In this document: positions 1-64,000 of the stretch, piece after piece | How positions within the stretch are numbered: position 1 is the stretch's first letter | Layout: every line of letters starts with the position of its first letter | Program-made: the position numbers and the translations under genes | IMG/VR virus record: IMGVR_UViG_3300034082_001419 | Coordinates: 57,495-121,494 of that record | Reading direction: 5' to 3' (one strand) | Source of the DNA: a virus | DNA length: 64,000 nt | The notes under the pieces: generated by a model | Database searches by the model: none | What the model saw: only the letters and a program-made list of their open reading frames with translations | Told to the model about the DNA's origin: nothing

Positions 1-527
1 AAATAGTTAGTTGAAATAAACTTTTGTTTTGTATCACAACAAGCTGAAAGATCATTTACAGTTGTTTGTAAAGTAGTTACATCTCCTTGTAAAGTTGTTA
101 TATCACCTTGTATTGCAGTTACATCAGTTTGTAATGTTGTTACTGCACCTTGTAATGTTAATATTTGCCCATTAATTGTAACTATTTGTCCTTGTATAGT
201 TACAATTTGTCCTTGTATTGTAACAATATTACCTTCAATAGTAGTAAGTCTACCATTAATGATAAGTAATTGTGCATTAATAAAGTTAGTTAATGTAACA
301 AGTCTTTGACAAAAATAAGTAACAATACCTTCTAATGCATCTACAATAGAATCTCCTTGAGAGACAACAGTATCATTACCACATTTGATATCATCAATTG
401 TTAATACCATACATTGTGCATCAAATACTTCAGCACATGGTTCTGGATTAGGACATTCTGGTGGAGTTGGACATGGTGGTAAAGATGGATAAGCATCATC
501 ACAACCACAATTTATACAAGTATTCAT
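1..527 (-). CDS. Tail-fibre-like protein, N-terminal part, cut by window edge
   Basis: The start is the ATG ending at base 527; about 175 codons are visible before the gene leaves the window. Residues 1-35 are rich in Cys and Pro (CINCGC, PPCPTPPECP). Residues 57-68 (QGDSIVDALEGI) resemble the CKGDNITDVV segment of the next gene. Residues about 96-160 are nine consecutive seven-residue repeats of the type TIQGQIV or TLQGDVT, which I infer form a trimeric coiled-coil shaft. A Cys pair follows at residues 163-164. The combination suggests a virion fibre or appendage protein. The receptor-binding end is outside the window, so the specific role cannot be judged. Confidence 0.7.
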   Translation of the reverse strand, partial: MNTCINCGCDDAYPSLPPCPTPPECPNPEPCAEVFDAQCMVLTIDDIKCGNDTVVSQGDSIVDALEGIVTYFCQRLVTLTNFINAQLLIINGRLTTIEGNIVTIQGQIVTIQGQIVTINGQILTLQGAVTTLQTDVTAIQGDITTLQGDVTTLQTTVNDLSACCDTKQKFISTNY

Positions 528-550
528 AGTATTTTATTATTAATTTTTAA

Positions 551-2128
551 TTAAAAAGCTCTTAGTGCACGTACTGCACAAGATGTTGTAGATTTATTAG
601 TATAACTTGTAGTTCCAAAGTCAAATGATTTTGTAATAGCTTCTGAAGCATTAAATTCTGTACTTGACCAATAAAGTTCATTTGCTGCAAGTACATCATA
701 ACCACCTACGGCATCTAATATTTTATTTACAATTGGTGCTACATTAAATAAATAGTTTAATTCCCATATAGCTGGTAAATACCAGTCTGTGAAACCACCA
801 TAAGTATATATATCTGCTAATCCTGCTGCATATGTTCCAACTGCAGGTGCCCCTGTTTGTGCTACAATTGCATTAGTATTTGATAAACCATTATATCTAT
901 TTTTTGCACCAACACCTGGTACAGTTGTAGAATCATATGCGGGTATTGCCCATTCAATACCATAACTTAAATTAAAAAGTGAAGCAATTAATCCTTTTTC
1001 TATACCTGCTTCTTTCCATACTGCTATTACTATACCACCACCATATAGTTCACCTATATAATGTGTGAATGCTCCAGGCACTGTTACATCAACAGTAACA
1101 TCACCAACACCTGTTGTAGGAGTTAATGTTACATTTGTTCCAGCAATAATTTTTGTAACACCTCCATTAACCAATGGACTTGCTGGTGTTCCTAATCCTG
1201 TTATAGTTGTACCATCAACTGATATTTTAACTATTGGATTTAATGGATCTGTATTATCTGTGTTTAATCCTGTTACTGATCTTACAGTAGGCGCATTTCT
1301 TAAGTCTTTAACACAAGCCCATAAGTTATTTATTGTACCTGCAATTGTTGCTGTTGGTGTTGTCCATAAACCAGCGTACTGTGCAGACATTTGTGCAGCA
1401 GGATTAACTTTTGATAAATCAGTTGCAGCTACTGTTTGATTAGAAACTGCTGTAGATAATGCTCCTGTATTTCCTGTTGCTGCAACAAATGGAAACCAAA
1501 TTTGATTTACATATGAATCAATAACAACATTAATAGGTTGTGTACTTCCTGCAGCTAATATTGGTACAGAAGGTAACTCATATGCCATTACCATTGTAGG
1601 TGTAGTATATGAAGGAGGTGGTGTAGTTTCTAAATCAGTTACTCTTACATCTAGATTATCAATTTGATTTTGTTGTAATGTTATTGTAGTTACTAATGTA
1701 CATATTCTTGTACCTATAGTAGTTACATAATTTGTTAAATTCATAGTTGTAACTCCACCTGTTACAAAACACGGAGCAACCTCAACAAAACAATCTGTAG
1801 GACAACCTGATGATGGTACTGGTGGAGTTGCACCTCCTCCTGAACTTGGTGTTCCATTATCTAACTCACATACTTTAACAATTAAAAAATTAATTAAATC
1901 TGTAAAGTTTTGTGGAGAACAATTAGCTAAACTAAAACATGTAAGATCATATGCTGTAATATTTAATGTATCAAGTATTGTACATATTTCTAATGCAATT
2001 TTTTCAACTACATCTGTAATATTATCTCCTTTACATAAATTAATACATTGTAAATCTGGTCCACCCCAAATTACACAATTTGAAGATGTAGGGCTACATG
2101 GAGAATTATCAAAGTTTAATGGTTTCAT
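551..2128 (-). CDS. Tail or receptor-binding protein with C-terminal DUF1566 (Lcl-like) domain
   Basis: 525 aa. The N-terminal 65 residues contain a Cys-bounded segment (INLCKGDNITDVVEKI, then EICTILD) shared in outline with the fibre gene to its left. The middle is Thr/Val-rich low-complexity sequence. The last ~170 residues look like DUF1566: ELYGGGIVIAVW, then GGFTDWYLPAIWELNYL, then ELYWSST, ending in AVRALRAF. This family has a C-type-lectin-like fold and is often a ligand-binding tip in phage tails. A phage-type promoter motif lies just upstream at 2137-2154. I infer a host-surface adhesin; the fold is from memory of the family, the motifs are visible. Confidence 0.7.
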   Translation of the reverse strand: MKPLNFDNSPCSPTSSNCVIWGGPDLQCINLCKGDNITDVVEKIALEICTILDTLNITAYDLTCFSLANCSPQNFTDLINFLIVKVCELDNGTPSSGGGATPPVPSSGCPTDCFVEVAPCFVTGGVTTMNLTNYVTTIGTRICTLVTTITLQQNQIDNLDVRVTDLETTPPPSYTTPTMVMAYELPSVPILAAGSTQPINVVIDSYVNQIWFPFVAATGNTGALSTAVSNQTVAATDLSKVNPAAQMSAQYAGLWTTPTATIAGTINNLWACVKDLRNAPTVRSVTGLNTDNTDPLNPIVKISVDGTTITGLGTPASPLVNGGVTKIIAGTNVTLTPTTGVGDVTVDVTVPGAFTHYIGELYGGGIVIAVWKEAGIEKGLIASLFNLSYGIEWAIPAYDSTTVPGVGAKNRYNGLSNTNAIVAQTGAPAVGTYAAGLADIYTYGGFTDWYLPAIWELNYLFNVAPIVNKILDAVGGYDVLAANELYWSSTEFNASEAITKSFDFGTTSYTNKSTTSCAVRALRAF

Positions 2129-2136
2129 ATCTTTTG

Positions 2137-2154
2137 TATATATTATAATATAAG
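2137..2154 (-). promoter_or_regulatory. Candidate late promoter (TATATTATA motif)
   Basis: The minus strand reads CTTATATTATAATATATA, 9 bases before the ATG of the DUF1566 gene. Its core TATATTATAATATATA is identical to that before the gene starting at 33930. Five similar sites precede other minus-strand genes (see findings). Confidence 0.5.
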
Positions 2155-2162
2155 TATTTTAA

Positions 2163-3200
2163 TTAAGAATTACAACCACATCCGCAATTTGTAGTCTGCT
2201 GACATGAGTTATTATTACATCCACATCCACAATCAGTACTATCTTGACAACAGTCACTAAATGGTTTACATATGTAATCAGGATTATTTATTGCTTGAAG
2301 TTCTAATAATTGATATTTTATATCAAGTCTGTATAGTTCTTCTTCATCACAACATGGTGCAATACCATATCTTTGAGCTATTACATCTTTATAAAGTATT
2401 TCAGAATATGCACAAGCAATTCTTTCATAGTATTGAGTTGTACATGCAGGAGAATTATAACCTGGTCTTATACTTTTAAATGCTACACCTGATGGGCATT
2501 TACCATCTATACATGGTCCATCATTTGTATATATTTTTGGTAAAGTCCATCCTATTGGGTATATCCATTTTAATACACAATACTTTCTACTTATTGTATT
2601 AGCACCAAGTGTTATATCTTGAATAACATTATCACAATCTTCATATTGAAATACTTGTGTTGTTGTACTATTATTTGTTATGGTGCTACAGAAGCAAACT
2701 GTATTAGTTGTGCAGACTTCACATGTAGCAAATTCACTAGCTATTATTACTAAATCATCAGATGAATTAATATTAGTTGTTGATACTGACCAGCATGTAT
2801 CTGGATAAAATGTAAGTTTAACTATTGAAGATAAATATGCTGATACATTAGTTGTAGTATATATACTTGGTCTTACACCATCACAATCAGTTAATTTATA
2901 TCTTGGTGCAGCACACTCAACACAATTAGGATAGTTGTTTTGTAAGGTAACTGTAACTGTTGACGGAACATTACTGGTAAATACAGTAAGATTAAAACAA
3001 CCTGGGTATTCATCTACTGTAATTGTTTTTCCAGCATATGCAGATAAATTTACTGAAGTATAAATTATTAATGGATTTGAAGCATTACATGATTCAAGTC
3101 TATAATATAACGGTGGTAAACACGCAGCACAATTTGGAAATGTTTCTGTTACTGTTGTTGGTACGTAACCAGTTTCAAAGCTAGGTTCAGGAAACTCCAT
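2163..3200 (-). CDS. Cys-rich repeat virion protein
   Basis: 345 aa. Two repeats of about 75 residues are visible in the first half, each opening with CxxC, followed by Y(R/K)LxxC, an IYTxxN(L/V)SAY segment and an aromatic CW or CF position near PDTCW or PGCF. The next gene (3222-4070) carries the same repeat type. The last ~30 residues are extremely Cys-rich (CCQDSTDCGCGCNNNSC and TNCGCGCNS). Regular beta-type repeats with paired Cys suggest a disulphide- or metal-stabilised appendage exposed on the virion. The function is inferred from the location among structural genes; I do not recognise a named family. Confidence 0.65.
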   Translation of the reverse strand: MEFPEPSFETGYVPTTVTETFPNCAACLPPLYYRLESCNASNPLIIYTSVNLSAYAGKTITVDEYPGCFNLTVFTSNVPSTVTVTLQNNYPNCVECAAPRYKLTDCDGVRPSIYTTTNVSAYLSSIVKLTFYPDTCWSVSTTNINSSDDLVIIASEFATCEVCTTNTVCFCSTITNNSTTTQVFQYEDCDNVIQDITLGANTISRKYCVLKWIYPIGWTLPKIYTNDGPCIDGKCPSGVAFKSIRPGYNSPACTTQYYERIACAYSEILYKDVIAQRYGIAPCCDEEELYRLDIKYQLLELQAINNPDYICKPFSDCCQDSTDCGCGCNNNSCQQTTNCGCGCNS

Positions 3201-3221
3201 AATATTTATTTTTTTTAATTT

Positions 3222-4070
3222 TTAAGCTCTATTATAAACAAACTGAACAATTGTCCAACAAGCACCTGGATACTCAGCAAGTTTAACAGTTTGATCTAAT
3301 GCATATGGAAATGCTAACTCTTGATCTTCTGATTGTATTTTAACTCCAGTTACACAATTAGTTAATTCATATGTATAGTAACAAGGAATATCACCATCAC
3401 AAAAAAGATTATTAGTAAAAATCTGATAATCAGTTCCCGTAACTGATGGATATGAACTTGAACAAATTACAGCTGGTGCATCAGTAGTTGTAAACTCACT
3501 ATAGCCATCAAAATATGTTATAACACCTGTTCCAGTAACTGTATAACAAATTGGTTCACATTGGTCACAATATGCATCACCATCAATTATTACAGTAGTA
3601 AGATCACCAACAGTTTCTGGTACAACTGTAACATACCAACATGGATTTGGTTCCAAGTAAGTATATGCTAATTGATTAATATAGTTTATACAATCTGGAC
3701 ATTCTTGATAATCAGTATATATTACATCACTATTTATACAATTAACTAATTTATATTTATACTGTGAACAACTACTACATGTATTATAATAACCTTCACT
3801 TGCTTGAGCAATTTGAGCATTAGTTATTGCATTTGGATAATAACCTTCTCCTACTGCTTGCCAACAATACGGAGATATATTACCATTAATGTTTAACTTG
3901 TAAACTTTATTAAATGTATAAGTTAATACTGGTTGTATTATTCTATAAACAGTATTTACTGTTGGATCACAAGATACAAAATACACAACAGTTGAACCAG
4001 CATAATCTTCTAAATCAAAATCAAAATTGAGAAATCTTTCTCTTTCACCTGTATATAAATCTAATCTCAT
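3222..4070 (-). CDS. Cys-rich repeat virion protein, paralogue of its neighbour
   Basis: 282 aa. It carries the same repeat as the 345-aa neighbour: CSSCSQYKYKLVNC with IYTDYQECPDC and NPCWYVTV, then a second unit CDQCEPICYTVTG and a third ending in PGACWTIV. It begins MRLDLYTGERERFLNF. The ATG overlaps the stop of the upstream zinc-ribbon gene (ATGA), so the two are probably translationally coupled. Likely a virion surface or tail component by location; no enzyme motif is seen. Confidence 0.65.
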   Translation of the reverse strand: MRLDLYTGERERFLNFDFDLEDYAGSTVVYFVSCDPTVNTVYRIIQPVLTYTFNKVYKLNINGNISPYCWQAVGEGYYPNAITNAQIAQASEGYYNTCSSCSQYKYKLVNCINSDVIYTDYQECPDCINYINQLAYTYLEPNPCWYVTVVPETVGDLTTVIIDGDAYCDQCEPICYTVTGTGVITYFDGYSEFTTTDAPAVICSSSYPSVTGTDYQIFTNNLFCDGDIPCYYTYELTNCVTGVKIQSEDQELAFPYALDQTVKLAEYPGACWTIVQFVYNRA

Positions 4071-4204
4071 GGTTTCTTTGGTTGTTGTTTAAGTTTAACT
4101 TCATAAGCTGAAATACAATTTGAACACACTTGTGCTTTATTGGATGCTACTCTTTTTTGACATCCACATGATAATCTTATTTTGCAGTTTGGACAGTTTG
4201 CCAT
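4067..4204 (-). CDS. Small zinc-ribbon protein (45 aa)
   Basis: The sequence begins MANCPNCKIRLSCGCQKR and later has CSNC, giving CxxC, CxC and CxxC pairs that could bind one or two zinc ions. The C-terminus is KQQPKKP. The stop TGA overlaps the ATG of the next gene. The tight spacing inside a virion operon supports it as real. Its role is unknown; small zinc ribbons of this kind are often nucleic-acid- or protein-binding. Confidence 0.65.
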   Translation of the reverse strand: MANCPNCKIRLSCGCQKRVASNKAQVCSNCISAYEVKLKQQPKKP

Positions 4205-4223
4205 CTTGTTGGTTTTTAATGGG

Positions 4224-4766
4224 TTAACAATTTTTACATTCAATTTTTTTCATAATCTTTAAAGCATAATTGTAAAGTGACATACCATGATTTGGTTCAT
4301 GACAAAATTCAACTTTTGCTTTTGCAGCATCTAAATACATTTTAGCTGTCTTTAAGATTTCAAGTTTCTTTTTAATATTTGCTGGCGGCTCACACGCAGC
4401 AAGATCTAATTTACATAAAATATTATTATAAATATTTAATGCTTTAGTAATTCTTAAATGATTGTACTCAACAAATACCTGATCATTTGGAGCTACACTA
4501 TATTTAATAGCATATACACCATCAGGTAAATCACTTAATGTATCTCCACATCCTTGTGATTGTAATTGTAAATCACATGCCGTTAATATTGTATTTGCTC
4601 CTGGTACAGTAGTAAGTTGTGTAGAATAATTAAATCCCGGCACTGTTACATTTAATGCAGGACAAGATACATTAATTGAATCTGAGTATACACTTGTATC
4701 AAGTACAGACATAATGCATGTATTTAATACAGTTGGTATTTCTAAACTTAATATATGATGTGCCAT
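4224..4766 (-). CDS. Conserved-type phage structural protein, unknown role
   Basis: 180 aa. The N-terminal half is beta-rich with scattered Cys (INVSCPALNVTVPGF, TACDLQL) and contains LPDGVYAIKYSV followed by VEYNHLRITKALNIYNNILC. The C-terminal half is helical (KKKLEILKTAKMYLDAAKAKVEFC) and ends KIECKNC. The layout of a beta domain plus Cys-ended helical tail looks like a small virion protein. A terminator separates it from the upstream 437-aa gene, so it must be read from its own promoter or by read-through. I do not recognise the function. Confidence 0.6.
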   Translation of the reverse strand: MAHHILSLEIPTVLNTCIMSVLDTSVYSDSINVSCPALNVTVPGFNYSTQLTTVPGANTILTACDLQLQSQGCGDTLSDLPDGVYAIKYSVAPNDQVFVEYNHLRITKALNIYNNILCKLDLAACEPPANIKKKLEILKTAKMYLDAAKAKVEFCHEPNHGMSLYNYALKIMKKIECKNC

Positions 4767-4780
4767 AATAATTTATAAAA

Positions 4781-4811
4781 AAAGGGAGGGAAAACTAGTT
4801 CACCTCCCTTT
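4781..4811 (-). terminator. Rho-independent terminator after the 437-aa virion gene
   Basis: A perfect 9-bp stem (aaagggagg with cctcccttt, loop 13) is followed on the minus strand by a run of T. It lies directly after the stop of the gene at 4837. Confidence 0.85.
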
Positions 4812-4836
4812 GTTAGTAATATAATTTTACTTATCC

Positions 4837-6150
4837 TTAAGGAGCAGGAGCAAGTGGAATACGTGGAGTACATGCTGTAACTGCATCAATAACTTCTAAT
4901 TCAGCACAATCATTACAATTAGATAACCAGTTTGTAACAAAGTTTTCAAATTGATTATCAACACCATCAGTAATAATTTCTAATAAGTATTGCTCATTAT
5001 CAAATGTACTTGTAGGGTTATTGAAACGTGGAACTGAGTGTTGTAAATAGTATCTTGTGTAGAAAGAATTTCTATCAATAGTATTTAAGATTTCATTTCC
5101 TTGTGTGATCTCTCTTATTCTTAAATCAGAATGGAAGAAGTTTTGTCTGTATCTTTCTGATAAGATTACATCTCTTGCAACTGACTCACCTAGACCCATT
5201 GCTTGTAAACCTTCACATTCAGTAACTACACATAATCCTTCAAATTCACATGGAGCACCAGCATAATCAACTAAAGAAGCATACAATTTAACTGGCTCTT
5301 TTTCATAGAAATCAGAAGTTTGGAATGTACAGTCATCAAAACTAGTTCCAACATACGCACCATACAAAGTAATACCTGCGTATTGACCTACTGTGTGTCC
5401 TGGAGATACATAGTTATCCCAAGTACCACCAATTGAATATCCAGCTGGAGCAACTAAACCTGATACATTAGTTCCTGGTGCATACCAAATTGAATTATCT
5501 TCTGCAGTAACTACTGGTAATACAAACGGAGAGATTACAGTTTTAGCTGAATTAACAATTGTATTTGGTAAACTAACACCAACAATATTTTGAGCCCATT
5601 GGATCATTACTAAAGTACCATCAACTGGAACTGGAGCAATAGAACCTGCTGGACAACATCCTGTGTAAGCTTCAACAGTTAAGTAAGCATTGTGATTTAA
5701 AAATCTTAATGCAGGAGAACCTTTAACGTCAATACGTAAAGAATAAGTCTCATCACATAAAAATTCTTTTTCACATGAACCACCAGCTAAAGCGTTAAAT
5801 GGAGTGTATCCAATATTGATTACATTTTGTTGAGCAGCGTTTGGATCAACTCTGTAAAATCTATTTACATACTTAGGATTAATAAGTTTAGATTTATTAG
5901 ACTCTTGGTATCCACCGTGAGATCCAATTTTATCTTTAGTATATAAAGATCCTGAAGCAAGAATTAATGGGCAACAACTTCCCTCCATAGGACCACTTGT
6001 ACTTACTAATTCCCAAGTTTTAGGATCAACAAATGCAAACTGACCAGTTGCTAAAATGTTACCTGGTGTCCCTAATTGACCGTTTGCTAGGTCTGTGAAA
6101 CCTTGTGTTCCAACGAAAGCCTTTTGAAAGGCATGATTAAAATAAGCCAT
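4837..6150 (-). CDS. Abundant virion protein, unassigned (437 aa)
   Basis: 437 aa, starting MAYFNHAFQKAFVG and ending in a Pro/Ala tail. It has many Cys pairs (GSCCPL, TGCCPAG, NCNDC). Like the capsid gene, it has its own promoter-like motif at 6176-6191 and a strong terminator right after it, and to the eye it uses more C-ending codons than its neighbours. Both are signs of high expression. I infer a major structural protein such as a tail, collar or head-decoration component. No motif identifies which. Alternatives include a tail-tube or fibre-base protein. Confidence 0.6.
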   Translation of the reverse strand: MAYFNHAFQKAFVGTQGFTDLANGQLGTPGNILATGQFAFVDPKTWELVSTSGPMEGSCCPLILASGSLYTKDKIGSHGGYQESNKSKLINPKYVNRFYRVDPNAAQQNVINIGYTPFNALAGGSCEKEFLCDETYSLRIDVKGSPALRFLNHNAYLTVEAYTGCCPAGSIAPVPVDGTLVMIQWAQNIVGVSLPNTIVNSAKTVISPFVLPVVTAEDNSIWYAPGTNVSGLVAPAGYSIGGTWDNYVSPGHTVGQYAGITLYGAYVGTSFDDCTFQTSDFYEKEPVKLYASLVDYAGAPCEFEGLCVVTECEGLQAMGLGESVARDVILSERYRQNFFHSDLRIREITQGNEILNTIDRNSFYTRYYLQHSVPRFNNPTSTFDNEQYLLEIITDGVDNQFENFVTNWLSNCNDCAELEVIDAVTACTPRIPLAPAP

Positions 6151-6175
6151 GATTTTTTTAATTTTAATTTATAAA

Positions 6176-6191
6176 CATATATATAATATAC
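6176..6191 (-). promoter_or_regulatory. Candidate late promoter (TATATTATA motif)
   Basis: The minus strand reads GTATATTATATATATG, about 26 bases upstream of the ATG of the 437-aa virion gene. It is one of six similar motifs before minus-strand genes. Confidence 0.5.
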
Positions 6192-6214
6192 TAAAACATT
6201 TTGTTTTAGCAAAA

Positions 6215-6712
6215 TTATTTTAAAAATAATAATTTGTACTTAGTTGAATTAATAGCATCTTTAATAAGATCTAAATTATTTACTATTTCTGAATAAGGTA
6301 GTTTACCTTGTAATTTATTTATCATTGCATAAATATCTCTAAGATAATTTACACCATCTGCTACAGTGTCAAGAGTTCTTGGAGCAACATCTTTACAAGC
6401 TAAGATTTTTTCAGAAACACCTTGATAACCTTCTATAAGAGTATCAGCATGTCCAGGTAGACCATCATAAAAATCTCCTATTGCTATATGTGCAGCATAA
6501 GATCCTTCACCAGTTACTTTTAAATGTAATTTATGAAAACTATTTCTTGCATTCATTAATTCCATAGCACATGCTGCAACCATTGTATCAAGAGAACTAC
6601 CACCTACACCTGAATCTATAATGGGTTCAGGTTTAGCTTGCTCAACTTTAGGTTGAGGTCTACTAATTTTTGTAGTATCAGTATTTCTTTTTAGCATTCT
6701 ATTTTGTTCCAT
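6215..6712 (-). CDS. DUF5856-like, ferritin/Dps-like helical protein
   Basis: 165 aa. After a ~40-residue polar N-terminus, the remainder is all-helical with a His/Glu/Asp pattern (NSFHKLHLKVTGEGSYAAH, then GDFYDGLPGHADTLIEGY) reminiscent of a Dps- or ferritin-type four-helix bundle. I recall this architecture as the phage family DUF5856. Whether metal ligands are complete cannot be decided by eye. It lies between the connector candidate and the 437-aa virion gene, so it may be packaged in or bound to the virion. Confidence 0.6.
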   Translation of the reverse strand: MEQNRMLKRNTDTTKISRPQPKVEQAKPEPIIDSGVGGSSLDTMVAACAMELMNARNSFHKLHLKVTGEGSYAAHIAIGDFYDGLPGHADTLIEGYQGVSEKILACKDVAPRTLDTVADGVNYLRDIYAMINKLQGKLPYSEIVNNLDLIKDAINSTKYKLLFLK

Positions 6713-6723
6713 TATTATAAATA

Positions 6724-7422
6724 TTAATTGTTTCTTTCTGCTGTTTCTGTTCCTCTAGAGAATTGGTTACCTGATTCAATATCACCAGCTAATATACTAG
6801 CAGCTTCATCAATTAGTAATTCAACTATATCATCTTTAAATTCACAGATTACTTCTGTAGTAGTTTGTACACTTGTATAAGGATCTACACAACCTAATAC
6901 TTCTATTCTTACTGGTTGTCTATAATATGTAAGACTACCTTTACTTATTTCAAATTCATTATTTGTATATACATTAACCTTATTATTTTTTAATGTAGCA
7001 AATGTTTCTGCCCATTCAAAGCTAGGTCTTTTAGCATTATCAAAAAGTAACTGATTTAAGTTGCCTTCTTCTGCAAGATATACTGACATTCTTCTATCAT
7101 CACAACATCCTTTCTTAGCATAAATATCTACACGTTTCCATTGTAGGTAATTAGTTGGTAAGTCAGAGTAAGATGAAATATCTGCTTTTACAAATGGTAC
7201 ATTAATAGTTCCTAGTAATAATTGTAAATCATCTATTCTTCTAGTTGATTGCTCATCACCTTCCTTCACAATATTAATACCATGAAGTTGTCTTCTGACC
7301 CATTCTACTTGAGCTTTATTAAATGCCTCAACTACTTGCCAACATTCAATGTTGTCATAGTCTTGACTATCTAATTTGTTTAGCCTTTGTTTTACTTTTA
7401 TTACTAATACACTATTTTGCAT
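6724..7422 (-). CDS. Putative head-tail connector or ring protein
   Basis: 232 aa. The start region is helical (RLNKLDSQDYDNIECWQVVEAFNKAQVEW), the middle is beta-rich (FVKADISSYSDLPTNYLQW, RRMSVYLAEEGNLNQLL) and the C-terminal helix DIVELLIDEAASILAGDIES is typical of adaptor or connector proteins that stack under a portal. It is the first gene after the small basic cluster downstream of the capsid gene. The assignment is from architecture and position, not from a diagnostic motif. Confidence 0.5.
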   Translation of the reverse strand: MQNSVLVIKVKQRLNKLDSQDYDNIECWQVVEAFNKAQVEWVRRQLHGINIVKEGDEQSTRRIDDLQLLLGTINVPFVKADISSYSDLPTNYLQWKRVDIYAKKGCCDDRRMSVYLAEEGNLNQLLFDNAKRPSFEWAETFATLKNNKVNVYTNNEFEISKGSLTYYRQPVRIEVLGCVDPYTSVQTTTEVICEFKDDIVELLIDEAASILAGDIESGNQFSRGTETAERNN

Positions 7423-7425
7423 TTG

Positions 7426-7896
7426 TTATTTCTTTTTAACTTTCTTAATAACAGATTTTTTCTTAATACTTCCACCTTTTCTATACTGTGCATCTTCAAT
7501 ATCTTCAGCAGTCTTTAAAGGTCCATTATTAAAATCTTCTCTCCAACCTTTAGATCTTAGTTGTTTTTCTTCTTCATTTCTTAAGCTTTGTTCTAAATCA
7601 GCACTAGAACCCCATGAAGTAGCACCTTGTGTATTAGCAATTTTTGATTTTTGTCTATCTATATAGTCATTTGAATATGGTCCATTAAGTTTTAAAGCAG
7701 TTCCTGGATATTTTGTATCCATATATTTTGCAGTATTGCTATCCATAGGACCAACTGTTTGACCATTTTGAGCTTTTTTTAAATTTTGTTTTAATTCAGG
7801 TTTAGCTTTACCTTTTAATGAATTAAAAAATCCAAGTGGATTACCCAAAGGATTTCCCAATGGTCCCATTTTTGGTTTTGTTGTTTTCTTGTTCAT
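7426..7896 (-). CDS. Small Lys-rich protein, possible packaged cargo
   Basis: 156 aa, very basic. It contains QNGQTVGPMDSNTAKY, closely matched by QTGNTVGPQNNYWF in the next gene upstream, so the two share a module. The C-terminus is KGGSIKKKSVIKKVKKK. It starts MNKKTTKPKMGPLGNPLGNPLGFF, with a short GNPL repeat. It belongs to a run of six similar basic genes between the capsid region and the connector candidate. I infer a DNA- or capsid-interior-associated protein; no enzyme motif. Confidence 0.6.
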   Translation of the reverse strand: MNKKTTKPKMGPLGNPLGNPLGFFNSLKGKAKPELKQNLKKAQNGQTVGPMDSNTAKYMDTKYPGTALKLNGPYSNDYIDRQKSKIANTQGATSWGSSADLEQSLRNEEEKQLRSKGWREDFNNGPLKTAEDIEDAQYRKGGSIKKKSVIKKVKKK

Positions 7897-7898
7897 AA

Positions 7899-8411
7899 TT
7901 ATTTCTTTTTAGATTTTAGAGTACCCCCCTTTTTTTTAATCATTCCTGTACCAACATTTGGTGAAGGGTCAGTATTATAGAATTGTTTTGCAAAACTATC
8001 TCCTTTATCTAGTTTTTTAGAAACACTATCCCAACCTTTATTATTTTTACCACCTTTAAAGGGAACTTCTTCAAATTGCTCATAATATGGATATTTTTTA
8101 TTTAGAGCAGCAACTTGATCTGCTAAAGGAACAATAGGTCCTTGTGGTTGATAATTTTTTATAAGATTACCATAATCTCTTTGAGCTTCTTCACTACTAT
8201 TATTATCTCTTATACCTGCAGCAGCTTGTCTAGATCTTGCATCATCCATTGCTCTTTTTTCAGGATTATTAAACCAATAATTATTTTGTGGTCCAACAGT
8301 ATTACCTGTTTGTGCTTTAGGTAATGATTTTTTATATGCAGTTTGTCTAGCTTCATTAGCTTTTCTAAATGCAGTAATAGGGTGTTCTTTAGTTATTGTT
8401 TTCTTAGCCAT
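7899..8411 (-). CDS. Small Lys-rich protein, possible packaged cargo
   Basis: 170 aa, basic. It shares the (Q)TGNTVGPxN module at residues ~36-45 with its neighbour at 7426 and ends GMIKKKGGTLKSKKK, the same Lys-Gly-Gly tail style. The middle contains many Asn/Gln/Tyr. The stop lies 2 bases before the next ATG, consistent with an operon. Its function is unknown; the shared tail may be a packaging or capsid-docking signal (inference). Confidence 0.6.
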   Translation of the reverse strand: MAKKTITKEHPITAFRKANEARQTAYKKSLPKAQTGNTVGPQNNYWFNNPEKRAMDDARSRQAAAGIRDNNSSEEAQRDYGNLIKNYQPQGPIVPLADQVAALNKKYPYYEQFEEVPFKGGKNNKGWDSVSKKLDKGDSFAKQFYNTDPSPNVGTGMIKKKGGTLKSKKK

Positions 8412-8422
8412 TGTATATTATT

Positions 8423-8932
8423 TTAACAGTTCCACTTTCTTAAAGCTAATGCTTTTCTTGTAGGTCTACCTTTTTCATCTTTCATAGGTCCATCTACTCC
8501 AGACATTCTGCTACAGAAACTCTTGCGTCTCTTAGCATCTTTGCTTTTAGGATCAAGTTTAGAAGGTTTAGTTGTAACAGCCATCTTAAGTTTACTACCA
8601 GGATTAGCGGCTCTATATGAAGCCACTCCTTTAGCATTTAAGCCGCCTGTTTTATTCTTACCTTCTGATCTTGTCCAAGCAGGAGTGCTGCCCCCACTTT
8701 TCAATTTGGGCATTTTATCATTTTGTTTATGCCAATCTTTTTCAGCTTTAACACCTTGTTTAACTGTCTTAGCATTTGCTGTTCTTGTTAAACTAATTTT
8801 ATCATAACTACCTTTATTTTTATTAGTATGGTTAACCATTATGTCACCAACTTTACCTTCACCTCTTTTAGTAGTTTTTTTATACACTAGATGTTTTTCA
8901 TCACCTGTAGTAAGTTTAACTTTAGTAGCCAT
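8423..8932 (-). CDS. Basic protein with DUF6321-like C-terminus
   Basis: 169 aa. The C-terminal half has a distinctive pattern that I recall from phage proteins annotated DUF6321: LKSGGSTPAWTRSEGKN, AKGVASYRAANPGSKLKM, KRRKSFCSRMSGVDGPMK and finally KALALRKWNC. The N-terminal half is Lys/Thr-rich. Two conserved Cys (SFCSRM and WNC) could pair. It lies in the basic cargo-like cluster. Biochemical role unknown; I infer a virion-internal or DNA-associated protein. Confidence 0.65.
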   Translation of the reverse strand: MATKVKLTTGDEKHLVYKKTTKRGEGKVGDIMVNHTNKNKGSYDKISLTRTANAKTVKQGVKAEKDWHKQNDKMPKLKSGGSTPAWTRSEGKNKTGGLNAKGVASYRAANPGSKLKMAVTTKPSKLDPKSKDAKRRKSFCSRMSGVDGPMKDEKGRPTRKALALRKWNC

Positions 8933-8934
8933 AA

Positions 8935-9087
8935 CTATTTCTTTTTAGTTGTTGCTTTAATCTTCTTTTCTTGTTTAAGCATTTGTGTAGTAGGTGCTTT
9001 ACCAGAACCTTTATTAGCTCTGATATTATCCCAAAGTCCTCTTTGAGATACACTACCATCTTTACGCTTTAACATTTGCTTTGCCAT
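8935..9087 (-). CDS. Very small basic protein (50 aa)
   Basis: It begins MAKQMLKRKDGSVSQRGLWD and ends IKATTKKK. It is in tight register between two clear genes (1-2 base gaps on either side), which supports coding. Same composition and Lys tail as its neighbours. Function unknown; probably part of the same packaged basic set. Confidence 0.6.
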   Translation of the reverse strand: MAKQMLKRKDGSVSQRGLWDNIRANKGSGKAPTTQMLKQEKKIKATTKKK

Positions 9088-9088
9088 T

Positions 9089-9706
9089 TTACTTTACTTT
9101 TTTAAGTCTAGGGTTTGCAGCTTTAGCTTTAGCACTAGCTTTTCTAGCAGATGATGCTAATATAGCTCCAGCAGCTTCTTTACTAATACCTTGTTTAGCA
9201 GCTATCTTAGATTGTACAGCTTTGAATCCTGGATGAGTAGTTCCACCTGATTTTTTATTTTCAAGTGCTTGCTTATCAAGTAATTTCTTACCTTTCATAG
9301 CACCTAAACCAAGTGCACCTATAGTAGCAACAGTTCCAAGAACTTTACCAACTACAGGTCCAACTTTACTCATTGCTCTACTTCTATTATTTTTTCTTTG
9401 TGCTTTAGCATAACCACATCCTTTTGGCTTACCAGGTCCACAACTTTCAGTCATACCACCAACTTCTGCTTTAGGTATAACTTTCTTACCAATAAGAATA
9501 TCAGCTTTAGTTATTTTACCATCTTTATTTAAATCTGGAAAAGATTTAGTAGACCCACCTTTTCTACCAAATCCCATTTGAGATGACGTACCCATATTTT
9601 CTTGAGGAATACCATACATATTAACTGGTGCTTTTGCTACTGCAGAACCACCTAATTTCATTTTCTTAGTACCTCCACAAGAAGCACATCCTAGTTTCTT
9701 TGCCAT
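9089..9706 (-). CDS. Basic protein with EF-hand-like loop and hydrophobic segment
   Basis: 205 aa. It opens MAKKLGCASCGGTKKMKLGG (CxxC). Near residues 57-70 it carries DLNKDGKITKADIL, a good match to a calcium-binding EF-hand or dockerin loop (D-x-N-x-D-G-x-I-x-x-x-D). Later SCGPGKPKGCGYAKAQRK adds another Cys pair, and VVGKVLGTVATIGALGLGAM is a Gly/Ala-rich hydrophobic segment that could insert in a membrane. The C-terminal 50 residues are Ala/Lys-rich helix. A membrane-active, ejected virion protein is one possibility (inference). Confidence 0.6.
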   Translation of the reverse strand: MAKKLGCASCGGTKKMKLGGSAVAKAPVNMYGIPQENMGTSSQMGFGRKGGSTKSFPDLNKDGKITKADILIGKKVIPKAEVGGMTESCGPGKPKGCGYAKAQRKNNRSRAMSKVGPVVGKVLGTVATIGALGLGAMKGKKLLDKQALENKKSGGTTHPGFKAVQSKIAAKQGISKEAAGAILASSARKASAKAKAANPRLKKVK

Positions 9707-9717
9707 GATCTTTCAGA

Positions 9718-9888
9718 TTAACATTTTTTACCTTTACTACCACCCATCTTCATTTTAGGTGCAGCTTGTGGTTTATTAACTTTTCCACATGATTTACCTG
9801 ATGCATTTTTTAATGCATATACTGGAGCGTTGGTTCCACCAACTCTACCTGTTGCAACTTTTTGTGCGTTTACTTTTGCGTTAGCCAT
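9718..9888 (-). CDS. Very small basic protein (56 aa)
   Basis: It begins MANAKVNAQKVATGRVGGTN and ends KMKMGGSKGKKC. The KMKMGGS tail echoes KKMKLGGSAV near the start of the next gene in the operon (9089). Hairpin 9907-9931 lies just upstream. Likely a real short gene by codon flow and spacing. Function unknown; grouped with the cargo-like cluster. Confidence 0.6.
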   Translation of the reverse strand: MANAKVNAQKVATGRVGGTNAPVYALKNASGKSCGKVNKPQAAPKMKMGGSKGKKC

Positions 9889-9906
9889 GATATATAGTTT
9901 AAAAAA

Positions 9907-9931
9907 AGTATACCAGCATTACTGGTATACT
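9907..9931 (-). terminator. Terminator after the 336-aa gene
   Basis: A perfect 10-bp stem (agtataccag with ctggtatact, 5-base loop) is followed on the minus strand by a run of seven T. Confidence 0.85.
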
Positions 9932-9941
9932 CTAGAGTTAT

Positions 9942-10952
9942 TTACATATTCCACAGTTTTTCAACTTGTGTGTTTAAATCTTTTAATACATCCTCATTTA
10001 AAGGACTTTTCAAAAACTCAATTACATCTGATACATTTCTACCAAGTAAGCTATTAGACTTAGCATGATAAATATAACCATCTGCCTTATTTATAATATA
10101 CTTAAAAAATATGGAATCTTTAACAATTGCTTTGATTTTTAATGACTCCATGTCTAAAGCAGCAGCTTCTAAGAAACCTTTTGCAGCTCTTTCTTTATTA
10201 CCTTCTGTACCTTCACCATTAATGTGTCTATCCATATTGTCATAGATAACATCATTAGGTGTATGTTTTTTATACTGTATACTTGCAGTATCAACAGACT
10301 TAGCAATGTAGAATAACTTAGTACTATTTTTATCAAATAGTTTTTGTAATTCAGCAAGTGCTTTATTTTTAAGTTTTTTGTATTCAGTTTTAATACCACT
10401 TGTCTCAGTTACTTTATCTAAGTAAAATTTTGGCGGTACTGCTTTTGATCTTGCATCATCATAACTTCTTGATATAAGTGAGAATCCACCAGCTTCAACA
10501 GCATATAGTTTTATTCTATCATATGGATTTGCAGGATCTAGAAATACTGGATCATTACCACATGACATTGTTATCTTATTCCAGAAATCTTTGTTATCTG
10601 GTTTAAGCAATTTTACCTCATTCCAGAATGTTGGACTCTCTACATCCAATACATTAGCTGCTAGTTCTTTCTCTAGTTCAGCAACGGCAATTCTGATTTC
10701 TCTTGATTTTGCAGCTTTCTCTTCTGCAGGTAATAATCTGATCTCAGGAGCAAACTCATTTAATCCTGTTACATATCTTACTACTCCATTTTGCTCTAAA
10801 CAAGCAAGTTGCTCATAATGTTTTACACCATCAAATAATGATTGGCCATAATGTTCTAATCCCATGTTTGACATTGAATTGTCAAAGTAAGGTTTGATTG
10901 AGATCTTGTTACTCTTGTTTGTGTTAAATACTTCTACGTGTGTAAAGTCCAT
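9942..10952 (-). CDS. Phage protein downstream of capsid gene, unassigned (336 aa)
   Basis: 336 aa, mostly helical. An early Glu/Lys-rich stretch (LPAEEKAAKSREIRIAVAEL) precedes FWNEVKLLKPDNKDFWNKI, and a Lys-rich middle (IKTEYKKLKNKALAELQKLF) follows. It ends VEKLWNM. It sits alone between two strong terminators (10992-11025 and 9907-9931), so it is a separate transcription unit. No catalytic motif is evident. I infer a head-associated or co-packaged protein from its position next to the capsid gene. Confidence 0.55.
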   Translation of the reverse strand: MDFTHVEVFNTNKSNKISIKPYFDNSMSNMGLEHYGQSLFDGVKHYEQLACLEQNGVVRYVTGLNEFAPEIRLLPAEEKAAKSREIRIAVAELEKELAANVLDVESPTFWNEVKLLKPDNKDFWNKITMSCGNDPVFLDPANPYDRIKLYAVEAGGFSLISRSYDDARSKAVPPKFYLDKVTETSGIKTEYKKLKNKALAELQKLFDKNSTKLFYIAKSVDTASIQYKKHTPNDVIYDNMDRHINGEGTEGNKERAAKGFLEAAALDMESLKIKAIVKDSIFFKYIINKADGYIYHAKSNSLLGRNVSDVIEFLKSPLNEDVLKDLNTQVEKLWNM

Positions 10953-10991
10953 TTTGTGTTGGTTTTAAAATGTTTATAATTGTAAATATAT

Positions 10992-11025
10992 AAAAAAAGG
11001 AGGAGAATTAACCCCTCCTTTTTTT
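10992..11025. terminator. Strong terminator after the capsid gene
   Basis: A perfect 12-bp stem of aaaaaaaggagg with cctccttttttt and a 10-base loop. The A/T tracts on both sides could make it work in either direction; only the minus-strand use is needed here. Confidence 0.9.
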
Positions 11026-11042
11026 ATTTCTAGTTTGACATA

Positions 11043-12659
11043 TTAGAATGATCCACCAGTGATAGGATTTCTCATAACAATTTTCAATACTTTAGTTGGA
11101 TCTTTAACCCAAATAGCTGGCATTGTTTGAGACATCATTACACGGTAACCGTTGAATTGTCCAGAAGATTGGAATCCTTGAGATCTACCCATGTAATCCA
11201 TTGTTCCATTTTGGTACCACCATTTCAATTGATTATCCCAAGATAATTTCAACATGTAAATGTTGTCATTAGTATTATCTGTGATATCAAAGATAATGAA
11301 TGAGTAAGAAGATAATGGGAAACCATCAATGATTGGGTTCTCAATATCATTAGTGTGAACATTATCAAATGCAGGATTCAATACAAATTTCACATTAGCC
11401 AAGAATGGTATAACGTAAGAAGTGTAAGAGAAACCAAAGTTTAAGTCCATACCTTTACCAGTGATAGCACCGATATCAGCAGCTTGAATCAATAAACCTG
11501 AAGAAATAGCTTCTTGTTTAATTGCTTCATTAACCATTCTCATACCACCCATACCTGTTTGAACAACAAGTTGACGTTTAGGATCTGGTCCTTGGAACTC
11601 AACCTTACCATTGAAGAAGTTATATAACTCTCCTCTGAATAAATCTAAGTTGAAGTTGTTTTTGTTGTAGATACGTTTGAAAGAGTTATCTAACTGTTTC
11701 CACAAACCTACTGATAATCTTACATCATCTGGTCCGTCTTGACGTACTCTACCCCCGTGACCCCACATAAGGTAAGTCTCAATATCAGAAGCAATCTTAG
11801 TTAAGTGAGCAGCCTCCATGTTAGTTAAGAAAGTTCTTGATAAATCACCATTATCAAATGCTTTTTTAACTGAGTCTTTACCCATTACTTTAACCATATC
11901 ATCCAAAGATGAAATAGATGGATCTAATCCTTTCAAGTGAGATCTCCAGATTTCAGTTACAGGAACTGTACCATCTGCATTCATACCACCTTTGATCATT
12001 AAATCTGCTCTAGAAGAGATAGAGTAATGAACGTGAGCTTCAGCACCACCAACAAAGTTATAGTATTCACGGAATCCTGTGTTAGTTTGGATGTCTGAGA
12101 ATCTCTCACCATACTCACCTCTAGCAGAACCTTTACGGAATACTTTAGTACCATTAGCTAAATAAGCATTATCAATGTACTTGTAGTTATCATTGTTAAC
12201 TAACTGAACTGTATAGATAAATCCATCACCAATTGGTAAGATATCATCTGCAGTAATGTACATCTCAACTCCATTGTATTTGTCATAGGTAATAATATCA
12301 CCATGTCCAAATTCTCTTTTGTTAAGTTTGATTTTGAAAGTTGTACCTTCAATACCTTTAGCTGAGTTGTTAGGCTCAATATCTTCTACTATGTAAGGAA
12401 GATCAATTGATACCGGAGTTTGCCATTTGTACTCACCTCTTGCGTTATCTACATTGATAACATTTTTTCCACCAAAAGAAGACAACTGGTATAAAGGCAT
12501 TTCAACTTTTTGAGCCATAGCCCATAAGTCTACTGGACCTAAATCCATTGGTTCTGCATCTTTTAGCATGTTTTGTAAATGGTAAGAATCAACATGTGAA
12601 CTAGCATTGTATGCCGTATCACGTAGGAAAATACCATTATTTAATACTGGAGTTGCCAT
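11043..12659 (-). CDS. Putative major capsid protein
   Basis: 538 aa, with no Cys at all in contrast to the Cys-rich tail genes. The assignment rests on position (terminase, portal, acidic scaffold-like gene, then this gene), size in the range of crAss-like capsid proteins, its own strong terminator, and to the eye a codon choice richer in C-ending codons than its neighbours, as expected for the most abundant protein. It starts MATPVLNNGIFLRDTAYNAS. Late sequence includes VLKIVMRNPITGGSF at the C-terminus. The HK97 fold cannot be seen directly from sequence. Confidence 0.75.
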   Translation of the reverse strand: MATPVLNNGIFLRDTAYNASSHVDSYHLQNMLKDAEPMDLGPVDLWAMAQKVEMPLYQLSSFGGKNVINVDNARGEYKWQTPVSIDLPYIVEDIEPNNSAKGIEGTTFKIKLNKREFGHGDIITYDKYNGVEMYITADDILPIGDGFIYTVQLVNNDNYKYIDNAYLANGTKVFRKGSARGEYGERFSDIQTNTGFREYYNFVGGAEAHVHYSISSRADLMIKGGMNADGTVPVTEIWRSHLKGLDPSISSLDDMVKVMGKDSVKKAFDNGDLSRTFLTNMEAAHLTKIASDIETYLMWGHGGRVRQDGPDDVRLSVGLWKQLDNSFKRIYNKNNFNLDLFRGELYNFFNGKVEFQGPDPKRQLVVQTGMGGMRMVNEAIKQEAISSGLLIQAADIGAITGKGMDLNFGFSYTSYVIPFLANVKFVLNPAFDNVHTNDIENPIIDGFPLSSYSFIIFDITDNTNDNIYMLKLSWDNQLKWWYQNGTMDYMGRSQGFQSSGQFNGYRVMMSQTMPAIWVKDPTKVLKIVMRNPITGGSF

Positions 12660-12691
12660 TTTTACTTATTTATTTATTTATATTATTTATT

Positions 12692-13948
12692 TTAAAATCT
12701 TTTAAACATATTATTTCCAGGTGTTCTAGAAATTGTATTGTTGTTTGAAGTTGTTTTTCTACTAGCAGGTTTTTCATCTACTGTATTTGAAGAAGATATT
12801 TTCTTAGCTTCTTCAGTCTTCAACATTCTAACAGTTTTTTCAGTTGCTGCCTTAGTACCTTGGTCTTTGATCTTAGCTCTGTATCCTTCTGGATCAGCTA
12901 ATAACCATAATGCCTCAGCAATAAGATCATGTCTTGGTTCTACAAACTGGTACTTCTCTAATAGGTGACCTAACATATTTGTTGGTTTACCTGATATTGA
13001 AGGATAGTTTGGTTGAACTAATCCACTGTATAACATGTTCTGTGTTTTTTTATCAAGTTTAACACCGTCAAGTTCTCCTACTGATAATACATTATATACA
13101 TTATCTGTATATTGTTTAGCAGCTTGAACTTGTTGTTCTTTTTTAGTTTCCTGTTCAGCAAGTTTTCTAGATACTATCTCTTCTTGCATTCTATCCAACT
13201 TAGGTTTAAACTGTCTAGCTTTTTGTCCTAACTTGTCTACATCTGCCCAGTCCTCAATTTCTGACTCTATTTCCTCTGGTGTACCAAAGTTAGTAGCGTA
13301 TAAGTATTGTCTTGCAATTTCTGCTTGGTGATTCTCATCATCAGCATCTAATTCAAATACTTCTTCTACTTGAGCAAGTGTTCTAAATAAACCTTTTAAA
13401 TCTTGTCCACCATCTGCTACATATTTAGCTGCAGTTTTCAATTCATCAGGTAAAGCATTAAAAAAGTCTTTAGGTGCATCTTCTTTTATCTTTCTTTCTT
13501 TCTCTTGAAAGTTAGCTTCAAATAACTCTCTAAAATCTTTAGTAGTATACTCTTCTAAATCTTTATCATCATCAAAGCCAAAAAGAGTACCTTCTTCAAT
13601 CATCTTAGTTGCTAACTCATATAAACCTGACTTATCTACTTTAGGTCTACCTTTGTTACCTGCTTCTTCTTCCTGAGAAATAAGTCCATCCAATTCATCA
13701 ATTGTTTCTTGGACTTCTTCCTTAGTAATGATTTGCTCTGCTGTATCTGGTTTACTTGTTATACCAGTTTTACTGTCAAGGAACTCATAATCAGTTTTTG
13801 CATCTTTAGAAAAAAGAGATTTTTTCTCTTCTTCATTTTCTGGTAGCATCACGTTATCCGCACCAGGCATTCCAAATAATTCATCCAAGTTTACATCTAC
13901 CTGTGAAATGGTAGTGTTATCTTGTGTTGTTTGCTCATCAGTATTCAT
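12692..13948 (-). CDS. Putative scaffold or head-assembly protein
   Basis: 418 aa, strongly acidic and helical. The first 150 residues are Asp/Glu-rich (LDELFGMPGADNV, EEEKKSLF, DDKDLEEYTTKDF). A coiled-coil-like segment (DRMQEEIVSRKLAEQETKKEQQ) follows near residue 260. The C-terminus is Lys/Ser/Asn-rich and ends NNMFKRF. Position between portal and capsid, composition and length fit an internal scaffold. No protease motif is seen. Confidence 0.6.
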   Translation of the reverse strand: MNTDEQTTQDNTTISQVDVNLDELFGMPGADNVMLPENEEEKKSLFSKDAKTDYEFLDSKTGITSKPDTAEQIITKEEVQETIDELDGLISQEEEAGNKGRPKVDKSGLYELATKMIEEGTLFGFDDDKDLEEYTTKDFRELFEANFQEKERKIKEDAPKDFFNALPDELKTAAKYVADGGQDLKGLFRTLAQVEEVFELDADDENHQAEIARQYLYATNFGTPEEIESEIEDWADVDKLGQKARQFKPKLDRMQEEIVSRKLAEQETKKEQQVQAAKQYTDNVYNVLSVGELDGVKLDKKTQNMLYSGLVQPNYPSISGKPTNMLGHLLEKYQFVEPRHDLIAEALWLLADPEGYRAKIKDQGTKAATEKTVRMLKTEEAKKISSSNTVDEKPASRKTTSNNNTISRTPGNNMFKRF

Positions 13949-13965
13949 ATGTTGGTCTTTATGTT

Positions 13966-13983
13966 ACTATAAATAATATAACT
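13966..13983 (-). promoter_or_regulatory. Candidate late promoter (TATATTATt variant)
   Basis: The minus strand reads AGTTATATTATTTATAGT, about 18 bases upstream of the scaffold-like gene. It is a weaker member of the TATATTATA family and would drive scaffold plus capsid. Confidence 0.4.
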
Positions 13984-14061
13984 ATTTTTTTACAAATAAA
14001 CTTCTAAAATTTAAAATAGACTATTTTTATTTTTTCATTTTTGGCATTATATAGCTAAATC

Positions 14062-16815
14062 TTATTTCTTCTTATTATCTGTTTTACTTTTTGTATCAAA
14101 CTTGTTCTTATTTTCTCTAGCAATCTGTAATTGTTTATCTGCTATAGACTGTTGAACTTGTAGTTTTTCTCTTTCAAGTTGATTCTTTTGACCATCTGCA
14201 GACATACGGTTAGACTCTTTTTGTCTTTCTAAACTCATTTGACTAGTAAATTGTTCAGACTTTTGTATATCTCTCATACTATCAGTAAAGTCTGACATTT
14301 GATTTTGATTAATATCTTGAGTAGCACCAAATCCTGCAGCTCTAATTTCAGCAACAAGTATATCTCTTTGTCTATCTTTCTCTGCTCTCATATCTGCACC
14401 CTCAGCTTTAAGTTTTTCTTCTTGAGCTTTAGCCTGTAATGCTTGATCTTGCATTTGTTGTTGATGTTGCATTTCTTGATCTTTCTGAGCTTTAATTTTA
14501 GCTTCAGAATCTTTAAGCACTGTATTTAACTCAGCAATACTTTCTGATTGTACTAATTTACCTAAGTCATATATTGATGCACCAGTAGTATTATTGTTTA
14601 ATGCCATACCTTTTAACTGCTCAAGTACTGCTCTATAGTTTGCTTTAGTTGTAGCAAATATATTCAAGTCTCTCATAAGTAAATCTGTTCCATTAATCTG
14701 GAAGTTTACTTTCTCATCTGCTGCTGTAACATAAGTTAATCTTGCAGAAGGTTTTGTTGAGTGATAGAATTGAGCTAAGTCAGTTCTCATTTGATGTACT
14801 CTTGGCATTAAGTAATCAGAGTGTTGCATAAAGTACATTTCAGTCTGTGCATATGATGCTCCTACTGCTTGTTCAACGCCTGTTGCAGTTTGTTGAGAAA
14901 GTTGTTGACCCATTCTTTGTGGATTAATACCTATAACTTCATATGCTTGTTGTTTCATATATGTAGCTAACTGTATTCTTGACATTAACCTTGATGTTTG
15001 TTCAAGGTCTAATTTTTGAAAGTGCTGAAAGTTTAATGCATTCTCTGTATTAGTTATAGATGTATCTAATGGTAACATCTGGAAGTTCTTCATAGCTACA
15101 TAAGCTTTAGCTAAGTTGTTCTTACCCCAGTCTTCACCCATTGAGTGTCTTGGTAATGCATTCTGATCTAGTAGTATTACTGTACCTAGTTCGTCAACAA
15201 GGATATCCGCTATTTGATTGTTTACTATATTGTATCCTATCTGAAATGGTTTCATTAAATCAATCAATGCTGTAGACTTAGTATTTCTATCTGAGAATAC
15301 TGCACCCTCTACTGGTAACTTACAACCATATATAGAGTTATCTCCTTTAAATTGAAATCTTAATGGACCTATGTTTTGTTTATCTATACCAATATATAGT
15401 GGCGTAAATCCACCTGGATTATTCATACCCCAGAATGATGGAATATTTGGTCCAACTTTTATACCTCCCCATACTTCATTAATCCATATCCAATCAATGT
15501 GCTCTCCATATACTAAATTGTCTTTAGTCTTGTTCTTGAAGAGTCTTGTATCATATATTGGATTATCAGTTACTTTATAGTCTTCAGTTACTATTTCAGT
15601 TATTACTTCACCTGAGTCAGTAATTTTAGTTAAGTGACCTACTTTTCTTTGAGATTTCCAGTATCCTGTAGTTACTCTCAATAAGTATGCAGTACCTTGG
15701 TCATAATAATCTTCACCTTCTCTTAAAATATAATTGATTATATCTCCACTGTTAAAGATATTATTAGCTGCAGCTGTAGAGTATTGACGCATACCTAATG
15801 AAGGCATATTAGTATTCCAGTCATGAGACTTAGTAGCATCATAAAAAGATCCGTCATTCTGTACACCACCAATATTATATCCTGCAGATCTAATTGGATA
15901 GATAGCTTCTAATGATGCCATCTGATCCTCATTCATCATATACCCATACTTATCAATAACATCAGCTACTGTTAGCATGTCTGTTTTACCAACCCAGTTA
16001 GATTGAGATATATATCTAGCATCAGGAGATTTGTGATAGAATGTAAGTACAGGATTCCATAATTCAACATCATAATCATCTTCCATCATACGCATATGCC
16101 AGAACTCTCTATCTGTAATAAGCATATCTCTGAATCCTCTTTCTTCTAACTCATCCATTCTAAATCTTTCAACATCAACTTCATGTTGGTGAGTAGCCCA
16201 CTGTTCAACCATTGATCTGTAATCCTTTTTAAAGAATTGTTCAATCTCAGGTAATGATTTAAGTTTATCAGGATTTAATTGTTGTTGTGCTTCTTCAGAT
16301 TCAGGATCAAGACCTTGTTCTACCATTGCTGCAATAATCTTCATGCTTGCATCAGACATAAGCACATCTTCTACCATTTGTCTTTTTTGCTCCATCATCT
16401 CATTATAAGATCCTTCATCAACTGCACGGTATGATAACTTACTTGATCTTTTAGCAAACTCAGCTACAAGAACATTAATAACATTTGGGATGATAGGATA
16501 AAACTTTAACTCAAGTGCAGATGCATCTTCTTTAGTAAGAGTTTCAATTATATCTCTATAATCATTATCTTCTTCAACTATATAATCAGATTTATCTATA
16601 ACACCTTTTGCTAATTTGTAGTTCTTCATTAACCTACGGGCATTTCTTTTAATCTGTTTAAGACCATTCCACTCTAACCAGTCAAGATTCCAAGCAGCCC
16701 ACTTATCATCCTTTTCTTTTTTAGGTATAAATTGTAAAGGTTGAGTTATACTACCTAATCTATTGTGTTCTGTTTTGGCACCCTTTTTTAATTGTAAACT
16801 GTTATATACTTGCAT
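14062..16815 (-). CDS. Portal protein (crAss-like, very long)
   Basis: 917 aa, much longer than typical portals (~400-700 aa) but in line with crAss-like phages. The N-terminal third is rich in aromatic and acidic residues (DREFWHMRMMEDDYDVELW, then NPVLTFYHKSPDARY). A central region has LMKPFQIGYNIVNNQIADIL. The last ~130 residues are a Gln/Lys/Glu-rich coiled coil (QDQALQAKAQEEKLKAEGAD onward) ending KTDNKKK. It lies directly downstream of TerL with a 6-base gap. The portal forms the dodecameric DNA channel at the capsid vertex. Confidence 0.8.
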   Translation of the reverse strand: MQVYNSLQLKKGAKTEHNRLGSITQPLQFIPKKEKDDKWAAWNLDWLEWNGLKQIKRNARRLMKNYKLAKGVIDKSDYIVEEDNDYRDIIETLTKEDASALELKFYPIIPNVINVLVAEFAKRSSKLSYRAVDEGSYNEMMEQKRQMVEDVLMSDASMKIIAAMVEQGLDPESEEAQQQLNPDKLKSLPEIEQFFKKDYRSMVEQWATHQHEVDVERFRMDELEERGFRDMLITDREFWHMRMMEDDYDVELWNPVLTFYHKSPDARYISQSNWVGKTDMLTVADVIDKYGYMMNEDQMASLEAIYPIRSAGYNIGGVQNDGSFYDATKSHDWNTNMPSLGMRQYSTAAANNIFNSGDIINYILREGEDYYDQGTAYLLRVTTGYWKSQRKVGHLTKITDSGEVITEIVTEDYKVTDNPIYDTRLFKNKTKDNLVYGEHIDWIWINEVWGGIKVGPNIPSFWGMNNPGGFTPLYIGIDKQNIGPLRFQFKGDNSIYGCKLPVEGAVFSDRNTKSTALIDLMKPFQIGYNIVNNQIADILVDELGTVILLDQNALPRHSMGEDWGKNNLAKAYVAMKNFQMLPLDTSITNTENALNFQHFQKLDLEQTSRLMSRIQLATYMKQQAYEVIGINPQRMGQQLSQQTATGVEQAVGASYAQTEMYFMQHSDYLMPRVHQMRTDLAQFYHSTKPSARLTYVTAADEKVNFQINGTDLLMRDLNIFATTKANYRAVLEQLKGMALNNNTTGASIYDLGKLVQSESIAELNTVLKDSEAKIKAQKDQEMQHQQQMQDQALQAKAQEEKLKAEGADMRAEKDRQRDILVAEIRAAGFGATQDINQNQMSDFTDSMRDIQKSEQFTSQMSLERQKESNRMSADGQKNQLEREKLQVQQSIADKQLQIARENKNKFDTKSKTDNKKK

Positions 16816-16821
16816 ATCTTT

Positions 16822-19026
16822 TTATTTTAAATTTTTAAATGGTGACCTGTTTAATTTTTTATTTTCACCCAATCCACTTCTACCCATATGTCTAAAAGGA
16901 CTACTCTTTAAGGTATATAAATTTTTTTGATTTTCCAACTTTTTACTTGCATCATCCATCACTACTCTTTTAGCATAACCTATATTTGCTTGCTGTATTT
17001 TAACAAAAGATACCAGTGCAGCAAAAGCTACAAGTCTATCCACGTTGACACCATCCTGATAAGCTTGCATTTCTTTAAGTAACATGATGTCTGGTATACG
17101 TTCAACACCATAGTTTATCTTTACTGTAGTACCATCATCTTTTTGTATATGATCTATTTCTTCTGTAAGATAGTCAATAGTATAACTAATCATGTGATTT
17201 TTAAATAATGTTCCCGTATTTCTCCAACCATACTCCTGGAATACGTTAGCATTTGCACCTACATCTTTTAAAAATACTATCTGATTTCTTGGTACCAAGT
17301 ATCTTTGTTTTTTTCTAGCTAACATATGATTGATAAACTGAGAGATATTATTCTCAACAATTGTAAAGGCATTATACCATTCAATTATAAGTTCAAGTCT
17401 TTCATGTGTTTTATTTATATCATCAAATCTACCACACCAAGCAGCTACAATCTTATCTCTTTCTATAAAAGTCTCTGCTTCACCATTAGTAACTTTAGTC
17501 ACTTCAACCGGTGCTTTCATTACATATATAGAACATAGTGATTCTGAGGTAGTTGTCTTACCCTCTGCAACAGGGTCAATTGATGCATAGTACATTCCAT
17601 ATGTAGGATCAGGTACTGGTCTTTCCCATACTACTAATGTACCTGTTTTATCTTCTGTCTTTTTAGATATAGGAAACTCTGCAATAGGTAATTTACTTGT
17701 ACCTTTTACTTTTACTTTACCTGTTTCATCTCTTGATATATCTAAATATTCTGAAGAGTATTCTTTTTCTTCAATTCTTCTTAATTGTGCATTAACTAAA
17801 TGAGGAGGAAACTTAGATGCTTTTCTAAATGCAAATGCCTCTTCTATATTTCTTGGATGCTGTGATACTTCAAGTTGATAATCTTTAGCTTCCTTATTTT
17901 TCTTTATCTCAGCAAAGTATTCATCAAGTGCAATCAGTGCTTCTTTTACAAGACTATTACCATAGTCATCTATGTATGGAGGCATTGACCATTGTTCAGG
18001 AATAAATAATCCTGATTTACCCCATGTATTTTCTTTATCAATTAGATTAGTCTCTACTGCGTATATATCATTGCTATTAGGATCAAGTATCATTTTCTTT
18101 AATGGCTCACATTGATCCAAATCTCCAACTGATCCTGCTGCTATAAACATACCAGTAGTCATCATCCCTGATTTAAGTGCTGGTTTAATATATCCAAATG
18201 TAGTATCCATCTTAGGAGCAATACCAGCTTCCTCATGAAAGAAGAACTTAACCGGTCCCCCTACACCATTTGTTGGATCTTTCTCAAAAGACATACCTTG
18301 CATAGTACCTTTTAAACCTGCTTCAGTTTTTCTATCTCCTCTTCTGACTTCAATCTTTTGTTGCCACATCATGACCTTGTCTGGAGACATAGGTCTATAC
18401 CATGCCGTGTGCTCATTTAAGAATGCTGCATATTCAGATAAGAATTTCCATGTACCTTTTTCATTAATGTAATCTTTTAGGGAGGCACCCATCTTTAAAG
18501 TAACCCCTGCTTCAAACCATAACTGATTAATAAGCTTACCTGCATGAAAGTATGAAGATGCTATCTGACGTTTTTTAAGAATAGCTACGTGCATGTAGTT
18601 TACTTCTGCAAGTATTTCATACATGGCCATATGATATTGAGCATCTCTGATTTTTGCAAATCCAAAGTTCTGCTCCTCCTTATCAAAGATAGGTAAGAAA
18701 TTTAACCACATGTAATAATCTCTTGTGAGGAACCAAGTCTTATTACCATTCTTAACAATTACACCTAATCTACACTTAGCTTTTTGATCATCCCAGTAAT
18801 TAATAAAATCCTTAGATTTAAATGGTGCAACACAGTATACCTTGTCTTTATTAAATTTAGTTGACTCAGCATTAAATATCTTATTAGTTACTTCATCAAA
18901 TTCATATAAACCTGGTTCTTTAAATATTGAGAATAAAAAGTCACCAAAATCTTTTCTACTATCAAAAGATGTAGTAGTCCAAGTACCATTATCCCAAGTT
19001 GGTATATCTGAATATATATTTTCCAT
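16822..19026 (-). CDS. Terminase large subunit (TerL)
   Basis: 734 aa. The ATPase domain has an unusual Walker A-like segment KKRQIASSYFHAG (residues ~150-163) in place of a classic GKS/T loop, a Walker B VKFFFHEEA (near residue 265) and a coupling-motif-like FIAAGS. The C-terminal half contains YYASIDPVAEGKTTT, matching the first acidic motif of the RNase H-fold nuclease. These motifs fit TerL of large phages. It would package DNA through the portal encoded just downstream and cut concatemers. The degenerate P-loop is typical of the KxRQxGxS class. Confidence 0.88.
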   Translation of the reverse strand: MENIYSDIPTWDNGTWTTTSFDSRKDFGDFLFSIFKEPGLYEFDEVTNKIFNAESTKFNKDKVYCVAPFKSKDFINYWDDQKAKCRLGVIVKNGNKTWFLTRDYYMWLNFLPIFDKEEQNFGFAKIRDAQYHMAMYEILAEVNYMHVAILKKRQIASSYFHAGKLINQLWFEAGVTLKMGASLKDYINEKGTWKFLSEYAAFLNEHTAWYRPMSPDKVMMWQQKIEVRRGDRKTEAGLKGTMQGMSFEKDPTNGVGGPVKFFFHEEAGIAPKMDTTFGYIKPALKSGMMTTGMFIAAGSVGDLDQCEPLKKMILDPNSNDIYAVETNLIDKENTWGKSGLFIPEQWSMPPYIDDYGNSLVKEALIALDEYFAEIKKNKEAKDYQLEVSQHPRNIEEAFAFRKASKFPPHLVNAQLRRIEEKEYSSEYLDISRDETGKVKVKGTSKLPIAEFPISKKTEDKTGTLVVWERPVPDPTYGMYYASIDPVAEGKTTTSESLCSIYVMKAPVEVTKVTNGEAETFIERDKIVAAWCGRFDDINKTHERLELIIEWYNAFTIVENNISQFINHMLARKKQRYLVPRNQIVFLKDVGANANVFQEYGWRNTGTLFKNHMISYTIDYLTEEIDHIQKDDGTTVKINYGVERIPDIMLLKEMQAYQDGVNVDRLVAFAALVSFVKIQQANIGYAKRVVMDDASKKLENQKNLYTLKSSPFRHMGRSGLGENKKLNRSPFKNLK

Positions 19027-19034
19027 ATAATTAA

Positions 19035-19550
19035 TTATTGATCATAAGCCATACCAATTCCTCCTCTTACTTTACTGGATTGCTCATCCTGTAGATCTTT
19101 ATATACACCTTTAAATGAAGCTCTAATCTGATCAAAGTTTTTAGCTGCAGCAACTAATGCATTTATATTACCATCTCTTCCATCAGTAATCTGTGTAGTT
19201 TCCATGTATCTTCCTAATCTATCTATCATAGATGAGATACCTTTGTATGCTCTTGATGTAGCAGTACTGTACATATCTTCACAGAATTTTAAAGCAAGTC
19301 TTATTGCTTGATCCTCTAAAGAGAAATCAGCTTCTATCTCAGATAAAATAATATCCTCTTTATCTATCTCAGGAGTATGAAAGAATGGATTAGAATCAGG
19401 ATTAGGACATGTCATATAGAACAAGTACTGATATATCTTAAGATAGTTATCAGGATACTTATCCATTAAGTTCTTTAAAGTTGATAAAGTGTAACAGTGT
19501 TCTGTTGGTACTACAACACCATTCTGTATATCAAATAGTTTAGTGTACAT
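19035..19550 (-). CDS. Putative small terminase subunit
   Basis: 171 aa, immediately upstream of TerL with an 8-base gap. Predominantly helical: STLKNLMDKYPDNYLKIYQY at the N-terminus, then IRLALKFCEDMYSTATSRAY and DRLGRYMETTQI. It ends with a short polar tail (RGGIGMAYDQ). Size, position and helical content fit a TerS that recognises DNA and stimulates TerL. No clear helix-turn-helix is visible, so this is an inference from synteny. Confidence 0.45.
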   Translation of the reverse strand: MYTKLFDIQNGVVVPTEHCYTLSTLKNLMDKYPDNYLKIYQYLFYMTCPNPDSNPFFHTPEIDKEDIILSEIEADFSLEDQAIRLALKFCEDMYSTATSRAYKGISSMIDRLGRYMETTQITDGRDGNINALVAAAKNFDQIRASFKGVYKDLQDEQSSKVRGGIGMAYDQ

Positions 19551-19797
19551 TTTTTTCAGTTTTAGATTTAATAAATATTGCTAAAAATTCTTCATATGGA
19601 GTATCTATGCAATATGTAGTACCCATGTCTGTATATAGTACCGTGTATTCTTCAGGTTCACTATCATTATTTACTGATTGTCTTATACTAACAATATAAT
19701 CTAAGTCAATACACGTAGGTACAAACACCAAGTGCTCAGATCCAGTTATTTCATTTAGTCTTGTATTCTCTAATACACCGTTACAAACATGTACCAT
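19540..19797 (-). CDS. Small hypothetical protein (85 aa)
   Basis: Beta-rich (HLVFVPTCIDLDYIVSIRQ, EEYTVLYTDMGTTYCID) with a short Lys-rich end. Its 3' end overlaps the start of the TerS candidate by 11 bases, indicating translational coupling. No family recognised. Confidence 0.55.
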   Translation of the reverse strand: MVHVCNGVLENTRLNEITGSEHLVFVPTCIDLDYIVSIRQSVNNDSEPEEYTVLYTDMGTTYCIDTPYEEFLAIFIKSKTEKNVH

Positions 19798-19798
19798 A

Positions 19799-20605
19799 TT
19801 ATAAATTTTTTAAAATTGCTATTACTTCTTCTTTTAAATAAGGCATCTCCATTGGTATAACTTGTTTAATAACAGGATCACCATTATCATCATACTTAGT
19901 AATTGGGTACCCATATTCATCTTCACCTTCTAAATCAAATGTAACATGATGTATAAACATTTTACCCGGTCTTAACTTTGGATTATGCTTTAACATAATA
20001 TACATATAGATACTTAATTGTAATGCATAGTGATTAAAGTTGCAGTCATCTAAATGTGATACTGGAGCAAGTAGTTTATCACTTATTCCATCCCAGTCTT
20101 TATATGACTGTGTATCAATCTTCTTATTAGTCTTGTAATCAATAATGTTTATTTTATCATTAACTACTTCAACTAAATCTGACTGACCACAAACACCTAC
20201 GGATTTTAAAAATACCATGTGCTCAGGATATACGCCTGGTTCAAGTTTTTGAGAAGGTGCATGCTTTAAATTATTAATTTCAGGTACAGGAGGTATGATA
20301 GGTATTATAACACCATCAACTTCTAATGATGATAAACCACATAAGTCTGCTTCTCTTTGATTATGATAATAAGTACCAAGTGTTGTAGCTCTTAAACCTT
20401 CACTATCCCATATCTTAATTATCTCTTCAGGTTTAATACCATACCATTTAGATTTCTTATTCTTAGAAACCTTTTTAGCTACACCTTCTTTATCAAAGTG
20501 TTTTTTAAACTTAGCTATTAAACTTGTTACACTAGTCCATTTGATTTGTTCTTCACCCTCAATACTAGTATAACTATGATCATCTGCTTTAAATACTATA
20601 CTCAT
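19799..20605 (-). CDS. PD-(D/E)XK nuclease (RecB/Cas4-like)
   Basis: 268 aa. The motif set of the RecB-type family is visible: GTYYHNQREAD near residue 77, GQSDLVEVVNDKINIIDYKTNK (acidic Asp, then the D-x-K centre IIDYKT) near residues 138-158, and NHYALQLSIYMYIM (the QhxxY helix) near residue 190. It begins with SYTSIEGEEQIKWTSVTSLI, the usual opening strand and helix. Probably an exonuclease for phage DNA recombination or processing before packaging. It is coupled to the upstream gene by a 4-base overlap. Confidence 0.8.
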   Translation of the reverse strand: MSIVFKADDHSYTSIEGEEQIKWTSVTSLIAKFKKHFDKEGVAKKVSKNKKSKWYGIKPEEIIKIWDSEGLRATTLGTYYHNQREADLCGLSSLEVDGVIIPIIPPVPEINNLKHAPSQKLEPGVYPEHMVFLKSVGVCGQSDLVEVVNDKINIIDYKTNKKIDTQSYKDWDGISDKLLAPVSHLDDCNFNHYALQLSIYMYIMLKHNPKLRPGKMFIHHVTFDLEGEDEYGYPITKYDDNGDPVIKQVIPMEMPYLKEEVIAILKNL

Positions 20606-20928
20606 GCTGTCTCAAGATTATCAATTATTTCTTTAGCTAATATTACAGATGCTTCATCATTTGACATCAACATCTTTTTTAAATTCTCACACTCTTCTGA
20701 ATCTAGTTTATTCTCAAGTTGAATAATGCGTATACTTTGCTTATACATTTTTAACTCAAGTTTATCTATATATGTTGTAGTACTAATATTACTACCACCC
20801 ATTGCAAATTTAGTTGATGTAGTAGTAAGTGTACTACCTAAATCCATACCATTACTACCCATATGAGTAGGATTAGATACATAAAGACCTTGTGCAGTTG
20901 TTAAATGTGTATTAGTTCCCATACTCAT
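20602..20928 (-). CDS. Hypothetical protein with C-terminal coiled coil (108 aa)
   Basis: The first 50 residues are Thr/Ser/Gly/Met-rich and probably disordered. The second half is a coiled coil (TYIDKLELKMYKQSIRIIQL) with two short helices. ATGA overlaps join it to both neighbours. Function unknown. Confidence 0.5.
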   Translation of the reverse strand: MSMGTNTHLTTAQGLYVSNPTHMGSNGMDLGSTLTTTSTKFAMGGSNISTTTYIDKLELKMYKQSIRIIQLENKLDSEECENLKKMLMSNDEASVILAKEIIDNLETA

Positions 20929-21224
20929 AATAAATTAAGTTTATCTTCTTCTTCCTCTGTAAGTACTGCATACCATCTTTTATCTGGACACTCAGCAGAT
21001 AGTGCTCTTAACTTAAATGATAATGAGCATCCACATAAATTACAACATGGTTGTGTACCTGGTACAACACATGATGATCCCTCATCATCTTTTCTCACAC
21101 ATGCATTGCATATCTCTCTTCTTTGTGCAGCTACTTCCTCTACAAATTTATCTCTTATTAGGGCATTCTTTACACCCTCCATGATTTGCTTTCTATTCTT
21201 CCAAATCTTTCCCAGCTTTCCCAT
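20925..21224 (-). CDS. Cys-rich zinc-binding hypothetical protein (99 aa)
   Basis: A helical basic N-terminus (GKIWKNRKQIMEGVKNAL) precedes a cysteine cluster: EICNACVRKDDEGSSC, then PCCNLCGCSL and ECPDKRW. At least seven Cys in about 45 residues indicate a zinc-binding fold. Its start overlaps the end of the HU/IHF-like gene by 32 bases in another frame. Zinc modules of this form occur in phage DNA-processing proteins, but the role here is unknown. Confidence 0.55.
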   Translation of the reverse strand: MGKLGKIWKNRKQIMEGVKNALIRDKFVEEVAAQRREICNACVRKDDEGSSCVVPGTQPCCNLCGCSLSFKLRALSAECPDKRWYAVLTEEEEDKLNLL

Positions 21225-21582
21225 CTGCTTTTTCTTTTAAAAATTTATCCTTTACTTCTTTGTCTGCATCTAATAACTTTTTAGTTTTCTCTAATAATTC
21301 AACTTTACCTTCTATTCTTTTTTTATAATGGTAGTTATCCATTGTATCTGTATTCAACTTACTAAGTTTGCTTTTGTATTTATCAATTAAGCCATCAACT
21401 GTTTTAGGTTTAACTGCCATAACACCTAAGCCATCTATATTGATCTTAGTATAATTTAACTCAGATAAATTTTTTCTTACTTCTTTATAATAAAAAGTCA
21501 TAAAATTATCTACAAGTGCTTCTGATATATTCATCTCTTCAGCTACCTGTTTATATAATATGTTAGGTTTTTTTGGAATCAT
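21193..21582 (-). CDS. HU/IHF-like DNA-binding protein
   Basis: 129 aa. The first 65 residues fit the HU/IHF pattern: ILYKQVAEEMNISEALVDNF (helix-turn-helix dimer helices) followed by YKEVRKNLSELNYTKINIDG and LGVMAVKP, equivalent to the strand after the HU signature. The rest is a Lys/Glu-rich helical extension not found in bacterial HU. IHF-like genes near the terminase are a known feature of crAss-like phages. It probably bends or compacts phage DNA. Confidence 0.65.
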   Translation of the reverse strand: MIPKKPNILYKQVAEEMNISEALVDNFMTFYYKEVRKNLSELNYTKINIDGLGVMAVKPKTVDGLIDKYKSKLSKLNTDTMDNYHYKKRIEGKVELLEKTKKLLDADKEVKDKFLKEKADGKAGKDLEE

Positions 21583-21941
21583 CTACCTAAAAATTTATAG
21601 TCTAATAATATATCTCCTTCTGTTTGCACTTTTAAATTAGGATTTAATTTAATGATTTTTTTATCACTATCATCTTTTATCACTAACATATTTTTCATTG
21701 CTTTATTAACTGCATTTCTAACAGTCTGTGGAGATTTAAATATCATCTGCTCATCTGATGAAGCATCATAACAAAAATGAGTTAATTCTATTGGTCCTGT
21801 CATACTTAATAATGTTAAACAGTTTAAGTCAGATTCACTCACTACTATACGGTTAATATAGCAGTGAGATAGTATCTGAAATTTAACAATTTCCCATTTA
21901 GGCATTACAGCACGTTTCTGTACTTGATTTACTAATGCCAT
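21579..21941 (-). CDS. Putative winged-helix-like phage protein (120 aa)
   Basis: Helical with PKWEIVKFQILSHCYINRIV and SESDLNCLTLLSMTGPIEL, then SPQTVRNAVNKAMKNMLVIK, which reads like a helix-turn-helix plus wing ahead of a final beta strand (GDILLDYKFLGR). ATGA coupling to the HU/IHF-like gene. A DNA-binding role is an inference from the helix pattern and company. Confidence 0.5.
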   Translation of the reverse strand: MALVNQVQKRAVMPKWEIVKFQILSHCYINRIVVSESDLNCLTLLSMTGPIELTHFCYDASSDEQMIFKSPQTVRNAVNKAMKNMLVIKDDSDKKIIKLNPNLKVQTEGDILLDYKFLGR

Positions 21942-21947
21942 AACTTA

Positions 21948-22199
21948 TTATTGTTTAACTGGTTCTTTATCTTCAGTAGGTTGCTCTTGTTGGTTTTGCT
22001 CCATCATTGCATACTGATACTGGATTGTAGTTCTTTTGAATCTTGCTTCATCTATTTCACACAATGTTTTTTCATATTCTGCTTGTGCTTTTAAATAAGG
22101 TAATGACTCAGTGTAGAATTTTAGCATCTGCTCTTTTTTCTCAGCTAATTCTTCTGCTGTTAACTCTACTTCTTGCTCTTGTTGGTTTACATTTTCCAT
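21948..22199 (-). CDS. Small acidic helical protein (83 aa)
   Basis: I chose the ATG ending at 22199 (MENVNQQEQEVEL) because a promoter-like TATATTTG lies 23 bases upstream and would leave a longer start untranscribed. Gln/Glu-rich ends flank a helix (LKAQAEYEKTLCEIDEARF). First gene of the packaging operon. Function unknown. Confidence 0.55.
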   Translation of the reverse strand: MENVNQQEQEVELTAEELAEKKEQMLKFYTESLPYLKAQAEYEKTLCEIDEARFKRTTIQYQYAMMEQNQQEQPTEDKEPVKQ

Positions 22200-22221
22200 T
22201 TTATATAAATTTATGTTTACA

Positions 22222-22229
22222 CAAATATA
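22222..22229 (-). promoter_or_regulatory. Candidate Bacteroidota-type -7 box
   Basis: The minus strand reads TATATTTG, matching the Bacteroidota consensus TAnnTTTG. It lies after a terminator and before the first gene of the packaging operon. No convincing -33 element is seen at the usual spacing. Confidence 0.45.
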
Positions 22230-22265
22230 CAAAATAAGTTTAAACTTTAATTATTTAAACAAAAA

Positions 22266-22290
22266 AACTCAGACTTATAAGGCCTGAGTT
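22266..22290 (-). terminator. Terminator after the lysis gene block
   Basis: A 7-bp stem (aactcag with ctgagtt) with a run of seven T downstream on the minus strand. Confidence 0.75.
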
Positions 22291-22311
22291 AAATCTATAT
22301 TATGGAAGGTG

Positions 22312-22470
22312 TTATCTATTTTTAATAGTAAAGTTTAGTATAGTTAACATATAAAATGTTCTGTCTATATCTACTTCAATTGAGAGTAGATCTATAGCAC
22401 CAAGTCTTAATCTTAAACAAATCTTATCCCATTGTTTATTCTTAGATTTCCAAGAGTTTCTGTATTTCAT
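22312..22470 (-). CDS. Very small hypothetical protein (52 aa)
   Basis: Starts MKYRNSWKSKNKQWDKICLR and ends NFTIKNR. It fills the gap between the M15 peptidase (3 bases upstream) and a terminator 22 bases after its stop, and codons run cleanly. Basic N-terminal half, hydrophobic middle. Function unknown. Confidence 0.55.
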   Translation of the reverse strand: MKYRNSWKSKNKQWDKICLRLRLGAIDLLSIEVDIDRTFYMLTILNFTIKNR

Positions 22471-22473
22471 AAT

Positions 22474-22941
22474 TTATAATTTAATCTCAAAATGCATCCA
22501 ATCATAATCCTTTTCTACACCTAATGATATAAAACCATGCTTGTAAAATATATCAATCATTGGTTTATACTCAGGTCTTGCAAATCTAGCAGTACGTTTA
22601 GTTTCTTTAAGTGTGTTTCTTGCAGGATCTAAATCAATAGCAATACCCCAAGCATGCTTTGACCATGATGAACCACCTCTCATTTTACGGTAATTAAATA
22701 CTCCTCCGTATAAATCAATTCCAAGTTCTTTAATCTTAGCAAGACCGTAGTGAGCTAAAATATCTGTAAATACAGCTTTTAAATTAGGTGCAATAAGTTT
22801 ATGACATCTTACTTTAGAAGTTGTACTATCAGTATCCCATGCAATTCTTAATGGATATGGACATAGAACTGTTTCTAAATATCCAGCACCAGTTTCATTT
22901 GGTGTACCATATTTTTTTGTTGCTTGCTGTGTTGTTAACAT
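22474..22941 (-). CDS. Endolysin: M15-family peptidase
   Basis: 155 aa. The zinc ligand motif [19 protein letters not shown] (SxHxxGxAxDxD, near residues 93-111) and the C-terminal [11 protein letters not shown] (WxHFE) are diagnostic of M15 D-Ala-D-Ala or L-Ala-D-Glu peptidases (VanY/Ply500 group). It cleaves peptide cross-links in peptidoglycan. No signal peptide, so export would depend on the holin-like proteins next to it. The family and role are well supported; exact bond specificity is not visible. Confidence 0.88.
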
Positions 22942-22956
22942 ATTCTTATTTATTAA

Positions 22957-23448
22957 TTAAATAACTACTTCATAAAAGAAATTAGTTTTACACCAATCAT
23001 AAAGATCTTGAGGTGAAAACTTGTATGCTTTTTCTACTCCATATACCCAAGCTACATATTCAGAACAATACATTTTCTTTTCTGTATCTCCTTTTTCAAC
23101 CCATCTATGAGTTAATAACTCAATTGGTTGTCTTACAAGTAAACCTTCAAAGTCATATGCTGTAGTTCCTACTTTAGTAAGAGCACGTTGAGCAAATGTT
23201 TTCTCATTAACAAGATCACTAGATCTATGAACTGTTATTTCATAATCATATTTCTTTTGCCAATCATTCCAAGGTCTTACATTAACTCCATCATTCTGAG
23301 CATCTATTACATATGGTTGTCCCCATATCTCTATAAATAGTGCGGTATGACTAAATTTAGATCTTGTTGCCTTTTTAATTAATCTACTGATTAATCTTTT
23401 TCCACTACAGTGTAGTATGTCTCCTGTTTTTAATGCTGTTGGATTCAT
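22957..23448 (-). CDS. Permuted papain-like (YiiX-type NlpC/P60) hydrolase
   Basis: 163 aa. It opens with LKTGDILHCSGKRLISRLIK then SKFSHTALFIE (catalytic His in the permuted order) and has MYCSEYVAWVYG near residue 130 (catalytic Cys in YCSEY). This order is typical of YiiX-like amidases. It may cut peptidoglycan or lipid-linked substrates during lysis or entry. Its ATG overlaps the stop of the upstream membrane protein by one base, placing it in the lysis cassette with the M15 enzyme. Confidence 0.78.
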   Translation of the reverse strand: MNPTALKTGDILHCSGKRLISRLIKKATRSKFSHTALFIEIWGQPYVIDAQNDGVNVRPWNDWQKKYDYEITVHRSSDLVNEKTFAQRALTKVGTTAYDFEGLLVRQPIELLTHRWVEKGDTEKKMYCSEYVAWVYGVEKAYKFSPQDLYDWCKTNFFYEVVI

Positions 23449-23762
23449 TATTTGTTTTGTTTAATTTGAAATGTTACAAGCTCACCTACAGTATCAGATA
23501 GTTTTCCTATTTGTGATGCCATATTCTTGATCTCTTGTTGAGTCACTTCTTGAATTAACTGATACTTTAGTCTATGTTCTTGTTCAAGTAATTCTAATTT
23601 ACCTTTTAATCTACCATGATCTTCTCTATGTGCGTGGAAGTCATCTTTAAGTTCTTCTAGACCTGTAGTAATATTATTGTAAGAAGTCTTTAAGAAAAAA
23701 CTTATTAAACCTATTACAGATCCTGCTACAAATAATATTATAGTTAATGTTGTTGAGTTCAT
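23448..23762 (-). CDS. Holin- or spanin-like membrane protein with coiled coil
   Basis: 104 aa. One N-terminal transmembrane segment (TTLTIILFVAGSVIGLISFF) followed by a long soluble coiled coil (EELKDDFHAHREDHGRLKGK and onward). This layout is common in XhlA-like holin accessory proteins and i-spanins. First gene of the lysis operon; a late-promoter-like motif lies 19 bases upstream. Confidence 0.6.
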   Translation of the reverse strand: MNSTTLTIILFVAGSVIGLISFFLKTSYNNITTGLEELKDDFHAHREDHGRLKGKLELLEQEHRLKYQLIQEVTQQEIKNMASQIGKLSDTVGELVTFQIKQNK

Positions 23763-23780
23763 GTCTTATTGTTTTATAAA

Positions 23781-23798
23781 TATATACATATAATATAC
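23781..23798 (-). promoter_or_regulatory. Candidate late promoter (TATATTATA motif)
   Basis: The minus strand reads GTATATTATATGTATATA, 19 bases upstream of the lysis operon. One of six similar sites. Confidence 0.5.
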
Positions 23799-23839
23799 AA
23801 AAATAAATAATAGTACCCTACTAATTCTTTAGTTAAATT

Positions 23840-24067
23840 CTATTTTTCAACTGTTAGTTGTGCCAACGTTGCAGTAACAGAACCCGCTAATAATAAATAT
23901 CCACTTAATGTAACTAATGCTGCAGGTAATGCAATAGGTGCAGCAACTATAACTCCACCAATAGCACCAGCTATCACACCTATTCTTTGTACTTTTTTCC
24001 AAAAGGTTGGTGTCTTACCACTCCATCTTGTTTTTAATTCTGTTGCTGTTGTTTTTATCTTTTTCAT
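23840..24067 (-). CDS. Holin-like small membrane protein (75 aa)
   Basis: A basic amphipathic start (KIKTTATELKTRWSGKTPTF) is followed by two hydrophobic stretches (GVIAGAIGGVIVAAPIALPA and TLSGYLLLAGSVTATLAQL). Two short transmembrane helices and small size fit a class II holin. It overlaps the upstream gene by 4 bases. The alternative is a small virion membrane-active protein. Confidence 0.55.
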   Translation of the reverse strand: MKKIKTTATELKTRWSGKTPTFWKKVQRIGVIAGAIGGVIVAAPIALPAALVTLSGYLLLAGSVTATLAQLTVEK

Positions 24068-24306
24068 AATTCAAATTGATTTCTTATTTCTATTGGTACA
24101 TTATCCATTTGTTGAAACTCAGCAAATAACAATGGTGTCATTTCAGTAATAAAAGCTGGCGTTTCTGTATTTGCTACAACTTCATTTTCAAAAGTTCTAT
24201 ATGTTGCTATATAGTTTTCTATTAATGGACTTGAAGGCTTTAAACAAACATTTGCTTCTAAGTCATCTTCTATAATCATTGATGATACTAGTATAAATTT
24301 TTCCAT
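24064..24306 (-). CDS. Small hypothetical protein (80 aa)
   Basis: Hydrophobic start (KFILVSSMIIEDDLEANVC), otherwise acidic and mixed; ends EIRNQFEL. ATGA overlap with the holin-like gene. Located between fibre and lysis genes. Function unknown. Confidence 0.5.
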   Translation of the reverse strand: MEKFILVSSMIIEDDLEANVCLKPSSPLIENYIATYRTFENEVVANTETPAFITEMTPLLFAEFQQMDNVPIEIRNQFEL

Positions 24307-24309
24307 ATC

Positions 24310-25092
24310 TTATAATTGTGAGAATACTCCTAATTTCATTAAATCAAATTGACCTGTGTTAGTTACTGAAGTTACTGACATACATCTACTTGCAAAAAAG
24401 TTTAAACCTTGTGTTGTAGATGGTTTATTTAATGTAGTAACTACACCCTCTGCAATTGCTCCTGTTTCTTTATTTACAACTCTATAATTTACATTTGTTG
24501 ACATAGGTTCATTATATAATGTTATACTATATACAGTTGTTGAAATTGCTCCAGCCGTTCTATTTGCGGGAAAATCACTACCCAAATCAACCTTAGTTGC
24601 TACACCATAAGAACCTAAAGCGTCTTGACTAAATACTTGTAAATTTGCATCTCCAACCTCACTACCAACACCTATTATATTATTCAAGGTGCTTACTAAA
24701 ATATTTGATGCAGTACCATAAGCTAAATCCCCAGTTTGTCCAGCTAACCCATAAAATTGTTGACACCCAGCAGAAAATGCAGTATCTGAAATATTGAAAT
24801 CACATACAAATTTGAATCCTCCATGAATGTACCATAGTAATGCAGAACCACGTGTTCCTGTGTACCTTCCACCAGATACAGTTGACGCATAATATCTAAG
24901 TCTTATTTGTTTTGTTGCAAAATTAGTAGATGCAACAGATTGTGCTAATGTAGAAGCACTTGAAGACATAACAATACCACCGTCTGCCACAACAGTTGTA
25001 CTATTATTATTAATTGTTATACCTCTATATACTTCTGAAGGTTTTAAATACATTATATCTAAAACGTCTTCACTCCAATATGTACCTGCCAT
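24310..25092 (-). CDS. Tail-fibre tip-like structural protein (260 aa)
   Basis: Ser/Thr/Val-rich beta sequence throughout, with no catalytic motif. It includes GGRYTGTRGSALLWYIHGGF and ends QFDLMKLGVFSQL. Starts MAGTYWSEDVLDIMYLKPSE. The composition and position at the end of the fibre region suggest a receptor-binding or fibre-tip protein with a jelly-roll-like fold (inference). Confidence 0.55.
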   Translation of the reverse strand: MAGTYWSEDVLDIMYLKPSEVYRGITINNNSTTVVADGGIVMSSSASTLAQSVASTNFATKQIRLRYYASTVSGGRYTGTRGSALLWYIHGGFKFVCDFNISDTAFSAGCQQFYGLAGQTGDLAYGTASNILVSTLNNIIGVGSEVGDANLQVFSQDALGSYGVATKVDLGSDFPANRTAGAISTTVYSITLYNEPMSTNVNYRVVNKETGAIAEGVVTTLNKPSTTQGLNFFASRCMSVTSVTNTGQFDLMKLGVFSQL

Positions 25093-25102
25093 CTTATTAT
25101 TA

Positions 25103-25447
25103 TTACAAAATTATTTCAATATCATTAACTGTAATCCCAAATGTACCAGCCATTTGTATTCTAAATCCTAAATAGTAAAGATAAGTTGTTGAATCAGTAT
25201 ATGATAAACCTGTTGGAACTTGATCCTTTACCGCTTCATATAAAGCATTTGTTTCTTCAGCCGTTACTGGATACATATTGTTAGCGATAACTTGACCGCT
25301 TTCACTTGCGTACTCAAACATATACTGAGAATTAAATCCAAATCTTAATCCTTGTTGACATCCTTGTAAAATTCCCGTTACTAGTCCACTTTCTTGTCCC
25401 GTAATTCCGTTGTTATAAGTTACTGGTACTAATGTTTTAATTTTCAT
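25103..25447 (-). CDS. Small fibre-region protein (114 aa)
   Basis: Begins MKIKTLVPVTYNNGITGQES and contains TGLSYTDSTTYLYYLGFRIQ. Beta-rich. It sits between two fibre genes with 10- and 18-base gaps. It may be a fibre chaperone or connector; no family recognised. Confidence 0.5.
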   Translation of the reverse strand: MKIKTLVPVTYNNGITGQESGLVTGILQGCQQGLRFGFNSQYMFEYASESGQVIANNMYPVTAEETNALYEAVKDQVPTGLSYTDSTTYLYYLGFRIQMAGTFGITVNDIEIIL

Positions 25448-25465
25448 ATTTATTTTTTTTTAAAA

Positions 25466-27082
25466 TTATGCTAAAATTACTTCTGTGCTATCTATTCTAC
25501 AACTCCATTTGATAGTTGTTGTTAATTTAGCTCCTGATTTAACTGATAAACCACCTAATGTTGTATTAGCTGTTAGTGTTGGTATAGTGCCTAATGTAAT
25601 TGTATCTAAAACTAAATTCATGTTACTTAATGGTAAAATTGTACTCGATGCTGTTGTACCCCTTACTACTACACAATCAAAGTCATAACAAGTTACATTT
25701 GTAGATGCTGTTTGTTTTCCTATTATAGAACCTCTAACTCTTATGGCTTCATTATTTTGCAATGTTAAACAAATAGCTGTACCACCTTGCGTGGATAGTT
25801 CAACAGCTGTATTAGTTGTACTTGTTTTTCCAGTAGATGAAATTGAGCATTGAGTTTCCCCCTTAAGATAGGGGCCCGCAGTATCTTGAGAAGCGACTGA
25901 TATTCTTGAAGCAACTCCTTTTGTCGAACATTGATAACCAGTAGCTAAACTTCCAGTAGCATCAGCAGTATTGAAAACACCAAAGGCTACTGAACCTAAT
26001 GCAGTAGCTGAAGTTAACTCACCAATTGACCCTCCAAATGCAAATGAACAAGTCCCTGAAGCTGTTGCATTTCCACCTCCAGCTAATGAATTTAGTCCTG
26101 AAGCAGACCCACCGTTTAAAGCTATTGCATTTGTGTTACTAGCAGAGCCTTTATTAAGCACAAATGAGTCTGTACCAGAACTAGCATATCCACTTCCTGT
26201 TCCAATTGAAATTGAACCACTATTAGTTGCTGAAAGAACTCTACCAATTGCTATTGAATTAGAACCTTTAGCTTCAACTTGTGTTCCAATTGCAACTGAA
26301 TTAACACCTTGAGCTCCAGCATAGTAATTCATAGAGCCACTCATTAATTCAATAGCTCCTGTTCCTCTTTTACCACCATTTGTTATACTACCATCAGGTA
26401 TATGCCCAACAATAAAAGCTCCAGTACCCTTTGGTAATATTGCAAAATCACCATTAGTTGTTCCTGTTACCGCTGTTAAACTATCAACAGGTACGGTTGC
26501 GTTCGGTGATGTTGTGTTTTGCGCTTCAGTGAAGTACGTTAAACCACCTGATGCTGTAGTCCATTGCGTTGTTCCAGAGCCTAAATAACCCAAAACTTGA
26601 CCTGTTGTTGGTGCAACTGTTGGTAAGGTATAAGCATTATTAATTACTACATTCCCATCAACATTAATACCAAATTTTTCAGTAGTAGTGTTGGTATCTA
26701 CAATTTTAAATATTCTTGAAGTGGGAAATGGGGTAAGGCTTCCACTATTTACATTTATATTGAAACCTGTTGTGTCACCTAAAACTGGATCTACATTGTG
26801 TATTTCTCTCCTTACATTATCAAAAGTTAAAATTTTTGAGTCACCGCTAACTGTTCTGTCTGCTGTTAAAGTGCCATTTGCATTATAAATATTTACACCT
26901 GAACCACCAGCTCCAAATATTTCAATTATAGCTCCTGTTGAGTCTTTATAATGAACTAATTTATCTGTTAAATCAAAGAAATATGTACTATTTGATACAG
27001 AAGCCCAATCTGATGAACTTGCTGTAGTTACTGTATATTTAGTACCTACTACGGGATTACCCGAAACTGTTACTACCGCCAT
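25466..27082 (-). CDS. Tail fibre with YadA-type head repeats (538 aa)
   Basis: Residues ~110-125 contain VNIYNANGTLTADRTVSG, a module also found in the 1049-aa fibre. Then NNAYTLPTVAPTTGQVLGYL, also matched there. Residues ~260-390 hold repeats such as SVAIGTQVEAKGSNSIAIG and SGSISIGTGSGYASSG, the SxAIG pattern of trimeric-autotransporter heads. The C-terminus has a beta strand set ending WSCRIDSTEVILA. A trimeric fibre built of interchangeable modules is the likely form. Confidence 0.7.
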   Translation of the reverse strand: MAVVTVSGNPVVGTKYTVTTASSSDWASVSNSTYFFDLTDKLVHYKDSTGAIIEIFGAGGSGVNIYNANGTLTADRTVSGDSKILTFDNVRREIHNVDPVLGDTTGFNINVNSGSLTPFPTSRIFKIVDTNTTTEKFGINVDGNVVINNAYTLPTVAPTTGQVLGYLGSGTTQWTTASGGLTYFTEAQNTTSPNATVPVDSLTAVTGTTNGDFAILPKGTGAFIVGHIPDGSITNGGKRGTGAIELMSGSMNYYAGAQGVNSVAIGTQVEAKGSNSIAIGRVLSATNSGSISIGTGSGYASSGTDSFVLNKGSASNTNAIALNGGSASGLNSLAGGGNATASGTCSFAFGGSIGELTSATALGSVAFGVFNTADATGSLATGYQCSTKGVASRISVASQDTAGPYLKGETQCSISSTGKTSTTNTAVELSTQGGTAICLTLQNNEAIRVRGSIIGKQTASTNVTCYDFDCVVVRGTTASSTILPLSNMNLVLDTITLGTIPTLTANTTLGGLSVKSGAKLTTTIKWSCRIDSTEVILA

Positions 27083-27094
27083 AATTATTTATAT

Positions 27095-27268
27095 TTACTT
27101 AGATTCAATCATATTTACACAAGCTACCAATTGAGCTTGTTCCTCTACTGTAAAGTCTTCCCAAACTAAGACTTTCACGTTATTACCGTTTAAATCTTGG
27201 GTGATTATTCTCATGTTTTCAGTCATCTTTAACTGAGCTATTATCTGTCCTATTTCTACTGTTTCCAT
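27095..27268 (-). CDS. Very small protein in fibre operon (57 aa)
   Basis: METVEIGQIIAQLKMTENMR opening, KVLVWEDFTVEEQAQLVACV later, ending NMIESK. Short helical protein in tight register between two fibre genes (12 and 20 bases). A fibre assembly chaperone is conceivable. No family recognised. Confidence 0.55.
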   Translation of the reverse strand: METVEIGQIIAQLKMTENMRIITQDLNGNNVKVLVWEDFTVEEQAQLVACVNMIESK

Positions 27269-27288
27269 ATTTTTATTTATTAATTATT

Positions 27289-28575
27289 TTATTGTAAAAT
27301 TACATTTCCTTGTGCATCTGCTGTATTTGTTTGACCGTTTGTTACATTTACATTTTTAAAGTTTGTTGAGCCTTTTATTGAATTATTAGCTAAATACATT
27401 GTTAAAGCACCACTACTAAAAAAAGCTGTCGCTGAAGCGTTAGCTAATTGAATAACTGAATTATTAACATAACAAGCTGACCCAGTAAAACCATAACCTC
27501 CAGCATTATTGTAATTACAAATAACATTACAATTATTGACAATAGTACTACTCCCAGCGGAATCAAAAACAGCTGAAGCATTTGCTGTTATTGTACAATT
27601 ATTAAAAAGTCCACCGCCTAAATAAGTGTTGATAGCTGTTGTTGAAGCAATCAATGTACAATTATTAAATTTTCCATTTCCCGCTACATTATTGGCTGAA
27701 GATTTTATCCAACAATTATTAAATGTTATTCCATTACCATTTACAGCTCTCGAAGTAACTGATACAATTGTACAATTATTTACCTCCATTGCACCTGTAG
27801 ATACAACAGCACTTCCACCGTTAGAATATATATAACAATTATTAACTGTTCCACAATCATTTACAGGAACATTTCCAGCTGCACTTGTTTTAATTATTGA
27901 ATTTGATAATGTCCCAGTAGTAATAGAACCACCAAGTGATTCAACATAGACATTGTCAATAACAGCATTAGGAGAGAAAAAATTAACTGACGATATAGGG
28001 TTATAGCCATTACCAGTAAATCCATAAATTTTTGCAACACTTCTTCCTAATACACCATAAGATGTTGCATTATTACTGTTAAATGTAGCATTACCACCTA
28101 TGATAGAACCGTTAGCATTAATGTATAAACCACTAAAACTAGCAGTAGCTTGATTAACAACTATATTGTTTATTTGACAAATAGTAGGTGAAGAAGTTGC
28201 TACAAAACCGTCAACTACTGAAAATGACACAGAATGTCCGTTACCATTGATATTAACACCATTTTTTAGAGTGTAACTAACAGCACTTTCAGTAATATCA
28301 GCAAATAATTCAATAACTTGACCACTTGTTGCTGCGGCAACCGCCAAAGCCCACGTTGCATAATATGTATAAACCCCACTAGAATTAGATATTCCCCATA
28401 TACCACCCGATGCAACAACACCATAGGCAACTTGTTGCCAACTTGTAGTGTATTGGTAAGTGTTTCCATTTGAAGTATCTGTATATCTGTCACCAGCAAC
28501 CGCTGAATGTGTAGGCGCACCTGTTCCAGTTGTTATCTGTAAAGATTGGTCTGTTTTTATATATGTTACTCCCAT
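27289..28575 (-). CDS. Tail fibre with parallel beta-helix repeats (428 aa)
   Basis: From about residue 230 the sequence has regularly spaced NNCxI units: VNNCYIYSNG, VNNCTIVSV, FNNCWIKSS, FNNCTLIAS, FNNCTITAN, VNNCNVICN. Each is one turn (about 20-25 residues) of a right-handed beta-helix with an Asn/Cys ladder. The N-terminus has DRYTDTSNGNTYQYTTSWQQ, a common fibre capping motif. Pectate-lyase-like helices in phages often carry glycan-binding or depolymerase activity; no acidic catalytic cluster is evident by eye. Confidence 0.7.
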   Translation of the reverse strand: MGVTYIKTDQSLQITTGTGAPTHSAVAGDRYTDTSNGNTYQYTTSWQQVAYGVVASGGIWGISNSSGVYTYYATWALAVAAATSGQVIELFADITESAVSYTLKNGVNINGNGHSVSFSVVDGFVATSSPTICQINNIVVNQATASFSGLYINANGSIIGGNATFNSNNATSYGVLGRSVAKIYGFTGNGYNPISSVNFFSPNAVIDNVYVESLGGSITTGTLSNSIIKTSAAGNVPVNDCGTVNNCYIYSNGGSAVVSTGAMEVNNCTIVSVTSRAVNGNGITFNNCWIKSSANNVAGNGKFNNCTLIASTTAINTYLGGGLFNNCTITANASAVFDSAGSSTIVNNCNVICNYNNAGGYGFTGSACYVNNSVIQLANASATAFFSSGALTMYLANNSIKGSTNFKNVNVTNGQTNTADAQGNVILQ

Positions 28576-28577
28576 TT

Positions 28578-28901
28578 TTAATTATTTAATAGTTCTAAAC
28601 ATATAGCCAATACTTTATCAACTATTAATTTGTCATTTTCATCTAATTCATCTACTAGAATACACTTTGTTTCTCCCTCTAAAGGTTGAGCATCTAGTCT
28701 ATTTAAATCAGTTGTGTAAACTGAATAATCCAAAGTATCAACTTGAGTTAATAGAAAATCCCTCAAATCTAAAAATGCTTGTTTTTGAGTTTCATTTAGA
28801 TCATTAACAAATCTAATATCTGTTTGCTCACTCTCATCAGATGGCACTATCATTAGTGCCGTATCTGATTGCCTATATACTATTTGTTTGTATGTTTTCA
28901 T
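28578..28901 (-). CDS. Small acidic fibre-region protein (107 aa)
   Basis: MKTYKQIVYRQSDTALMIVP start and acidic helical remainder (NDLNETQKQAFLDLRDFLL, LVDELDENDKLIVDKVLAIC). It lies 2 bases from each neighbouring fibre gene. Size, acidity and position suit a fibre-assembly chaperone (inference). Confidence 0.5.
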   Translation of the reverse strand: MKTYKQIVYRQSDTALMIVPSDESEQTDIRFVNDLNETQKQAFLDLRDFLLTQVDTLDYSVYTTDLNRLDAQPLEGETKCILVDELDENDKLIVDKVLAICLELLNN

Positions 28902-28903
28902 AG

Positions 28904-31900
28904 TTAAAAATTATAATCTATACTTAATAATTCACTTCCTCCCCCTAAAACTGTTGGAATAAATCCGCCACCACCTGAAAATGTACCTATAGAACTGATA
29001 TTAGTGGTAGATGTAAAGGTAGGTGTTACCCCTGTATTTGCAACGAAAACTAATTGATTTCCAGAAAATGATCCTACACATTGATATATTAATATAGACG
29101 CCTGTATTTGAGTTACAATTTCAGAAGTTATTGTTGAAGTTGTTTTACCAGCACCAATAACAGAAATAGTTACTGTATTTGTACCGTCAAATATAGTTAC
29201 AGATGTATCTATATTCGCACTGGTTACTACCATTCTATTCATTATACCTGTGCCACTTGTGGAGTTTGCATTTATTTTTCCATTAGACATTGCATACCCT
29301 AATGTTATATTTTTAGAGGGTGTTGTATTTACAGGATATGTGACAAAAAGATTTGTAGGAGAATAAAGCCTACCATTATTTACAAAAACTCCCAAAGATT
29401 TACTTATCAATGGTGCAAATTCATTAATTCCTTTATTGTAGTAAATAGTTCCGTTATTTATTAATGTACCATTATTGTTTACAATTAGTGATGCACCAAC
29501 TGCCGTTAAATTTCCTGTTGTAATATAACCATTATTTGTAAATTTTCCTGCCCCAGTATAAGTTAAGCCACCTAAAAGAATGATACCACTATTAATAAAT
29601 TCACCGCCAGCTATTACTACAGTCATAAGTCTTGTTCCATGTGGCCCAGCTTGATTTCCATTATATTTAATAGACCCAGAATTTACGGTAACAGTGCCAT
29701 TAATACTTCCGTTTATATTATTTCCAAGACTATTTGACAATCCACTAACAACCACATTCCCAATAATAGCCCCATTAACAATTGATGGAGAACTACTTAA
29801 CGTAACAGTATTTACTGTTAATGAACCATAAATATTTACTGATCTAACACCATCTCCAGAGTCTATTATTGCAGTTGTTCCTGTAATATTTGCGTATATA
29901 TTTACAGGCCCAATTAGATTATAACTACCCAAAATAGTACCATTAATATTTCCTGATGCACCGCCTGTTATAGCCAACACACTAGAAGGTGTTACAATTT
30001 TTGTTGTTACGTCCGAATATCCTGCGTTATATCTTAATCCCCCTAATAATCCATAAGCATTTCCATTCCAAGTGAAATTATTAGTTACATTTATGTATGA
30101 TATAGAACCAAATCGACAATCAAACATATCACATACTATAGATAAATTTGTAAATGATAAGGTAAATGAACCAGTTCCCAAATTAACGGTAGTACAAATA
30201 GAATAATAATTGCCTAAATCCATAAAACCATCAATACCAGAAAAAGCATTTGGATTTATTAAAACACTATTTGCGTGTGTGCCATAGGTATTGCCTAAAT
30301 TTAAATAAAATGGAATTAATATATTACTTGTAAAAGTGAATAAGGATTGGTTACCGTATGATATTGTACCACCTAATTTTTTACTGTTAATATAAAAACC
30401 ATGTTTGTAATAATTTCCAGTTGCAACAAAACTACCGCTTAATACAACTTCATAAACAGTCCACCAAGTAGCCGTAATAGTAGCACTTGCCGTACACGCT
30501 TTACTTAATACAATTGTATTAGAAGTTTTACTAACTACAATTGAACCATAGGGTATTCCAGCACCTGTAATATATTGACCTACTTTAATATTTGTAGTAT
30601 CTGAAACAGCCGTTAATGTTGCACTTGTACTCGTTGTTGTTGCTGTTACCGTTCCTGTATTAGTTATATTTCCTAAGGCATATTCTGGCGTTAAATAAGG
30701 AGTGTTTATATCACCTCTACCTGTTGTTGCATTAATTCCGTTAACAGAATCTATATATATTGTATTTGCTTGTGGAATTGCTGACCCTCCATCTACCCAA
30801 CTAACAACCCCAGCACCATTTGTTTTTAAAATTTGATTTGCTGTACCATCAACTATTGGAAATGTATATGCATTATTTATTGTAAGACCACTAGAAGAAA
30901 TATTAACTCCAAAAAGAGAAGAAATATTATCACTTATTTGTAATGTTATACTTGCTGGTGTTTGTTGAATATTAGTATTACCTGATGTATCACCAACATT
31001 TAACATATTTTGTGTTAATGTTTGTTCTATCAATGAAGAAGAACCAGTACCATTTGTTTGATAAAAACGTATAATATTTCCTGATCCGTTGAATCTTAAA
31101 TTATTAGTTCCAAGTGATACTATTCTGTTTGCTGTTAAAGTACCGTCTGTATTGTAAATATTTACAGAAGAAGGTGTAGGTATATTTAATGTATTTGATA
31201 TTAATGTTGCTGCACCTGATGTTCCTATAGTAGTAAGAGTAATTGCATTTTGTTTTGCATTAAATATTGCAAAGTCAGAAGAAGATAAATAACCATTTGT
31301 TGATCCTGATGCTTGAGTAATACTTATTGCTGGAGTTGTTCCTCCAGATGATTGTATTGGTGCGGTACCAGTAACATTAGTTACAGCATTATTAGGAACT
31401 ACTTGATTTAATGTTGTTAACCCAACTGAATAATGTTGAGATCCCTCTGTTCTAAATGTAGCTGTTTGAGATACACCTGTAATATTCTCCATTGAGATTT
31501 TTACTACTATTCTATCTGATGTAAGTACTGTAGATGCAGGGATTACAGCATCACAAATATACATTGTAGTTACTGTTGGCATATTAGTTACAACAACTGG
31601 ATCTAATGTAAGTAGTAATGTTTCAATACCACCTAAATCTCTTTTATATACCGTAGGCCTAATTATCCAATTCTGACCTGTTGTTCCTGCATTAAAGTGT
31701 AAAAAGAATTGCCATAAACCTGTTGGAATTTGAGTTGTATTTGGAACTCCAATGGGTGTTTGAAATTCAGCAACTATTGTTGTAGCTCCACCGGCTATTG
31801 TAAAAGGAACAGTTTGTTCTGCTATACTTGTTGCAACTGATGAAAATTCTTTATAAGGTGTCTGTGTTACAGACTGATTTAAATAATATGTTGTAGTACC

Positions 31901-32053
31901 AGATCCACCAGGAATAGTAATAGTTGTATTACCGCCTGCATCTGATGATGAAACACCAGCACCTACAAAATCAATACTTAAAGCATCTGTAGTTATATTT
32001 ACACCTTCTTCAAGTATTGCAAGTTTTTTCTTTATATTAATTTCTGTACTCAT
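28904..32053 (-). CDS. Large tail fibre with beta-helix region (1049 aa)
   Basis: An N-terminal helix NIKKKLAILEEGVNITTDAL probably anchors it to the tail. It shares modules with other fibres: TTIGTSGAATLISNTLNIP (as in the 526-aa fibre), VNIYNTDGTLTANRIVSLG and NNAYTFPIVDGTANQIL (as in the 538-aa fibre). From residue ~430 the IYIDSVNGINATTGRGDIN opening is typical of beta-helix fibres, followed by long NGTVTVNSG-type repeats. The C-terminus differs from the others. Likely the longest host-contact fibre. Confidence 0.7.
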   Translation of the reverse strand: MSTEINIKKKLAILEEGVNITTDALSIDFVGAGVSSSDAGGNTTITIPGGSGTTTYYLNQSVTQTPYKEFSSVATSIAEQTVPFTIAGGATTIVAEFQTPIGVPNTTQIPTGLWQFFLHFNAGTTGQNWIIRPTVYKRDLGGIETLLLTLDPVVVTNMPTVTTMYICDAVIPASTVLTSDRIVVKISMENITGVSQTATFRTEGSQHYSVGLTTLNQVVPNNAVTNVTGTAPIQSSGGTTPAISITQASGSTNGYLSSSDFAIFNAKQNAITLTTIGTSGAATLISNTLNIPTPSSVNIYNTDGTLTANRIVSLGTNNLRFNGSGNIIRFYQTNGTGSSSLIEQTLTQNMLNVGDTSGNTNIQQTPASITLQISDNISSLFGVNISSSGLTINNAYTFPIVDGTANQILKTNGAGVVSWVDGGSAIPQANTIYIDSVNGINATTGRGDINTPYLTPEYALGNITNTGTVTATTTSTSATLTAVSDTTNIKVGQYITGAGIPYGSIVVSKTSNTIVLSKACTASATITATWWTVYEVVLSGSFVATGNYYKHGFYINSKKLGGTISYGNQSLFTFTSNILIPFYLNLGNTYGTHANSVLINPNAFSGIDGFMDLGNYYSICTTVNLGTGSFTLSFTNLSIVCDMFDCRFGSISYINVTNNFTWNGNAYGLLGGLRYNAGYSDVTTKIVTPSSVLAITGGASGNINGTILGSYNLIGPVNIYANITGTTAIIDSGDGVRSVNIYGSLTVNTVTLSSSPSIVNGAIIGNVVVSGLSNSLGNNINGSINGTVTVNSGSIKYNGNQAGPHGTRLMTVVIAGGEFINSGIILLGGLTYTGAGKFTNNGYITTGNLTAVGASLIVNNNGTLINNGTIYYNKGINEFAPLISKSLGVFVNNGRLYSPTNLFVTYPVNTTPSKNITLGYAMSNGKINANSTSGTGIMNRMVVTSANIDTSVTIFDGTNTVTISVIGAGKTTSTITSEIVTQIQASILIYQCVGSFSGNQLVFVANTGVTPTFTSTTNISSIGTFSGGGGFIPTVLGGGSELLSIDYNF

Positions 32054-32064
32054 TTTTTATCTTT

Positions 32065-33321
32065 TTAATAAATTTCTCTCCATTGCATTGCACAACCTAC
32101 AGTAGTAGATGTAGTACCTAAATTTGTTACAGCAATCACATATATTTCTGAATTAGTGCTATCATAATTTTGAGCAATATAATTTTCTCTAGCATTTGAA
32201 GCATCACTATCAGCACTAACAGAACCTCTATTGCCTACTGCTGCGGATACATAACCAGAAGCAAAAACTTTACCATCAGTATATGCATTAGCTCCAATAT
32301 TATATTCAACACCTGAACCTGAATTTACAGATGTCCAAGAACCCCCTGTTAAAAAAGAATCATTAGGTAGTTTTATAACCTTGTAATACAATGGTTCTTT
32401 TACAGAATAAAAACTAAACTCTCCTAACTTACAAGTTAGTCTGTTTAGATAACCTTGAAAAGTATTACTTAATCTTATTGCTAATAATGGAACTGTTGCT
32501 CCTGCAACTACTGTTCTTAAGTTTGTATTAAGTGTTGAATAATCTTGACCTGTTTCTACATAACCACCTTCACTTATTACAGATGAACAGATTTGATCAA
32601 ATGATCCACCTGTTGTTGTTCCAGTATTAAAAATCTCACATCTTACTGGAAGATTAGGAGATTGCATATAAGGTACAGTAATGGTATTTGATGTGTTAAA
32701 TTCATTTGCAATTATATACTCACCATTTACTAAGAACCCACATCTTACTCTTCCTAATCCTAACCATGTAAAATCTGTAAAGAAAAATTGAGTTTTTGTA
32801 ATATCAAGGTTATATCCTGAAGCCCCTGTTCCATCACACTTGTCTACATTCCAAGAAGACTGCACTATTCTTGTTCCAATAGCTATTCCACTTGTACTAG
32901 TTCTTACATTAAATGATAATGTACCCTCACCATTTTGTTCAAAATATATACCATTAAGATCATCAAAGTATCCTGTTCTTTTAGTTACATTAGTAACAGC
33001 TGCTTTAAAACATATTGTAGAATAAATTAACTGACTTTTACCAGGCATATATGCATGATAAAGTTTAGTTTGATGAATAGCACTACTAGTGGGGTTAGAC
33101 GTTGTTGATAATAAAGCAGAAGATTGGTTAGGAATAAAAGTTACTGTACCACCATTAGTTAATTTATCTAAGAAGTTTGTATTTAAACCATAAATATGTT
33201 TATAATCTCCAAGTGTAAATGGTTCAGAAACCCTTTGTCTACCAAAGGCATCAGCCAACATTGGGTAACTAGTAAATATTGGTTCACTAGGTAAACCTGC
33301 TATAGTAACTTGAGTACTCAT
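32065..33321 (-). CDS. Tail or fibre-associated structural protein (418 aa)
   Basis: Begins MSTQVTIAGLPSEPIFTSYP and contains AFGRQRVSEPFTLGDYKHIY, a motif often seen near the start of tail or baseplate proteins in large phages. Beta-rich throughout; ends VGCAMQWREIY. No enzyme motif. Placed between the 1049-aa fibre and a small tail protein. Confidence 0.6.
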   Translation of the reverse strand: MSTQVTIAGLPSEPIFTSYPMLADAFGRQRVSEPFTLGDYKHIYGLNTNFLDKLTNGGTVTFIPNQSSALLSTTSNPTSSAIHQTKLYHAYMPGKSQLIYSTICFKAAVTNVTKRTGYFDDLNGIYFEQNGEGTLSFNVRTSTSGIAIGTRIVQSSWNVDKCDGTGASGYNLDITKTQFFFTDFTWLGLGRVRCGFLVNGEYIIANEFNTSNTITVPYMQSPNLPVRCEIFNTGTTTGGSFDQICSSVISEGGYVETGQDYSTLNTNLRTVVAGATVPLLAIRLSNTFQGYLNRLTCKLGEFSFYSVKEPLYYKVIKLPNDSFLTGGSWTSVNSGSGVEYNIGANAYTDGKVFASGYVSAAVGNRGSVSADSDASNARENYIAQNYDSTNSEIYVIAVTNLGTTSTTVGCAMQWREIY

Positions 33322-33324
33322 TTA

Positions 33325-33930
33325 TTACGAGTTATATATAATAATTAATTCAGTGCCTGTACCGTTATATGTAAATGTTCCAGTTGTGTAATAGTTATTC
33401 AATGATCCTGCATCAAAGTTTAATGTTTCTCCAGATTTAATTGTTGAACCTAATACAGTTCCATTACCTGTTCCTACATTAGCTACAGATACACTAAATG
33501 TTTCAACTGCAATAGAACCTGAACCAGTTACTCTAATAAAGTTTGGAGTTCTCTGAATTGACGTTGTATTAGTAACAAGTGTAGCTAAATAACTATTTGG
33601 ATTAATATATGTTATTGGTGCTACTGGTGTACCTGGTGTATTACTACCTGCTTGAAAATAAACTGGTGGATTAAATGTACCCGTATCTGGGTTATATATT
33701 CTAACCTCCAACCATGTAACTCCATTAGCATCTACAACTAAAGAAGCTTCATAATCAGCTCCAGCTTGTATAGCTGCAAGTATTTGGTTAAGTAATGAAT
33801 CTACATTACTTGTATTTGTGTTAATATCAGTAAGGTTATCACATGCACATTCTTGTCCCAATAGCATTTTTAATTGCCATGGCATGTTAGTCCCTTTACC
33901 ACCGTATGTTTTTAAATTTCCTACAGACAT
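33325..33930 (-). CDS. Small tail-region protein (201 aa)
   Basis: I place the start at the ATG ending at 33930 (MSVGNLKTYGGKGTNMPWQL) because the promoter motif 33941-33958 is just upstream and upstream codons give a non-phage-like aromatic leader. The middle has LLNQILAAIQAGADYEASLV, then a beta domain with NTTSIQRTPNFIRVTGSGS. KTYGGKGTNMPWQLKMLLG recalls small fibre-anchor proteins. Function inferred from position. Confidence 0.6.
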   Translation of the reverse strand: MSVGNLKTYGGKGTNMPWQLKMLLGQECACDNLTDINTNTSNVDSLLNQILAAIQAGADYEASLVVDANGVTWLEVRIYNPDTGTFNPPVYFQAGSNTPGTPVAPITYINPNSYLATLVTNTTSIQRTPNFIRVTGSGSIAVETFSVSVANVGTGNGTVLGSTIKSGETLNFDAGSLNNYYTTGTFTYNGTGTELIIIYNS

Positions 33931-33940
33931 AATAATTGAT

Positions 33941-33958
33941 TTATATATTATAATATAC
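33941..33958 (-). promoter_or_regulatory. Candidate late promoter (TATATTATA motif)
   Basis: The minus strand reads GTATATTATAATATATAA, 11 bases upstream of the ATG and just downstream of the terminator at 33995-34012. Confidence 0.5.
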
Positions 33959-33994
33959 AGAAAAGTTTCTATATAAGCAAATATAAAAAAGAAA

Positions 33995-34012
33995 AGCCAC
34001 ATCTCTGTGGCT
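33995..34012 (-). terminator. Terminator inside the fibre region
   Basis: A 7-bp stem (agccaca with tgtggct, 4-base loop) followed on the minus strand by TTTTCTTTTTT. Confidence 0.85.
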
Positions 34013-34019
34013 CTTGCTT

Positions 34020-34166
34020 TTAATTTTCTTGAACTAGTTGTGGTTCTGTAAATAGAACTCCTAATGCTTGTGTTATCATAGCTGCATCTTGTAAACTAAA
34101 TGCTCCTTTAAGGAATGCTTGATTTAAAGCTTGTTCAACTACTTGTTTTGCATCTTCTGTTTTCAT
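34020..34166 (-). CDS. Small helical protein (48 aa)
   Basis: Start chosen at the ATG ending at 34166, which overlaps the stop of the upstream gene as ATGA; the longer reading would begin inside that gene. Sequence MKTEDAKQVVEQALNQAFLK then a second helix. Possibly a fibre chaperone partner of its neighbour. Confidence 0.55.
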   Translation of the reverse strand: MKTEDAKQVVEQALNQAFLKGAFSLQDAAMITQALGVLFTEPQLVQEN

Positions 34167-34381
34167 ATTGCTTGTAATTCTGTAATTTGTGTAACAGTAA
34201 GTCCAGCAACAAACCATTCTTTACCCATCATAATTCTGATGTGATCTTCATTACGTTTTACAGTTGCTGTTTCTTCTTCAGTTAAAGTTTCTTTAACTTT
34301 TAAATCTTTTAATAAGTTAACACTATCATATGCAGCTGATACTGATTTTGCTACTTGCTCTGCTGTTAATTCTAATTCCAT
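34163..34381 (-). CDS. Small helical protein (72 aa)
   Basis: MELELTAEQVAKSVSAAYDS start, then LKVKETLTEEETATVKRNED; acidic helical protein. ATGA coupling to the 48-aa gene and a terminator after that pair. Role unknown; position between fibre genes suggests assembly factor. Confidence 0.5.
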   Translation of the reverse strand: MELELTAEQVAKSVSAAYDSVNLLKDLKVKETLTEEETATVKRNEDHIRIMMGKEWFVAGLTVTQITELQAI

Positions 34382-34420
34382 GATTTTTATTTTTTGTAAA
34401 GTTAATATATTTATTTTTTA

Positions 34421-35221
34421 TTATGCTAATAAAATTCTTTGTGCAACACCATTAATAATTACATCCCAGTATTTAGTTTGAGTTTGTGCTGCTGTAACTA
34501 CTGTTCCCGCATTAGTTCCTACTGAACCAACAACAAATTGATTTGTATTTGTTGATACAGCATCTATACCAATTACAATTGAATTATTATGATTTGCTCT
34601 TGCATTTGAACCAATTGAAATTGTAAAATTTGCATTACTGGAAGCAAAACCAGCTTTAGAACCAATAGCCGTATTATCTGATCCAGTAGTATTATTTTTT
34701 AATGCTTGCCAACCTAATGCAACATTATTAGAACCAACCGTATTAGTATATAATGCTCCTTGACCTATTGCTACGTTAATGGAACCTGTTGTAGTAGCAA
34801 TTCCACAATCTGCTCCCATAATGATGTTACCACCACTAGTAGTATTACTTGATAAAGCATTTTGACCAATTGCAATATTTGTTGAACTAAACATACCATA
34901 TGGTAAAGCATTTTTTCCAATTGCAATATTATTAGTACTTCCATAAATAAAATTTACACCAGAACCTGAACCAATTGCTACATTATAATTTGAATCTTCA
35001 TCTGTATAAAGTCCAGTATTATAACCAATATTAACATTTTGTCCAACTACATAAGTAATAACAAAACTACTTGATAAATCTTCTACTGATATAGCACCAG
35101 GCAAATATCCATCTTTTCTTCTATTATCTTTTAACCCTACAGGGATAAGAGTTTGAGAAGCATCTACTGTTGTTACTTGTCTCTTGCTCTTAAGCCAAGA
35201 GATAAAATTTAAAACATCCAT
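34421..35221 (-). CDS. YadA-head-type fibre, paralogue 1 (266 aa)
   Basis: It opens MDVLNFISWLKSKRQVTTVD, nearly the same N-terminal anchor as the genes starting at 37893 and 38744. From residue ~85 a ladder of NVAIG, NIAIG, NVALG, NTAIG repeats about 25 residues apart forms a trimeric beta-roll. The end (YWDVIINGVAQRILLA) matches the end of the 526-aa neighbour. Likely a short trimeric tail adhesin. Confidence 0.7.
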   Translation of the reverse strand: MDVLNFISWLKSKRQVTTVDASQTLIPVGLKDNRRKDGYLPGAISVEDLSSSFVITYVVGQNVNIGYNTGLYTDEDSNYNVAIGSGSGVNFIYGSTNNIAIGKNALPYGMFSSTNIAIGQNALSSNTTSGGNIIMGADCGIATTTGSINVAIGQGALYTNTVGSNNVALGWQALKNNTTGSDNTAIGSKAGFASSNANFTISIGSNARANHNNSIVIGIDAVSTNTNQFVVGSVGTNAGTVVTAAQTQTKYWDVIINGVAQRILLA

Positions 35222-35248
35222 TTTATTTATTTATTTTTAAGTTAATTA

Positions 35249-36829
35249 TTATGCTAATAAGATTTTTCTTGCTACTCCATTGATAACTACATTCCATACA
35301 TTAGAAGAAGTGTTAACTTCTGATGTTACTGTTCCTGCGTTAATACTTGATGAACCCACTACAAATTGATTAGATGCAGTAGAATTAGCACCAAAACCAA
35401 GTATAATTGAACCACTAAAGTTATTTGTTTGAGTAGATGCACCAATTACTGTATTATTACTAGCAGTAGAATTTCCACCTCCTGCACTTTGTCCAATAGC
35501 AATGTTATTTGTACCAGTAGTATTTTGTCCTAATGAAGAACTGCCACATGCAGTATTTCCTGTTCCTGTTGTATTTACTAGCAATGTTCCAGAACCTACA
35601 GCAGTATTGCTTGTACCTGTAGATGTTGAATATAATGAACTTGTACCAATTCCAACATTTCCAGTTCCAGTCGTATTAGTATACAGAGCTTGATTTCCTA
35701 TTGCAACATTGTTATCTGCATTAATATTTCTAAATAAAGTTTGATAACCAATAGCAACATTATTATTTCCAGTAACATTGTCTCTCAATGTTCTATAACC
35801 TAATGCAACATTATATTGTCCAGATATTAAAGTTGCAGGAGATATTTGAAAACCTGTTCCAGCACCAATTAAGGTACTTGTCATTACAGTTGTTAAATTT
35901 TTAAAACCGTAACCATTTGGACTAAAGCCAGTTGTAGTTAATGTACATGCTGTTACAATACCTCCTGTTACAGTTATATTAACTTTTGGATATTGTGGTG
36001 TTGCAGTTCCTGAAAAATATTCTAATACTATATCTGTATATGATCCGTCTGTATATCCTGATCCTGGTGTAATTGCACCAAATGAACCAACTCCAGTACT
36101 ATTACTATCAAGTGCATTAGAACCCATTGCATGATTATAATTTCCAAGAATATTACTTCCTAAACTATTGGAACCTATAGCAACATTTCCTATACCAGCA
36201 GTATTTACACCTAATGCTAGATAACCAATACCAGTATTATTACTACCAGTCGTATTTAATAATGCATATGTTCCAATAGCAGTATTATAATTTGCACTAA
36301 TATTAGTAAATAAGGCTTGATGACCAATTGCAGTATTAAAGTTACCTGATGTATTTCCTCTTAATGCACTGTTTCCAAGTGAAGTATTATTAATACCAAT
36401 TTGATTACTAACTAATGCGGAATTTCCTATTGCTGTATTACTATTACCTGTTGTATTAGCAGCTAATGCTCCTTGTCCATATGATAAATTACCTACAATA
36501 TTATTATTACCATTACACCATACTGTTTTATCACTTTCATTATATTCAAACCAATAAGGCAATGATCCACCAGCATAGTTAGGAATATTTAATGTAGATC
36601 CTATTAACGTAGCTGCACCAGATGAACCAGTTGTAGTTAAAGTAATTGGAGGAGGTAATAATCCAGCAATACTACTAACTAAATCAGTTGTAGTTATTAA
36701 TGCTGGTTGATAATTACCATAGAAGTTTGAATCTCTTACACCAATAGTAAACAAGTCTGTTGCTTCTAATAGTGTTCTAACCTTTCTAGTATCAATAAGG
36801 TTTGTGTAGTTTGTTATATTGTTTAACAT
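35249..36829 (-). CDS. YadA-head-type fibre, paralogue 2 (526 aa)
   Basis: About twenty NTAIG/NVAIG/NTGIG repeats between residues ~100 and 490, interrupted once near residue 250 by an unrelated ~60-residue insert (GSGYTDGSYTDIVLEYFSG onward). The N-terminal anchor is a diverged version of its neighbours' (LLEATDLFTIGVRDSNFYG). It shares TLTTTGSSGAATLIGSTLNI with the 1049-aa fibre and the C-terminus VWNVVINGVARKILLA with paralogue 1. Confidence 0.7.
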   Translation of the reverse strand: MLNNITNYTNLIDTRKVRTLLEATDLFTIGVRDSNFYGNYQPALITTTDLVSSIAGLLPPPITLTTTGSSGAATLIGSTLNIPNYAGGSLPYWFEYNESDKTVWCNGNNNIVGNLSYGQGALAANTTGNSNTAIGNSALVSNQIGINNTSLGNSALRGNTSGNFNTAIGHQALFTNISANYNTAIGTYALLNTTGSNNTGIGYLALGVNTAGIGNVAIGSNSLGSNILGNYNHAMGSNALDSNSTGVGSFGAITPGSGYTDGSYTDIVLEYFSGTATPQYPKVNITVTGGIVTACTLTTTGFSPNGYGFKNLTTVMTSTLIGAGTGFQISPATLISGQYNVALGYRTLRDNVTGNNNVAIGYQTLFRNINADNNVAIGNQALYTNTTGTGNVGIGTSSLYSTSTGTSNTAVGSGTLLVNTTGTGNTACGSSSLGQNTTGTNNIAIGQSAGGGNSTASNNTVIGASTQTNNFSGSIILGFGANSTASNQFVVGSSSINAGTVTSEVNTSSNVWNVVINGVARKILLA

Positions 36830-36852
36830 ATCTTTTTATTTTAAATTATTTA

Positions 36853-37893
36853 TTATTCAACTAGAGTAAATATAGATTCACTATAATTATAAGTATCACT
36901 ATATACAAATCCATTTTCATCTATCACACGTAACTTTACAAGTGCGCTATATTTACGAGCTTTATATACATCTGGACTAACTATTTCTATTAAAAAGGGT
37001 AAATATTGAGATGTATCTGTAATTCTTGAAATTGTTACATTTTGAAGCATGGTTAAGGATGTAAATACAAAACCAGGATCTGAGTCTGCAAAACTCCAAT
37101 CATATGTTACATCACCAAGTATACCTGATAATACTGCAGTAAGTGTATTATCATTTTGTATTATTGTTACATACCCCCTTGATATTGTTGGAATCCAATT
37201 AGCATGACCATCTGTACTCATACAAGTTAATACTTTACCAATACCGACAGTGTGATCTTGTAACTGTACTGCATAGTTTTGATCAGTACTTGAATTATTA
37301 GCTACTGCCTGTAAACCAACATTAATACCTGCAGTTGAATATATTGCAGAAGTAAAAGTTCCAATATTTTCTGTTGTTGAATTAACTGCAGTAAACTGTG
37401 CTCCATAGTTTGTTAATGGTCCAACACCTCTTGAACTTCCTGCAATAGCTCCAAAAGAACCATTTTTTAAGTTTGTTGATTCTGCTACTATATCATATAT
37501 TGAAGAAGATATTGTTAATAGACGAGAAGAAGTTGGTGCTGTTCCAATTCCAAGGGTTGTTCCATTATCTCTAATAACACCATATCCTAAAGTTGTATTA
37601 TTTGGAGTCCAGCGTGCTACATAATCTTGTAATCCTAATCCAGATAAACCTGTAGTAGATAATACACCTGAACTATTTATAGTTAAACCTGAACCAATCT
37701 TAATACCACCAAGTGTTGTACTACTTGCAATTGGTAATGTATATGAACCAAATGCACTTATTGGTACAACAATGGATAAATACTTATCATCTCTTGTAGG
37801 ATCTGGGACGCCAACTACAGTCAATGCATCTGGTGGCATTGTTTCTCTATAATCTTTTCTTTTAATCCAGCTTATAAAATTTAATACATCCAT
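36853..37893 (-). CDS. Fibre or adhesin, paralogous anchor (346 aa)
   Basis: N-terminal anchor MDVLNFISWIKRKDYRETMP followed by DPTRDDKYLS. Then SSTTLGGIKIGSGLTINSSG, a typical fibre module, and a beta-rich body that differs from its neighbours. It ends YNYSESIFTLVE with no ILLA cap. The shared anchor suggests it attaches at the same tail site as the other paralogues. Confidence 0.65.
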   Translation of the reverse strand: MDVLNFISWIKRKDYRETMPPDALTVVGVPDPTRDDKYLSIVVPISAFGSYTLPIASSTTLGGIKIGSGLTINSSGVLSTTGLSGLGLQDYVARWTPNNTTLGYGVIRDNGTTLGIGTAPTSSRLLTISSSIYDIVAESTNLKNGSFGAIAGSSRGVGPLTNYGAQFTAVNSTTENIGTFTSAIYSTAGINVGLQAVANNSSTDQNYAVQLQDHTVGIGKVLTCMSTDGHANWIPTISRGYVTIIQNDNTLTAVLSGILGDVTYDWSFADSDPGFVFTSLTMLQNVTISRITDTSQYLPFLIEIVSPDVYKARKYSALVKLRVIDENGFVYSDTYNYSESIFTLVE

Positions 37894-37904
37894 AATTATT
37901 TATT

Positions 37905-38744
37905 TTATCCAATTAACCAGTTTGTACCATCTGAAAATACAGGTATTATATTAGCACCACCTCCTACTACAATAACACCAAAATTTCCTGATGCTTGTGA
38001 AGTAGAGTCAGCAATCATAGCTCTTGCTCCAGGTGCTGAAACTGCATTTGGTAATGTAGCTAAAGTAACTACTGGAAATTTAAGTAATGCATTTCTTGTT
38101 GAAAATTCCCATGTAAAGTTACCGCTGATAATAACATCACCAAATATACCATCTACACTATTACCTGCATAAAGAGTGATGTCACTTCCTGGTAAACCAG
38201 ATGTTGTAGTATAACCAGCTTGAATATTTACAAAGCCACCTTCTCCTTGAGAACCTGATACACTGTTACCAGCATCACCTGCTTCAATTCTAATGTCCCC
38301 ACCAGAACCAGCATTAGATGCATTACCATCAGAACCATCTCCAGCATAAATGTTTATATCACCACCTTCAGTCTCTCCCTCATAAAGACCTTTATCACCT
38401 TGTAGTCTGATATCATCACCTGATTCAAGAATAATATCATCTCCAGTAAGTGTTCTAATATATAAATCAGATCCAGAACCTGAAGTTTGGATTACGGCAG
38501 TACCTGGATTAAAAGTTAACTCTGCATCACCCTCATTGTCAGTTAGTACAACTTCTCTTGTACCAGCAACTAATTGATCACCTCCTAAACCTGAAATCAA
38601 GTCAGCTACACTAATAGCACCAGCTAAGTAACTATCATCTCTTCTTCCGTCTTTAAGAGCAATTGGAATTAATGTTTGTGTTGGATCTACTGTAGTAACA
38701 ATACGTTTACCTTTAATCCAAGATATGAAATTTAAAATATCCAT
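37905..38744 (-). CDS. Fibre or adhesin with Gly/Asp-rich repeats (279 aa)
   Basis: Anchor MDILNFISWIKGKRIVTTVD then QTLIPIALKDGRRDDSYLAG. The middle is built of short Gly/Asp repeats (GGDINIYAGDGSDGNAS, GGDIRIEAGDAGNSVSG, SDITLYAGNSVDG), about 20-25 residues each, resembling calcium-binding beta-roll or beta-helix turns. First gene of the fibre operon; the promoter motif 38765-38784 precedes it. Confidence 0.65.
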   Translation of the reverse strand: MDILNFISWIKGKRIVTTVDPTQTLIPIALKDGRRDDSYLAGAISVADLISGLGGDQLVAGTREVVLTDNEGDAELTFNPGTAVIQTSGSGSDLYIRTLTGDDIILESGDDIRLQGDKGLYEGETEGGDINIYAGDGSDGNASNAGSGGDIRIEAGDAGNSVSGSQGEGGFVNIQAGYTTTSGLPGSDITLYAGNSVDGIFGDVIISGNFTWEFSTRNALLKFPVVTLATLPNAVSAPGARAMIADSTSQASGNFGVIVVGGGANIIPVFSDGTNWLIG

Positions 38745-38764
38745 AGTTATTATTTTTTATTTAT

Positions 38765-38784
38765 TTATATATAATATAATATAC
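38765..38784 (-). promoter_or_regulatory. Candidate late promoter (TATATTATA motif)
   Basis: The minus strand reads GTATATTATATTATATATAA, 21 bases upstream of the first fibre gene. Confidence 0.5.
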
Positions 38785-38799
38785 ATAATAATAACATAA

Positions 38800-38866
38800 A
38801 AACAAAATCCCAGACTATTAATCCGGGATTTCCTTACCTATCTCATCTAGTAAATATTGCATGATA
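38800..38866 (-). ncRNA. Candidate small RNA gene, copy A
   Basis: A TATATTTG promoter-like box (38872-38879, minus strand) is followed after about 30 bases by TAGGTAAG, then a hairpin (aatccc 38806-38811 with gggatt 38825-38830) and a T-rich run. No reading frame fits. The same order and nearly the same 3' half recur at 41583-41642. The product would be about 65 nt. The ends are estimates. Confidence 0.45.
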
Positions 38867-38889
38867 CATTGCAAATATAAATAAAAAAA

Positions 38890-38914
38890 CCCAATAAGCA
38901 TTATACTTATTGGG
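38890..38914 (-). terminator. Terminator after the ThyA/DUF3310 operon
   Basis: A perfect 9-bp stem (cccaataag with cttattggg, 7-base loop), then TTTTTTTA on the minus strand. Confidence 0.85.
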
Positions 38915-38972
38915 ATTCTTTCCAGCGAGAAGACTGAGAATAAAAAGGAGTTGCTAAAGTATATATAATATT

Positions 38973-39206
38973 TTAATTAATAAACCTTCTGCCTCTCTTT
39001 TTTCTAACTTTTTTTGTTTTAACTAAACCACGTCTTGCATGTTGTCTATGTTTTATCATTGTATTTTTCATCCTTGCATCTTCAGCCATAACAATTCTTT
39101 CTCTATTACCTAAATCAGAATTGTGAGTCCTACCTTGATTATAGTTAGGACCTACAGAATGAGGTGCACATGATGATAATAATAATAAAAGTAGTAAACA
39201 TTTCAT
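38973..39206 (-). CDS. Small lipoprotein (77 aa)
   Basis: Signal peptide MKCLLLLLLLSSCAPHS with lipobox LSSC, so the mature protein would be lipidated at Cys13. The remainder is basic (MIKHRQHARRGLVKTKKVRK). A second small lipoprotein with a similar basic tail is encoded at 44124 on the other strand. Phage lipoproteins often block superinfection, but that is only a possibility. It overlaps the upstream gene by 4 bases. Confidence 0.65.
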   Translation of the reverse strand: MKCLLLLLLLSSCAPHSVGPNYNQGRTHNSDLGNRERIVMAEDARMKNTMIKHRQHARRGLVKTKKVRKKRGRRFIN

Positions 39207-39643
39207 TTCTTTAGTTCAGCAATTCTTCTTTTTAAATACACTTCAGCTTTTTCCAGATCCTCTAACTCCTTAGTAGAATCTTTTTTACCTGCTCTTACAA
39301 TGTACTTAATAACATTACCTAAGTAAAAGTCTTTATCTAATCCCCATGCTTCAAGTACATTGAATACTTCATATACATTTCCATCACAACCATAGTGAGC
39401 TGGTCTTAGTGGAGAAGCTTTAGCAGTACAATCAGGTACTGTAACTGCTTTAGGTTTTGTTCCAGCAAATGGATCTTTTCCTACATAAGGACTAGGTTCA
39501 GTTTTTCTGATGTAATCCTTATACATTTCTTGACTTTTATTAGCAGCAATTTCAGCCATAATTTTTAGACTCTTTCTATATGTATTTGATGTCTCAGGTT
39601 TTGAGACCATCTTTCTGTACTCTTCACAAACTAAAGGACTCAT
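39203..39643 (-). CDS. DUF3310-type protein
   Basis: 146 aa from the ATG that overlaps the upstream stop (TAATG). The C-terminal 75 residues match DUF3310: HYGCDGNVYEVFNVLEAWGL, then FYLGNVIKYIVRAGKKD and LEDLEKAEVYLKRRI. This domain is common in phages and linked by neighbourhood to nucleotide metabolism, which suits the ThyA gene two genes upstream. The N-terminal 70 residues are helical and unassigned. Confidence 0.75.
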   Translation of the reverse strand: MSPLVCEEYRKMVSKPETSNTYRKSLKIMAEIAANKSQEMYKDYIRKTEPSPYVGKDPFAGTKPKAVTVPDCTAKASPLRPAHYGCDGNVYEVFNVLEAWGLDKDFYLGNVIKYIVRAGKKDSTKELEDLEKAEVYLKRRIAELKK

Positions 39644-39933
39644 TACCAAACAATTGCAATGTCATACTCACTAAGCATAAGCTTAATACTTTTCTCTACT
39701 TCAATTACTTCTGCACCTTTAATTGCATTTACTGAAATATAAACTGAATCACCTGCTGCTACACTAGTAACATCATCACCAACTGCATACACTTCTAAAC
39801 GTGTCCACTGTTTCATTGACTCTTGTTCAATGTGTGCTTTATCTGCTTCACTTAATTGGATAGCTGATTCTTTCATCTCTGGTTGATTAACCAATACTCT
39901 TCGTCCTTTTAGACTCTTAAATGCTGTACTCAT
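39643..39933 (-). CDS. Small hypothetical protein (96 aa)
   Basis: MSTAFKSLKGRRVLVNQPEM opening, then a beta-rich domain (VYAVGDDVTSVAAGDSVYIS) resembling a GroES-like or small beta-barrel protein. The phrase VAAGDSVYI is the kind found in phage co-chaperonin-like proteins, and the C-terminal LSEYDIAIVW also fits that idea. Length (96 aa) is compatible with a GroES analogue, but this is tentative. Confidence 0.5.
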   Translation of the reverse strand: MSTAFKSLKGRRVLVNQPEMKESAIQLSEADKAHIEQESMKQWTRLEVYAVGDDVTSVAAGDSVYISVNAIKGAEVIEVEKSIKLMLSEYDIAIVW

Positions 39934-39944
39934 GATACTTGTTT

Positions 39945-40898
39945 TTAATTATAACTTAACATTTCTACTTTCAACTTTGGATAGCTATTATAACCAACCA
40001 AACTAAAGTCTTGTAAAGATAATGAATTTATTACACTATTAAAGTTTAAAGCTGAAGGATTATCTAAAAAAAGTTTAAACTTAGATTTATCTATTTCTAG
40101 TTTACTTTCTCCATGCAATTCTGTATCTCTAAACATTAACTCTTTAGCTACATTGATTTGGTTATCATATATATGTACATTCTTAAGTTCTCCTATTACT
40201 GCGCTACATTTATATCCTGTCATTATTTCCAGTACTTGTGCTAGTGCAGCATAGAACATTATGTTAACTGGAGTACCTAAGAAAAAATCTGTAGACCTTT
40301 GATTCCATACAAGATTGAATGTGTAAGTATCATTTACAGGTTGACATATTACCTGGAAAGAATAATGACACGGAGGCAAACACATATCAGGAAGATCTGC
40401 GGGATTCCAAGAGTTAACGATTAATGATGTTGACATAGGAGTTTTAATCATGGAAGAAACAAGGTTAAATAACTGATCAACTCCATTGGCGTTTCTCCAC
40501 TGATGAGAATAGATCTTACCCATATCATAAACTTTTGATACAGATGCATCCTTGTAGTCTTCCTTATTTGATTTCCAACCTTCATATAAATAATTTGCTG
40601 CAGACTCTGAATACTTATGAAAGTGTGCCCAATCTTTATCCCAGAATCTAACACCCATTTCCCAAAGCTTTCTTATATCTGTAGAACCAGACATAAAGAA
40701 TATCAACTCTGCTATTGCTCCTTTAAAATAAACCTCCTTAGTGGTTAATGCTGGAAACCCAACACTTGGTCTACAATATAAATTGATCATAGATATCTCT
40801 ATCCTCTCAACTCCTTTTCTATTTGGATCCTGATACTTATATCCTCCATAATAGATCTCCTCTAAAATCTTCTTGTACTGTCCATCAAATACTGCCAT
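39945..40898 (-). CDS. thyA: Thymidylate synthase
   Basis: 317 aa. Characteristic features: FPALTTKEVYFKGAIAELIF near the start, LWEMGVRFWDKDW, the active-site segment LPDMCLPPCHYSFQVICQ (catalytic Cys in PPCHY), RSTDFFLGTPVNIMFYAAL and the folate/dUMP-binding HIYDNQI. It makes dTMP from dUMP with methylene-tetrahydrofolate. Presence beside a UDG gene elsewhere in the window suggests the phage controls the uracil/thymine balance of its DNA pool. Confidence 0.95.
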   Translation of the reverse strand: MAVFDGQYKKILEEIYYGGYKYQDPNRKGVERIEISMINLYCRPSVGFPALTTKEVYFKGAIAELIFFMSGSTDIRKLWEMGVRFWDKDWAHFHKYSESAANYLYEGWKSNKEDYKDASVSKVYDMGKIYSHQWRNANGVDQLFNLVSSMIKTPMSTSLIVNSWNPADLPDMCLPPCHYSFQVICQPVNDTYTFNLVWNQRSTDFFLGTPVNIMFYAALAQVLEIMTGYKCSAVIGELKNVHIYDNQINVAKELMFRDTELHGESKLEIDKSKFKLFLDNPSALNFNSVINSLSLQDFSLVGYNSYPKLKVEMLSYN

Positions 40899-40918
40899 GC
40901 TTTCCTTTTTAAAAAAAC

Positions 40919-40947
40919 AAAGCCCTGAGTTTTTAATTCAGAGCTTT
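40919..40947 (-). terminator. Terminator upstream of thyA
   Basis: A 10-bp stem with one mismatch (aaagccctga with tcagagcttt), then GTTTTTTT on the minus strand. It ends the two-gene unit 41019-41560. Confidence 0.75.
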
Positions 40948-41018
40948 ATAACCATCAATCAATTAAATAAAATAAATGAACCGTAAACATCTATATTACG
41001 GATGTAAAGATAAGTATT

Positions 41019-41282
41019 TTATACCAATTCTTTATAAAATTTTTCAAATATTTTTTCAGACATTATAGAAAACTGTTCCTCCCAGTCCTGTATAATATAG
41101 TCCCCCTGGTCAACTCTGAATTCTTTACCCCCTATCTCAATCCATAAAGTAGAAAACTTTTTCTGTCTGTAATCAACCATACCTTCAAAGTCTTCTCTAC
41201 TTGCAATCTCTAATGCCATCTTCTCTGTACCATCATATTGCATAGCCTCAATAGTTCTTGGTCTCTCTGTATATAATTTCAT
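41019..41282 (-). CDS. Small phage protein (87 aa)
   Basis: MKLYTERPRTIEAMQYDGTE start, then WIEIGGKEFRVDQGDYIIQD and a helical end. This pattern (TIEAMQYDG ... GDYII) is common in small phage proteins of unknown role. ATGA overlap with the upstream gene. Confidence 0.65.
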   Translation of the reverse strand: MKLYTERPRTIEAMQYDGTEKMALEIASREDFEGMVDYRQKKFSTLWIEIGGKEFRVDQGDYIIQDWEEQFSIMSEKIFEKFYKELV

Positions 41283-41560
41283 ATTTCTGTATATGTTGTT
41301 TCAAATATTTCTTTTTCTACTAGCCATCTCTCACCTTGTATACCAGTACACACATAGTGTTTTCCAAATTCACCTTTAAGTTCTTGATTTTCCAATGTAG
41401 ATACATAAGGTATTGTTGGTTCTGGTGCTGTAATACCAAATTGTGCATCATCTCTTGCAGATGCTAATTCACGATATGTCCAAGTGAATCCATCCTCATC
41501 ACCTGGTTCAAATATCTTAGCTTTTACTGTAGCTATTTTTCTATACTCCTTCATAGTCAT
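41279..41560 (-). CDS. Small phage protein (93 aa)
   Basis: Start taken at ATG ending 41560 (MTMKEYRKIATVKAKIFEPG); a second ATG ends at 41554. A longer upstream start is unlikely because the TATATTTG promoter box (41574-41581) overlaps it. The sequence FEPGDEDGFT and IPYVSTLENQELKGEFGKHY recurs in phage proteins that resemble its neighbour. Function unknown. Confidence 0.6.
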   Translation of the reverse strand: MTMKEYRKIATVKAKIFEPGDEDGFTWTYRELASARDDAQFGITAPEPTIPYVSTLENQELKGEFGKHYVCTGIQGERWLVEKEIFETTYTEI

Positions 41561-41573
41561 AATTTTAACAACA

Positions 41574-41581
41574 CAAATATA
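41574..41581 (-). promoter_or_regulatory. Candidate Bacteroidota-type -7 box
   Basis: The minus strand reads TATATTTG, 14 bases upstream of the ATG ending 41560, directly after the small-RNA terminator. Confidence 0.5.
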
Positions 41582-41582
41582 A

Positions 41583-41642
41583 AACAAAATCCCCAGACTG
41601 GCATCTGAGGATCTTCTTACCTAACAACATAAGTTTTTATTA
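41583..41642 (-). ncRNA. Candidate small RNA gene, copy B
   Basis: TATATTTG at 41648-41655 (minus strand), about 24 bases, TAGGTAAG, then a hairpin (atccccaga 41589-41597 with tctgaggat 41604-41612) and TTTTGTTTT. Same architecture and near-identical 3' half as copy A at 38.8 kb. The predicted product is about 60 nt and has no reading frame. Confidence 0.45.
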
Positions 41643-41660
41643 ACGCACAAATATAATAAC

Positions 41661-41727
41661 ATTGGTGCAATAATAGATAACATTTCCCGGTTATTTCACC
41701 CCGCACATTATCTATTGTGGCACCAAT
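41661..41727. repeat. Long inverted repeat at the strand-switch point
   Basis: A left arm of 20 bases at 41661-41680 (attggtgc...aatagataa) and a right arm at 41708-41727 are inverted copies with a central mismatch of two to three bases, around a 27-base loop. Minus-strand genes leave to the left and plus-strand genes to the right. It may be an operator, a bidirectional control hairpin or an origin element. Confidence 0.7.
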
Positions 41728-41847
41728 ACGGGGATATACTCTTAATAGGGGGATGGTTTTTGTGCATGCATTACTTTGTGATGGAGCCTCCATACAGAAC
41801 CCCCCACCCCTTCCGCTCCTAGGTGGTACCCCCTATGCTTCGCATAG

Positions 41848-41863
41848 TATCCAACTCATAACT
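41848..41863 (+). promoter_or_regulatory. Early-region box 1 (TATCCAACTCATAACT)
   Basis: 29 bases before the ATG at 41892 and immediately after a 6-bp, 3-base-loop hairpin. First of five copies (others start at 42115, 42375, 42641, 43144). Confidence 0.6.
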
Positions 41864-41891
41864 ATATATGAATTACTAAAAAATATCTACT

Positions 41892-42095
41892 ATGAAATAT
41901 TCTTTTACATTTAAAGTTGTGATGTTCATTGGCATTACATTAGGTATGTTCTCTCTTGTATCATATCAAGAGGGACTACCAACACTCACAGCCTGCATGC
42001 TTGTGATGAGCTTCTTCTTCTGTTACTGTGCTATAGCGGCACCTGATAGTGAGAGATATAGTAGAGAGTACTATAAGAAACGTAAGGGCTTATAG
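41892..42095 (+). CDS. Small inner-membrane protein (67 aa)
   Basis: Two hydrophobic helices (VVMFIGITLGMFSLVSYQ and LTACMLVMSFFFCYCAIAA) and a basic end YYKKRKGL. First gene of the plus-strand block behind box 1, so probably expressed very early. Function unknown; host-takeover or exclusion roles are possible. Confidence 0.6.
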   Translation: MKYSFTFKVVMFIGITLGMFSLVSYQEGLPTLTACMLVMSFFFCYCAIAAPDSERYSREYYKKRKGL

Positions 42096-42114
42096 CCTTT
42101 ATGTTTTTCTCTCT

Positions 42115-42130
42115 TATCCAACTCATAACT
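42115..42130 (+). promoter_or_regulatory. Early-region box 2 (TATCCAACTCATAACT)
   Basis: Identical 16-mer to box 1, 30 bases before the ATG at 42160 and after a short hairpin plus T-rich stretch that follows the 67-aa gene. Confidence 0.6.
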
Positions 42131-42159
42131 TATAGGGATAATAATTAAAACTATATATT

Positions 42160-42339
42160 ATGGATACAGAAACTTTATACAAAGTAATAAATCATATCAA
42201 TAAACAAATTGATATGATTAATGGTTATGCACTTAATAACCAAGGAGGTTTAACTGAAGCAGAAGCTATCAGTGCTATTGCAGGTAGAAAAACTCTTAAA
42301 CAATTAAAAGAGTATTTGCAAGAACATATTGAAAAATAA
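42160..42339 (+). CDS. Small helical protein (59 aa)
   Basis: MDTETLYKVINHINKQIDMI start, LTEAEAISAIAGRKTLKQL middle, EHIEK end. Two amphipathic helices. It is framed by boxes 2 and 3, each with its own terminator-like hairpin, so it is a single-gene unit. Function unknown. Confidence 0.6.
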   Translation: MDTETLYKVINHINKQIDMINGYALNNQGGLTEAEAISAIAGRKTLKQLKEYLQEHIEK

Positions 42340-42374
42340 CAAGAGGGAGCTTAGGCTCTCTCTCTTATTTATTT

Positions 42375-42390
42375 TATCCAACTCAAGACT
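42375..42390 (+). promoter_or_regulatory. Early-region box 3 (TATCCAACTCAAGACT)
   Basis: Differs from boxes 1 and 2 at two positions. 24 bases before the ATG at 42414; preceded by a gagggagc/gctctctc hairpin and T-rich stretch. Confidence 0.55.
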
Positions 42391-42413
42391 ATTAATAATT
42401 TAAACTAAAGACT

Positions 42414-42590
42414 ATGAATACAGAACTTATAAACAGTATAATTGCTGATCTTGAAAATGATGCTAAATCAATGCTCTCTCATATAGATACTACTAATGAC
42501 CCATTTGAAACTGGCTACATTAAAGGATATCACGATGCTCTAATGGGTCACGTTCATTTATTGCATGAGTATATCAGTAATAATGAATAA
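42414..42590 (+). CDS. Small helical protein (58 aa)
   Basis: MNTELINSIIADLENDAKSM start, then TGYIKGYHDALMGHVHLLHE. The GYxxGYxDA phrase is often seen in short phage early proteins. Single-gene unit behind box 3. Function unknown. Confidence 0.6.
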   Translation: MNTELINSIIADLENDAKSMLSHIDTTNDPFETGYIKGYHDALMGHVHLLHEYISNNE

Positions 42591-42640
42591 CAAGAGTGGG
42601 TGTAATACCCATTCTTTTTTTCTTGCTTCGCAGCTTTTTT

Positions 42641-42656
42641 TGTCCAACTCATAACT
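42641..42656 (+). promoter_or_regulatory. Early-region box 4 (TGTCCAACTCATAACT)
   Basis: One base different from boxes 1 and 2. 41 bases before the ATG at 42697 and preceded by ttgcttcgcagcttttttt, a short hairpin plus T run. Confidence 0.6.
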
Positions 42657-42696
42657 GATATGGATATAAATTGTTTAATTATTAAAAATTTGAGTT

Positions 42697-43020
42697 ATGG
42701 AAACTATTAAAGACAAAATCGTAATGTGCAACATCAAATCAATTGATGCTGAAATCTCTATCAACACTAACGGTAAACGTTACAAAAAATGCACATTAAC
42801 TGCATCTTCTGGTAAGAATGCACGTGGTGTGATATACGAAAGTGTATGGAGTAAAGTTGCAGTAGGTGATGATGCTAATGTAGCATTAAGCTTATTGGAT
42901 GACGGAAGAACTATCATCCCATCTGTAATTGGCTTACCACTTGAAAGTCTTACATTTGAAGACTTTGGTGTTGCAGAACCAGTTGCTGAAGCATTTGATG
43001 CTGAAGATTTCAACATCTAA
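42697..43020 (+). CDS. Unknown early protein with acidic C-terminus (107 aa)
   Basis: Beta-rich: DKIVMCNIKSIDAEISINTN, KRYKKCTLTASSGKNARGVI, then SVWSKVAVGDDANVALSLLD. The last ~20 residues are acidic and end FDAEDFNI. Small size, basic beta sheet and acidic tail are reminiscent of single-stranded DNA-binding proteins, but no OB-fold signature can be confirmed by eye. Followed by a strong terminator. Confidence 0.55.
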   Translation: METIKDKIVMCNIKSIDAEISINTNGKRYKKCTLTASSGKNARGVIYESVWSKVAVGDDANVALSLLDDGRTIIPSVIGLPLESLTFEDFGVAEPVAEAFDAEDFNI

Positions 43021-43028
43021 TAATATAA

Positions 43029-43050
43029 CCTCTACCTTAATAGGTAGGGG
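43029..43050 (+). terminator. Terminator after the 107-aa early gene
   Basis: An 8-bp stem (cctctacc with ggtagggg, one wobble, 6-base loop) followed by TTTATTATTTTT. Confidence 0.8.
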
Positions 43051-43143
43051 TTTATTATTTTTATGCTCATTGTGTTTAAATGTATTACTGTGTTTTATAT
43101 ACTATGTATACTATATGTAATATTTCTTGCTACGCAGCTTTAG

Positions 43144-43159
43144 TATCCAACTCAAAACT
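43144..43159 (+). promoter_or_regulatory. Early-region box 5 (TATCCAACTCAAAACT), no gene behind it
   Basis: Matches boxes 1 and 2 at 15 of 16 positions. The upstream ttgctacgcagc resembles the ttgcttcgcagc before box 4. No coding frame follows for 640 bases. Confidence 0.55.
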
Positions 43160-43802
43160 AAATTGGGTTCATTGTATACAGTAATACGGTCAACTGGTAC
43201 ACGGCTCATTGGTCTATTATATACATATGGTCTAACACTAACGGTAAATATATACTCAGTCAGTATCATTAAGCTAATAATAATTAATTTGACACAATAT
43301 ATTATATATAATAATCAAATTGACAGTACTATCCCGTAGTATATAATCAAATTGACAGTGATATAATAGTATATACAATAGGTACAATTAGTATTAAAGA
43401 AGATACAGGAGCATCATTAGGATATAATGGTCTAATGATAATATATCTGGTACAATAAGGATAAGCTTGAAATAGTTTTATCCAGCCTGTGGACAAAGTA
43501 GACTTTGATACTGGTAATCAGGCTATTATCTTTTGAGATAAATATAAATTGTGGGTGAATGAGAGGGTGAAAGAGTAGGACTGTCATACTTCCACCTAAA
43601 TAAACACTTGAGATAGTCTGCATAAATGCCTGATACAGACAATATAATAAGAAATATATAGCTAAATGAGTGAGTATGCACTTATATGACTATATACACT
43701 AGTATTATCTATAGTGTTATTACTCTTATTAGTATTAGTACTATAATGAAAGAAAGTATTATAGTATCCGGTTTCTTAAAAATTCAACTAAAAAATATAA
43801 AT
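43160..43802 (+). other. Long non-coding region, possible origin or non-coding transcript
   Basis: No convincing gene. It holds three TTGACA-containing direct repeats, a TATATTATATATAATA stretch resembling the late-promoter motif on the opposite strand, and an inverted pair of DnaA-box-like 9-mers (43478-43486 and 43488-43496). Open frames present have atypical starts and composition. Located soon after the strand switch, where phage origins often lie. Confidence 0.5.
43280..43359 (+). repeat. Three direct repeats containing AAATTGACA
   Basis: The 17-mer ataatcaaattgacagt occurs exactly at 43311-43327 and 43343-43359, and in diverged form at 43280-43294 (ataattaatttgaca). TTGACA starts are at 43289, 43320 and 43352, spacing 31-32 bases, about three helical turns. 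Confidence 0.75.
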
Positions 43803-44099
43803 ATGAAAATCTCAACAATGACATTTGGAGCACAGTCTCCTCAGCAAGACCTTAGATACATAAAGTATAAGGCAAGACCAGAGTTTCAAGACTTTGATAT
43901 GAAAAATGATAAAGGTAACTATGGTACAAGAAGAAGAACTAGACCATGGGATAAATGTTGGTTTAGTAATAAACCTGGACTAATTAACATTACAGTTGAA
44001 GAAGCTTGTAAGTTAAATCCTTCTTATATGAAATGGGTATATATCAACTTAAATATTAAGTGGTCGGTATATAGTATCCAGATTTTTGAAAAATTATAA
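43803..44099 (+). CDS. Hypothetical phage protein (98 aa)
   Basis: Start chosen at ATG 43803 (MKISTMTFGAQSPQQDLRYI); the longer frame upstream has a low-complexity Ile/Ser leader. Central basic part TRRRTRPWDKCWF, then ITVEEACKLNPSYMKWVYIN with LNIKWS. This last part (EEACKxNPxYMxW) recurs in small phage proteins of Bacteroidota. Function unknown. Confidence 0.6.
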   Translation: MKISTMTFGAQSPQQDLRYIKYKARPEFQDFDMKNDKGNYGTRRRTRPWDKCWFSNKPGLINITVEEACKLNPSYMKWVYINLNIKWSVYSIQIFEKL

Positions 44100-44123
44100 A
44101 ACAACAAATAAAACTGAAAAGAA

Positions 44124-44372
44124 ATGAAACTGATAATGATGATAATGGTGATGGTAGCTACAGGATGTGCTACTTCACATGGTGGATGTAATTATGCTAA
44201 AGCCAAAGCTTACAATGATAAACAAATGAAAAAAGCTAAAAGACATAGAATGTCTTATGCTAATAATATTCATAATCCAGAGAATAATGAATATATAAAT
44301 GAAATAGCATTTAATGAAGGTATCTCTTATGAAGAGGTAACTCAGGAAATGTTTAATGAAAGATACAGATGA
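44124..44372 (+). CDS. Small lipoprotein (82 aa)
   Basis: Signal peptide MKLIMMIMVMVATGCATSHG with lipobox ATGC. The mature part is Lys/Asn/Tyr-rich (NYAKAKAYNDKQMKKAKRHR) and ends acidic (EGISYEEVTQEMFNERYR). Resembles the 39-kb lipoprotein in layout. Possibly an envelope-located superinfection-exclusion or surface-modification protein (inference). ATGA overlap with the next gene. Confidence 0.65.
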   Translation: MKLIMMIMVMVATGCATSHGGCNYAKAKAYNDKQMKKAKRHRMSYANNIHNPENNEYINEIAFNEGISYEEVTQEMFNERYR

Positions 44373-44518
44373 GATTTAGTATTACTTATACAATAGGTAG
44401 GTTACCGTATACTGAGATAGTTAACTGTACTACCGTAGGTGAATTAAGCATAGCTATTGAGTTAGTTATGCTTGAAAATGATTTATTAAGAAGCCAAATC
44501 ACTGTACATGAGCAATGA
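44369..44518 (+). CDS. Small protein (49 aa)
   Basis: MRFSITYTIGRLPYTEIVNC start, helical LSIAIELVMLENDLL, end HEQ. Coupled to the lipoprotein by ATGA and overlapping the next gene by 11 bases. Function unknown. Confidence 0.5.
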   Translation: MRFSITYTIGRLPYTEIVNCTTVGELSIAIELVMLENDLLRSQITVHEQ

Positions 44519-44696
44519 TGAAGAAGAGTTCAAAACTATTACATCAAGGTTTGACCTGGAGGATTGGAGAACTGTAAGAAATGAAGACTATTGGAAATCA
44601 GATGAGATATATAGTCAAGTAGAAAGATTAAGATATAAGTTAGTGCGCTTGAGACACTATGATAAATATGGTACAGTATTAGAAATAAGAGAATAA
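44508..44696 (+). CDS. Small acidic protein (62 aa)
   Basis: MSNDEEEFKTITSRFDLEDW start, then RLRYKLVRLRHYDKYGTVLE. Acidic N-terminal half, basic C-terminal half. Its stop overlaps the next ATG (TAATG). Function unknown. Confidence 0.5.
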   Translation: MSNDEEEFKTITSRFDLEDWRTVRNEDYWKSDEIYSQVERLRYKLVRLRHYDKYGTVLEIRE

Positions 44697-44983
44697 TGGT
44701 AGAGTTTGCGGGATTTAAGTGTGAGGTACAAGTAGAAAAGTATCAGTCAGGTTATAAAGCATTAAGATTAGTAGACCAAGAAGATGGTCAGTCAGTTGTA
44801 ATAGCTACAGTTAATCTTGATGAGCTTGACTCAGATGAAATAGCTATAAAAGACTATAGTGAAAATGAAGGAATATATAATGCATTATTAAATGCAGGAG
44901 TAATAACACCAAAACATAGAGAATTAAGTACAGGTTATGTTACTGTACCAGTGTGTAAACTAACAGAATATTATACACTATGA
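44696..44983 (+). CDS. Small hypothetical protein (95 aa)
   Basis: Mixed alpha/beta: MVEFAGFKCEVQVEKYQSGY, then ALRLVDQEDGQSVVIATVNL and LDELDSDEIAIKDYSENEGI. End TVPVCKLTEYYTL. ATGA coupling to the next gene. No family recognised with confidence. Confidence 0.55.
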   Translation: MVEFAGFKCEVQVEKYQSGYKALRLVDQEDGQSVVIATVNLDELDSDEIAIKDYSENEGIYNALLNAGVITPKHRELSTGYVTVPVCKLTEYYTL

Positions 44984-45396
44984 AAGAAGAATTTGTAACA
45001 TACGAAACTGCATTAGCTTTGAAGGAATTAGGTTTTAATGAACCTTGTTTGGTTTATTGGGTATTTGATGGTAAAGAAATTACATTTTCAACATCACATA
45101 ATAAAAGTGGATGGTCCATGATTGGATATAAAAACAGTCAAATGAATAAAAAAGCAGGTTTATGTACAGCACCACTTAAACAACAAGCATTTAGATGGTT
45201 TAGAGAAAAGTATAAACCCGAAGAACTAAACTTTTACATACACTTGCTAGATACACATACAATACCTAAAGAATATTTACCATGTTATACTATTAGAAGG
45301 GGTGTGAACATTATTGAAATAAAAACAAGTGATACTTATGAAGAAGCAGAATCAGTGTGTATAGATAAATTAATAGAAATTATTAAAAACAAATAA
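44980..45396 (+). CDS. Conserved-type Bacteroidota phage protein (138 aa)
   Basis: Starts MKEEFVTYETALALKELGFN and has APLKQQAFRWFREKY, a pairing I recall from many uncharacterised proteins of Bacteroidota phages and mobile elements. A domain of mixed alpha/beta follows (IPKEYLPCYTIRRGVNIIEI). No catalytic motif. Function unknown. Confidence 0.6.
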   Translation: MKEEFVTYETALALKELGFNEPCLVYWVFDGKEITFSTSHNKSGWSMIGYKNSQMNKKAGLCTAPLKQQAFRWFREKYKPEELNFYIHLLDTHTIPKEYLPCYTIRRGVNIIEIKTSDTYEEAESVCIDKLIEIIKNK

Positions 45397-45398
45397 AT

Positions 45399-45584
45399 AT
45401 GAAAGCAGGAACATTAATAGTAATTGCTTTATCAATTGCAGCATTAGTAGGAGAAATTAAATGCATAGTAAAAGCATTTGATTGTAATTGGGAACCAGTT
45501 GGTAAAGCAGAAATATGCTATACTGTATCAGTAGTAACCGGATTAGGTTGTATTGTAGGATATATTGATATCAAGGATAAATAA
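45399..45584 (+). CDS. Small membrane protein (61 aa)
   Basis: Two hydrophobic stretches (TLIVIALSIAALVGEI and CYTVSVVTGLGCIVGYIDI) separated by a short Cys-containing loop (KCIVKAFDCNWEP). Probably membrane-inserted. Follows the previous gene by 2 bases. Confidence 0.5.
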   Translation: MKAGTLIVIALSIAALVGEIKCIVKAFDCNWEPVGKAEICYTVSVVTGLGCIVGYIDIKDK

Positions 45585-45589
45585 AGATT

Positions 45590-45673
45590 ATGAAAAAATA
45601 TTGGACACAAATCATCCTGTTTTATTTAACAATGTTTAGTGTAGGGTTTTTAATTGTAAGATTTTTATTATAA
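45590..45673 (+). CDS. Single-helix membrane peptide (27 aa)
   Basis: MKKYWTQIILFYLTMFSVGF then LIVRFLL. Basic start and one transmembrane helix. One of several mini-membrane peptides in the plus-strand block (also 46329, 47125, 54575, 58462). Coding is plausible but short. Confidence 0.4.
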   Translation: MKKYWTQIILFYLTMFSVGFLIVRFLL

Positions 45674-45984
45674 ATTGTTCTTCCCTTATGTTGAAATATA
45701 CATTGAATTCACCAGATAAATGAGGACTGGACCTAAGTACTAAAGGGAAATATGTACAAATGTGTTGTTCCCTTGAGAAAGGAACTAGGGTCAAAACGGA
45801 GCATAGGAAGGGTGAAGATTGCTACAACACAGAGGGTCTCAACCTCAAACAGATTGACACAAAGGCATGAACAGTGGTGTTGTCGTAAAGTGTTATAAGA
45901 TTAATGGTAGCTAAAAAATAAATCTTATGACTAGGCTCTCGGCAGTACGTTACACAATCTGAACAGGTGCTTCCTGTTATTTAT
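45674..45984 (+). ncRNA. Structured non-coding RNA candidate
   Basis: About 310 bases without a plausible frame but with strong pairings: acaacac 45824-45830 with gtgttgt 45877-45883, an inner 4-bp hairpin with a 7-base loop (gagg...cctc, 45832-45846), ataagatt 45895-45902 with aatcttat 45921-45928, and an aacagg-tgctt-cctgtt hairpin near 45962-45978. GC content is clearly higher than in flanking genes. I see no group I intron or tmRNA core. Ends are approximate. Confidence 0.45.
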
Positions 45985-46089
45985 AGTGGTATGGCGGAAT
46001 TGGTAGACGCTAAATTAATGGGTGGATAGCGTGCCATTGGGGTAGAACCAAGAAAGTTACGTGTACAGGTTCGAGTCCTGTTGCCGCTG
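45985..46089 (+). tRNA. Class II tRNA-like (Leu-type) gene with abnormal anticodon region
   Basis: A seven-base acceptor stem AGTGGTA with TGCCGCT (two wobbles), D arm of Leu/Ser type (GCGGAATTGGTAGACGC) and a perfect T arm ACAGG-TTCGAGT-CCTGT are present. Between D and T arms there are about 54 bases rather than the usual 32-37, and no standard 5-bp anticodon stem with 7-base loop can be drawn; AATGG...CCATT with a 12-base loop is the best. The 3' CCA is not encoded. Either intron-bearing, degraded or a tRNA mimic. Confidence 0.55.
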
Positions 46090-46103
46090 CAAACATATTT
46101 GAT

Positions 46104-46232
46104 ATGAGTAATGAAAAAGAGAAAGATAATGGTCAATCTATGAACCAGAAAATCATGGAAAGGTTAGTTAAATACAATAAAGAAAAAGAAAATGGCAGAG
46201 GAACTGAAAAGTCTAAGAGAGAGTCTAAATGA
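46104..46232 (+). CDS. Small charged protein (42 aa)
   Basis: MSNEKEKDNGQSMNQKIMER then Lys/Glu-rich tail. It overlaps the following gene by 41 bases in another frame, so at most one of the two may be well translated. Weak evidence. Confidence 0.35.
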   Translation: MSNEKEKDNGQSMNQKIMERLVKYNKEKENGRGTEKSKRESK

Positions 46233-46329
46233 CGTTGATGCATTGAATGCATCTTGGGACGTAAAAGAGTACATCAAGAATGAGATTGCTTATGCAATTA
46301 TGTGTTTAGAATTTGCATTAGAAGCATAA
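46192..46329 (+). CDS. Small helical protein (45 aa)
   Basis: MAEELKSLRESLNDVDALNA then EYIKNEIAYAIMCLEFALEA. Helical, better protein character than the frame it overlaps. Stop overlaps the next ATG (TAATG). Confidence 0.5.
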   Translation: MAEELKSLRESLNDVDALNASWDVKEYIKNEIAYAIMCLEFALEA

Positions 46330-46424
46330 TGGAGACACTAATTGTAATTACTTGCTCAATAGCAGCAGTATTATTGGTAGCAATAGTAGTAATAGAGGTA
46401 GAAAAACGTAGTATTAACAAGTAA
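46329..46424 (+). CDS. Single-helix membrane peptide (31 aa)
   Basis: METLIVITCSIAAVLLVAIV then VIEVEKRSINK. One transmembrane helix with a short charged tail. Coupled to the upstream gene by a TAATG overlap. Confidence 0.45.
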   Translation: METLIVITCSIAAVLLVAIVVIEVEKRSINK

Positions 46425-46459
46425 ACATTTGGTCATGTTTATATAATTCAGAAAAAGAT

Positions 46460-46684
46460 ATGTATAATATTAACGTAATTAATTCAGTGATAGGCTTTGA
46501 TAAAGCTTGTCAACTTGAGGTAGACGGTAAAGTACTTACAGGAGGTGTAACTAGAACAGTTATGCCTACTGTATATGGTATAGTAAGTGAAGAGTGTGTT
46601 AACAATACACTTGATATTGAGGTGTTTGATCACTTTAACTGGGAGTTATTCTTTAGGTTAAGGTCTATAAAGAACTCAAGATGA
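46460..46684 (+). CDS. Small hypothetical protein (74 aa)
   Basis: MYNINVINSVIGFDKACQLE start, beta-rich VDGKVLTGGVTRTVMPTVYG then DHFNWELFFRLRSIKN. ATGA overlap with the next gene. Function unknown. Confidence 0.5.
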   Translation: MYNINVINSVIGFDKACQLEVDGKVLTGGVTRTVMPTVYGIVSEECVNNTLDIEVFDHFNWELFFRLRSIKNSR

Positions 46685-47094
46685 GCCAAGTAACAATAAC
46701 AGTAGATGAAGAAATCTTAGTTAATTCATTAGATGCATTCATTGGACATGGTGAGATAAGGGATCTGGTTAAAGATATGTTTAACCATAGTGATAAGGCT
46801 AAGAAATTACTTGGTAGGTTATTATTAGGTGAGAAATTATCTGAAAAACCAAAAATTGGTCAAATGGGTCTATTCAAGATTCAAGGACAATGGTTCACTA
46901 ATAGAGATACTACAAAAGATACAGACCTAGATTTAAAAGGTTATATATCTTGTAGAGTAAGTGGATTATGTGCTTATACTGATTATTCACCAATTAAAGT
47001 AGAAGTTCCTACATATGATGCATCAGGTAAAATAGATATTATAATAACGGGATTAGACTATGATGAATTCATATGGTTGGAAGAAGATAAATAA
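46681..47094 (+). CDS. Hypothetical protein (137 aa)
   Basis: MSQVTITVDEEILVNSLDAF then helical IRDLVKDMFNHSDKAKKLLG, and a beta domain (GQMGLFKIQGQWFTNRDTTK). Acidic tail GLDYDEFIWLEEDK. Function unknown. Confidence 0.5.
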   Translation: MSQVTITVDEEILVNSLDAFIGHGEIRDLVKDMFNHSDKAKKLLGRLLLGEKLSEKPKIGQMGLFKIQGQWFTNRDTTKDTDLDLKGYISCRVSGLCAYTDYSPIKVEVPTYDASGKIDIIITGLDYDEFIWLEEDK

Positions 47095-47124
47095 AACATT
47101 AAAGATAGTATCTGAGTATACTAC

Positions 47125-47202
47125 ATGACCAGAAAAATAATAATTTGGGGAGTATTAATATTCCCCATTGTTATTTTTAGCTATATAATGATGGTTTTGT
47201 GA
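47125..47202 (+). CDS. Possible membrane peptide (25 aa) or terminator hairpin
   Basis: MTRKIIIWGVLIFPIVIFSY. The same bases contain an inverted repeat ggggagtatt/aatattcccc followed by T-rich sequence, so the stretch could instead be a terminator. Both readings are possible. Confidence 0.3.
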   Translation: MTRKIIIWGVLIFPIVIFSYIMMVL

Positions 47203-47257
47203 TTTAAATTGTTATTATTTTGCATATAAGCAGTAACTTTAGGCATATTTAAAAATA

Positions 47258-47536
47258 ATGCAATATCAGTTACCAAATGGACGTGTAATAAATATCACAA
47301 TAGAACAGTATTTGTCTATGAGTGATAATGATATTCAGTACTTATTATGTACAAATGCAGGTGAATCAATTCACAATCCTTTCACTGGCTCTGCACTAGA
47401 TGAAAACACCACAGAAAAACAAGAAAAGATTTATGACTTCACATTCAATGTTGATGATGAAGCAGAAATAAAAGAGATATCTATTGAGGACTTAACTCAA
47501 GAAGATATAGATAGAATAGATAGTCTGGATAATTAA
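47258..47536 (+). CDS. Small acidic protein (92 aa)
   Basis: MQYQLPNGRVINITIEQYLS start, then NDIQYLLCTNAGESIHNPF, strongly acidic end (EDLTQEDIDRIDSLDN). A small phage protein that may regulate or bind DNA-mimetically; no family recognised. Confidence 0.55.
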   Translation: MQYQLPNGRVINITIEQYLSMSDNDIQYLLCTNAGESIHNPFTGSALDENTTEKQEKIYDFTFNVDDEAEIKEISIEDLTQEDIDRIDSLDN

Positions 47537-47632
47537 AATCTTAACTTGGGAGTGTAGACCAAGGAATAGCTAAAATCATACACAACAATCAATTATAAAA
47601 TAAAATAGTGTTAACCGTAAAAAACATGTATT

Positions 47633-48109
47633 ATGGAATCAAAAGTTAAAGTTACTGGTGATGAACTAGGTAATGTTATCTATCAGTCAGTAAACAATCC
47701 TGAGTATGGATATGTAAGAGTAGAACAAGTTAGATCTATGTATGATGACAACTCATTCTTAAGAAGAAGAGTAGTTAGTGCATTAATACAAGGGAGTATG
47801 GAAGACTTGAAACAAGAAGGTTATTATCTTGGTCAGGATTTACCAGGAAAAATTGCCATTATTGAATCATTGAACCCAACAAACAAAAAAGACCATACTA
47901 AAAACATTAAAACTGCAGGTAATACTGGAGTAGTGTGTAAAGTAGGTAATAAACCAATTTATAGAAAAACTATCTATACAATCATTACTAATGTAACTGA
48001 TGAATTGGTTAAGCATGATAATGTGGATGAAATTAAAGCAGCTAATAATTTAAGTAGTATTAGACCGTCTGCAATTCATCCGTCAGCATCAAGTGAGTTC
48101 AATATTTAA
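47633..48109 (+). CDS. Phage protein, ssDNA-binding candidate (158 aa)
   Basis: Starts MESKVKVTGDELGNVIYQSV, with YGYVRVEQVRSMYDDNSFLR and LPGKIAIIESLNP, then PIYRKTIYTIITNVTDELVK. The overall type, beta-rich with a disordered Ser/Ala tail ending SSEFNI, suggests a nucleic-acid-binding protein. The C-terminal FNI is shared with the 107-aa protein at 42697. Its own strong terminator follows. Confidence 0.5.
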   Translation: MESKVKVTGDELGNVIYQSVNNPEYGYVRVEQVRSMYDDNSFLRRRVVSALIQGSMEDLKQEGYYLGQDLPGKIAIIESLNPTNKKDHTKNIKTAGNTGVVCKVGNKPIYRKTIYTIITNVTDELVKHDNVDEIKAANNLSSIRPSAIHPSASSEFNI

Positions 48110-48138
48110 GTAGGTATATATAATCAACAATGTATATA

Positions 48139-48167
48139 GGGATAGTGTTAAAGCTATCCCTTTTTTT
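48139..48167 (+). terminator. Terminator after the 158-aa gene
   Basis: A 7-bp stem gggatag with ctatccc, 8-base loop, followed by seven T. Confidence 0.9.
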
Positions 48168-48184
48168 ATTAATTGTAAAAACTA

Positions 48185-48682
48185 ATGGTCATGGAGTTAC
48201 AAGAAAAGAATTTAGAGTATAAAGGTAAGTTAGAGGCTTATCAATTGTATAAAGGTGAAACTTATATGCAATATGAAAAAGATAATTATAATGATTATCA
48301 AAACCATTTATATAAAAGAGCTTTACACGGGTTAAGTGCATTTACTCAAGAAGAATTAGCTACTATGTGTAGTAAAAAGAAACAGAGAGTAAGTAAAGTA
48401 TATATGAAAGGTCAAAGTATTATTAATCTGTATAAGCAAAAGTTAACTAATGCTTATAGTAATTTTATATTCAAGACATTATTTCCTGAAAGTCCTCTTA
48501 CACAATTCTTTGTAGAGACAGAAGAAACTGATGCTGAGTTTAAAAATACACTGACATTCAAGCAATTAGGTATAACTAAAGATCAAATTGTAGGTATCTT
48601 TATAACTGAAGGCATATTACCTAAAAACTTTTATGAGTTGAAAAAAGACATGAATGCTTTACCAAGATTAAGACAAAAATAA
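48185..48682 (+). CDS. Hypothetical phage protein (165 aa)
   Basis: Starts at ATG 48185 or 48191 (both in frame). Helical N-terminal part with ALHGLSAFTQEELATMCSKK and RVSKVYMKGQSIINLYKQKL, then TLTFKQLGITKDQIVGIFIT. The KKKQRVSKV plus QxxInxxKQ pattern is reminiscent of small phage DNA-binding or transcription proteins. Role unknown; ends with a terminator. Confidence 0.55.
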   Translation: MVMELQEKNLEYKGKLEAYQLYKGETYMQYEKDNYNDYQNHLYKRALHGLSAFTQEELATMCSKKKQRVSKVYMKGQSIINLYKQKLTNAYSNFIFKTLFPESPLTQFFVETEETDAEFKNTLTFKQLGITKDQIVGIFITEGILPKNFYELKKDMNALPRLRQK

Positions 48683-48689
48683 TATTAAT

Positions 48690-48715
48690 GGGTAGATGTA
48701 ACAGTCTACCCTTTT
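48690..48715 (+). terminator. Terminator after the 165-aa gene
   Basis: A 7-bp stem gggtaga with tctaccc, 8-base loop, followed by TTTT. Confidence 0.85.
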
Positions 48716-48726
48716 AAACTATTAAA

Positions 48727-49179
48727 ATGAAAAAATTATTATTAAGTATATTTACACTTTTATTAATTGAAAGTACATATGCACAATGGATAAATAAAAG
48801 TGTGAATAATGGGTTTGATGATCCATATAGAATATGTTACACAAAAGAAAGTAATGAAACTGTTTTAAAACTTGAAAATGTAGATGGTGATATAGTACTT
48901 TATCTTCAAGGTGGATATTTTTGTGATGATGCACCAATTGTAGATATTTCTTTTTTAGTAAATGGTGCCTGGAAAAAATATGCTACAGAAGCCACAAAAG
49001 GAACTCAAAGCAATTCTTTATTTTTAGTTGATGATATGAGTACAAGTGATGCACTTGTAGACTTTTTAAATGCAACTTCTGTTAAATTAAGAGTTAATGA
49101 AAGTCACTGTGAAAATAATTACTATCAATTTAATATGTCTGGAAGTACAGCAGCATATAAATTCATTAGTAATTATTAA
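48727..49179 (+). CDS. Secreted or periplasmic protein (150 aa)
   Basis: A clear signal peptide (KKLLLSIFTLLLIESTYAQ, cleavage after Ala-Gln or Tyr-Ala) precedes a small beta-rich domain. Cys residues CYTKES, FCDDAP and SHCENNY could form disulphides in the periplasm. It lies alone between terminators and the HNH gene. Possible envelope-targeted effector or superinfection factor. Confidence 0.55.
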   Translation: MKKLLLSIFTLLLIESTYAQWINKSVNNGFDDPYRICYTKESNETVLKLENVDGDIVLYLQGGYFCDDAPIVDISFLVNGAWKKYATEATKGTQSNSLFLVDDMSTSDALVDFLNATSVKLRVNESHCENNYYQFNMSGSTAAYKFISNY

Positions 49180-49188
49180 GTTTGAGTA

Positions 49189-49581
49189 ATGGAAAAGAAA
49201 AAAAAGTACTGCTCAGGGTGTGATTCTGAGCAGTATATTTGGAAAGCACATGAAGGCAATAAGTATTGCAAAAACTGTTGGGGTAAGATACAATCTAAAG
49301 ATCCAGATCATAAGGTTATACCTCAAGTATCAGCTAAGAGAAAGAAACTTGATGCTGAATATTTACTACTAAGAAAAAAGCATATGGAGAATAATGCATT
49401 ATGTCAAGTAAAAGTTGGTGGTTGTACTAATCTCGGATCAGACATACACCATACTTTTGCAGGATCAAATAGAAATGCGTTTTATTTAATACAAAGCACC
49501 TGGCTTGTTGTTTGCCGTAACTGTCATGATCATATTCATATGAATCCAGCAGAAGCAAGAACAATGGGTTGGTTAAAATAA
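49189..49581 (+). CDS. HNH-type nuclease
   Basis: 130 aa. N-terminal zinc pair CSGC...YCKNCWGK, then CQVKVGGCTNLGSDIHHTFA and a second pair VVCRNCHDHIHMNPAEA. The IHH and CHDHIH elements with flanking Cys pairs match HNH endonucleases of phages. It may act in recombination, packaging or as a homing nuclease. Free-standing, with no intron border seen around it. Confidence 0.75.
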   Translation: MEKKKKYCSGCDSEQYIWKAHEGNKYCKNCWGKIQSKDPDHKVIPQVSAKRKKLDAEYLLLRKKHMENNALCQVKVGGCTNLGSDIHHTFAGSNRNAFYLIQSTWLVVCRNCHDHIHMNPAEARTMGWLK

Positions 49582-49619
49582 ACTGAAAAAACAATAACTG
49601 AAATTAAAAAACTGAAAAG

Positions 49620-50360
49620 ATGAAAAAAAATGTAATTCAAATAGCAACAACAACAGAGTATTCAATGTTTAATTATTTACCAATGAATAGAAATATTGAT
49701 TCACTACAAGTTGAAAGATTAGTACAAAGTATAAGAGAAATGGGTGTTACCAGACAAGCAATCTGTATTAAAACAGCAGTAATTGATGGTGAATTAAAAA
49801 CATATGTAATTGATGGTCAACATTTAATACACGCATGTCAAAGAGAAGCAGTACCTGTAGAATACAGATACATTGAAGTTATTGATAAAGCTGACATTAT
49901 TAAAAAAATAGCTTTTTATAATAATTCATCTAAGTCATGGCAATTAATGGATTATGTTAATGCATGGATGTTTGATGTTCCTGATTATCTTTCTCTTAAA
50001 AAGTTTAAGAATTTATATAATCTTGAACCATTAATGATTGCTAATATCTGTAATAGTGAAATTGGATATAATGGAGTATCTTCAGCTAGTCAATTAATAA
50101 AAACAGGTGCATTTAGAATTAGTAATGTAAATGCAGAAGCAATGTGTAAAGATTTTAGTGATATGTTTATTAAGATTGGTAAAGCTGATAGATGGGTTAA
50201 ACATCAATTTTTAAAAGTATTTATTAAATCTTATAATCATCCTAGTTATAATCATAATGCTACATTAGCTAATGTTGATAAAAACATTAGTCAAATTAAA
50301 GCTATGACTGATATAACTATAGCTATGACTTTTATACAAAAAAATGTATTTGTTGTATAA
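49620..50360 (+). CDS. ParB/Srx-fold protein
   Basis: 246 aa. Residues ~28-75 match the ParB N-terminal or Srx-like fold: LQVERLVQSIREMGVTRQAI then TYVIDGQHLIHACQREAVPV. The YVIDGQHLIHAC segment carries the Gly-His pair typical of this nucleotide-binding fold. The rest is helical without the ParB helix-turn-helix. Often found next to helicases and nucleases in phages; role in DNA partition or transcription unknown. Confidence 0.7.
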   Translation: MKKNVIQIATTTEYSMFNYLPMNRNIDSLQVERLVQSIREMGVTRQAICIKTAVIDGELKTYVIDGQHLIHACQREAVPVEYRYIEVIDKADIIKKIAFYNNSSKSWQLMDYVNAWMFDVPDYLSLKKFKNLYNLEPLMIANICNSEIGYNGVSSASQLIKTGAFRISNVNAEAMCKDFSDMFIKIGKADRWVKHQFLKVFIKSYNHPSYNHNATLANVDKNISQIKAMTDITIAMTFIQKNVFVV

Positions 50361-50380
50361 TTAATTTTAAAACTATAAAA

Positions 50381-50470
50381 ATGACAAGAGAAGAGATACA
50401 AAAGTTAGCATTGGATGCTACTGATAAGAAAAGAAAATGTGGATTAAGTTTAGCTACTGGTGGTTTGTAA
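50381..50470 (+). pseudogene. Orphan 5' fragment of a helicase gene (split at Walker A)
   Basis: The frame reads MTREEIQKLALDATDKKRKC through LATGGL and then stops. It matches the first 27 residues of the helicase that begins at 51270 (18 of 27 identical), ending exactly where that gene enters ATGVGKT. The DNA is much more diverged than the protein. This is the leftover exon-like piece of the interrupted gene (see findings). Confidence 0.75.
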
Positions 50471-50480
50471 AAAATAAATA

Positions 50481-50526
50481 ATATCCGTATCTTTGTAATA
50501 TGGAAATGAAACAAGGATACGGATAT
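50481..50526 (+). promoter_or_regulatory. Hairpin enclosing the start codon of the GIY-YIG gene
   Basis: A 15-bp stem (atatccgtatctttg 50481-50495 with caaggatacggatat 50512-50526; one wobble) puts the ATG at 50500 in a 16-base loop. In T4, hairpins over the start of homing endonuclease genes limit translation; I infer a similar role. Confidence 0.6.
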
Positions 50527-51273
50527 AAAATTTGTGGTATATATAAAATTACTAATGGTGTAAATAATAAAATATATATTGGCAGTAGTACAAACATTTA
50601 TTATAGACTGAGAAGACATAAGTCAGATCTATTAAATCAACAGCATAAAAATCTTTATTTGCAAAATGCATACAATAAATATGGAAAAACCTGCTTTAAA
50701 GTAGACATAATTGAAATATGTAGCATTGATCAAATATTTATTAGAGAGCAATATTATATAGATACACTTAATCCAGATTATAATATAAGAAGAGATGTAA
50801 TCACAAATAAAATGAGTGATGAAACTAAAAAGAAAATCTCTGAAATAATGAAAGAAAAGTCTAAAGCTGGTATAATAGTAAATCATTTAAATACTGATAA
50901 GAAAAAAGAAATTGATATATATGATTGTAATTGTAATCTTATTAAAAAGTTTAATGGATATAATGAAGCAGGTAGATATTTAAAAAGTATTTATCCCGCA
51001 TTTAAACCAAATTCAACATCACAAATAATTAAAAGTAAAAGTGGAAAATATAAAGATTATTATTTAATCCTACCTGATAAAAAATGTAATAACACAATTA
51101 CAAGGTCTGATGCATTCACAATTCAAATGATTAATACCATAACAGATGAAATGATTGTTTTTGATAGTGCTATGAAAGCTGCAAAATATTTAAATTGCGC
51201 TGAAAGTAGTGTTTTAAAGTCAATAAAAAAATCAAGGTTGTTGTTAAAAAAATATAAATTAATAAAATTATGA
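50500..51273 (+). CDS. GIY-YIG homing endonuclease with NUMOD repeats
   Basis: 257 aa. The N-terminal catalytic domain shows KICGIYKITNGVNNKIYIG (the GIY...YIG pair), STNIYYRLRRHKSDLL and a downstream Glu-Tyr element (REQYYIDTLNPDYN). The C-terminal region has two NUMOD-like DNA-binding repeats (IDIYDCNCNLIKKFNGYNEA and EMIVFDSAMKAAKYLNCAES). A nicking/cutting enzyme that spreads its own gene. Its stop overlaps the helicase ATG. Confidence 0.85.
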   Translation: MEMKQGYGYKICGIYKITNGVNNKIYIGSSTNIYYRLRRHKSDLLNQQHKNLYLQNAYNKYGKTCFKVDIIEICSIDQIFIREQYYIDTLNPDYNIRRDVITNKMSDETKKKISEIMKEKSKAGIIVNHLNTDKKKEIDIYDCNCNLIKKFNGYNEAGRYLKSIYPAFKPNSTSQIIKSKSGKYKDYYLILPDKKCNNTITRSDAFTIQMINTITDEMIVFDSAMKAAKYLNCAESSVLKSIKKSRLLLKKYKLIKL

Positions 51274-52370
51274 CCAGAGAAAAAATTCAAGAACTTGCAT
51301 TAAATGCAACTAATAATAAAAAGCGTTGTTCATTGATTCTTGCCACAGGTGTTGGTAAGACTTTAGTAGGTCTTATGCATATGGAAAGAAATCTGACTCC
51401 ATTAATGAATGTGCTTATTGTTGCTCCTAAGCTTAGTATTTTTACATCTTGGAGAACTGAAGCTATTAAGTTTAATAAGTCTCACTTACTTGACACAGCA
51501 CAATTCACTACTTACTTAAGTTTGAATAAACTAGATCCAAGAGAGTATGATATGATTTACTTTGATGAAGCTCACTCATTGTTACCTTCACATAGAGAAT
51601 TTTTAGATGAGTATGACGGTAAGATCTTAGGTCTTACCGGTACTCCTCCTAAAATGGTAAATAGTGAGAAAGGTGAGATGATGCAAGAGTTCTATCCTAT
51701 ATGTTATGAATACTTAACTGATGATGCTATTAATGATAATATCTTAAATGATTATAAAATTATTGTGCATCAACTTAGGTTAGACAATAGTAATAAGAAT
51801 GTTAAAGCAGGTAGTAAGTATAAATCATTCTTTACTACTGAATTAGCTAATTATAATTATTGGTGCAGCAGAATAGAGGATTCTAGACCGGGAAAAGAGC
51901 AGCAAATTTCAAGAGTAATGAGGATGAAGGCTATGATGGCTTTTCCAAGTAAAGAAGCTTATACTAAGATATTGAGTAACTCAATTAAATCTAAGTGTAT
52001 TATATTTGCTAATACTCAAGAGCAAGCTGATCAATTATGTAACTATAGTTATCATAGTAATAATCCAGAATCTAGTGATAATCTTAATATGTTTAAGTCA
52101 GGTAATATTACTAAACTATCTTGTGTATTACAATTAAGTGAGGGTATTAATATTCCTAATCTTAAACAATGTATTATACTACATGCTTATGGTAATGAGC
52201 GTAAGGCTAGTCAAAGAATCGGGAGATGTTTGAGATTATCTGTTGATGAAACAGCTACTATTCACATTCTATGTTATATGGATACTATAGATCAGAAATG
52301 GGTTACTGAAGCATTATCTGGTTTTGATCAGGATAAAATAGAGTGGAAAGATTTTAATATTAAGTTATAA
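51270..52370 (+). CDS. SF2-type DEAH helicase (restored after HEG insertion)
   Basis: 366 aa. Walker A ATGVGKTLVG near residue 26, motif Ia VLIVAPKLSI, motif II MIYFDEAHS, motif III LTGTPPKM, and C-terminal QRIGRCLRL (motif VI). Smaller than typical helicases, so it likely lacks accessory domains. It begins with the rebuilt MTREKIQELALNATNNKKRC. It may act in phage DNA replication, recombination or transcription termination. Confidence 0.85.
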   Translation: MTREKIQELALNATNNKKRCSLILATGVGKTLVGLMHMERNLTPLMNVLIVAPKLSIFTSWRTEAIKFNKSHLLDTAQFTTYLSLNKLDPREYDMIYFDEAHSLLPSHREFLDEYDGKILGLTGTPPKMVNSEKGEMMQEFYPICYEYLTDDAINDNILNDYKIIVHQLRLDNSNKNVKAGSKYKSFFTTELANYNYWCSRIEDSRPGKEQQISRVMRMKAMMAFPSKEAYTKILSNSIKSKCIIFANTQEQADQLCNYSYHSNNPESSDNLNMFKSGNITKLSCVLQLSEGINIPNLKQCIILHAYGNERKASQRIGRCLRLSVDETATIHILCYMDTIDQKWVTEALSGFDQDKIEWKDFNIKL

Positions 52371-52383
52371 CAGCATTTTAAAT

Positions 52384-52695
52384 ATGTATATAAGAGATTT
52401 ATTTGATATTTTATCAGAAGGTGAGAAAGAATTAATGTATGATCTATGTAGAATATGGAAAAAGCAAGAAGAAGAAAAAAGAAAAAAACTAAGAGAGGAA
52501 AATAAAAAAATATTATTAGACTTAAGTGATAACAAAATGAGTGCAAGATTATTAACAGCTCTATTAGATTACTATGAAAATCATAAAGTGAATGAAGAAC
52601 TCATGCTTGAACATATTTGTTTAAAAAATGTGAGAAATATTGGTAAAGTAGGTATAGAAGAGTTTAATAAATTATTTTTTTACAATCATGAGTAG
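52384..52695 (+). CDS. RNA polymerase alpha-CTD-like helix-hairpin-helix protein (103 aa)
   Basis: The C-terminal ~45 residues (SARLLTALLDYYENHKVNEE, then CLKNVRNIGKVGIEEFNKLF) match the alpha-CTD pattern, with the helix-hairpin-helix VRNIGKVGIEEF. The N-terminal half is a charged coiled coil (WKKQEEEKRKKLREENKKIL). Could bind host RNA polymerase partners or UP-like DNA as a transcription modulator. The assignment is by pattern only. Confidence 0.55.
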   Translation: MYIRDLFDILSEGEKELMYDLCRIWKKQEEEKRKKLREENKKILLDLSDNKMSARLLTALLDYYENHKVNEELMLEHICLKNVRNIGKVGIEEFNKLFFYNHE

Positions 52696-52906
52696 CCCAA
52701 AAGAAAAAGCAAAAGAATTATTTGATAGACATTTAATGTCTCAATTTATAATGAGTAGAGAGACAGCTAAAGTACATTCATTAATTACAATAGATGAGAT
52801 ATTAAAAAGTGGTTGTACATTACCAAGTAATAATGCTTATTATGGATGTAATGAAGAAGCAAGTAAGTATTGGTTAGAAGTTAAATCTGAATTGGAAAAA
52901 TTATGA
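52688..52906 (+). CDS. Small hypothetical protein (72 aa)
   Basis: MSSPKEKAKELFDRHLMSQF then AKVHSLITIDEILKSGCTLP. Helical. Resembles small phage proteins of the type KEKAxELxxK found in Bacteroidota phage early regions. It overlaps both neighbours by a few bases. Confidence 0.55.
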   Translation: MSSPKEKAKELFDRHLMSQFIMSRETAKVHSLITIDEILKSGCTLPSNNAYYGCNEEASKYWLEVKSELEKL

Positions 52907-53088
52907 CAGTAGGTGATAAAATGAAAGCTTTAATTATGGCAGATGACTATAATAAAGTAAGAGTACATGTATCAGATGAATTTATCAATATGGCTAGAAC
53001 TATGTTAGGAGATTTTAAATATATTGAGGAAAAAGAAGAAAAGTATCAGGAATTAGTTAAATCTTTTAAACATGAAGATTCACATTGA
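52903..53088 (+). CDS. Small hypothetical protein (61 aa)
   Basis: MTVGDKMKALIMADDYNKVR then a charged helix ending KSFKHEDSH. ATGA overlap upstream. Function unknown. Confidence 0.5.
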   Translation: MTVGDKMKALIMADDYNKVRVHVSDEFINMARTMLGDFKYIEEKEEKYQELVKSFKHEDSH

Positions 53089-53281
53089 GATAAGAAATGA
53101 TATTAACCCTGCTCTTGCACTTACTAAAGTAAAACAAGTAATTGAGCAGGGTAAAATATCTAATGATGGTAAAAACTATTGTTGGATAACTGAATGGTCT
53201 GATGATATAGTAGTATACACAAGGGATAATAGGAAATCAGACTGTTTTGTAGTCTATAAAAAAGGACAATATGGCAAATAA
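53072..53281 (+). CDS. Small hypothetical protein (69 aa)
   Basis: MKIHIEIRNDINPALALTKV then YCWITEWSDDIVVYTRDNRK. Alternating beta strands, like small anti-host or DNA-mimic proteins in fold class only. Overlaps both neighbours. Confidence 0.5.
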   Translation: MKIHIEIRNDINPALALTKVKQVIEQGKISNDGKNYCWITEWSDDIVVYTRDNRKSDCFVVYKKGQYGK

Positions 53282-53534
53282 AACAGCAGTAGAATTTGTA
53301 GCTTATGAACTTATGAACTTAGATATAGCTTACGAAATGGGTCTTGAGAAAAATGAGTTTCATAAGCTAAGACAAGAAATTATTAAGAAAGCCAAAGAAA
53401 TGGAAAAACAACAGATAATGGATGCTTACAATGATGCTGAGGACAAATGTGAATACTTTATTGAAGAACATGCTTGGCAAAGACACCATCTTTTAAGTGA
53501 AAATTATTATAAACAAACCTTTAAATCAGAATAA
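53271..53534 (+). CDS. Small helical protein (87 aa)
   Basis: MANKTAVEFVAYELMNLDIA then KLRQEIIKKAKEMEKQQIMD and a His/Glu-rich tail with YYKQTFKSE. The AVEFVxYxL ... AKEMEKQQIMDAY pattern is very widespread in short Bacteroidota phage proteins. Function unknown. Confidence 0.6.
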   Translation: MANKTAVEFVAYELMNLDIAYEMGLEKNEFHKLRQEIIKKAKEMEKQQIMDAYNDAEDKCEYFIEEHAWQRHHLLSENYYKQTFKSE

Positions 53535-53535
53535 G

Positions 53536-53706
53536 ATGAAACAGTATATACCGTACATAGTAATACTACTAATATCATATTTAGTAGTAGCATTTGTAAA
53601 GATGCAATTTAATCCTGCATATTGGGAACAAGAGGCAAGATTTGCCTTAATGGTAATAGTATTAGTATTAATGGCTCTATATAGCTTTTTTAAATTTATA
53701 GAATAG
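53536..53706 (+). CDS. Small membrane protein (56 aa)
   Basis: Start taken at ATG 53536 because it follows the previous stop; a longer in-frame start lies inside that gene. Two hydrophobic helices (YIVILLISYLVVAFVKM and ALMVIVLVLMALYSFFKFI). Confidence 0.5.
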   Translation: MKQYIPYIVILLISYLVVAFVKMQFNPAYWEQEARFALMVIVLVLMALYSFFKFIE

Positions 53707-53707
53707 T

Positions 53708-54226
53708 ATGAAAGGATTTGAATTAGTAAAACGTGAAGACCATTGGGCTTTATACAATGAAGACGGTCATAAAATTGCTGCTACTATAGATGGTTGTAAT
53801 AGTAAACTATCTAAAGAAAACTGTGATGAGATATTTGGAATATTTGATGTTGGAGCATTAGCTTTAGAAGAATGTAATAACACTGACCCATTAAGATTAG
53901 ATAGCGTAAAGTATAAACAAGACCCTTATTTTAGGATAGGTTATTTAAAAGGTTACAACAAAGCAATGGAGTTGAATAAAGACAAGTTGTTTACTGAGGA
54001 TGATTTATATAGAGTATTCTTAATTAATTCAGCAGGAAATAACACTACATTAAGACACTTCTTTGAAGAAACTGTACTTTCAATGTTTGAACAACCAACA
54101 GAAATTGAGGTTGAGATTGTTTCTGAATTAGCTTATACTGTTAATGAGAATAGTGAAACTGAAATGATGCCAGAACCACATATTAAACTTGATGAAAATG
54201 GTTGTTTAATACTTAAAAAGAAATAA
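53708..54226 (+). CDS. Hypothetical phage protein (172 aa)
   Basis: MKGFELVKREDHWALYNEDG start, beta/alpha mix, then GYLKGYNKAMELNKDKLFTE, a short motif seen in many such phage proteins, and a C-terminal strand IKLDENGCLILKKK. Unknown role. Confidence 0.55.
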   Translation: MKGFELVKREDHWALYNEDGHKIAATIDGCNSKLSKENCDEIFGIFDVGALALEECNNTDPLRLDSVKYKQDPYFRIGYLKGYNKAMELNKDKLFTEDDLYRVFLINSAGNNTTLRHFFEETVLSMFEQPTEIEVEIVSELAYTVNENSETEMMPEPHIKLDENGCLILKKK

Positions 54227-54227
54227 G

Positions 54228-54578
54228 ATGGAAAAACCATTTCACACAATAATTATTCAACGTGTTGGTAAGTCAGAGCAATTAACAGCTGAAGAAATAA
54301 ATAAAATGATTACTGATAATAGACTGTTAACTGAAGAGTATGAACAAAGTAAAAAGAAAAGCATGAAAACAATCACAAAAGCAGTGATACCGTTATCAGA
54401 TATCCCTGTAAAACTAAGAAAAAACTCATTGTTTAAGAAGGTAAGAGTACATACATACATTGAGTGTCACATGGAAGGTAAAGGTAAAGAATCAGATGAT
54501 GATTTAACAGCATGGTTACGTGAAATGTATCCAACATTGACAAGAAAAATTAGTTTTTTAATACACATTGATATATGA
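54228..54578 (+). CDS. Hypothetical protein (116 aa)
   Basis: MEKPFHTIIIQRVGKSEQLT then KKKSMKTITKAVIPLSDIPV, basic. A Gly/Lys-rich piece (HMEGKGKESDDDLTAWLREM) precedes a hydrophobic end. ATGA coupling to the next gene. Function unknown. Confidence 0.5.
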   Translation: MEKPFHTIIIQRVGKSEQLTAEEINKMITDNRLLTEEYEQSKKKSMKTITKAVIPLSDIPVKLRKNSLFKKVRVHTYIECHMEGKGKESDDDLTAWLREMYPTLTRKISFLIHIDI

Positions 54579-54670
54579 AAAAAGTAATAATAGGATTTGT
54601 AGCTTTCTTAATAGGATTTACAGTAATGAGTATAATTTTACATTATTTAATTAATTATGGCAGCATATGA
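54575..54670 (+). CDS. Single-helix membrane peptide (31 aa)
   Basis: MKKVIIGFVAFLIGFTVMSI then ILHYLINYGSI. One transmembrane helix. Overlaps the previous stop (ATGA) and the next start by 14 bases. Confidence 0.45.
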   Translation: MKKVIIGFVAFLIGFTVMSIILHYLINYGSI

Positions 54671-55169
54671 TCCAGACAATATCAGATTCATCAGAGCAGT
54701 TGTGAAAATATCAAGTGCTCTGTATGATATTGATGAAATGAAAAGTAATAAAAAGTATAAATTTAGCATGAAGCTAGATGTTAACAAGTGGCATGAGTGG
54801 TCTGAATTATATATTAAAGAACCAATGCATGTTTTTGCTAAAACAGATGCTGTTGCATTAATGGATTTAATAGAGTTATTTGATGATTATCATAATAAAA
54901 TCTTTATAAAAGATGAGTTTAATACAAGATTAAACTTATTTTTAGCTAAAATAGAATCTGCAAGATGGGATTTACTCCAACTTGGAGCTGATAATAAGTC
55001 TAGAATGGGAATATTAATTACTAATATAGAGGATTTAATTAATAAAGGTTATTTCAAGTCATATAAAAACTATGTAGATCCGTATGGAAAAGGTTATGTT
55101 GATATTGTTGACTCTATGAATAGACTTGGTGAGACAATAATAGTTGGAACTAAACCGGAAAATGTGTAA
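54657..55169 (+). CDS. Helical hypothetical protein (170 aa)
   Basis: Mostly alpha: YDPDNIRFIRAVVKISSALY, KLDVNKWHEWSELYIKEPMH and RLNLFLAKIESARWDLLQLG, then a Gly/Asp-rich end. No catalytic motif. Possibly a small regulatory or host-interacting protein. Confidence 0.5.
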   Translation: MAAYDPDNIRFIRAVVKISSALYDIDEMKSNKKYKFSMKLDVNKWHEWSELYIKEPMHVFAKTDAVALMDLIELFDDYHNKIFIKDEFNTRLNLFLAKIESARWDLLQLGADNKSRMGILITNIEDLINKGYFKSYKNYVDPYGKGYVDIVDSMNRLGETIIVGTKPENV

Positions 55170-55186
55170 ATTAAAATATAAACACT

Positions 55187-55435
55187 ATGGTATTGGAAAA
55201 GACACATAAATTAACGTTATATAATGACAACAAACATGATTTTCTTTATGTTATTGCTTGTCTTATAAGATTTTGTGATCACAACCCTGAACAAGCTGAA
55301 CAATGTGCAGTCTTAGTTGATGGAAGAGAATCATATGATATTAAGTCAGGGTCATTTGATGACATGTATGACTTATTGGTCAAATTAGAAATGTATGAAC
55401 TTAAAGTTGAGTTAAGTGAAAGTAGTGTGCATTAA
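55187..55435 (+). CDS. Small hypothetical protein (82 aa)
   Basis: MVLEKTHKLTLYNDNKHDFL then ACLIRFCDHNPEQAEQCAVL and SYDIKSGSFDDMYDLLVKLE. The pattern THKLxLxNDxxHxF...CxHxxxQAEQCA is that of ClpS, the adaptor for the ClpAP protease (N-end rule): length and spacing fit. A phage ClpS-like protein could redirect host proteolysis. Strong by pattern, unverified. Confidence 0.55.
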   Translation: MVLEKTHKLTLYNDNKHDFLYVIACLIRFCDHNPEQAEQCAVLVDGRESYDIKSGSFDDMYDLLVKLEMYELKVELSESSVH

Positions 55436-55682
55436 TAGTAGCAACAAGCCTGATAAGGTTCCTGCTACACAATGGATAGAAAAAGGTAAAGCTTATACTG
55501 TTGTGAGAGTTGTAAAAATGGGTATACAAGCCAATACACTTGGATTTGATTTAGAAGAGGTGAACTTAGAGGGATGTTTTCCTTATGAGTTCTATGATGC
55601 TAAGAGATTTTTACCAGAAGATATGGTAGATCAGAAAGATATGGCTGTAGAAGTAGTAGAAGAAGAATTAGAATTAGTATGA
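55416..55682 (+). CDS. Small phage protein, GTG start (88 aa)
   Basis: No upstream ATG; the GTG at 55416 gives MKVVCINSSNKPDKVPATQW, with KGKAYTVVRVVKMGI and FPYEFYDAKRFLPED, a pattern common in small phage proteins. It overlaps the preceding gene by 20 bases. Function unknown. Confidence 0.6.
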   Translation: MKVVCINSSNKPDKVPATQWIEKGKAYTVVRVVKMGIQANTLGFDLEEVNLEGCFPYEFYDAKRFLPEDMVDQKDMAVEVVEEELELV

Positions 55683-56134
55683 CAGATTATACCAAAGAAG
55701 ACATACTTGATGAATTATTAAAAATCAGCAGTAAACCAAAAACAAAAGCTCCTCACATTGTAGATAGAAGAAACTATTTAATAGCTATTCTTTACTACAC
55801 ATTTAAAGCAACTGAGGAAGAAATCATTATTTATACTAACTTGACTTCAAGGAGTACAATTAATCATGCTAAAAGGACAGCATTTGAATTGTATAAGATT
55901 AAAGATAAATTGTTTTTAAAAAATGTTGATGAATTAATACAAAAGTATCCATGTGATTTTAATTTTGATATAAAAACGCGGGACTATAATACTACTGCAA
56001 CAACTATATCAATAACATTATCACATCATCAATTAGAAAGTTTTACAAGGTATTTAAAATCTAAAAAGATTGATAAATCAAGTGATGGAGCTAAAAAATT
56101 AATCTTATCAGTATTAAAATTATGGGAAGAGTAA
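55679..56134 (+). CDS. DnaA domain IV-like helix-turn-helix protein (151 aa)
   Basis: Residues ~28-70 read RRNYLIAILYYTFKATEEEI then LTSRSTINHAKRTAFEL. The SRSTINHAKR element resembles the DnaA C-terminal signature (RDHSTVLHA). The remainder is helical with NTTATTISITLSHHQLESF. If it binds DnaA-type boxes it could act at the inverted 9-mers at 43.48 kb. This is an inference from pattern similarity. Confidence 0.5.
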   Translation: MTDYTKEDILDELLKISSKPKTKAPHIVDRRNYLIAILYYTFKATEEEIIIYTNLTSRSTINHAKRTAFELYKIKDKLFLKNVDELIQKYPCDFNFDIKTRDYNTTATTISITLSHHQLESFTRYLKSKKIDKSSDGAKKLILSVLKLWEE

Positions 56135-56262
56135 AGGAGATCTATATTGATTTAATTAATCAGTATGGACATGTAGATGATATTCCTATGGATATCAAAT
56201 TGGATGACTATATAGCTAAAAGAAGAGAAAATGAAGAAGAAAGAGAAGAAACTAGAGATTAG
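56122..56262 (+). CDS. Small acidic protein (46 aa)
   Basis: MGRVKEIYIDLINQYGHVDD then MDIKLDDYIAKRRENEEERE. Overlaps both neighbours (13 and 32 bases). This LYIDLI/xYG pattern occurs in other small phage proteins. Confidence 0.5.
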   Translation: MGRVKEIYIDLINQYGHVDDIPMDIKLDDYIAKRRENEEEREETRD

Positions 56263-56401
56263 TGACATTAAAACTGTATGTTGTAATGCAGGTTGGTATA
56301 TAAGATCAAGAGCAAACTATAGATGTGAGAAATGCGATGATGATGTTACATTACATATAGTATTTGCTAATATGGCAATTGATGAATCTGAAAAGAAATA
56401 G
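56231..56401 (+). CDS. Small zinc-binding protein (56 aa)
   Basis: MKKKEKKLEISDIKTVCCNA then YRCEKCDDDVTLHIVFANM. CC and CxxC spaced by 13 residues suggest a zinc knuckle. It overlaps the previous gene by 32 bases. Confidence 0.5.
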   Translation: MKKKEKKLEISDIKTVCCNAGWYIRSRANYRCEKCDDDVTLHIVFANMAIDESEKK

Positions 56402-56403
56402 AT

Positions 56404-56742
56404 ATGGCAGAAGTAGGTGTAAATATAGAAGTAGATGTAGAGATTGATGTATATGACTTTATGGGTAATTGTAATGACTCAGAGATTGCTGAAGTGATTG
56501 AATATTTAGTTGATAGAGAAAAGATTAAACCTGAACACTTTGATCCTGAAGAATATTTAGATACTCTAGATAATGCTGAAGTAGAATTAGTACATGAATG
56601 GTTAATGGTAAGATATAATACTAAATTTGGAATAAATCATGCAAATATAGTAGAAGCTTTAACTAAAATAGGTGCTGGAATACTACAGTTAACTACTGAA
56701 GAAGAAGAGTATATTAAATCATTAGCAAATAGATTAGTATGA
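56404..56742 (+). CDS. Acidic hypothetical protein (112 aa)
   Basis: Asp/Glu/Val-rich start (GVNIEVDVEIDVYDFMGNC), then helices SEIAEVIEYLVDREKIKPEH and KIGAGILQLTTEEEEYIKSL. Resembles highly acidic, possibly DNA-mimic, phage proteins in composition. ATGA overlap with the next gene. Confidence 0.5.
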   Translation: MAEVGVNIEVDVEIDVYDFMGNCNDSEIAEVIEYLVDREKIKPEHFDPEEYLDTLDNAEVELVHEWLMVRYNTKFGINHANIVEALTKIGAGILQLTTEEEEYIKSLANRLV

Positions 56743-57566
56743 AAAATCAAGTAATTAAATGTCTTACACCAGAACATGGTAAAAAGATAATAGAGTATTG
56801 GAAATCAAAAGGTGTTGATACTGGTATTAAAACAGGTAAACTTTGTGAATCTGATAATGACTATTATATTTATTATGGTGTTATTAATGGTAAATTTGAT
56901 AACTACTCATCAATTGATGTACAAAGAGAAAATGCTGAAATAATTGAGTTACCAGAAGATGAATTTGACATGACTACTAATGAAGGTAGATCAGCTTATG
57001 CTAAAAAACATTATCCAGTAGGGACTAAATATAAATCTTTATATAGTGGTCAAGAATTAATTGTTGGAAGTTATGATGGTCATTTATGTCTCCAACCAGA
57101 AGGTATATGGAGCGTATATGACTTTCTTACCAATAAATGGGCTGAGATTATTGAAGATAAACAAGAAGAAAAAGTTATGGAAACACAAAAATTATCAAGA
57201 AAAGGTCTTAAAGAAATACATTCAGTAGCTTGTTCAGCATGGAGAGAACAATTAGAAGCAATGGGTTATAGAAATCCATTAGAAGATTATATTGAATTAA
57301 CACAAGAACAAGTTGATACAATGTTTAAAGCTTGCACTAAAGAGCAATTACCAATTGTATCTAAGTATCTTAAACAAGATGATGGTAGTGTTGATATAAG
57401 TAAAGTTACATATGGTAATCATGGTATACTTTTAGGTAGTGCTTATATTGTTAGACATGATGCTTTTACTAGTATAAAAAATGGTTTTTGGTTAAATCCT
57501 GACTTTAATTGGGAATTTAAAATAAATGGTGATTATCAATATTTAATACCAACTAAAAAGAAATAG
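56739..57566 (+). CDS. Two-domain hypothetical phage protein (275 aa)
   Basis: N-terminal domain (EHGKKIIEYWKSKGVDTGIK, then DNDYYIYYGVINGKFDNYS) recalls the small phage domain found in proteins of ribosome- or nuclease-poor early regions; a middle strand FDMTTNEGRSAYAKKHYPVG; a C-terminal helical domain (KGLKEIHSVACSAWREQLEA, then PLEDYIELTQEQVDTMFKAC). No catalytic motif is recognised. Role unknown. Confidence 0.5.
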   Translation: MKNQVIKCLTPEHGKKIIEYWKSKGVDTGIKTGKLCESDNDYYIYYGVINGKFDNYSSIDVQRENAEIIELPEDEFDMTTNEGRSAYAKKHYPVGTKYKSLYSGQELIVGSYDGHLCLQPEGIWSVYDFLTNKWAEIIEDKQEEKVMETQKLSRKGLKEIHSVACSAWREQLEAMGYRNPLEDYIELTQEQVDTMFKACTKEQLPIVSKYLKQDDGSVDISKVTYGNHGILLGSAYIVRHDAFTSIKNGFWLNPDFNWEFKINGDYQYLIPTKKK

Positions 57567-57568
57567 TT

Positions 57569-57742
57569 ATGAAAGTAGTTGTATTAGTATTGTTATCCTA
57601 TATCTTATTAGGAGTAACAGATAAGAAAGTGATTATAAAGGATAGAAATGTTAGAGATGAGTCTTTGTACCGCAGTGATAAAGGGAATGAATCTGTTTAT
57701 TTAATTAATGATATAGAAGATGAGTTACCCGGCAGAATATAA
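57569..57742 (+). CDS. Small secreted-type protein (57 aa)
   Basis: Hydrophobic start MKVVVLVLLSYILLGVTDKK (signal peptide or anchor), then a charged tail DRNVRDESLYRSDKGNESVY. Overlaps the next gene by 23 bases. Confidence 0.45.
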   Translation: MKVVVLVLLSYILLGVTDKKVIIKDRNVRDESLYRSDKGNESVYLINDIEDELPGRI

Positions 57743-57902
57743 GTATAGCAAAAAAGTAAGAGTATTTGCCAATGAAGAAGAATTTGAGTACTATGTACAA
57801 GTAAAATTTTTATTCTTCTGGTTTACTGTTAGTGTATATTATGATTATATGTCAGCAGATATACATGCAAGATATTTAGCAACTAAAAGAGGATGGATAT
57901 AA
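57720..57902 (+). CDS. Small hypothetical protein (60 aa)
   Basis: MSYPAEYKYSKKVRVFANEE then YYVQVKFLFFWFTVSVYYDY. Aromatic and hydrophobic middle, possibly membrane-associated. TAATG overlap with the next gene. Confidence 0.45.
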   Translation: MSYPAEYKYSKKVRVFANEEEFEYYVQVKFLFFWFTVSVYYDYMSADIHARYLATKRGWI

Positions 57903-58099
57903 TGACAGCAGTAGAATACTTAGTAGACTTATTAGAAACTCAAAATTTTATAACTACATCACAAATAGTTGTAGCTAAAGAAATAGAAATGCATCAGATT
58001 ATTATGGCTTCAGCATCTGCATATGAAGATATGTTTGGTACTGATGGCACTGTATATGGAGAAAAGTATTATGATAAACTAACACAAGATGACAAATAA
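57902..58099 (+). CDS. Small helical phage protein (65 aa)
   Basis: Start taken at ATG 57902 (overlapping the previous stop TAA); 57893 is an alternative. TAVEYLVDLLETQNFITTSQ then AKEIEMHQIIMASASAYEDM resembles the widespread AVExL...AKxMEKxQ family seen at 53271. Confidence 0.55.
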   Translation: MTAVEYLVDLLETQNFITTSQIVVAKEIEMHQIIMASASAYEDMFGTDGTVYGEKYYDKLTQDDK

Positions 58100-58238
58100 A
58101 GAAGCATTGATGCACTTATGGGAAAGTGTAGATAAAACTAGTATATACCAGTTGAGTTATATTAGGAACCTGGCATTTGAGTTAGGTGAGAAAGAATTGT
58201 ATTTTAAATTCAGAGATTATGAAGATAGTAAAAATTGA
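58089..58238 (+). CDS. Small helical protein (49 aa)
   Basis: MTNKEALMHLWESVDKTSIY then FELGEKELYFKFRDYEDSKN. Overlaps the previous gene by 11 bases and the next by 20. Function unknown. Confidence 0.45.
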   Translation: MTNKEALMHLWESVDKTSIYQLSYIRNLAFELGEKELYFKFRDYEDSKN

Positions 58239-58380
58239 AGAGTTAAAACAAATCATTGAAACTCAAAATACTTTAATAGACTTATTGTATTCTCAAGTAG
58301 TAGATTTGACTATGATGTCTAAGATAGAATTGGGTGATGATGTAATTGAAGAAATAAAAATGTTAAAATCTAAGTTATGA
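58219..58380 (+). CDS. Small coiled-coil protein (53 aa)
   Basis: Start chosen at 58219 (MKIVKIEELKQIIETQNTLI), inside the overlap with the preceding gene. Leu/Ile heptads suggest a coiled coil; ends EEIKMLKSKL. Confidence 0.45.
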   Translation: MKIVKIEELKQIIETQNTLIDLLYSQVVDLTMMSKIELGDDVIEEIKMLKSKL

Positions 58381-58469
58381 AAGAGATATATGAAGAATTT
58401 GGTACCATTGGTGCACCAAGTATTTATGAGATTACATTGTTGATATATAATAATAGCAATCATGATTGA
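58377..58469 (+). CDS. Very small protein (30 aa)
   Basis: MKEIYEEFGTIGAPSIYEIT then LLIYNNSNHD. Coupled by ATGA. Very short; coding is plausible only from tight overlap with both neighbours. Confidence 0.35.
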   Translation: MKEIYEEFGTIGAPSIYEITLLIYNNSNHD

Positions 58470-58533
58470 ATTATTTATAATTGTTATTTTAGCATTATTG
58501 ATAATAGGGTATCAAATGTATTCAAATAAATAA
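58462..58533 (+). CDS. Single-helix membrane peptide (23 aa)
   Basis: MIELFIIVILALLIIGYQMY then SNK. Fifth mini-membrane peptide of the block. Weak evidence beyond composition and overlap. Confidence 0.35.
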   Translation: MIELFIIVILALLIIGYQMYSNK

Positions 58534-58548
58534 TTAAAATTTAAAGCT

Positions 58549-58761
58549 ATGGAAGATCTATATAAACAAGTATTGATGATGAAGTGGGCTAGTAAAAAGG
58601 TAACAAATAAGGCAAGCATGATGAGAAAGAAAAGGCTGATAAGAAAAGTACCTAAAGATAACTCATTGATTATTAAAAAACATAATCATAGGAAGTTACA
58701 CAAGTTAAACATTACAGAAAAAATAAAGATGGGGTTTTATAAGAATCCTGAGTTTGATTAA
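58549..58761 (+). CDS. Basic small protein (70 aa)
   Basis: Lys/Arg-rich (MMRKKRLIRKVPKDNSLIIK then HNHRKLHKLNITEKIKMGF). Possibly nucleic-acid-binding. Precedes the next gene by 20 bases. Confidence 0.45.
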   Translation: MEDLYKQVLMMKWASKKVTNKASMMRKKRLIRKVPKDNSLIIKKHNHRKLHKLNITEKIKMGFYKNPEFD

Positions 58762-58781
58762 ATACTTTGGTCAGTAGATAT

Positions 58782-58973
58782 ATGAAAAAGAGATTTAGAA
58801 TTTTAAAGTCACAGTACTCATATGGTGGGTATTTTGTGCAGACTAAAAATGGATTTTTTAGTTTTTGGAAATATGTAAAAGATTGTGATGGGTTTATCAT
58901 ACTGTTTTCTACAGCTATGGAAGCTGAAGACAAGATTGAGAAACTGTTAGAACAAGATAAAATAGCAAAATGA
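58782..58973 (+). CDS. Small phage protein (63 aa)
   Basis: Start chosen at ATG 58782 (MKKRFRILKSQYSYGGYFVQ); an upstream TTG is possible but weaker. Continues TKNGFFSFWKYVKDCDGFII and a charged helix. The FRILxxxYxYGGYxVQxK pattern recurs in phage proteins. Function unknown. Confidence 0.55.
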   Translation: MKKRFRILKSQYSYGGYFVQTKNGFFSFWKYVKDCDGFIILFSTAMEAEDKIEKLLEQDKIAK

Positions 58974-59227
58974 GAAAAGAAGACTTAGAAGAGACTGAAT
59001 TTGTAAAAGTATTTGTACCTAAAGAACAGTCAGGTAATAAGAATGACTATTACTATTATAGTTATGCAATCAATGCAGATGTAATACTTACATCAAATGA
59101 GAGTGATACAATAAACAACAATACATGGAAAGTATATGAACACTCTTGGGGTGTTGCTATGACAGATATTGATGATGTAATAACTCTTATCAATTTATTT
59201 AAAAAGTGGAGTAAAATACCATTATAA
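58970..59227 (+). CDS. Small hypothetical protein (85 aa)
   Basis: MRKEDLEETEFVKVFVPKEQ then YYYYSYAINADVILTSNESD and NTWKVYEHSWGVAMTDIDDV. Beta-rich. ATGA overlap upstream. Function unknown. Confidence 0.5.
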   Translation: MRKEDLEETEFVKVFVPKEQSGNKNDYYYYSYAINADVILTSNESDTINNNTWKVYEHSWGVAMTDIDDVITLINLFKKWSKIPL

Positions 59228-59252
59228 GTTTAAACCTATAAAATTTAAGATT

Positions 59253-59639
59253 ATGTTCAGTGCAAAGTTTGTGAAAAAAGAGGGGAAATTAACATATAAA
59301 ACTGATAAAGAAAGTTTAGCATATAAAAACTTTATTGATCAGATACAAGAAGGTGAAGAAGTAGATATGTTTTTAAGCATACCTGGTAAAGGAGGTTCTT
59401 ATGCTCAGATCTCAAAAATACACGCATGTGTAAGAGAAATGGCTAAAGAATCAGGATATACTTTTGAAGAAATGAAAAAGTTAGTTAAGAAACAAGCAGG
59501 TTTATGCTATGCTGTAAATGATGAAGGTAAACAGCTTGAGATGTGCAAATCATTTGCTGAGTGTTCAAATGATGAGTTATCTCAAGCTATTCAAGCATGT
59601 ATAGAAATTGGTCTAGAGTATAATATTAATCTAGCGTAG
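59253..59639 (+). CDS. NinB-like recombination protein (128 aa)
   Basis: MFSAKFVKKEGKLTYKTDKE, then SKIHACVREMAKESGYTFEE and MKKLVKKQAGLCYA. The IHAxxREMA...EEMKxxVK pattern fits the NinB/Orf family, which binds single-stranded DNA and aids recombination. Tail-to-tail with a minus-strand gene, overlapping it by 14 bases. Confidence 0.55.
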   Translation: MFSAKFVKKEGKLTYKTDKESLAYKNFIDQIQEGEEVDMFLSIPGKGGSYAQISKIHACVREMAKESGYTFEEMKKLVKKQAGLCYAVNDEGKQLEMCKSFAECSNDELSQAIQACIEIGLEYNINLA

Positions 59640-59946
59640 GTTCAACATAACCTTCATCACCAGGTTCTAGTATTTCTTTTTCATCAAAAAGATTTTGCTC
59701 AACTGATATTCTTTCAATCTCAGAAATCATTAGTGTAACAGTATAGAAAGATTGTTCAACTTGTGACATTTTAGAATAGTCAGCAGCTTGAACAGTTTCA
59801 ACTGATTTATCAGCTTCTTCTTTACCTTGAGCTTGAATTTGATTGAATAAGTAAAAAAGTGTATTCTTCAACATGAAGTAATATGCTTTGTTTACTTGGA
59901 CACTTAATAAAGCATCATCCTTTAGTTCTTTTACCTTAACAGCCAT
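59626..59946 (-). CDS. Isolated minus-strand phage protein (106 aa)
   Basis: MAVKVKELKDDALLSVQVNK opening, then QSFYTVTLMISEIERISVEQ and NLFDEKEILEPGDEGYVEPT. I recall similar uncharacterised proteins with the DEKEVLEPGD end in Bacteroidota phages. It is the only minus-strand gene in the plus-strand block and overlaps its convergent neighbour by 14 bases. Function unknown. Confidence 0.7.
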   Translation of the reverse strand: MAVKVKELKDDALLSVQVNKAYYFMLKNTLFYLFNQIQAQGKEEADKSVETVQAADYSKMSQVEQSFYTVTLMISEIERISVEQNLFDEKEILEPGDEGYVEPTLD

Positions 59947-59966
59947 AATGTATAATTAAAATTAAT

Positions 59967-60695
59967 ATGACAACAAATATAGATATTAATGATATAAAAG
60001 AAAAATTAAATGCAAAACTTATTGATTCAGGATGGGCAAGAGTGCTCAGAGGATTTATATATAGTACTGAATTTGATAATATTTTATTGAAACTGATTAA
60101 AGACTCACAAGAAGATAGAAGATTTACACCATTTATGAAATACTTGTTTAGAGCATTTGAGGAAACACCTTATACTGATCTCAAAGTAGTTATTGTTGGA
60201 CAAGATCCATATCCGGGAATTGAGCAAGCTGATGGGATAGCATTCTCATGTAGTTTTGAAAAGAAAGCATTACCAAGTCTTAGGTTTATACTTGATGCAG
60301 TAAACAGAACTGTTTATAAAGATGAGTATTACTCTGGTTCATTAGTATCAACGGATATTGATCTGAAAAGATGGAGTAATCAGGGTATACTTATGATTAA
60401 TAGTGCTCTTACATGTACAATAGGGAAACCGGGATCACATTCAGAGTTATGGAAACCTATGATGGCTTATTTATTAGACTATCTTAATTCATATAATCCT
60501 GGATTAATCTATGTATTCATGGGTAAGAAAGCACAAGAAGATTCAGTACATATTAACAACAACTGTTATAAATTCTTTGTATCTCATCCTGCATCAGCTG
60601 CATATTCTCACTTAAAAGAATGGGATTGTCAAGATGTTTTCCACAAGGTAGCTGATCTTACAAAAAAGAATTATAACTTTGATATAAAATGGTAA
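59967..60695 (+). CDS. ung: Uracil-DNA glycosylase, family 1
   Basis: 242 aa. VVIVGQDPYPGIEQADGIAF is the catalytic motif (Asp in GQDPYP). LINSALTCTIGKPGSHSELW corresponds to the pocket region, and the minor-groove motif appears as SHPASAAYS instead of the usual HPSPLS. It removes uracil from DNA. crAss-like phages commonly carry a UDG; with ThyA it suggests thymine-containing phage DNA kept free of dU. Confidence 0.93.
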   Translation: MTTNIDINDIKEKLNAKLIDSGWARVLRGFIYSTEFDNILLKLIKDSQEDRRFTPFMKYLFRAFEETPYTDLKVVIVGQDPYPGIEQADGIAFSCSFEKKALPSLRFILDAVNRTVYKDEYYSGSLVSTDIDLKRWSNQGILMINSALTCTIGKPGSHSELWKPMMAYLLDYLNSYNPGLIYVFMGKKAQEDSVHINNNCYKFFVSHPASAAYSHLKEWDCQDVFHKVADLTKKNYNFDIKW

Positions 60696-60696
60696 T

Positions 60697-61287
60697 ATGG
60701 ATGAGATATTCAATCTATTAATTAAGAATAACCTGAGTCCAAATCAGTTGTATATACTTTATTGTATTAAACATAAGATCAAAACTAATGATTTTGTCAA
60801 TGATACATTAGAAGTAAAACGCTTACAATCAACTAGTTGGTTGGGAGCTGATTTAACACTTGAAGGTAAGTCAATAATTCTATTACAAGACTTAGACTCA
60901 TTCTTCAAGACAAGTAAAAAGAAAACAAGTACCAGTGTAATGGGGGAAAACTTTATGGAAAATATTGAAACATATTTAGATATTTTTCCTAAATTTAAAC
61001 TCCCAAGTGGTAAATATGCTAGGTCAGATAAGAAGAATCTTGAGAATAATTTCAAGTGGTTCTTTGAATCACACAGTTACTCATGGGATACCATACTTGA
61101 TGCTACAAGAAAGTATGTTGATGAATATGAAGTAAATGGATTTAAGTATATGAGAACATCACAATATTTTATTAGAAAGCAAGGCTCAGATAAAACATAT
61201 GACTCTGAGTTAGCAAACTATTGTGATATGTTATTAAACGGTGGAGAAGACCCAACACAAACACATTTTAAAGAAAGAGTTGTATAA
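60697..61287 (+). CDS. Helicase-adjacent hypothetical protein (196 aa)
   Basis: All-helical. MDEIFNLLIKNNLSPNQLYI with a helix-turn-helix-like start (LSPNQLYILYCIKHKIK), then KKNLENNFKWFFESHSYSWD and TRKYVDEYEVNGFKYMRTSQ. It lies one gene before DnaB. A helicase loader or replication-initiation role is an inference from synteny only. Confidence 0.55.
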   Translation: MDEIFNLLIKNNLSPNQLYILYCIKHKIKTNDFVNDTLEVKRLQSTSWLGADLTLEGKSIILLQDLDSFFKTSKKKTSTSVMGENFMENIETYLDIFPKFKLPSGKYARSDKKNLENNFKWFFESHSYSWDTILDATRKYVDEYEVNGFKYMRTSQYFIRKQGSDKTYDSELANYCDMLLNGGEDPTQTHFKERVV

Positions 61288-61463
61288 TGCGTAAATTGTC
61301 CAGAGTATCACTATTGCTTTGTGCAGTAGTGGGAACTCTGTTTGGCTATGCGGTAACTAATGCTTTTATTATTGAGATTAGTGTAATTAATTTTATAGTA
61401 GTTGAGGTAATCATTAGCATTATGCATGCAAGTTTTAACAGAGTTAAAGTAAAAGTTATTTAA
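61287..61463 (+). CDS. Small membrane protein (58 aa)
   Basis: Two hydrophobic stretches (VSLLLCAVVGTLFGYAV and IIEISVINFIVVEVIISIMH) flanked by Arg/Lys. TAATG overlap with the previous gene. Function unknown; it lies directly upstream of DnaB. Confidence 0.5.
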   Translation: MRKLSRVSLLLCAVVGTLFGYAVTNAFIIEISVINFIVVEVIISIMHASFNRVKVKVI

Positions 61464-61475
61464 TATTTGCATGAG

Positions 61476-63311
61476 ATGTTGAAAAAAGCAGAAACACCAA
61501 CAAAGTGGAATAGTCAGAAAGAAGGTTTTCAGGAATCATTACATTATTTAAAAGGTAGAATGGCAGGTGAGATTAAAAGTCTTAGAACTCCATGGCCTAA
61601 ATTTAATGATGCAATGACAGATGGTATTGAATGGAATACAATGACTGTAATTGGTGGAAGACCTGCTTGTTTATCTGGTGATTCACTAATGTATATTGCA
61701 AGAAAAGGTCCAAAAGGATCTGGCAGATGGTATAGTCTAAAAGATATATACTATAAATTTAATGGTTTAAGACATACAGATATGTCATCTAGAGATAGAG
61801 GTTGGAATAATACTATTACAACTAATACTCAATGTTATAAATATGATGAAAACTTAACAGGTTTAAATCAAATTGAAGCAGTGTATGAATCTGGGATTAA
61901 ACCTGTTTATTTAGTAACAACTGAAACAGGCAAAACAATAAAAACAACTTTAGATCATAGATTTTTAGTTGACTTTTGTGATGATTTTAAAGAATTAAAA
62001 GAGTTAAGCATAGGTGATTTTATTGTATGTAAAGCTGAACCAAAGAAAAAAGATAAAGCTGAAAAAATAACTCACAAAAGAGTTCATATAATAAAAAAAA
62101 TGGCTTATTATCCTTCAGCAAAAGTTAAAATAACAGGTAAATATACATATCATAGAATTTCTGAAGCAAGAGCTGTATATGATGCTAACCTTAATGATTT
62201 AGAATTAACTGAATTTCTTGATAAAGTAAATGCACCAAACAATTTTGTATTTTCTGATATGACAATGGAAATACATCATATGGATCAAAATCCTTTAAAC
62301 AATGATATAAGTAATTTACAATTATTATCAGTTAAAGAGCACCATGCTTTACATAATGATAGATCTAGACTTGGTTTAAACCATGTGCAAAAAGAAAAAA
62401 TTGTATCTATTAATTACATAGGGGATGAAATGACTTATGATGTATCAATGAAAGATCCATATAATAATTTTATTGCAAATGGTTTTGTTGTTCATAATTC
62501 AGGTAAAACTTTAATAGTAGAACAAATAGTGAGAGAGTCATTTCTTTTAAATCCAGCTGAAGACTTTAGAGTATTACAGTTTCAGTTTGAGATGTTAGCT
62601 AGATCTTCTGCAATTAGAGAGTACTCAAGTATAATTGGTAAGTCATATAAGTATTTATGTAGTGCTGATGGACAATTGAGTCCTGAAGATTTACAAAAGT
62701 GTTATAACTATGCCAAAGAAAAAGTAAAGTATCCTATTGATATTGTTGAGAAACCATGTACTGTAGATGAGTTCATTAGAACTATTCAAGAATATATGGC
62801 TTATTATTCTACCGTTGATGATAACGGTGTAAGACATTTTAAGAAAACATTGATATCATTAGACCACTCTTTGCTTGTAAAAAAAGCACAAACAGAAAAA
62901 GATAAGAATGAGACACTAAATAATCTTGGTGAGGCATTAACATCATTGAAAAGGATATACCCTATAGCATTTATAATATTAAGTCAGTTAAATAGAAATA
63001 TTGATAATCCTGAAAGATCAGAAGATGGCAAGTATGGTAATTATGTATTAGAATCAGATATATTTGGTGCTGATGCGTTATTACAACATGCTGATACCGT
63101 AATAGGTATTAATAGACCAGCAAAACAAAAGATCAGATTCTATGGCCCTGATAGATTTATAATTGAGAATGATAGAGTAATGGTATTACACTTTTTAAAA
63201 TGTAGAAATGGTGATACAAGATTAAGCTTCTTTAAAGCAGAGTTTGAAAAGATGAGTATTGCAGAGATGAATACTCCTGCTCAACAAGAAAAAAGAATAG
63301 GAACCAAATAA
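61476..63311 (+). CDS. dnaB: DnaB-type replicative helicase precursor with intein
   Basis: 611 aa precursor. I chose the ATG at 61476 (MLKKAETPTKWNSQ). The extein (about 334 aa after splicing) starts with WPKFNDAMTDGIEWNTM and has the RecA-fold core without the usual DnaB N-terminal domain. Joining the exteins gives GGRPASGKTL, an intact Walker A. Later motifs: LISLDHSLLVKK (Walker B), FIILSQLNRNI (Gln switch) and ADTVIGINRP. It unwinds DNA at the phage fork. Confidence 0.88.
   Translation: MLKKAETPTKWNSQKEGFQESLHYLKGRMAGEIKSLRTPWPKFNDAMTDGIEWNTMTVIGGRPACLSGDSLMYIARKGPKGSGRWYSLKDIYYKFNGLRHTDMSSRDRGWNNTITTNTQCYKYDENLTGLNQIEAVYESGIKPVYLVTTETGKTIKTTLDHRFLVDFCDDFKELKELSIGDFIVCKAEPKKKDKAEKITHKRVHIIKKMAYYPSAKVKITGKYTYHRISEARAVYDANLNDLELTEFLDKVNAPNNFVFSDMTMEIHHMDQNPLNNDISNLQLLSVKEHHALHNDRSRLGLNHVQKEKIVSINYIGDEMTYDVSMKDPYNNFIANGFVVHNSGKTLIVEQIVRESFLLNPAEDFRVLQFQFEMLARSSAIREYSSIIGKSYKYLCSADGQLSPEDLQKCYNYAKEKVKYPIDIVEKPCTVDEFIRTIQEYMAYYSTVDDNGVRHFKKTLISLDHSLLVKKAQTEKDKNETLNNLGEALTSLKRIYPIAFIILSQLNRNIDNPERSEDGKYGNYVLESDIFGADALLQHADTVIGINRPAKQKIRFYGPDRFIIENDRVMVLHFLKCRNGDTRLSFFKAEFEKMSIAEMNTPAQQEKRIGTK
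61668..62498 (+). mobile_element. Intein with HNH endonuclease in DnaB Walker A
   Basis: 277 residues from Cys1 (CLSGDSLMYI) to His-Asn (FVVHN), with Ser as the +1 residue. Block B is TTLDHRF (TxxH). The central part carries an HNH-type endonuclease (MEIHHMDQNPLNNDISNLQL, then EHHALHN). All residues needed for splicing (Cys1, TxxH, His-Asn, Ser+1) are present, so it is probably active and mobile. Confidence 0.9.
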
Positions 63312-63318
63312 TTAATAT

Positions 63319-63894
63319 ATGGCATTAACAACAAAAGACGGTGGTAATCAAACCAGTGGATTTAACAGAAAAGAAAAGACTGAGGAGTTGGTGAAGTATC
63401 ACCAAAAGGTTTTTGATGCATTAGATATTTCTAATCCATTATTTATACCTAAATGTGCTTATAGACCTTATGGTAAAGATGAATTACACATGGGGTTCTT
63501 TAAGAGTGAATTAAGTAGAGATCAAGATATATATACTGAGTTTACCAGTATTGCACTTGATCCAGAAGATCCAACAAGAACTTTGTATAAATGGAAACAT
63601 AATCCATTTTATGATGAGGAATATGAAACTACAGATCCTAATGCACAAGGACATGTAAGATATCTTATTCCTGTATCAGAACTGATAAAAATAAAGGCTG
63701 AACCTAAAAAGACTGAAACTAAAAAGACTGAAATTGATACTGAAGAAGTAAATGGGTTATTTCCTGATTTTGATGATATAATGGACTCAGATTTAGATGC
63801 TCCTCTAAGCAGTTTAACTGTAAGAGATCTAGCTGCTATATTATTACAGAAACCAGTGAGTAACAAGAAATGGTTAAATGATTTAATAAAGTAA
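63319..63894 (+). CDS. Hypothetical phage protein (191 aa)
   Basis: MALTTKDGGNQTSGFNRKEK then KCAYRPYGKDELHMGFFKSE, charged middle, and C-terminal SSLTVRDLAAILLQKPVSNK. A short repeat KKTETKKTE marks a linker near residue 135. The C-terminal ~30 residues look like a protein-interaction helix. Between DnaB and a P-loop ATPase, so a replication accessory is plausible. Confidence 0.5.
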   Translation: MALTTKDGGNQTSGFNRKEKTEELVKYHQKVFDALDISNPLFIPKCAYRPYGKDELHMGFFKSELSRDQDIYTEFTSIALDPEDPTRTLYKWKHNPFYDEEYETTDPNAQGHVRYLIPVSELIKIKAEPKKTETKKTEIDTEEVNGLFPDFDDIMDSDLDAPLSSLTVRDLAAILLQKPVSNKKWLNDLIK

Positions 63895-63897
63895 AAA

Positions 63898-64000
63898 ATG
63901 GAAGGATTGGTATTGCCCACTAAGAAAGTGAGCGCAACAAGAGTTAATCCAAAAAGATTGTTAATTTACTCTAAGCCAAAGACAGGTAAAACTACCGCTT
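63898..64000 (+). CDS. P-loop ATPase, N-terminal part, cut by window edge
   Basis: MEGLVLPTKKVSATRVNPKR then LLIYSKPKTGKTTA: a Walker A loop (KPKTGKTT) 26 residues from the start, the layout of Sak4/RecA-like or AAA ATPases that phages use in recombination or replication. Only 34 codons are inside the window. Confidence 0.6.
   Translation, partial: MEGLVLPTKKVSATRVNPKRLLIYSKPKTGKTTA

Follow-up and report, generated by a model that had tools for sequence, protein, structure and literature searches.

We identified, in a 64-kb stretch of DNA from a 121 kb virus record (this whole stretch is hereafter referred to as the window), a GIY-YIG homing endonuclease gene (HEG) that occupies the Walker A codons of a helicase gene, carries a substitute 5' end for that gene, and has left the resident 5' end stranded upstream as a short relic. 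The locus (positions 50381-52370) consists of a short open reading frame (ORF), the HEG and the helicase, in that order (Table 1). We interpret it as a mobile element, composed of the HEG and a substitute helicase 5' end, that would spread through a cycle of cutting, repair and relic formation, and assign this explanation as a whole a probability of about 0.85. Selfish endonucleases in conserved genes are normally hidden in introns or inteins, or lie between genes. A spare gene end would provide a further solution to the problem of survival, opening the most conserved codons of a gene to occupation without splicing machinery.

Table 1. Positions of the features of the helicase locus in the window.
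Feature	Position	Strand	Remarks
ParB-like gene upstream of the relic	49620..50360	+	PHROG ParB-like, E=3e-19
Relic ORF	50381-50470	+	29 codons, MTREEIQKLALDATDKKRKCGLSLATGGL followed by a stop; stop at 50470
Part of the relic ORF derived from the resident helicase	50381..50461	+	codons 1-27, with a start codon of its own and in frame
Left border of the inserted element	50461..50462	.	within the Walker A codons
Promoter-like sequence	50464..50495	+	Bacteroidetes type, TTTG-N20-TATCTTTG; inside the left border, directly 5' of the HEG start
GIY-YIG HEG with NUMOD1	50500..51273	+	257 aa
Carried replacement 5' end of the helicase	51270..51353	+	codons 1-28
Resident helicase body (ResIII/Helicase_C)	51354..52370	+	from Walker A GKT onward

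The helicase locus and its element-free relatives

The rebuilt helicase (51270-52370) has 366 aa and ResIII and Helicase_C domains. In the HEG product, Pfam identified a GIY-YIG domain (PF01541, E=3.4e-11, 43.7 bits against a cut-off of 22.6) and a NUMOD1 domain (PF07453, E=4.7e-7, 30.3 bits, cut-off 22.8), and the best PHROG assignment was to homing endonucleases (E=2e-24). The GIY-YIG core and the conserved R, E and N residues are invariant in its relatives. Having both a catalytic domain and a NUMOD-type DNA-binding module, the protein can be assigned, on its predicted domains, to the GIY-YIG homing endonucleases. The initial annotation of this DNA had reported that 18 of 27 residues of the short ORF are identical to the N-terminus of the helicase, that the similarity ends where the intact copy reads ATGVGKT, and that the stop of the HEG overlaps the ATG of the rebuilt helicase; all of this was borne out, the similarity ending at 50461, in the first Walker A codons (between ATG and VGKT), and the overlap being 4 nt (ATGA). 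The order relic-HEG-helicase recurred in an IMG/VR contig of different sample origin (3300043570_002890), and its HEG-helicase portion in contig 3300042900_000728. This recurrence in further contigs rules out an assembly artefact.

A search with the helicase yielded the IMG/VR contig 3300042897_000181 (L003), which has no endonuclease at its helicase gene. The relic matches the start of this HEG-less gene (L003:1489-1569) at 79 of 81 nt and at all 27 residues, both nucleotide differences being synonymous, and the helicase bodies of the window and L003 are identical at 991 of 1011 nt (98%), whereas the window's carried 5' end matches L003 at merely 57 of 81 nt. Since relic and body match L003 and the carried end does not, the small ORF represents the native 5' end, now stranded, and the working helicase bears a foreign one, fused in frame at Walker A as judged from these alignments. 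The similarity between the short ORF and the helicase N-terminus is not due to chance, because in L003 the same residues are fused to the same body. The uninterrupted L003 gene, with a 5' end corresponding to the relic, thus supplies the comparison with HEG-lacking relatives that had been proposed in the initial annotation and, together with a recurrent left border (see below), supports its placement of the insertion at Walker A. The change-over from the carried end to the resident body falls between codons 27 and 29, and the window differs from L003 at only two positions in the next 300 nt, despite the 18% difference of the other carrier's body, suggesting little or no co-conversion beyond Walker A.

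Similar results were obtained for L117 and its HEG-less sisters L191 and L192, for which the relic was identical at 72-74 of 81 nt, the carried end at 49 of 81 and the body at 999-1006 of 1011. At the level of sequence, the relic corresponds to the native gene end of an element-free relative for L003, L191/L192, crAss001, L337 and L257. In all seven cases tested, the closest native match was nearer for the relic than for the carried end, and a comparison of the carried ends with 100 unique native 5' ends revealed no close native allele (best match for the window, 58/78). The two 5' copies had been described initially as more different in DNA than in protein, but their identities are 68% and 67%, respectively, within the range of native helicase pairs at that protein distance: the window pair has 52 of 78 nt identical at 17 of 26 aa (native pairs: mean 54.6, sd 3.7), and six other pairs also lie within range. 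Special synonymous recoding of the carried end was rejected, as there was no excess relative to all pairs of the 100 native 5' ends. The proposal of a carried, recoded 5' end therefore stands in that a foreign end arrived together with the endonuclease and makes the gene whole again (L003, L013), but not as regards recoding beyond ordinary divergence.

The surroundings of the helicase are variable. In the window (49189-50360) and in L003-L017, the genes directly 5' of the helicase, which include ParB-like paralogues, an HNH-like 130-aa protein and small ORFs, are shuffled among otherwise close phages, and this spot looks like a recombination hotspot. The ParB-like gene and leader of the window also precede the HEG-less helicase of L015. 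The latter, at L015:798-880, contains a patch of 22 nt that matches the element-borne end exactly, the rest being native (L014-like); this patch could reflect repair that copied the substitute end without the endonuclease, or a lost element. A tblastn comparison of a 1049-aa protein encoded elsewhere in the window (28904-32053, minus strand) with 50,697 annotated phage records gave no match, indicating that the window phage is far from sequenced isolates.

Distribution of the family and mobility of its 5' end

With the HEG protein alone as the query, matches were obtained from the same phage only; an alignment of three HEGs revealed the family, with relatives 43-56% identical. All the full-length relatives (L081, L082 and L112-L128) lie immediately upstream of the same helicase, and the family was found in around twelve phage backgrounds, in each case directly 5' of this gene. 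A relic ending at Walker A is retained in nine backgrounds, including cr112_1 and PhiCrAssBcn14; such relics are found in L117 (=L115), L116, L118-L120, L122/L123, L124 and L198. In L121, L125 and L128 only a few codons of it are left, and in L013, L077 and L113 no relic precedes the HEG, which lies immediately 5' of the helicase. A single N-terminus was found in 134 of the 138 helicase loci with an N-terminal match and two in the other four, all with a HEG. Two N-termini without a GIY-YIG gene, the arrangement that the initial annotation considered incompatible with its reading, occurred at none of the 138 loci.

The left border lies at the same position, within about 4 nt, in the window, L117, L198, L122, L124, L121, L125 and L128, and is followed in each by TTTGTAAAA or a close variant. 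By eye, a TTTG-N20-TAnnTTT(G/A)-like block is conserved before the HEG in several lineages with strongly diverged HEGs. This block resembles the consensus of Bacteroidetes promoters. A scan of the 64 kb with this consensus gave two matches, with 2.2 expected, so a single match is not significant by itself; we consider the block promoter-like because of its conservation across lineages, not because of the match in the window. The spacer that separates relic and HEG has been invaded in L118-L120 by an additional small ORF and a sequence resembling the 3' end of a tRNA (GGTTCGAATCC). The alignments of these loci confirm that gene-end replacement by this HEG family is real, recurrent and diverse rather than a one-off event.

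The endonuclease and the carried 5' end travel together. Between the window and L013, identity is 93.8% for the HEG and 98.7% (77/78 nt) for the carried 5' end, but 82.4% for the body. The L013 body is 96% identical to that of the HEG-free L015, whose 5' end differs. The carried end is thus foreign to the body of L013 too, and its presence with the same HEG in another backbone indicates that HEG and 5' end move as a unit. Likewise, L116 and L118 have identities of 99.0% for the HEG, 100% for the carried end, 90.5% for the body and 86.4% for the relics, and L077 and L113 have identities of 99.0%, 100% and 91.3% for HEG, carried end and body, respectively. The bodies of L117 and L198 are 87.5% identical in amino acids, but their HEGs and 5' ends are different; each has its own native relic, and these are alike at 67 of 78 nt. 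With similar relics and different elements, these two loci indicate that two elements entered one backbone at the same codons. The HEGs of L113 and L116 are 86.4% alike in DNA and their carried 5' ends 64%, and the carried end of L198 is partly resident-like in protein, suggesting that the right border shifts now and then. In partial rank correlations, both the HEG (0.57) and the body (0.46) had a share. Judging from these identities, the linkage between HEG and carried end is tight recently and loosens over time. This loosening, and the loss of the relic in several members, count against our main explanation; our confidence in the anatomy of the element and in the co-mobility of HEG and 5' end, as read from the alignments, is nonetheless high.

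The family includes named phages and cultured gut phages (Kehishuvirus, Crassvirales). In crAss001, the helicase (gp88) is plain, with no HEG in front, whereas in the metagenomic phage cr112_1 it is preceded by a GIY-YIG gene (gp087). In BLAST comparisons, PhiCrAssBcn14, 15, 16 and 18, isolated on Bacteroides intestinalis, match the cr112_1 helicase over the whole gene, whereas endonuclease-free isolates match it only from nt 62-64 on. The relics of PhiCrAssBcn14 and cr112_1 end at Walker A, between LPTS and FGKS, and are 98.6% (over 71 nt) and 97% (over 70 nt) identical, respectively, to the 5' end of crAss001; their rebuilt 5' ends match it at 31/63 and 33/63 positions, and their helicase bodies match that of crAss001 at 1077/1092 and 1006/1092. 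In PhiCrAssBcn14, the one isolate examined, the GIY-YIG gene is truncated by deletion of its GIY-YIG half; the relic and the rebuilt 5' end are retained (L342:2117-2535), and the NUMOD1 end of the endonuclease is still an ORF. By its sequence, this phage carries a fossil, a decayed element in which the catalytic half of the endonuclease is gone but the substitute 5' end persists. As the substitute end is now needed, loss by clean excision would be difficult. The relic is without annotation in the records viewed for cr112_1 and PhiCrAssBcn14. The paper on the PhiCrAssBcn isolates noted variable endonucleases (PMC10354031); neither GIY-YIG nor a helicase came up when its text was searched. The availability of cultured crAss-like phages with a decayed element (PhiCrAssBcn14-16 and 18, judging from PhiCrAssBcn14) and without the element (crAss001) makes it possible to test parts of the explanation. 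The helicases resulting from such replacements are chimeric, and can mislead phylogenies and annotation.

Proposed mechanism, alternatives and known systems

The element would measure about 0.9 kb, comprising the promoter-like left end, the GIY-YIG HEG and the first 27-28 helicase codons of an element-borne lineage. On co-infection, a phage lacking the element would have its helicase gene cut by the endonuclease at the Walker A codons, and the break would be repaired from the element-bearing copy; the helicase body would serve as the right arm, and the left arm would consist of the relic, where kept, and the DNA upstream of it. The recipient would gain the element, with its own 5' end severed and left upstream as a relic, and its helicase would stay whole, the substitute 5' end being functional and in frame with the resident body. 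The insertion would split the native site, from which the substitute end diverges at roughly one position in three. With a promoter at the left end, the coupled start codons would allow endonuclease and rebuilt helicase to be produced from one transcript. The element would thus spread like an intron, the host gene being rescued by gene-end replacement instead of splicing. We infer the cleavage site, homing, the role of the relic as a homology arm and the essentiality of the helicase from the sequence comparisons. A broader reading, to which we give slightly better than even odds, is that this is a long-lived phage family of natural "home-and-rescue" elements, each with a HEG, its own promoter and a substitute end, at the Walker A codons of the helicase. 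The relic would act as the left homology arm, the carried end would be kept unlike native ends, preventing its use as a repair template that leaves the HEG uncopied, and the same solution would have arisen repeatedly in other GIY-YIG lineages and genes, at 5' and 3' ends.

Free-standing phage HEGs typically bring a resistant neighbouring allele with them (PMC2988022, PMC12724721). In one-sided intronless homing of this kind, a free-standing HEG beside its target would be copied by homologous repair on the right and joined illegitimately on the left, making the relic accidental and the new 5' end the donor's native allele. The absence of a relic in L013, L077 and L113, with the HEG directly 5' of the helicase, fits such a process. 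Accidental joins should vary, however, and the left border is constant at Walker A, with a conserved TTTGTAAAA, in many lineages; moreover, the 100 unique native 5' ends include no close native allele of the carried ends, and the 5' end is foreign to the body in L013 also, so we consider this explanation unlikely. Even less credible is a tandem duplication of the helicase 5' end, with subsequent insertion of the HEG between the copies and divergence. It would account for a HEG flanked by two related N-termini, but the single copy of L003 corresponds to the relic rather than to the new end, L013 has this new end in another backbone, and no HEG-free locus with both copies was found in our set. 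We therefore reject a simple duplication, in agreement with the initial annotation, which had argued against a recent one.

The possibility that the helicase is restored from its first fragment by the splicing of a group I intron or intein containing the endonuclease is suggested by the frequent location of GIY-YIG/NUMOD1 enzymes in introns, the insertion at a conserved functional codon, and a second GIY-YIG gene in the same genome (L084) that may sit in an intron. Yet the rebuilt helicase has a full N-terminus and Walker A motif, such that joining of the fragment would duplicate the N-terminus; Rfam, at gathering thresholds, detected no group I intron in the window, L083, L013 or L077, and Pfam no intein domains in the window HEG. 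The locus is therefore not a group I intron, splicing is extremely improbable, and the intron-like placement without an intron described by the initial annotation holds. We attach equally little probability to the relic being a functional leader peptide or a separate subunit of a gene in pieces, as for nrdA of phage Aeh1. Its start codon and frame are preserved, and the two differences from L003 are synonymous, but the relic repeats the start of the downstream gene without completing it, and has been lost or is down to a few codons in L013, L077, L113, L121, L125 and L128.

The mobile element with a substitute gene end that we favour has its closest known counterpart in fungal mitochondria, where mobile ORFs rebuild the 3' ends of genes (atp6 of Allomyces macrogynus; atp6, atp9, cox2 and nad3 of Glomus sp.; PMC3630166); the view of the initial annotation that known analogues do not rebuild the gene is thus incorrect. 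In both systems, an endonuclease gene in a conserved gene supplies a foreign completing end, the native end is left as a relic matching an element-free relative, and relic and carried end are strongly different in DNA. The fungal ORFs, however, replace the 3' end, with the relic downstream, are mitochondrial and encode mostly LAGLIDADG enzymes (GIY-YIG in atp9), whereas the phage elements affect mainly the 5' end, encode GIY-YIG enzymes, have a promoter-like left end and occupy the same codon across very divergent double-stranded DNA phages. As the window element replaces a 5' end, it does not belong to the 3'-end type. In SegF-type intronless homing, too, the endonuclease is outside an intron and the transferred flank replaces target sequence (PMC2988022, PMC12724721), but SegF and similar T4 HEGs are located in the space between intact genes and cut hundreds of bases from their own position. 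The window HEG is instead inside its target gene at the junction, a 27-codon relic is left and the end of the replaced stretch is only a few bases from where the element is inserted, so the HEG is not of the free-standing type with an intergenic position, intact target and distant cut site. An endonuclease gene also interrupts a conserved coding region without an intron for mobE in nrdA of Aeh1 and mobA in T4 gene 60 (PMC2988022), but there both halves are needed and reassemble, whereas in the window nothing is missing from the downstream gene and the piece 5' of it is redundant; the locus is not a gene in complementing pieces.

The element would be a natural counterpart of recoded-rescue gene drives. 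In the engineered home-and-rescue drive HomeR (PMC7968924), a homing nuclease is likewise placed in a gene together with a restoring substitute end, of 22 or 27 residues (27 in the window). HomeR is a CRISPR-based construct in flies, with a deliberately recoded 3' end, whereas the window element is natural, with a 5' end showing ordinary divergence. No earlier report of gene-end replacement by phage homing endonucleases was found in our searches, which covered mainly open-access literature. We provisionally consider the 5'-end form, as a lasting phage family, to be new, rebuilding being known at the 3' end in fungal mitochondria.

Other target genes, insertion sites and selfish elements

A protein-level scan for repeats (duplicated gene ends) flanking about 60 more distant GIY-YIG genes revealed three more cases, L145, L146 and L148; the remaining matches were GIY-YIG or NUMOD repeats, or noise. 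The target in L148 is an adenylosuccinate-synthetase-like (PurA-like) gene (Pfam E=5e-82), with a relic (MIDYADVVVDLAC followed by a stop) upstream and a rebuilt gene beginning with MIDYADVVVDLAYGDSGKGK. The relic matches the endonuclease-free L257 at 33 of 36 nt and the rebuilt end at 27 of 36. In L145, it is the 3' end that is replaced, and the native C-terminus of the endonuclease-free L337 is found as a relic downstream of the endonuclease. L146 apparently has a similar 3' replacement, so L145, and probably L146, are direct phage counterparts of the fungal form. A different GIY-YIG/NUMOD gene (L018:4127-5000) is inserted in the same helicase after about codon 7, with a relic of 7-8 codons (MTRDEIQ) and a longer rebuilt N-terminus; from its sequence, this element is independent of the one in the window and follows the same strategy elsewhere in the gene. 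The initial annotation was thus largely right about the window, but missed the widespread family and the mirror-image and other-gene versions.

The genome of the window phage contains further selfish elements. The second GIY-YIG gene (L084; G000:C1 ~8029-8460, outside the window) splits an ATPase-like gene. It was rejected as a second gene-end replacement, as there is no duplicated end, and looks like an intron; its 3' flank contains a GATATAGTC-like motif, typical of group I introns, although Rfam gave no match at this locus. Within the window (61467-63311, plus strand), a DnaB-like helicase contains an HNH intein (Pfam Intein_splicing, E=9e-16) in Walker A, between GRPA and SGKT. Like the HEG element, this intein is selfish DNA placed in the Walker A codons of a helicase, but it removes itself by protein splicing, with no gene-end replacement. 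In this one phage, the Walker A codons of two helicases are thus each occupied by a selfish element.
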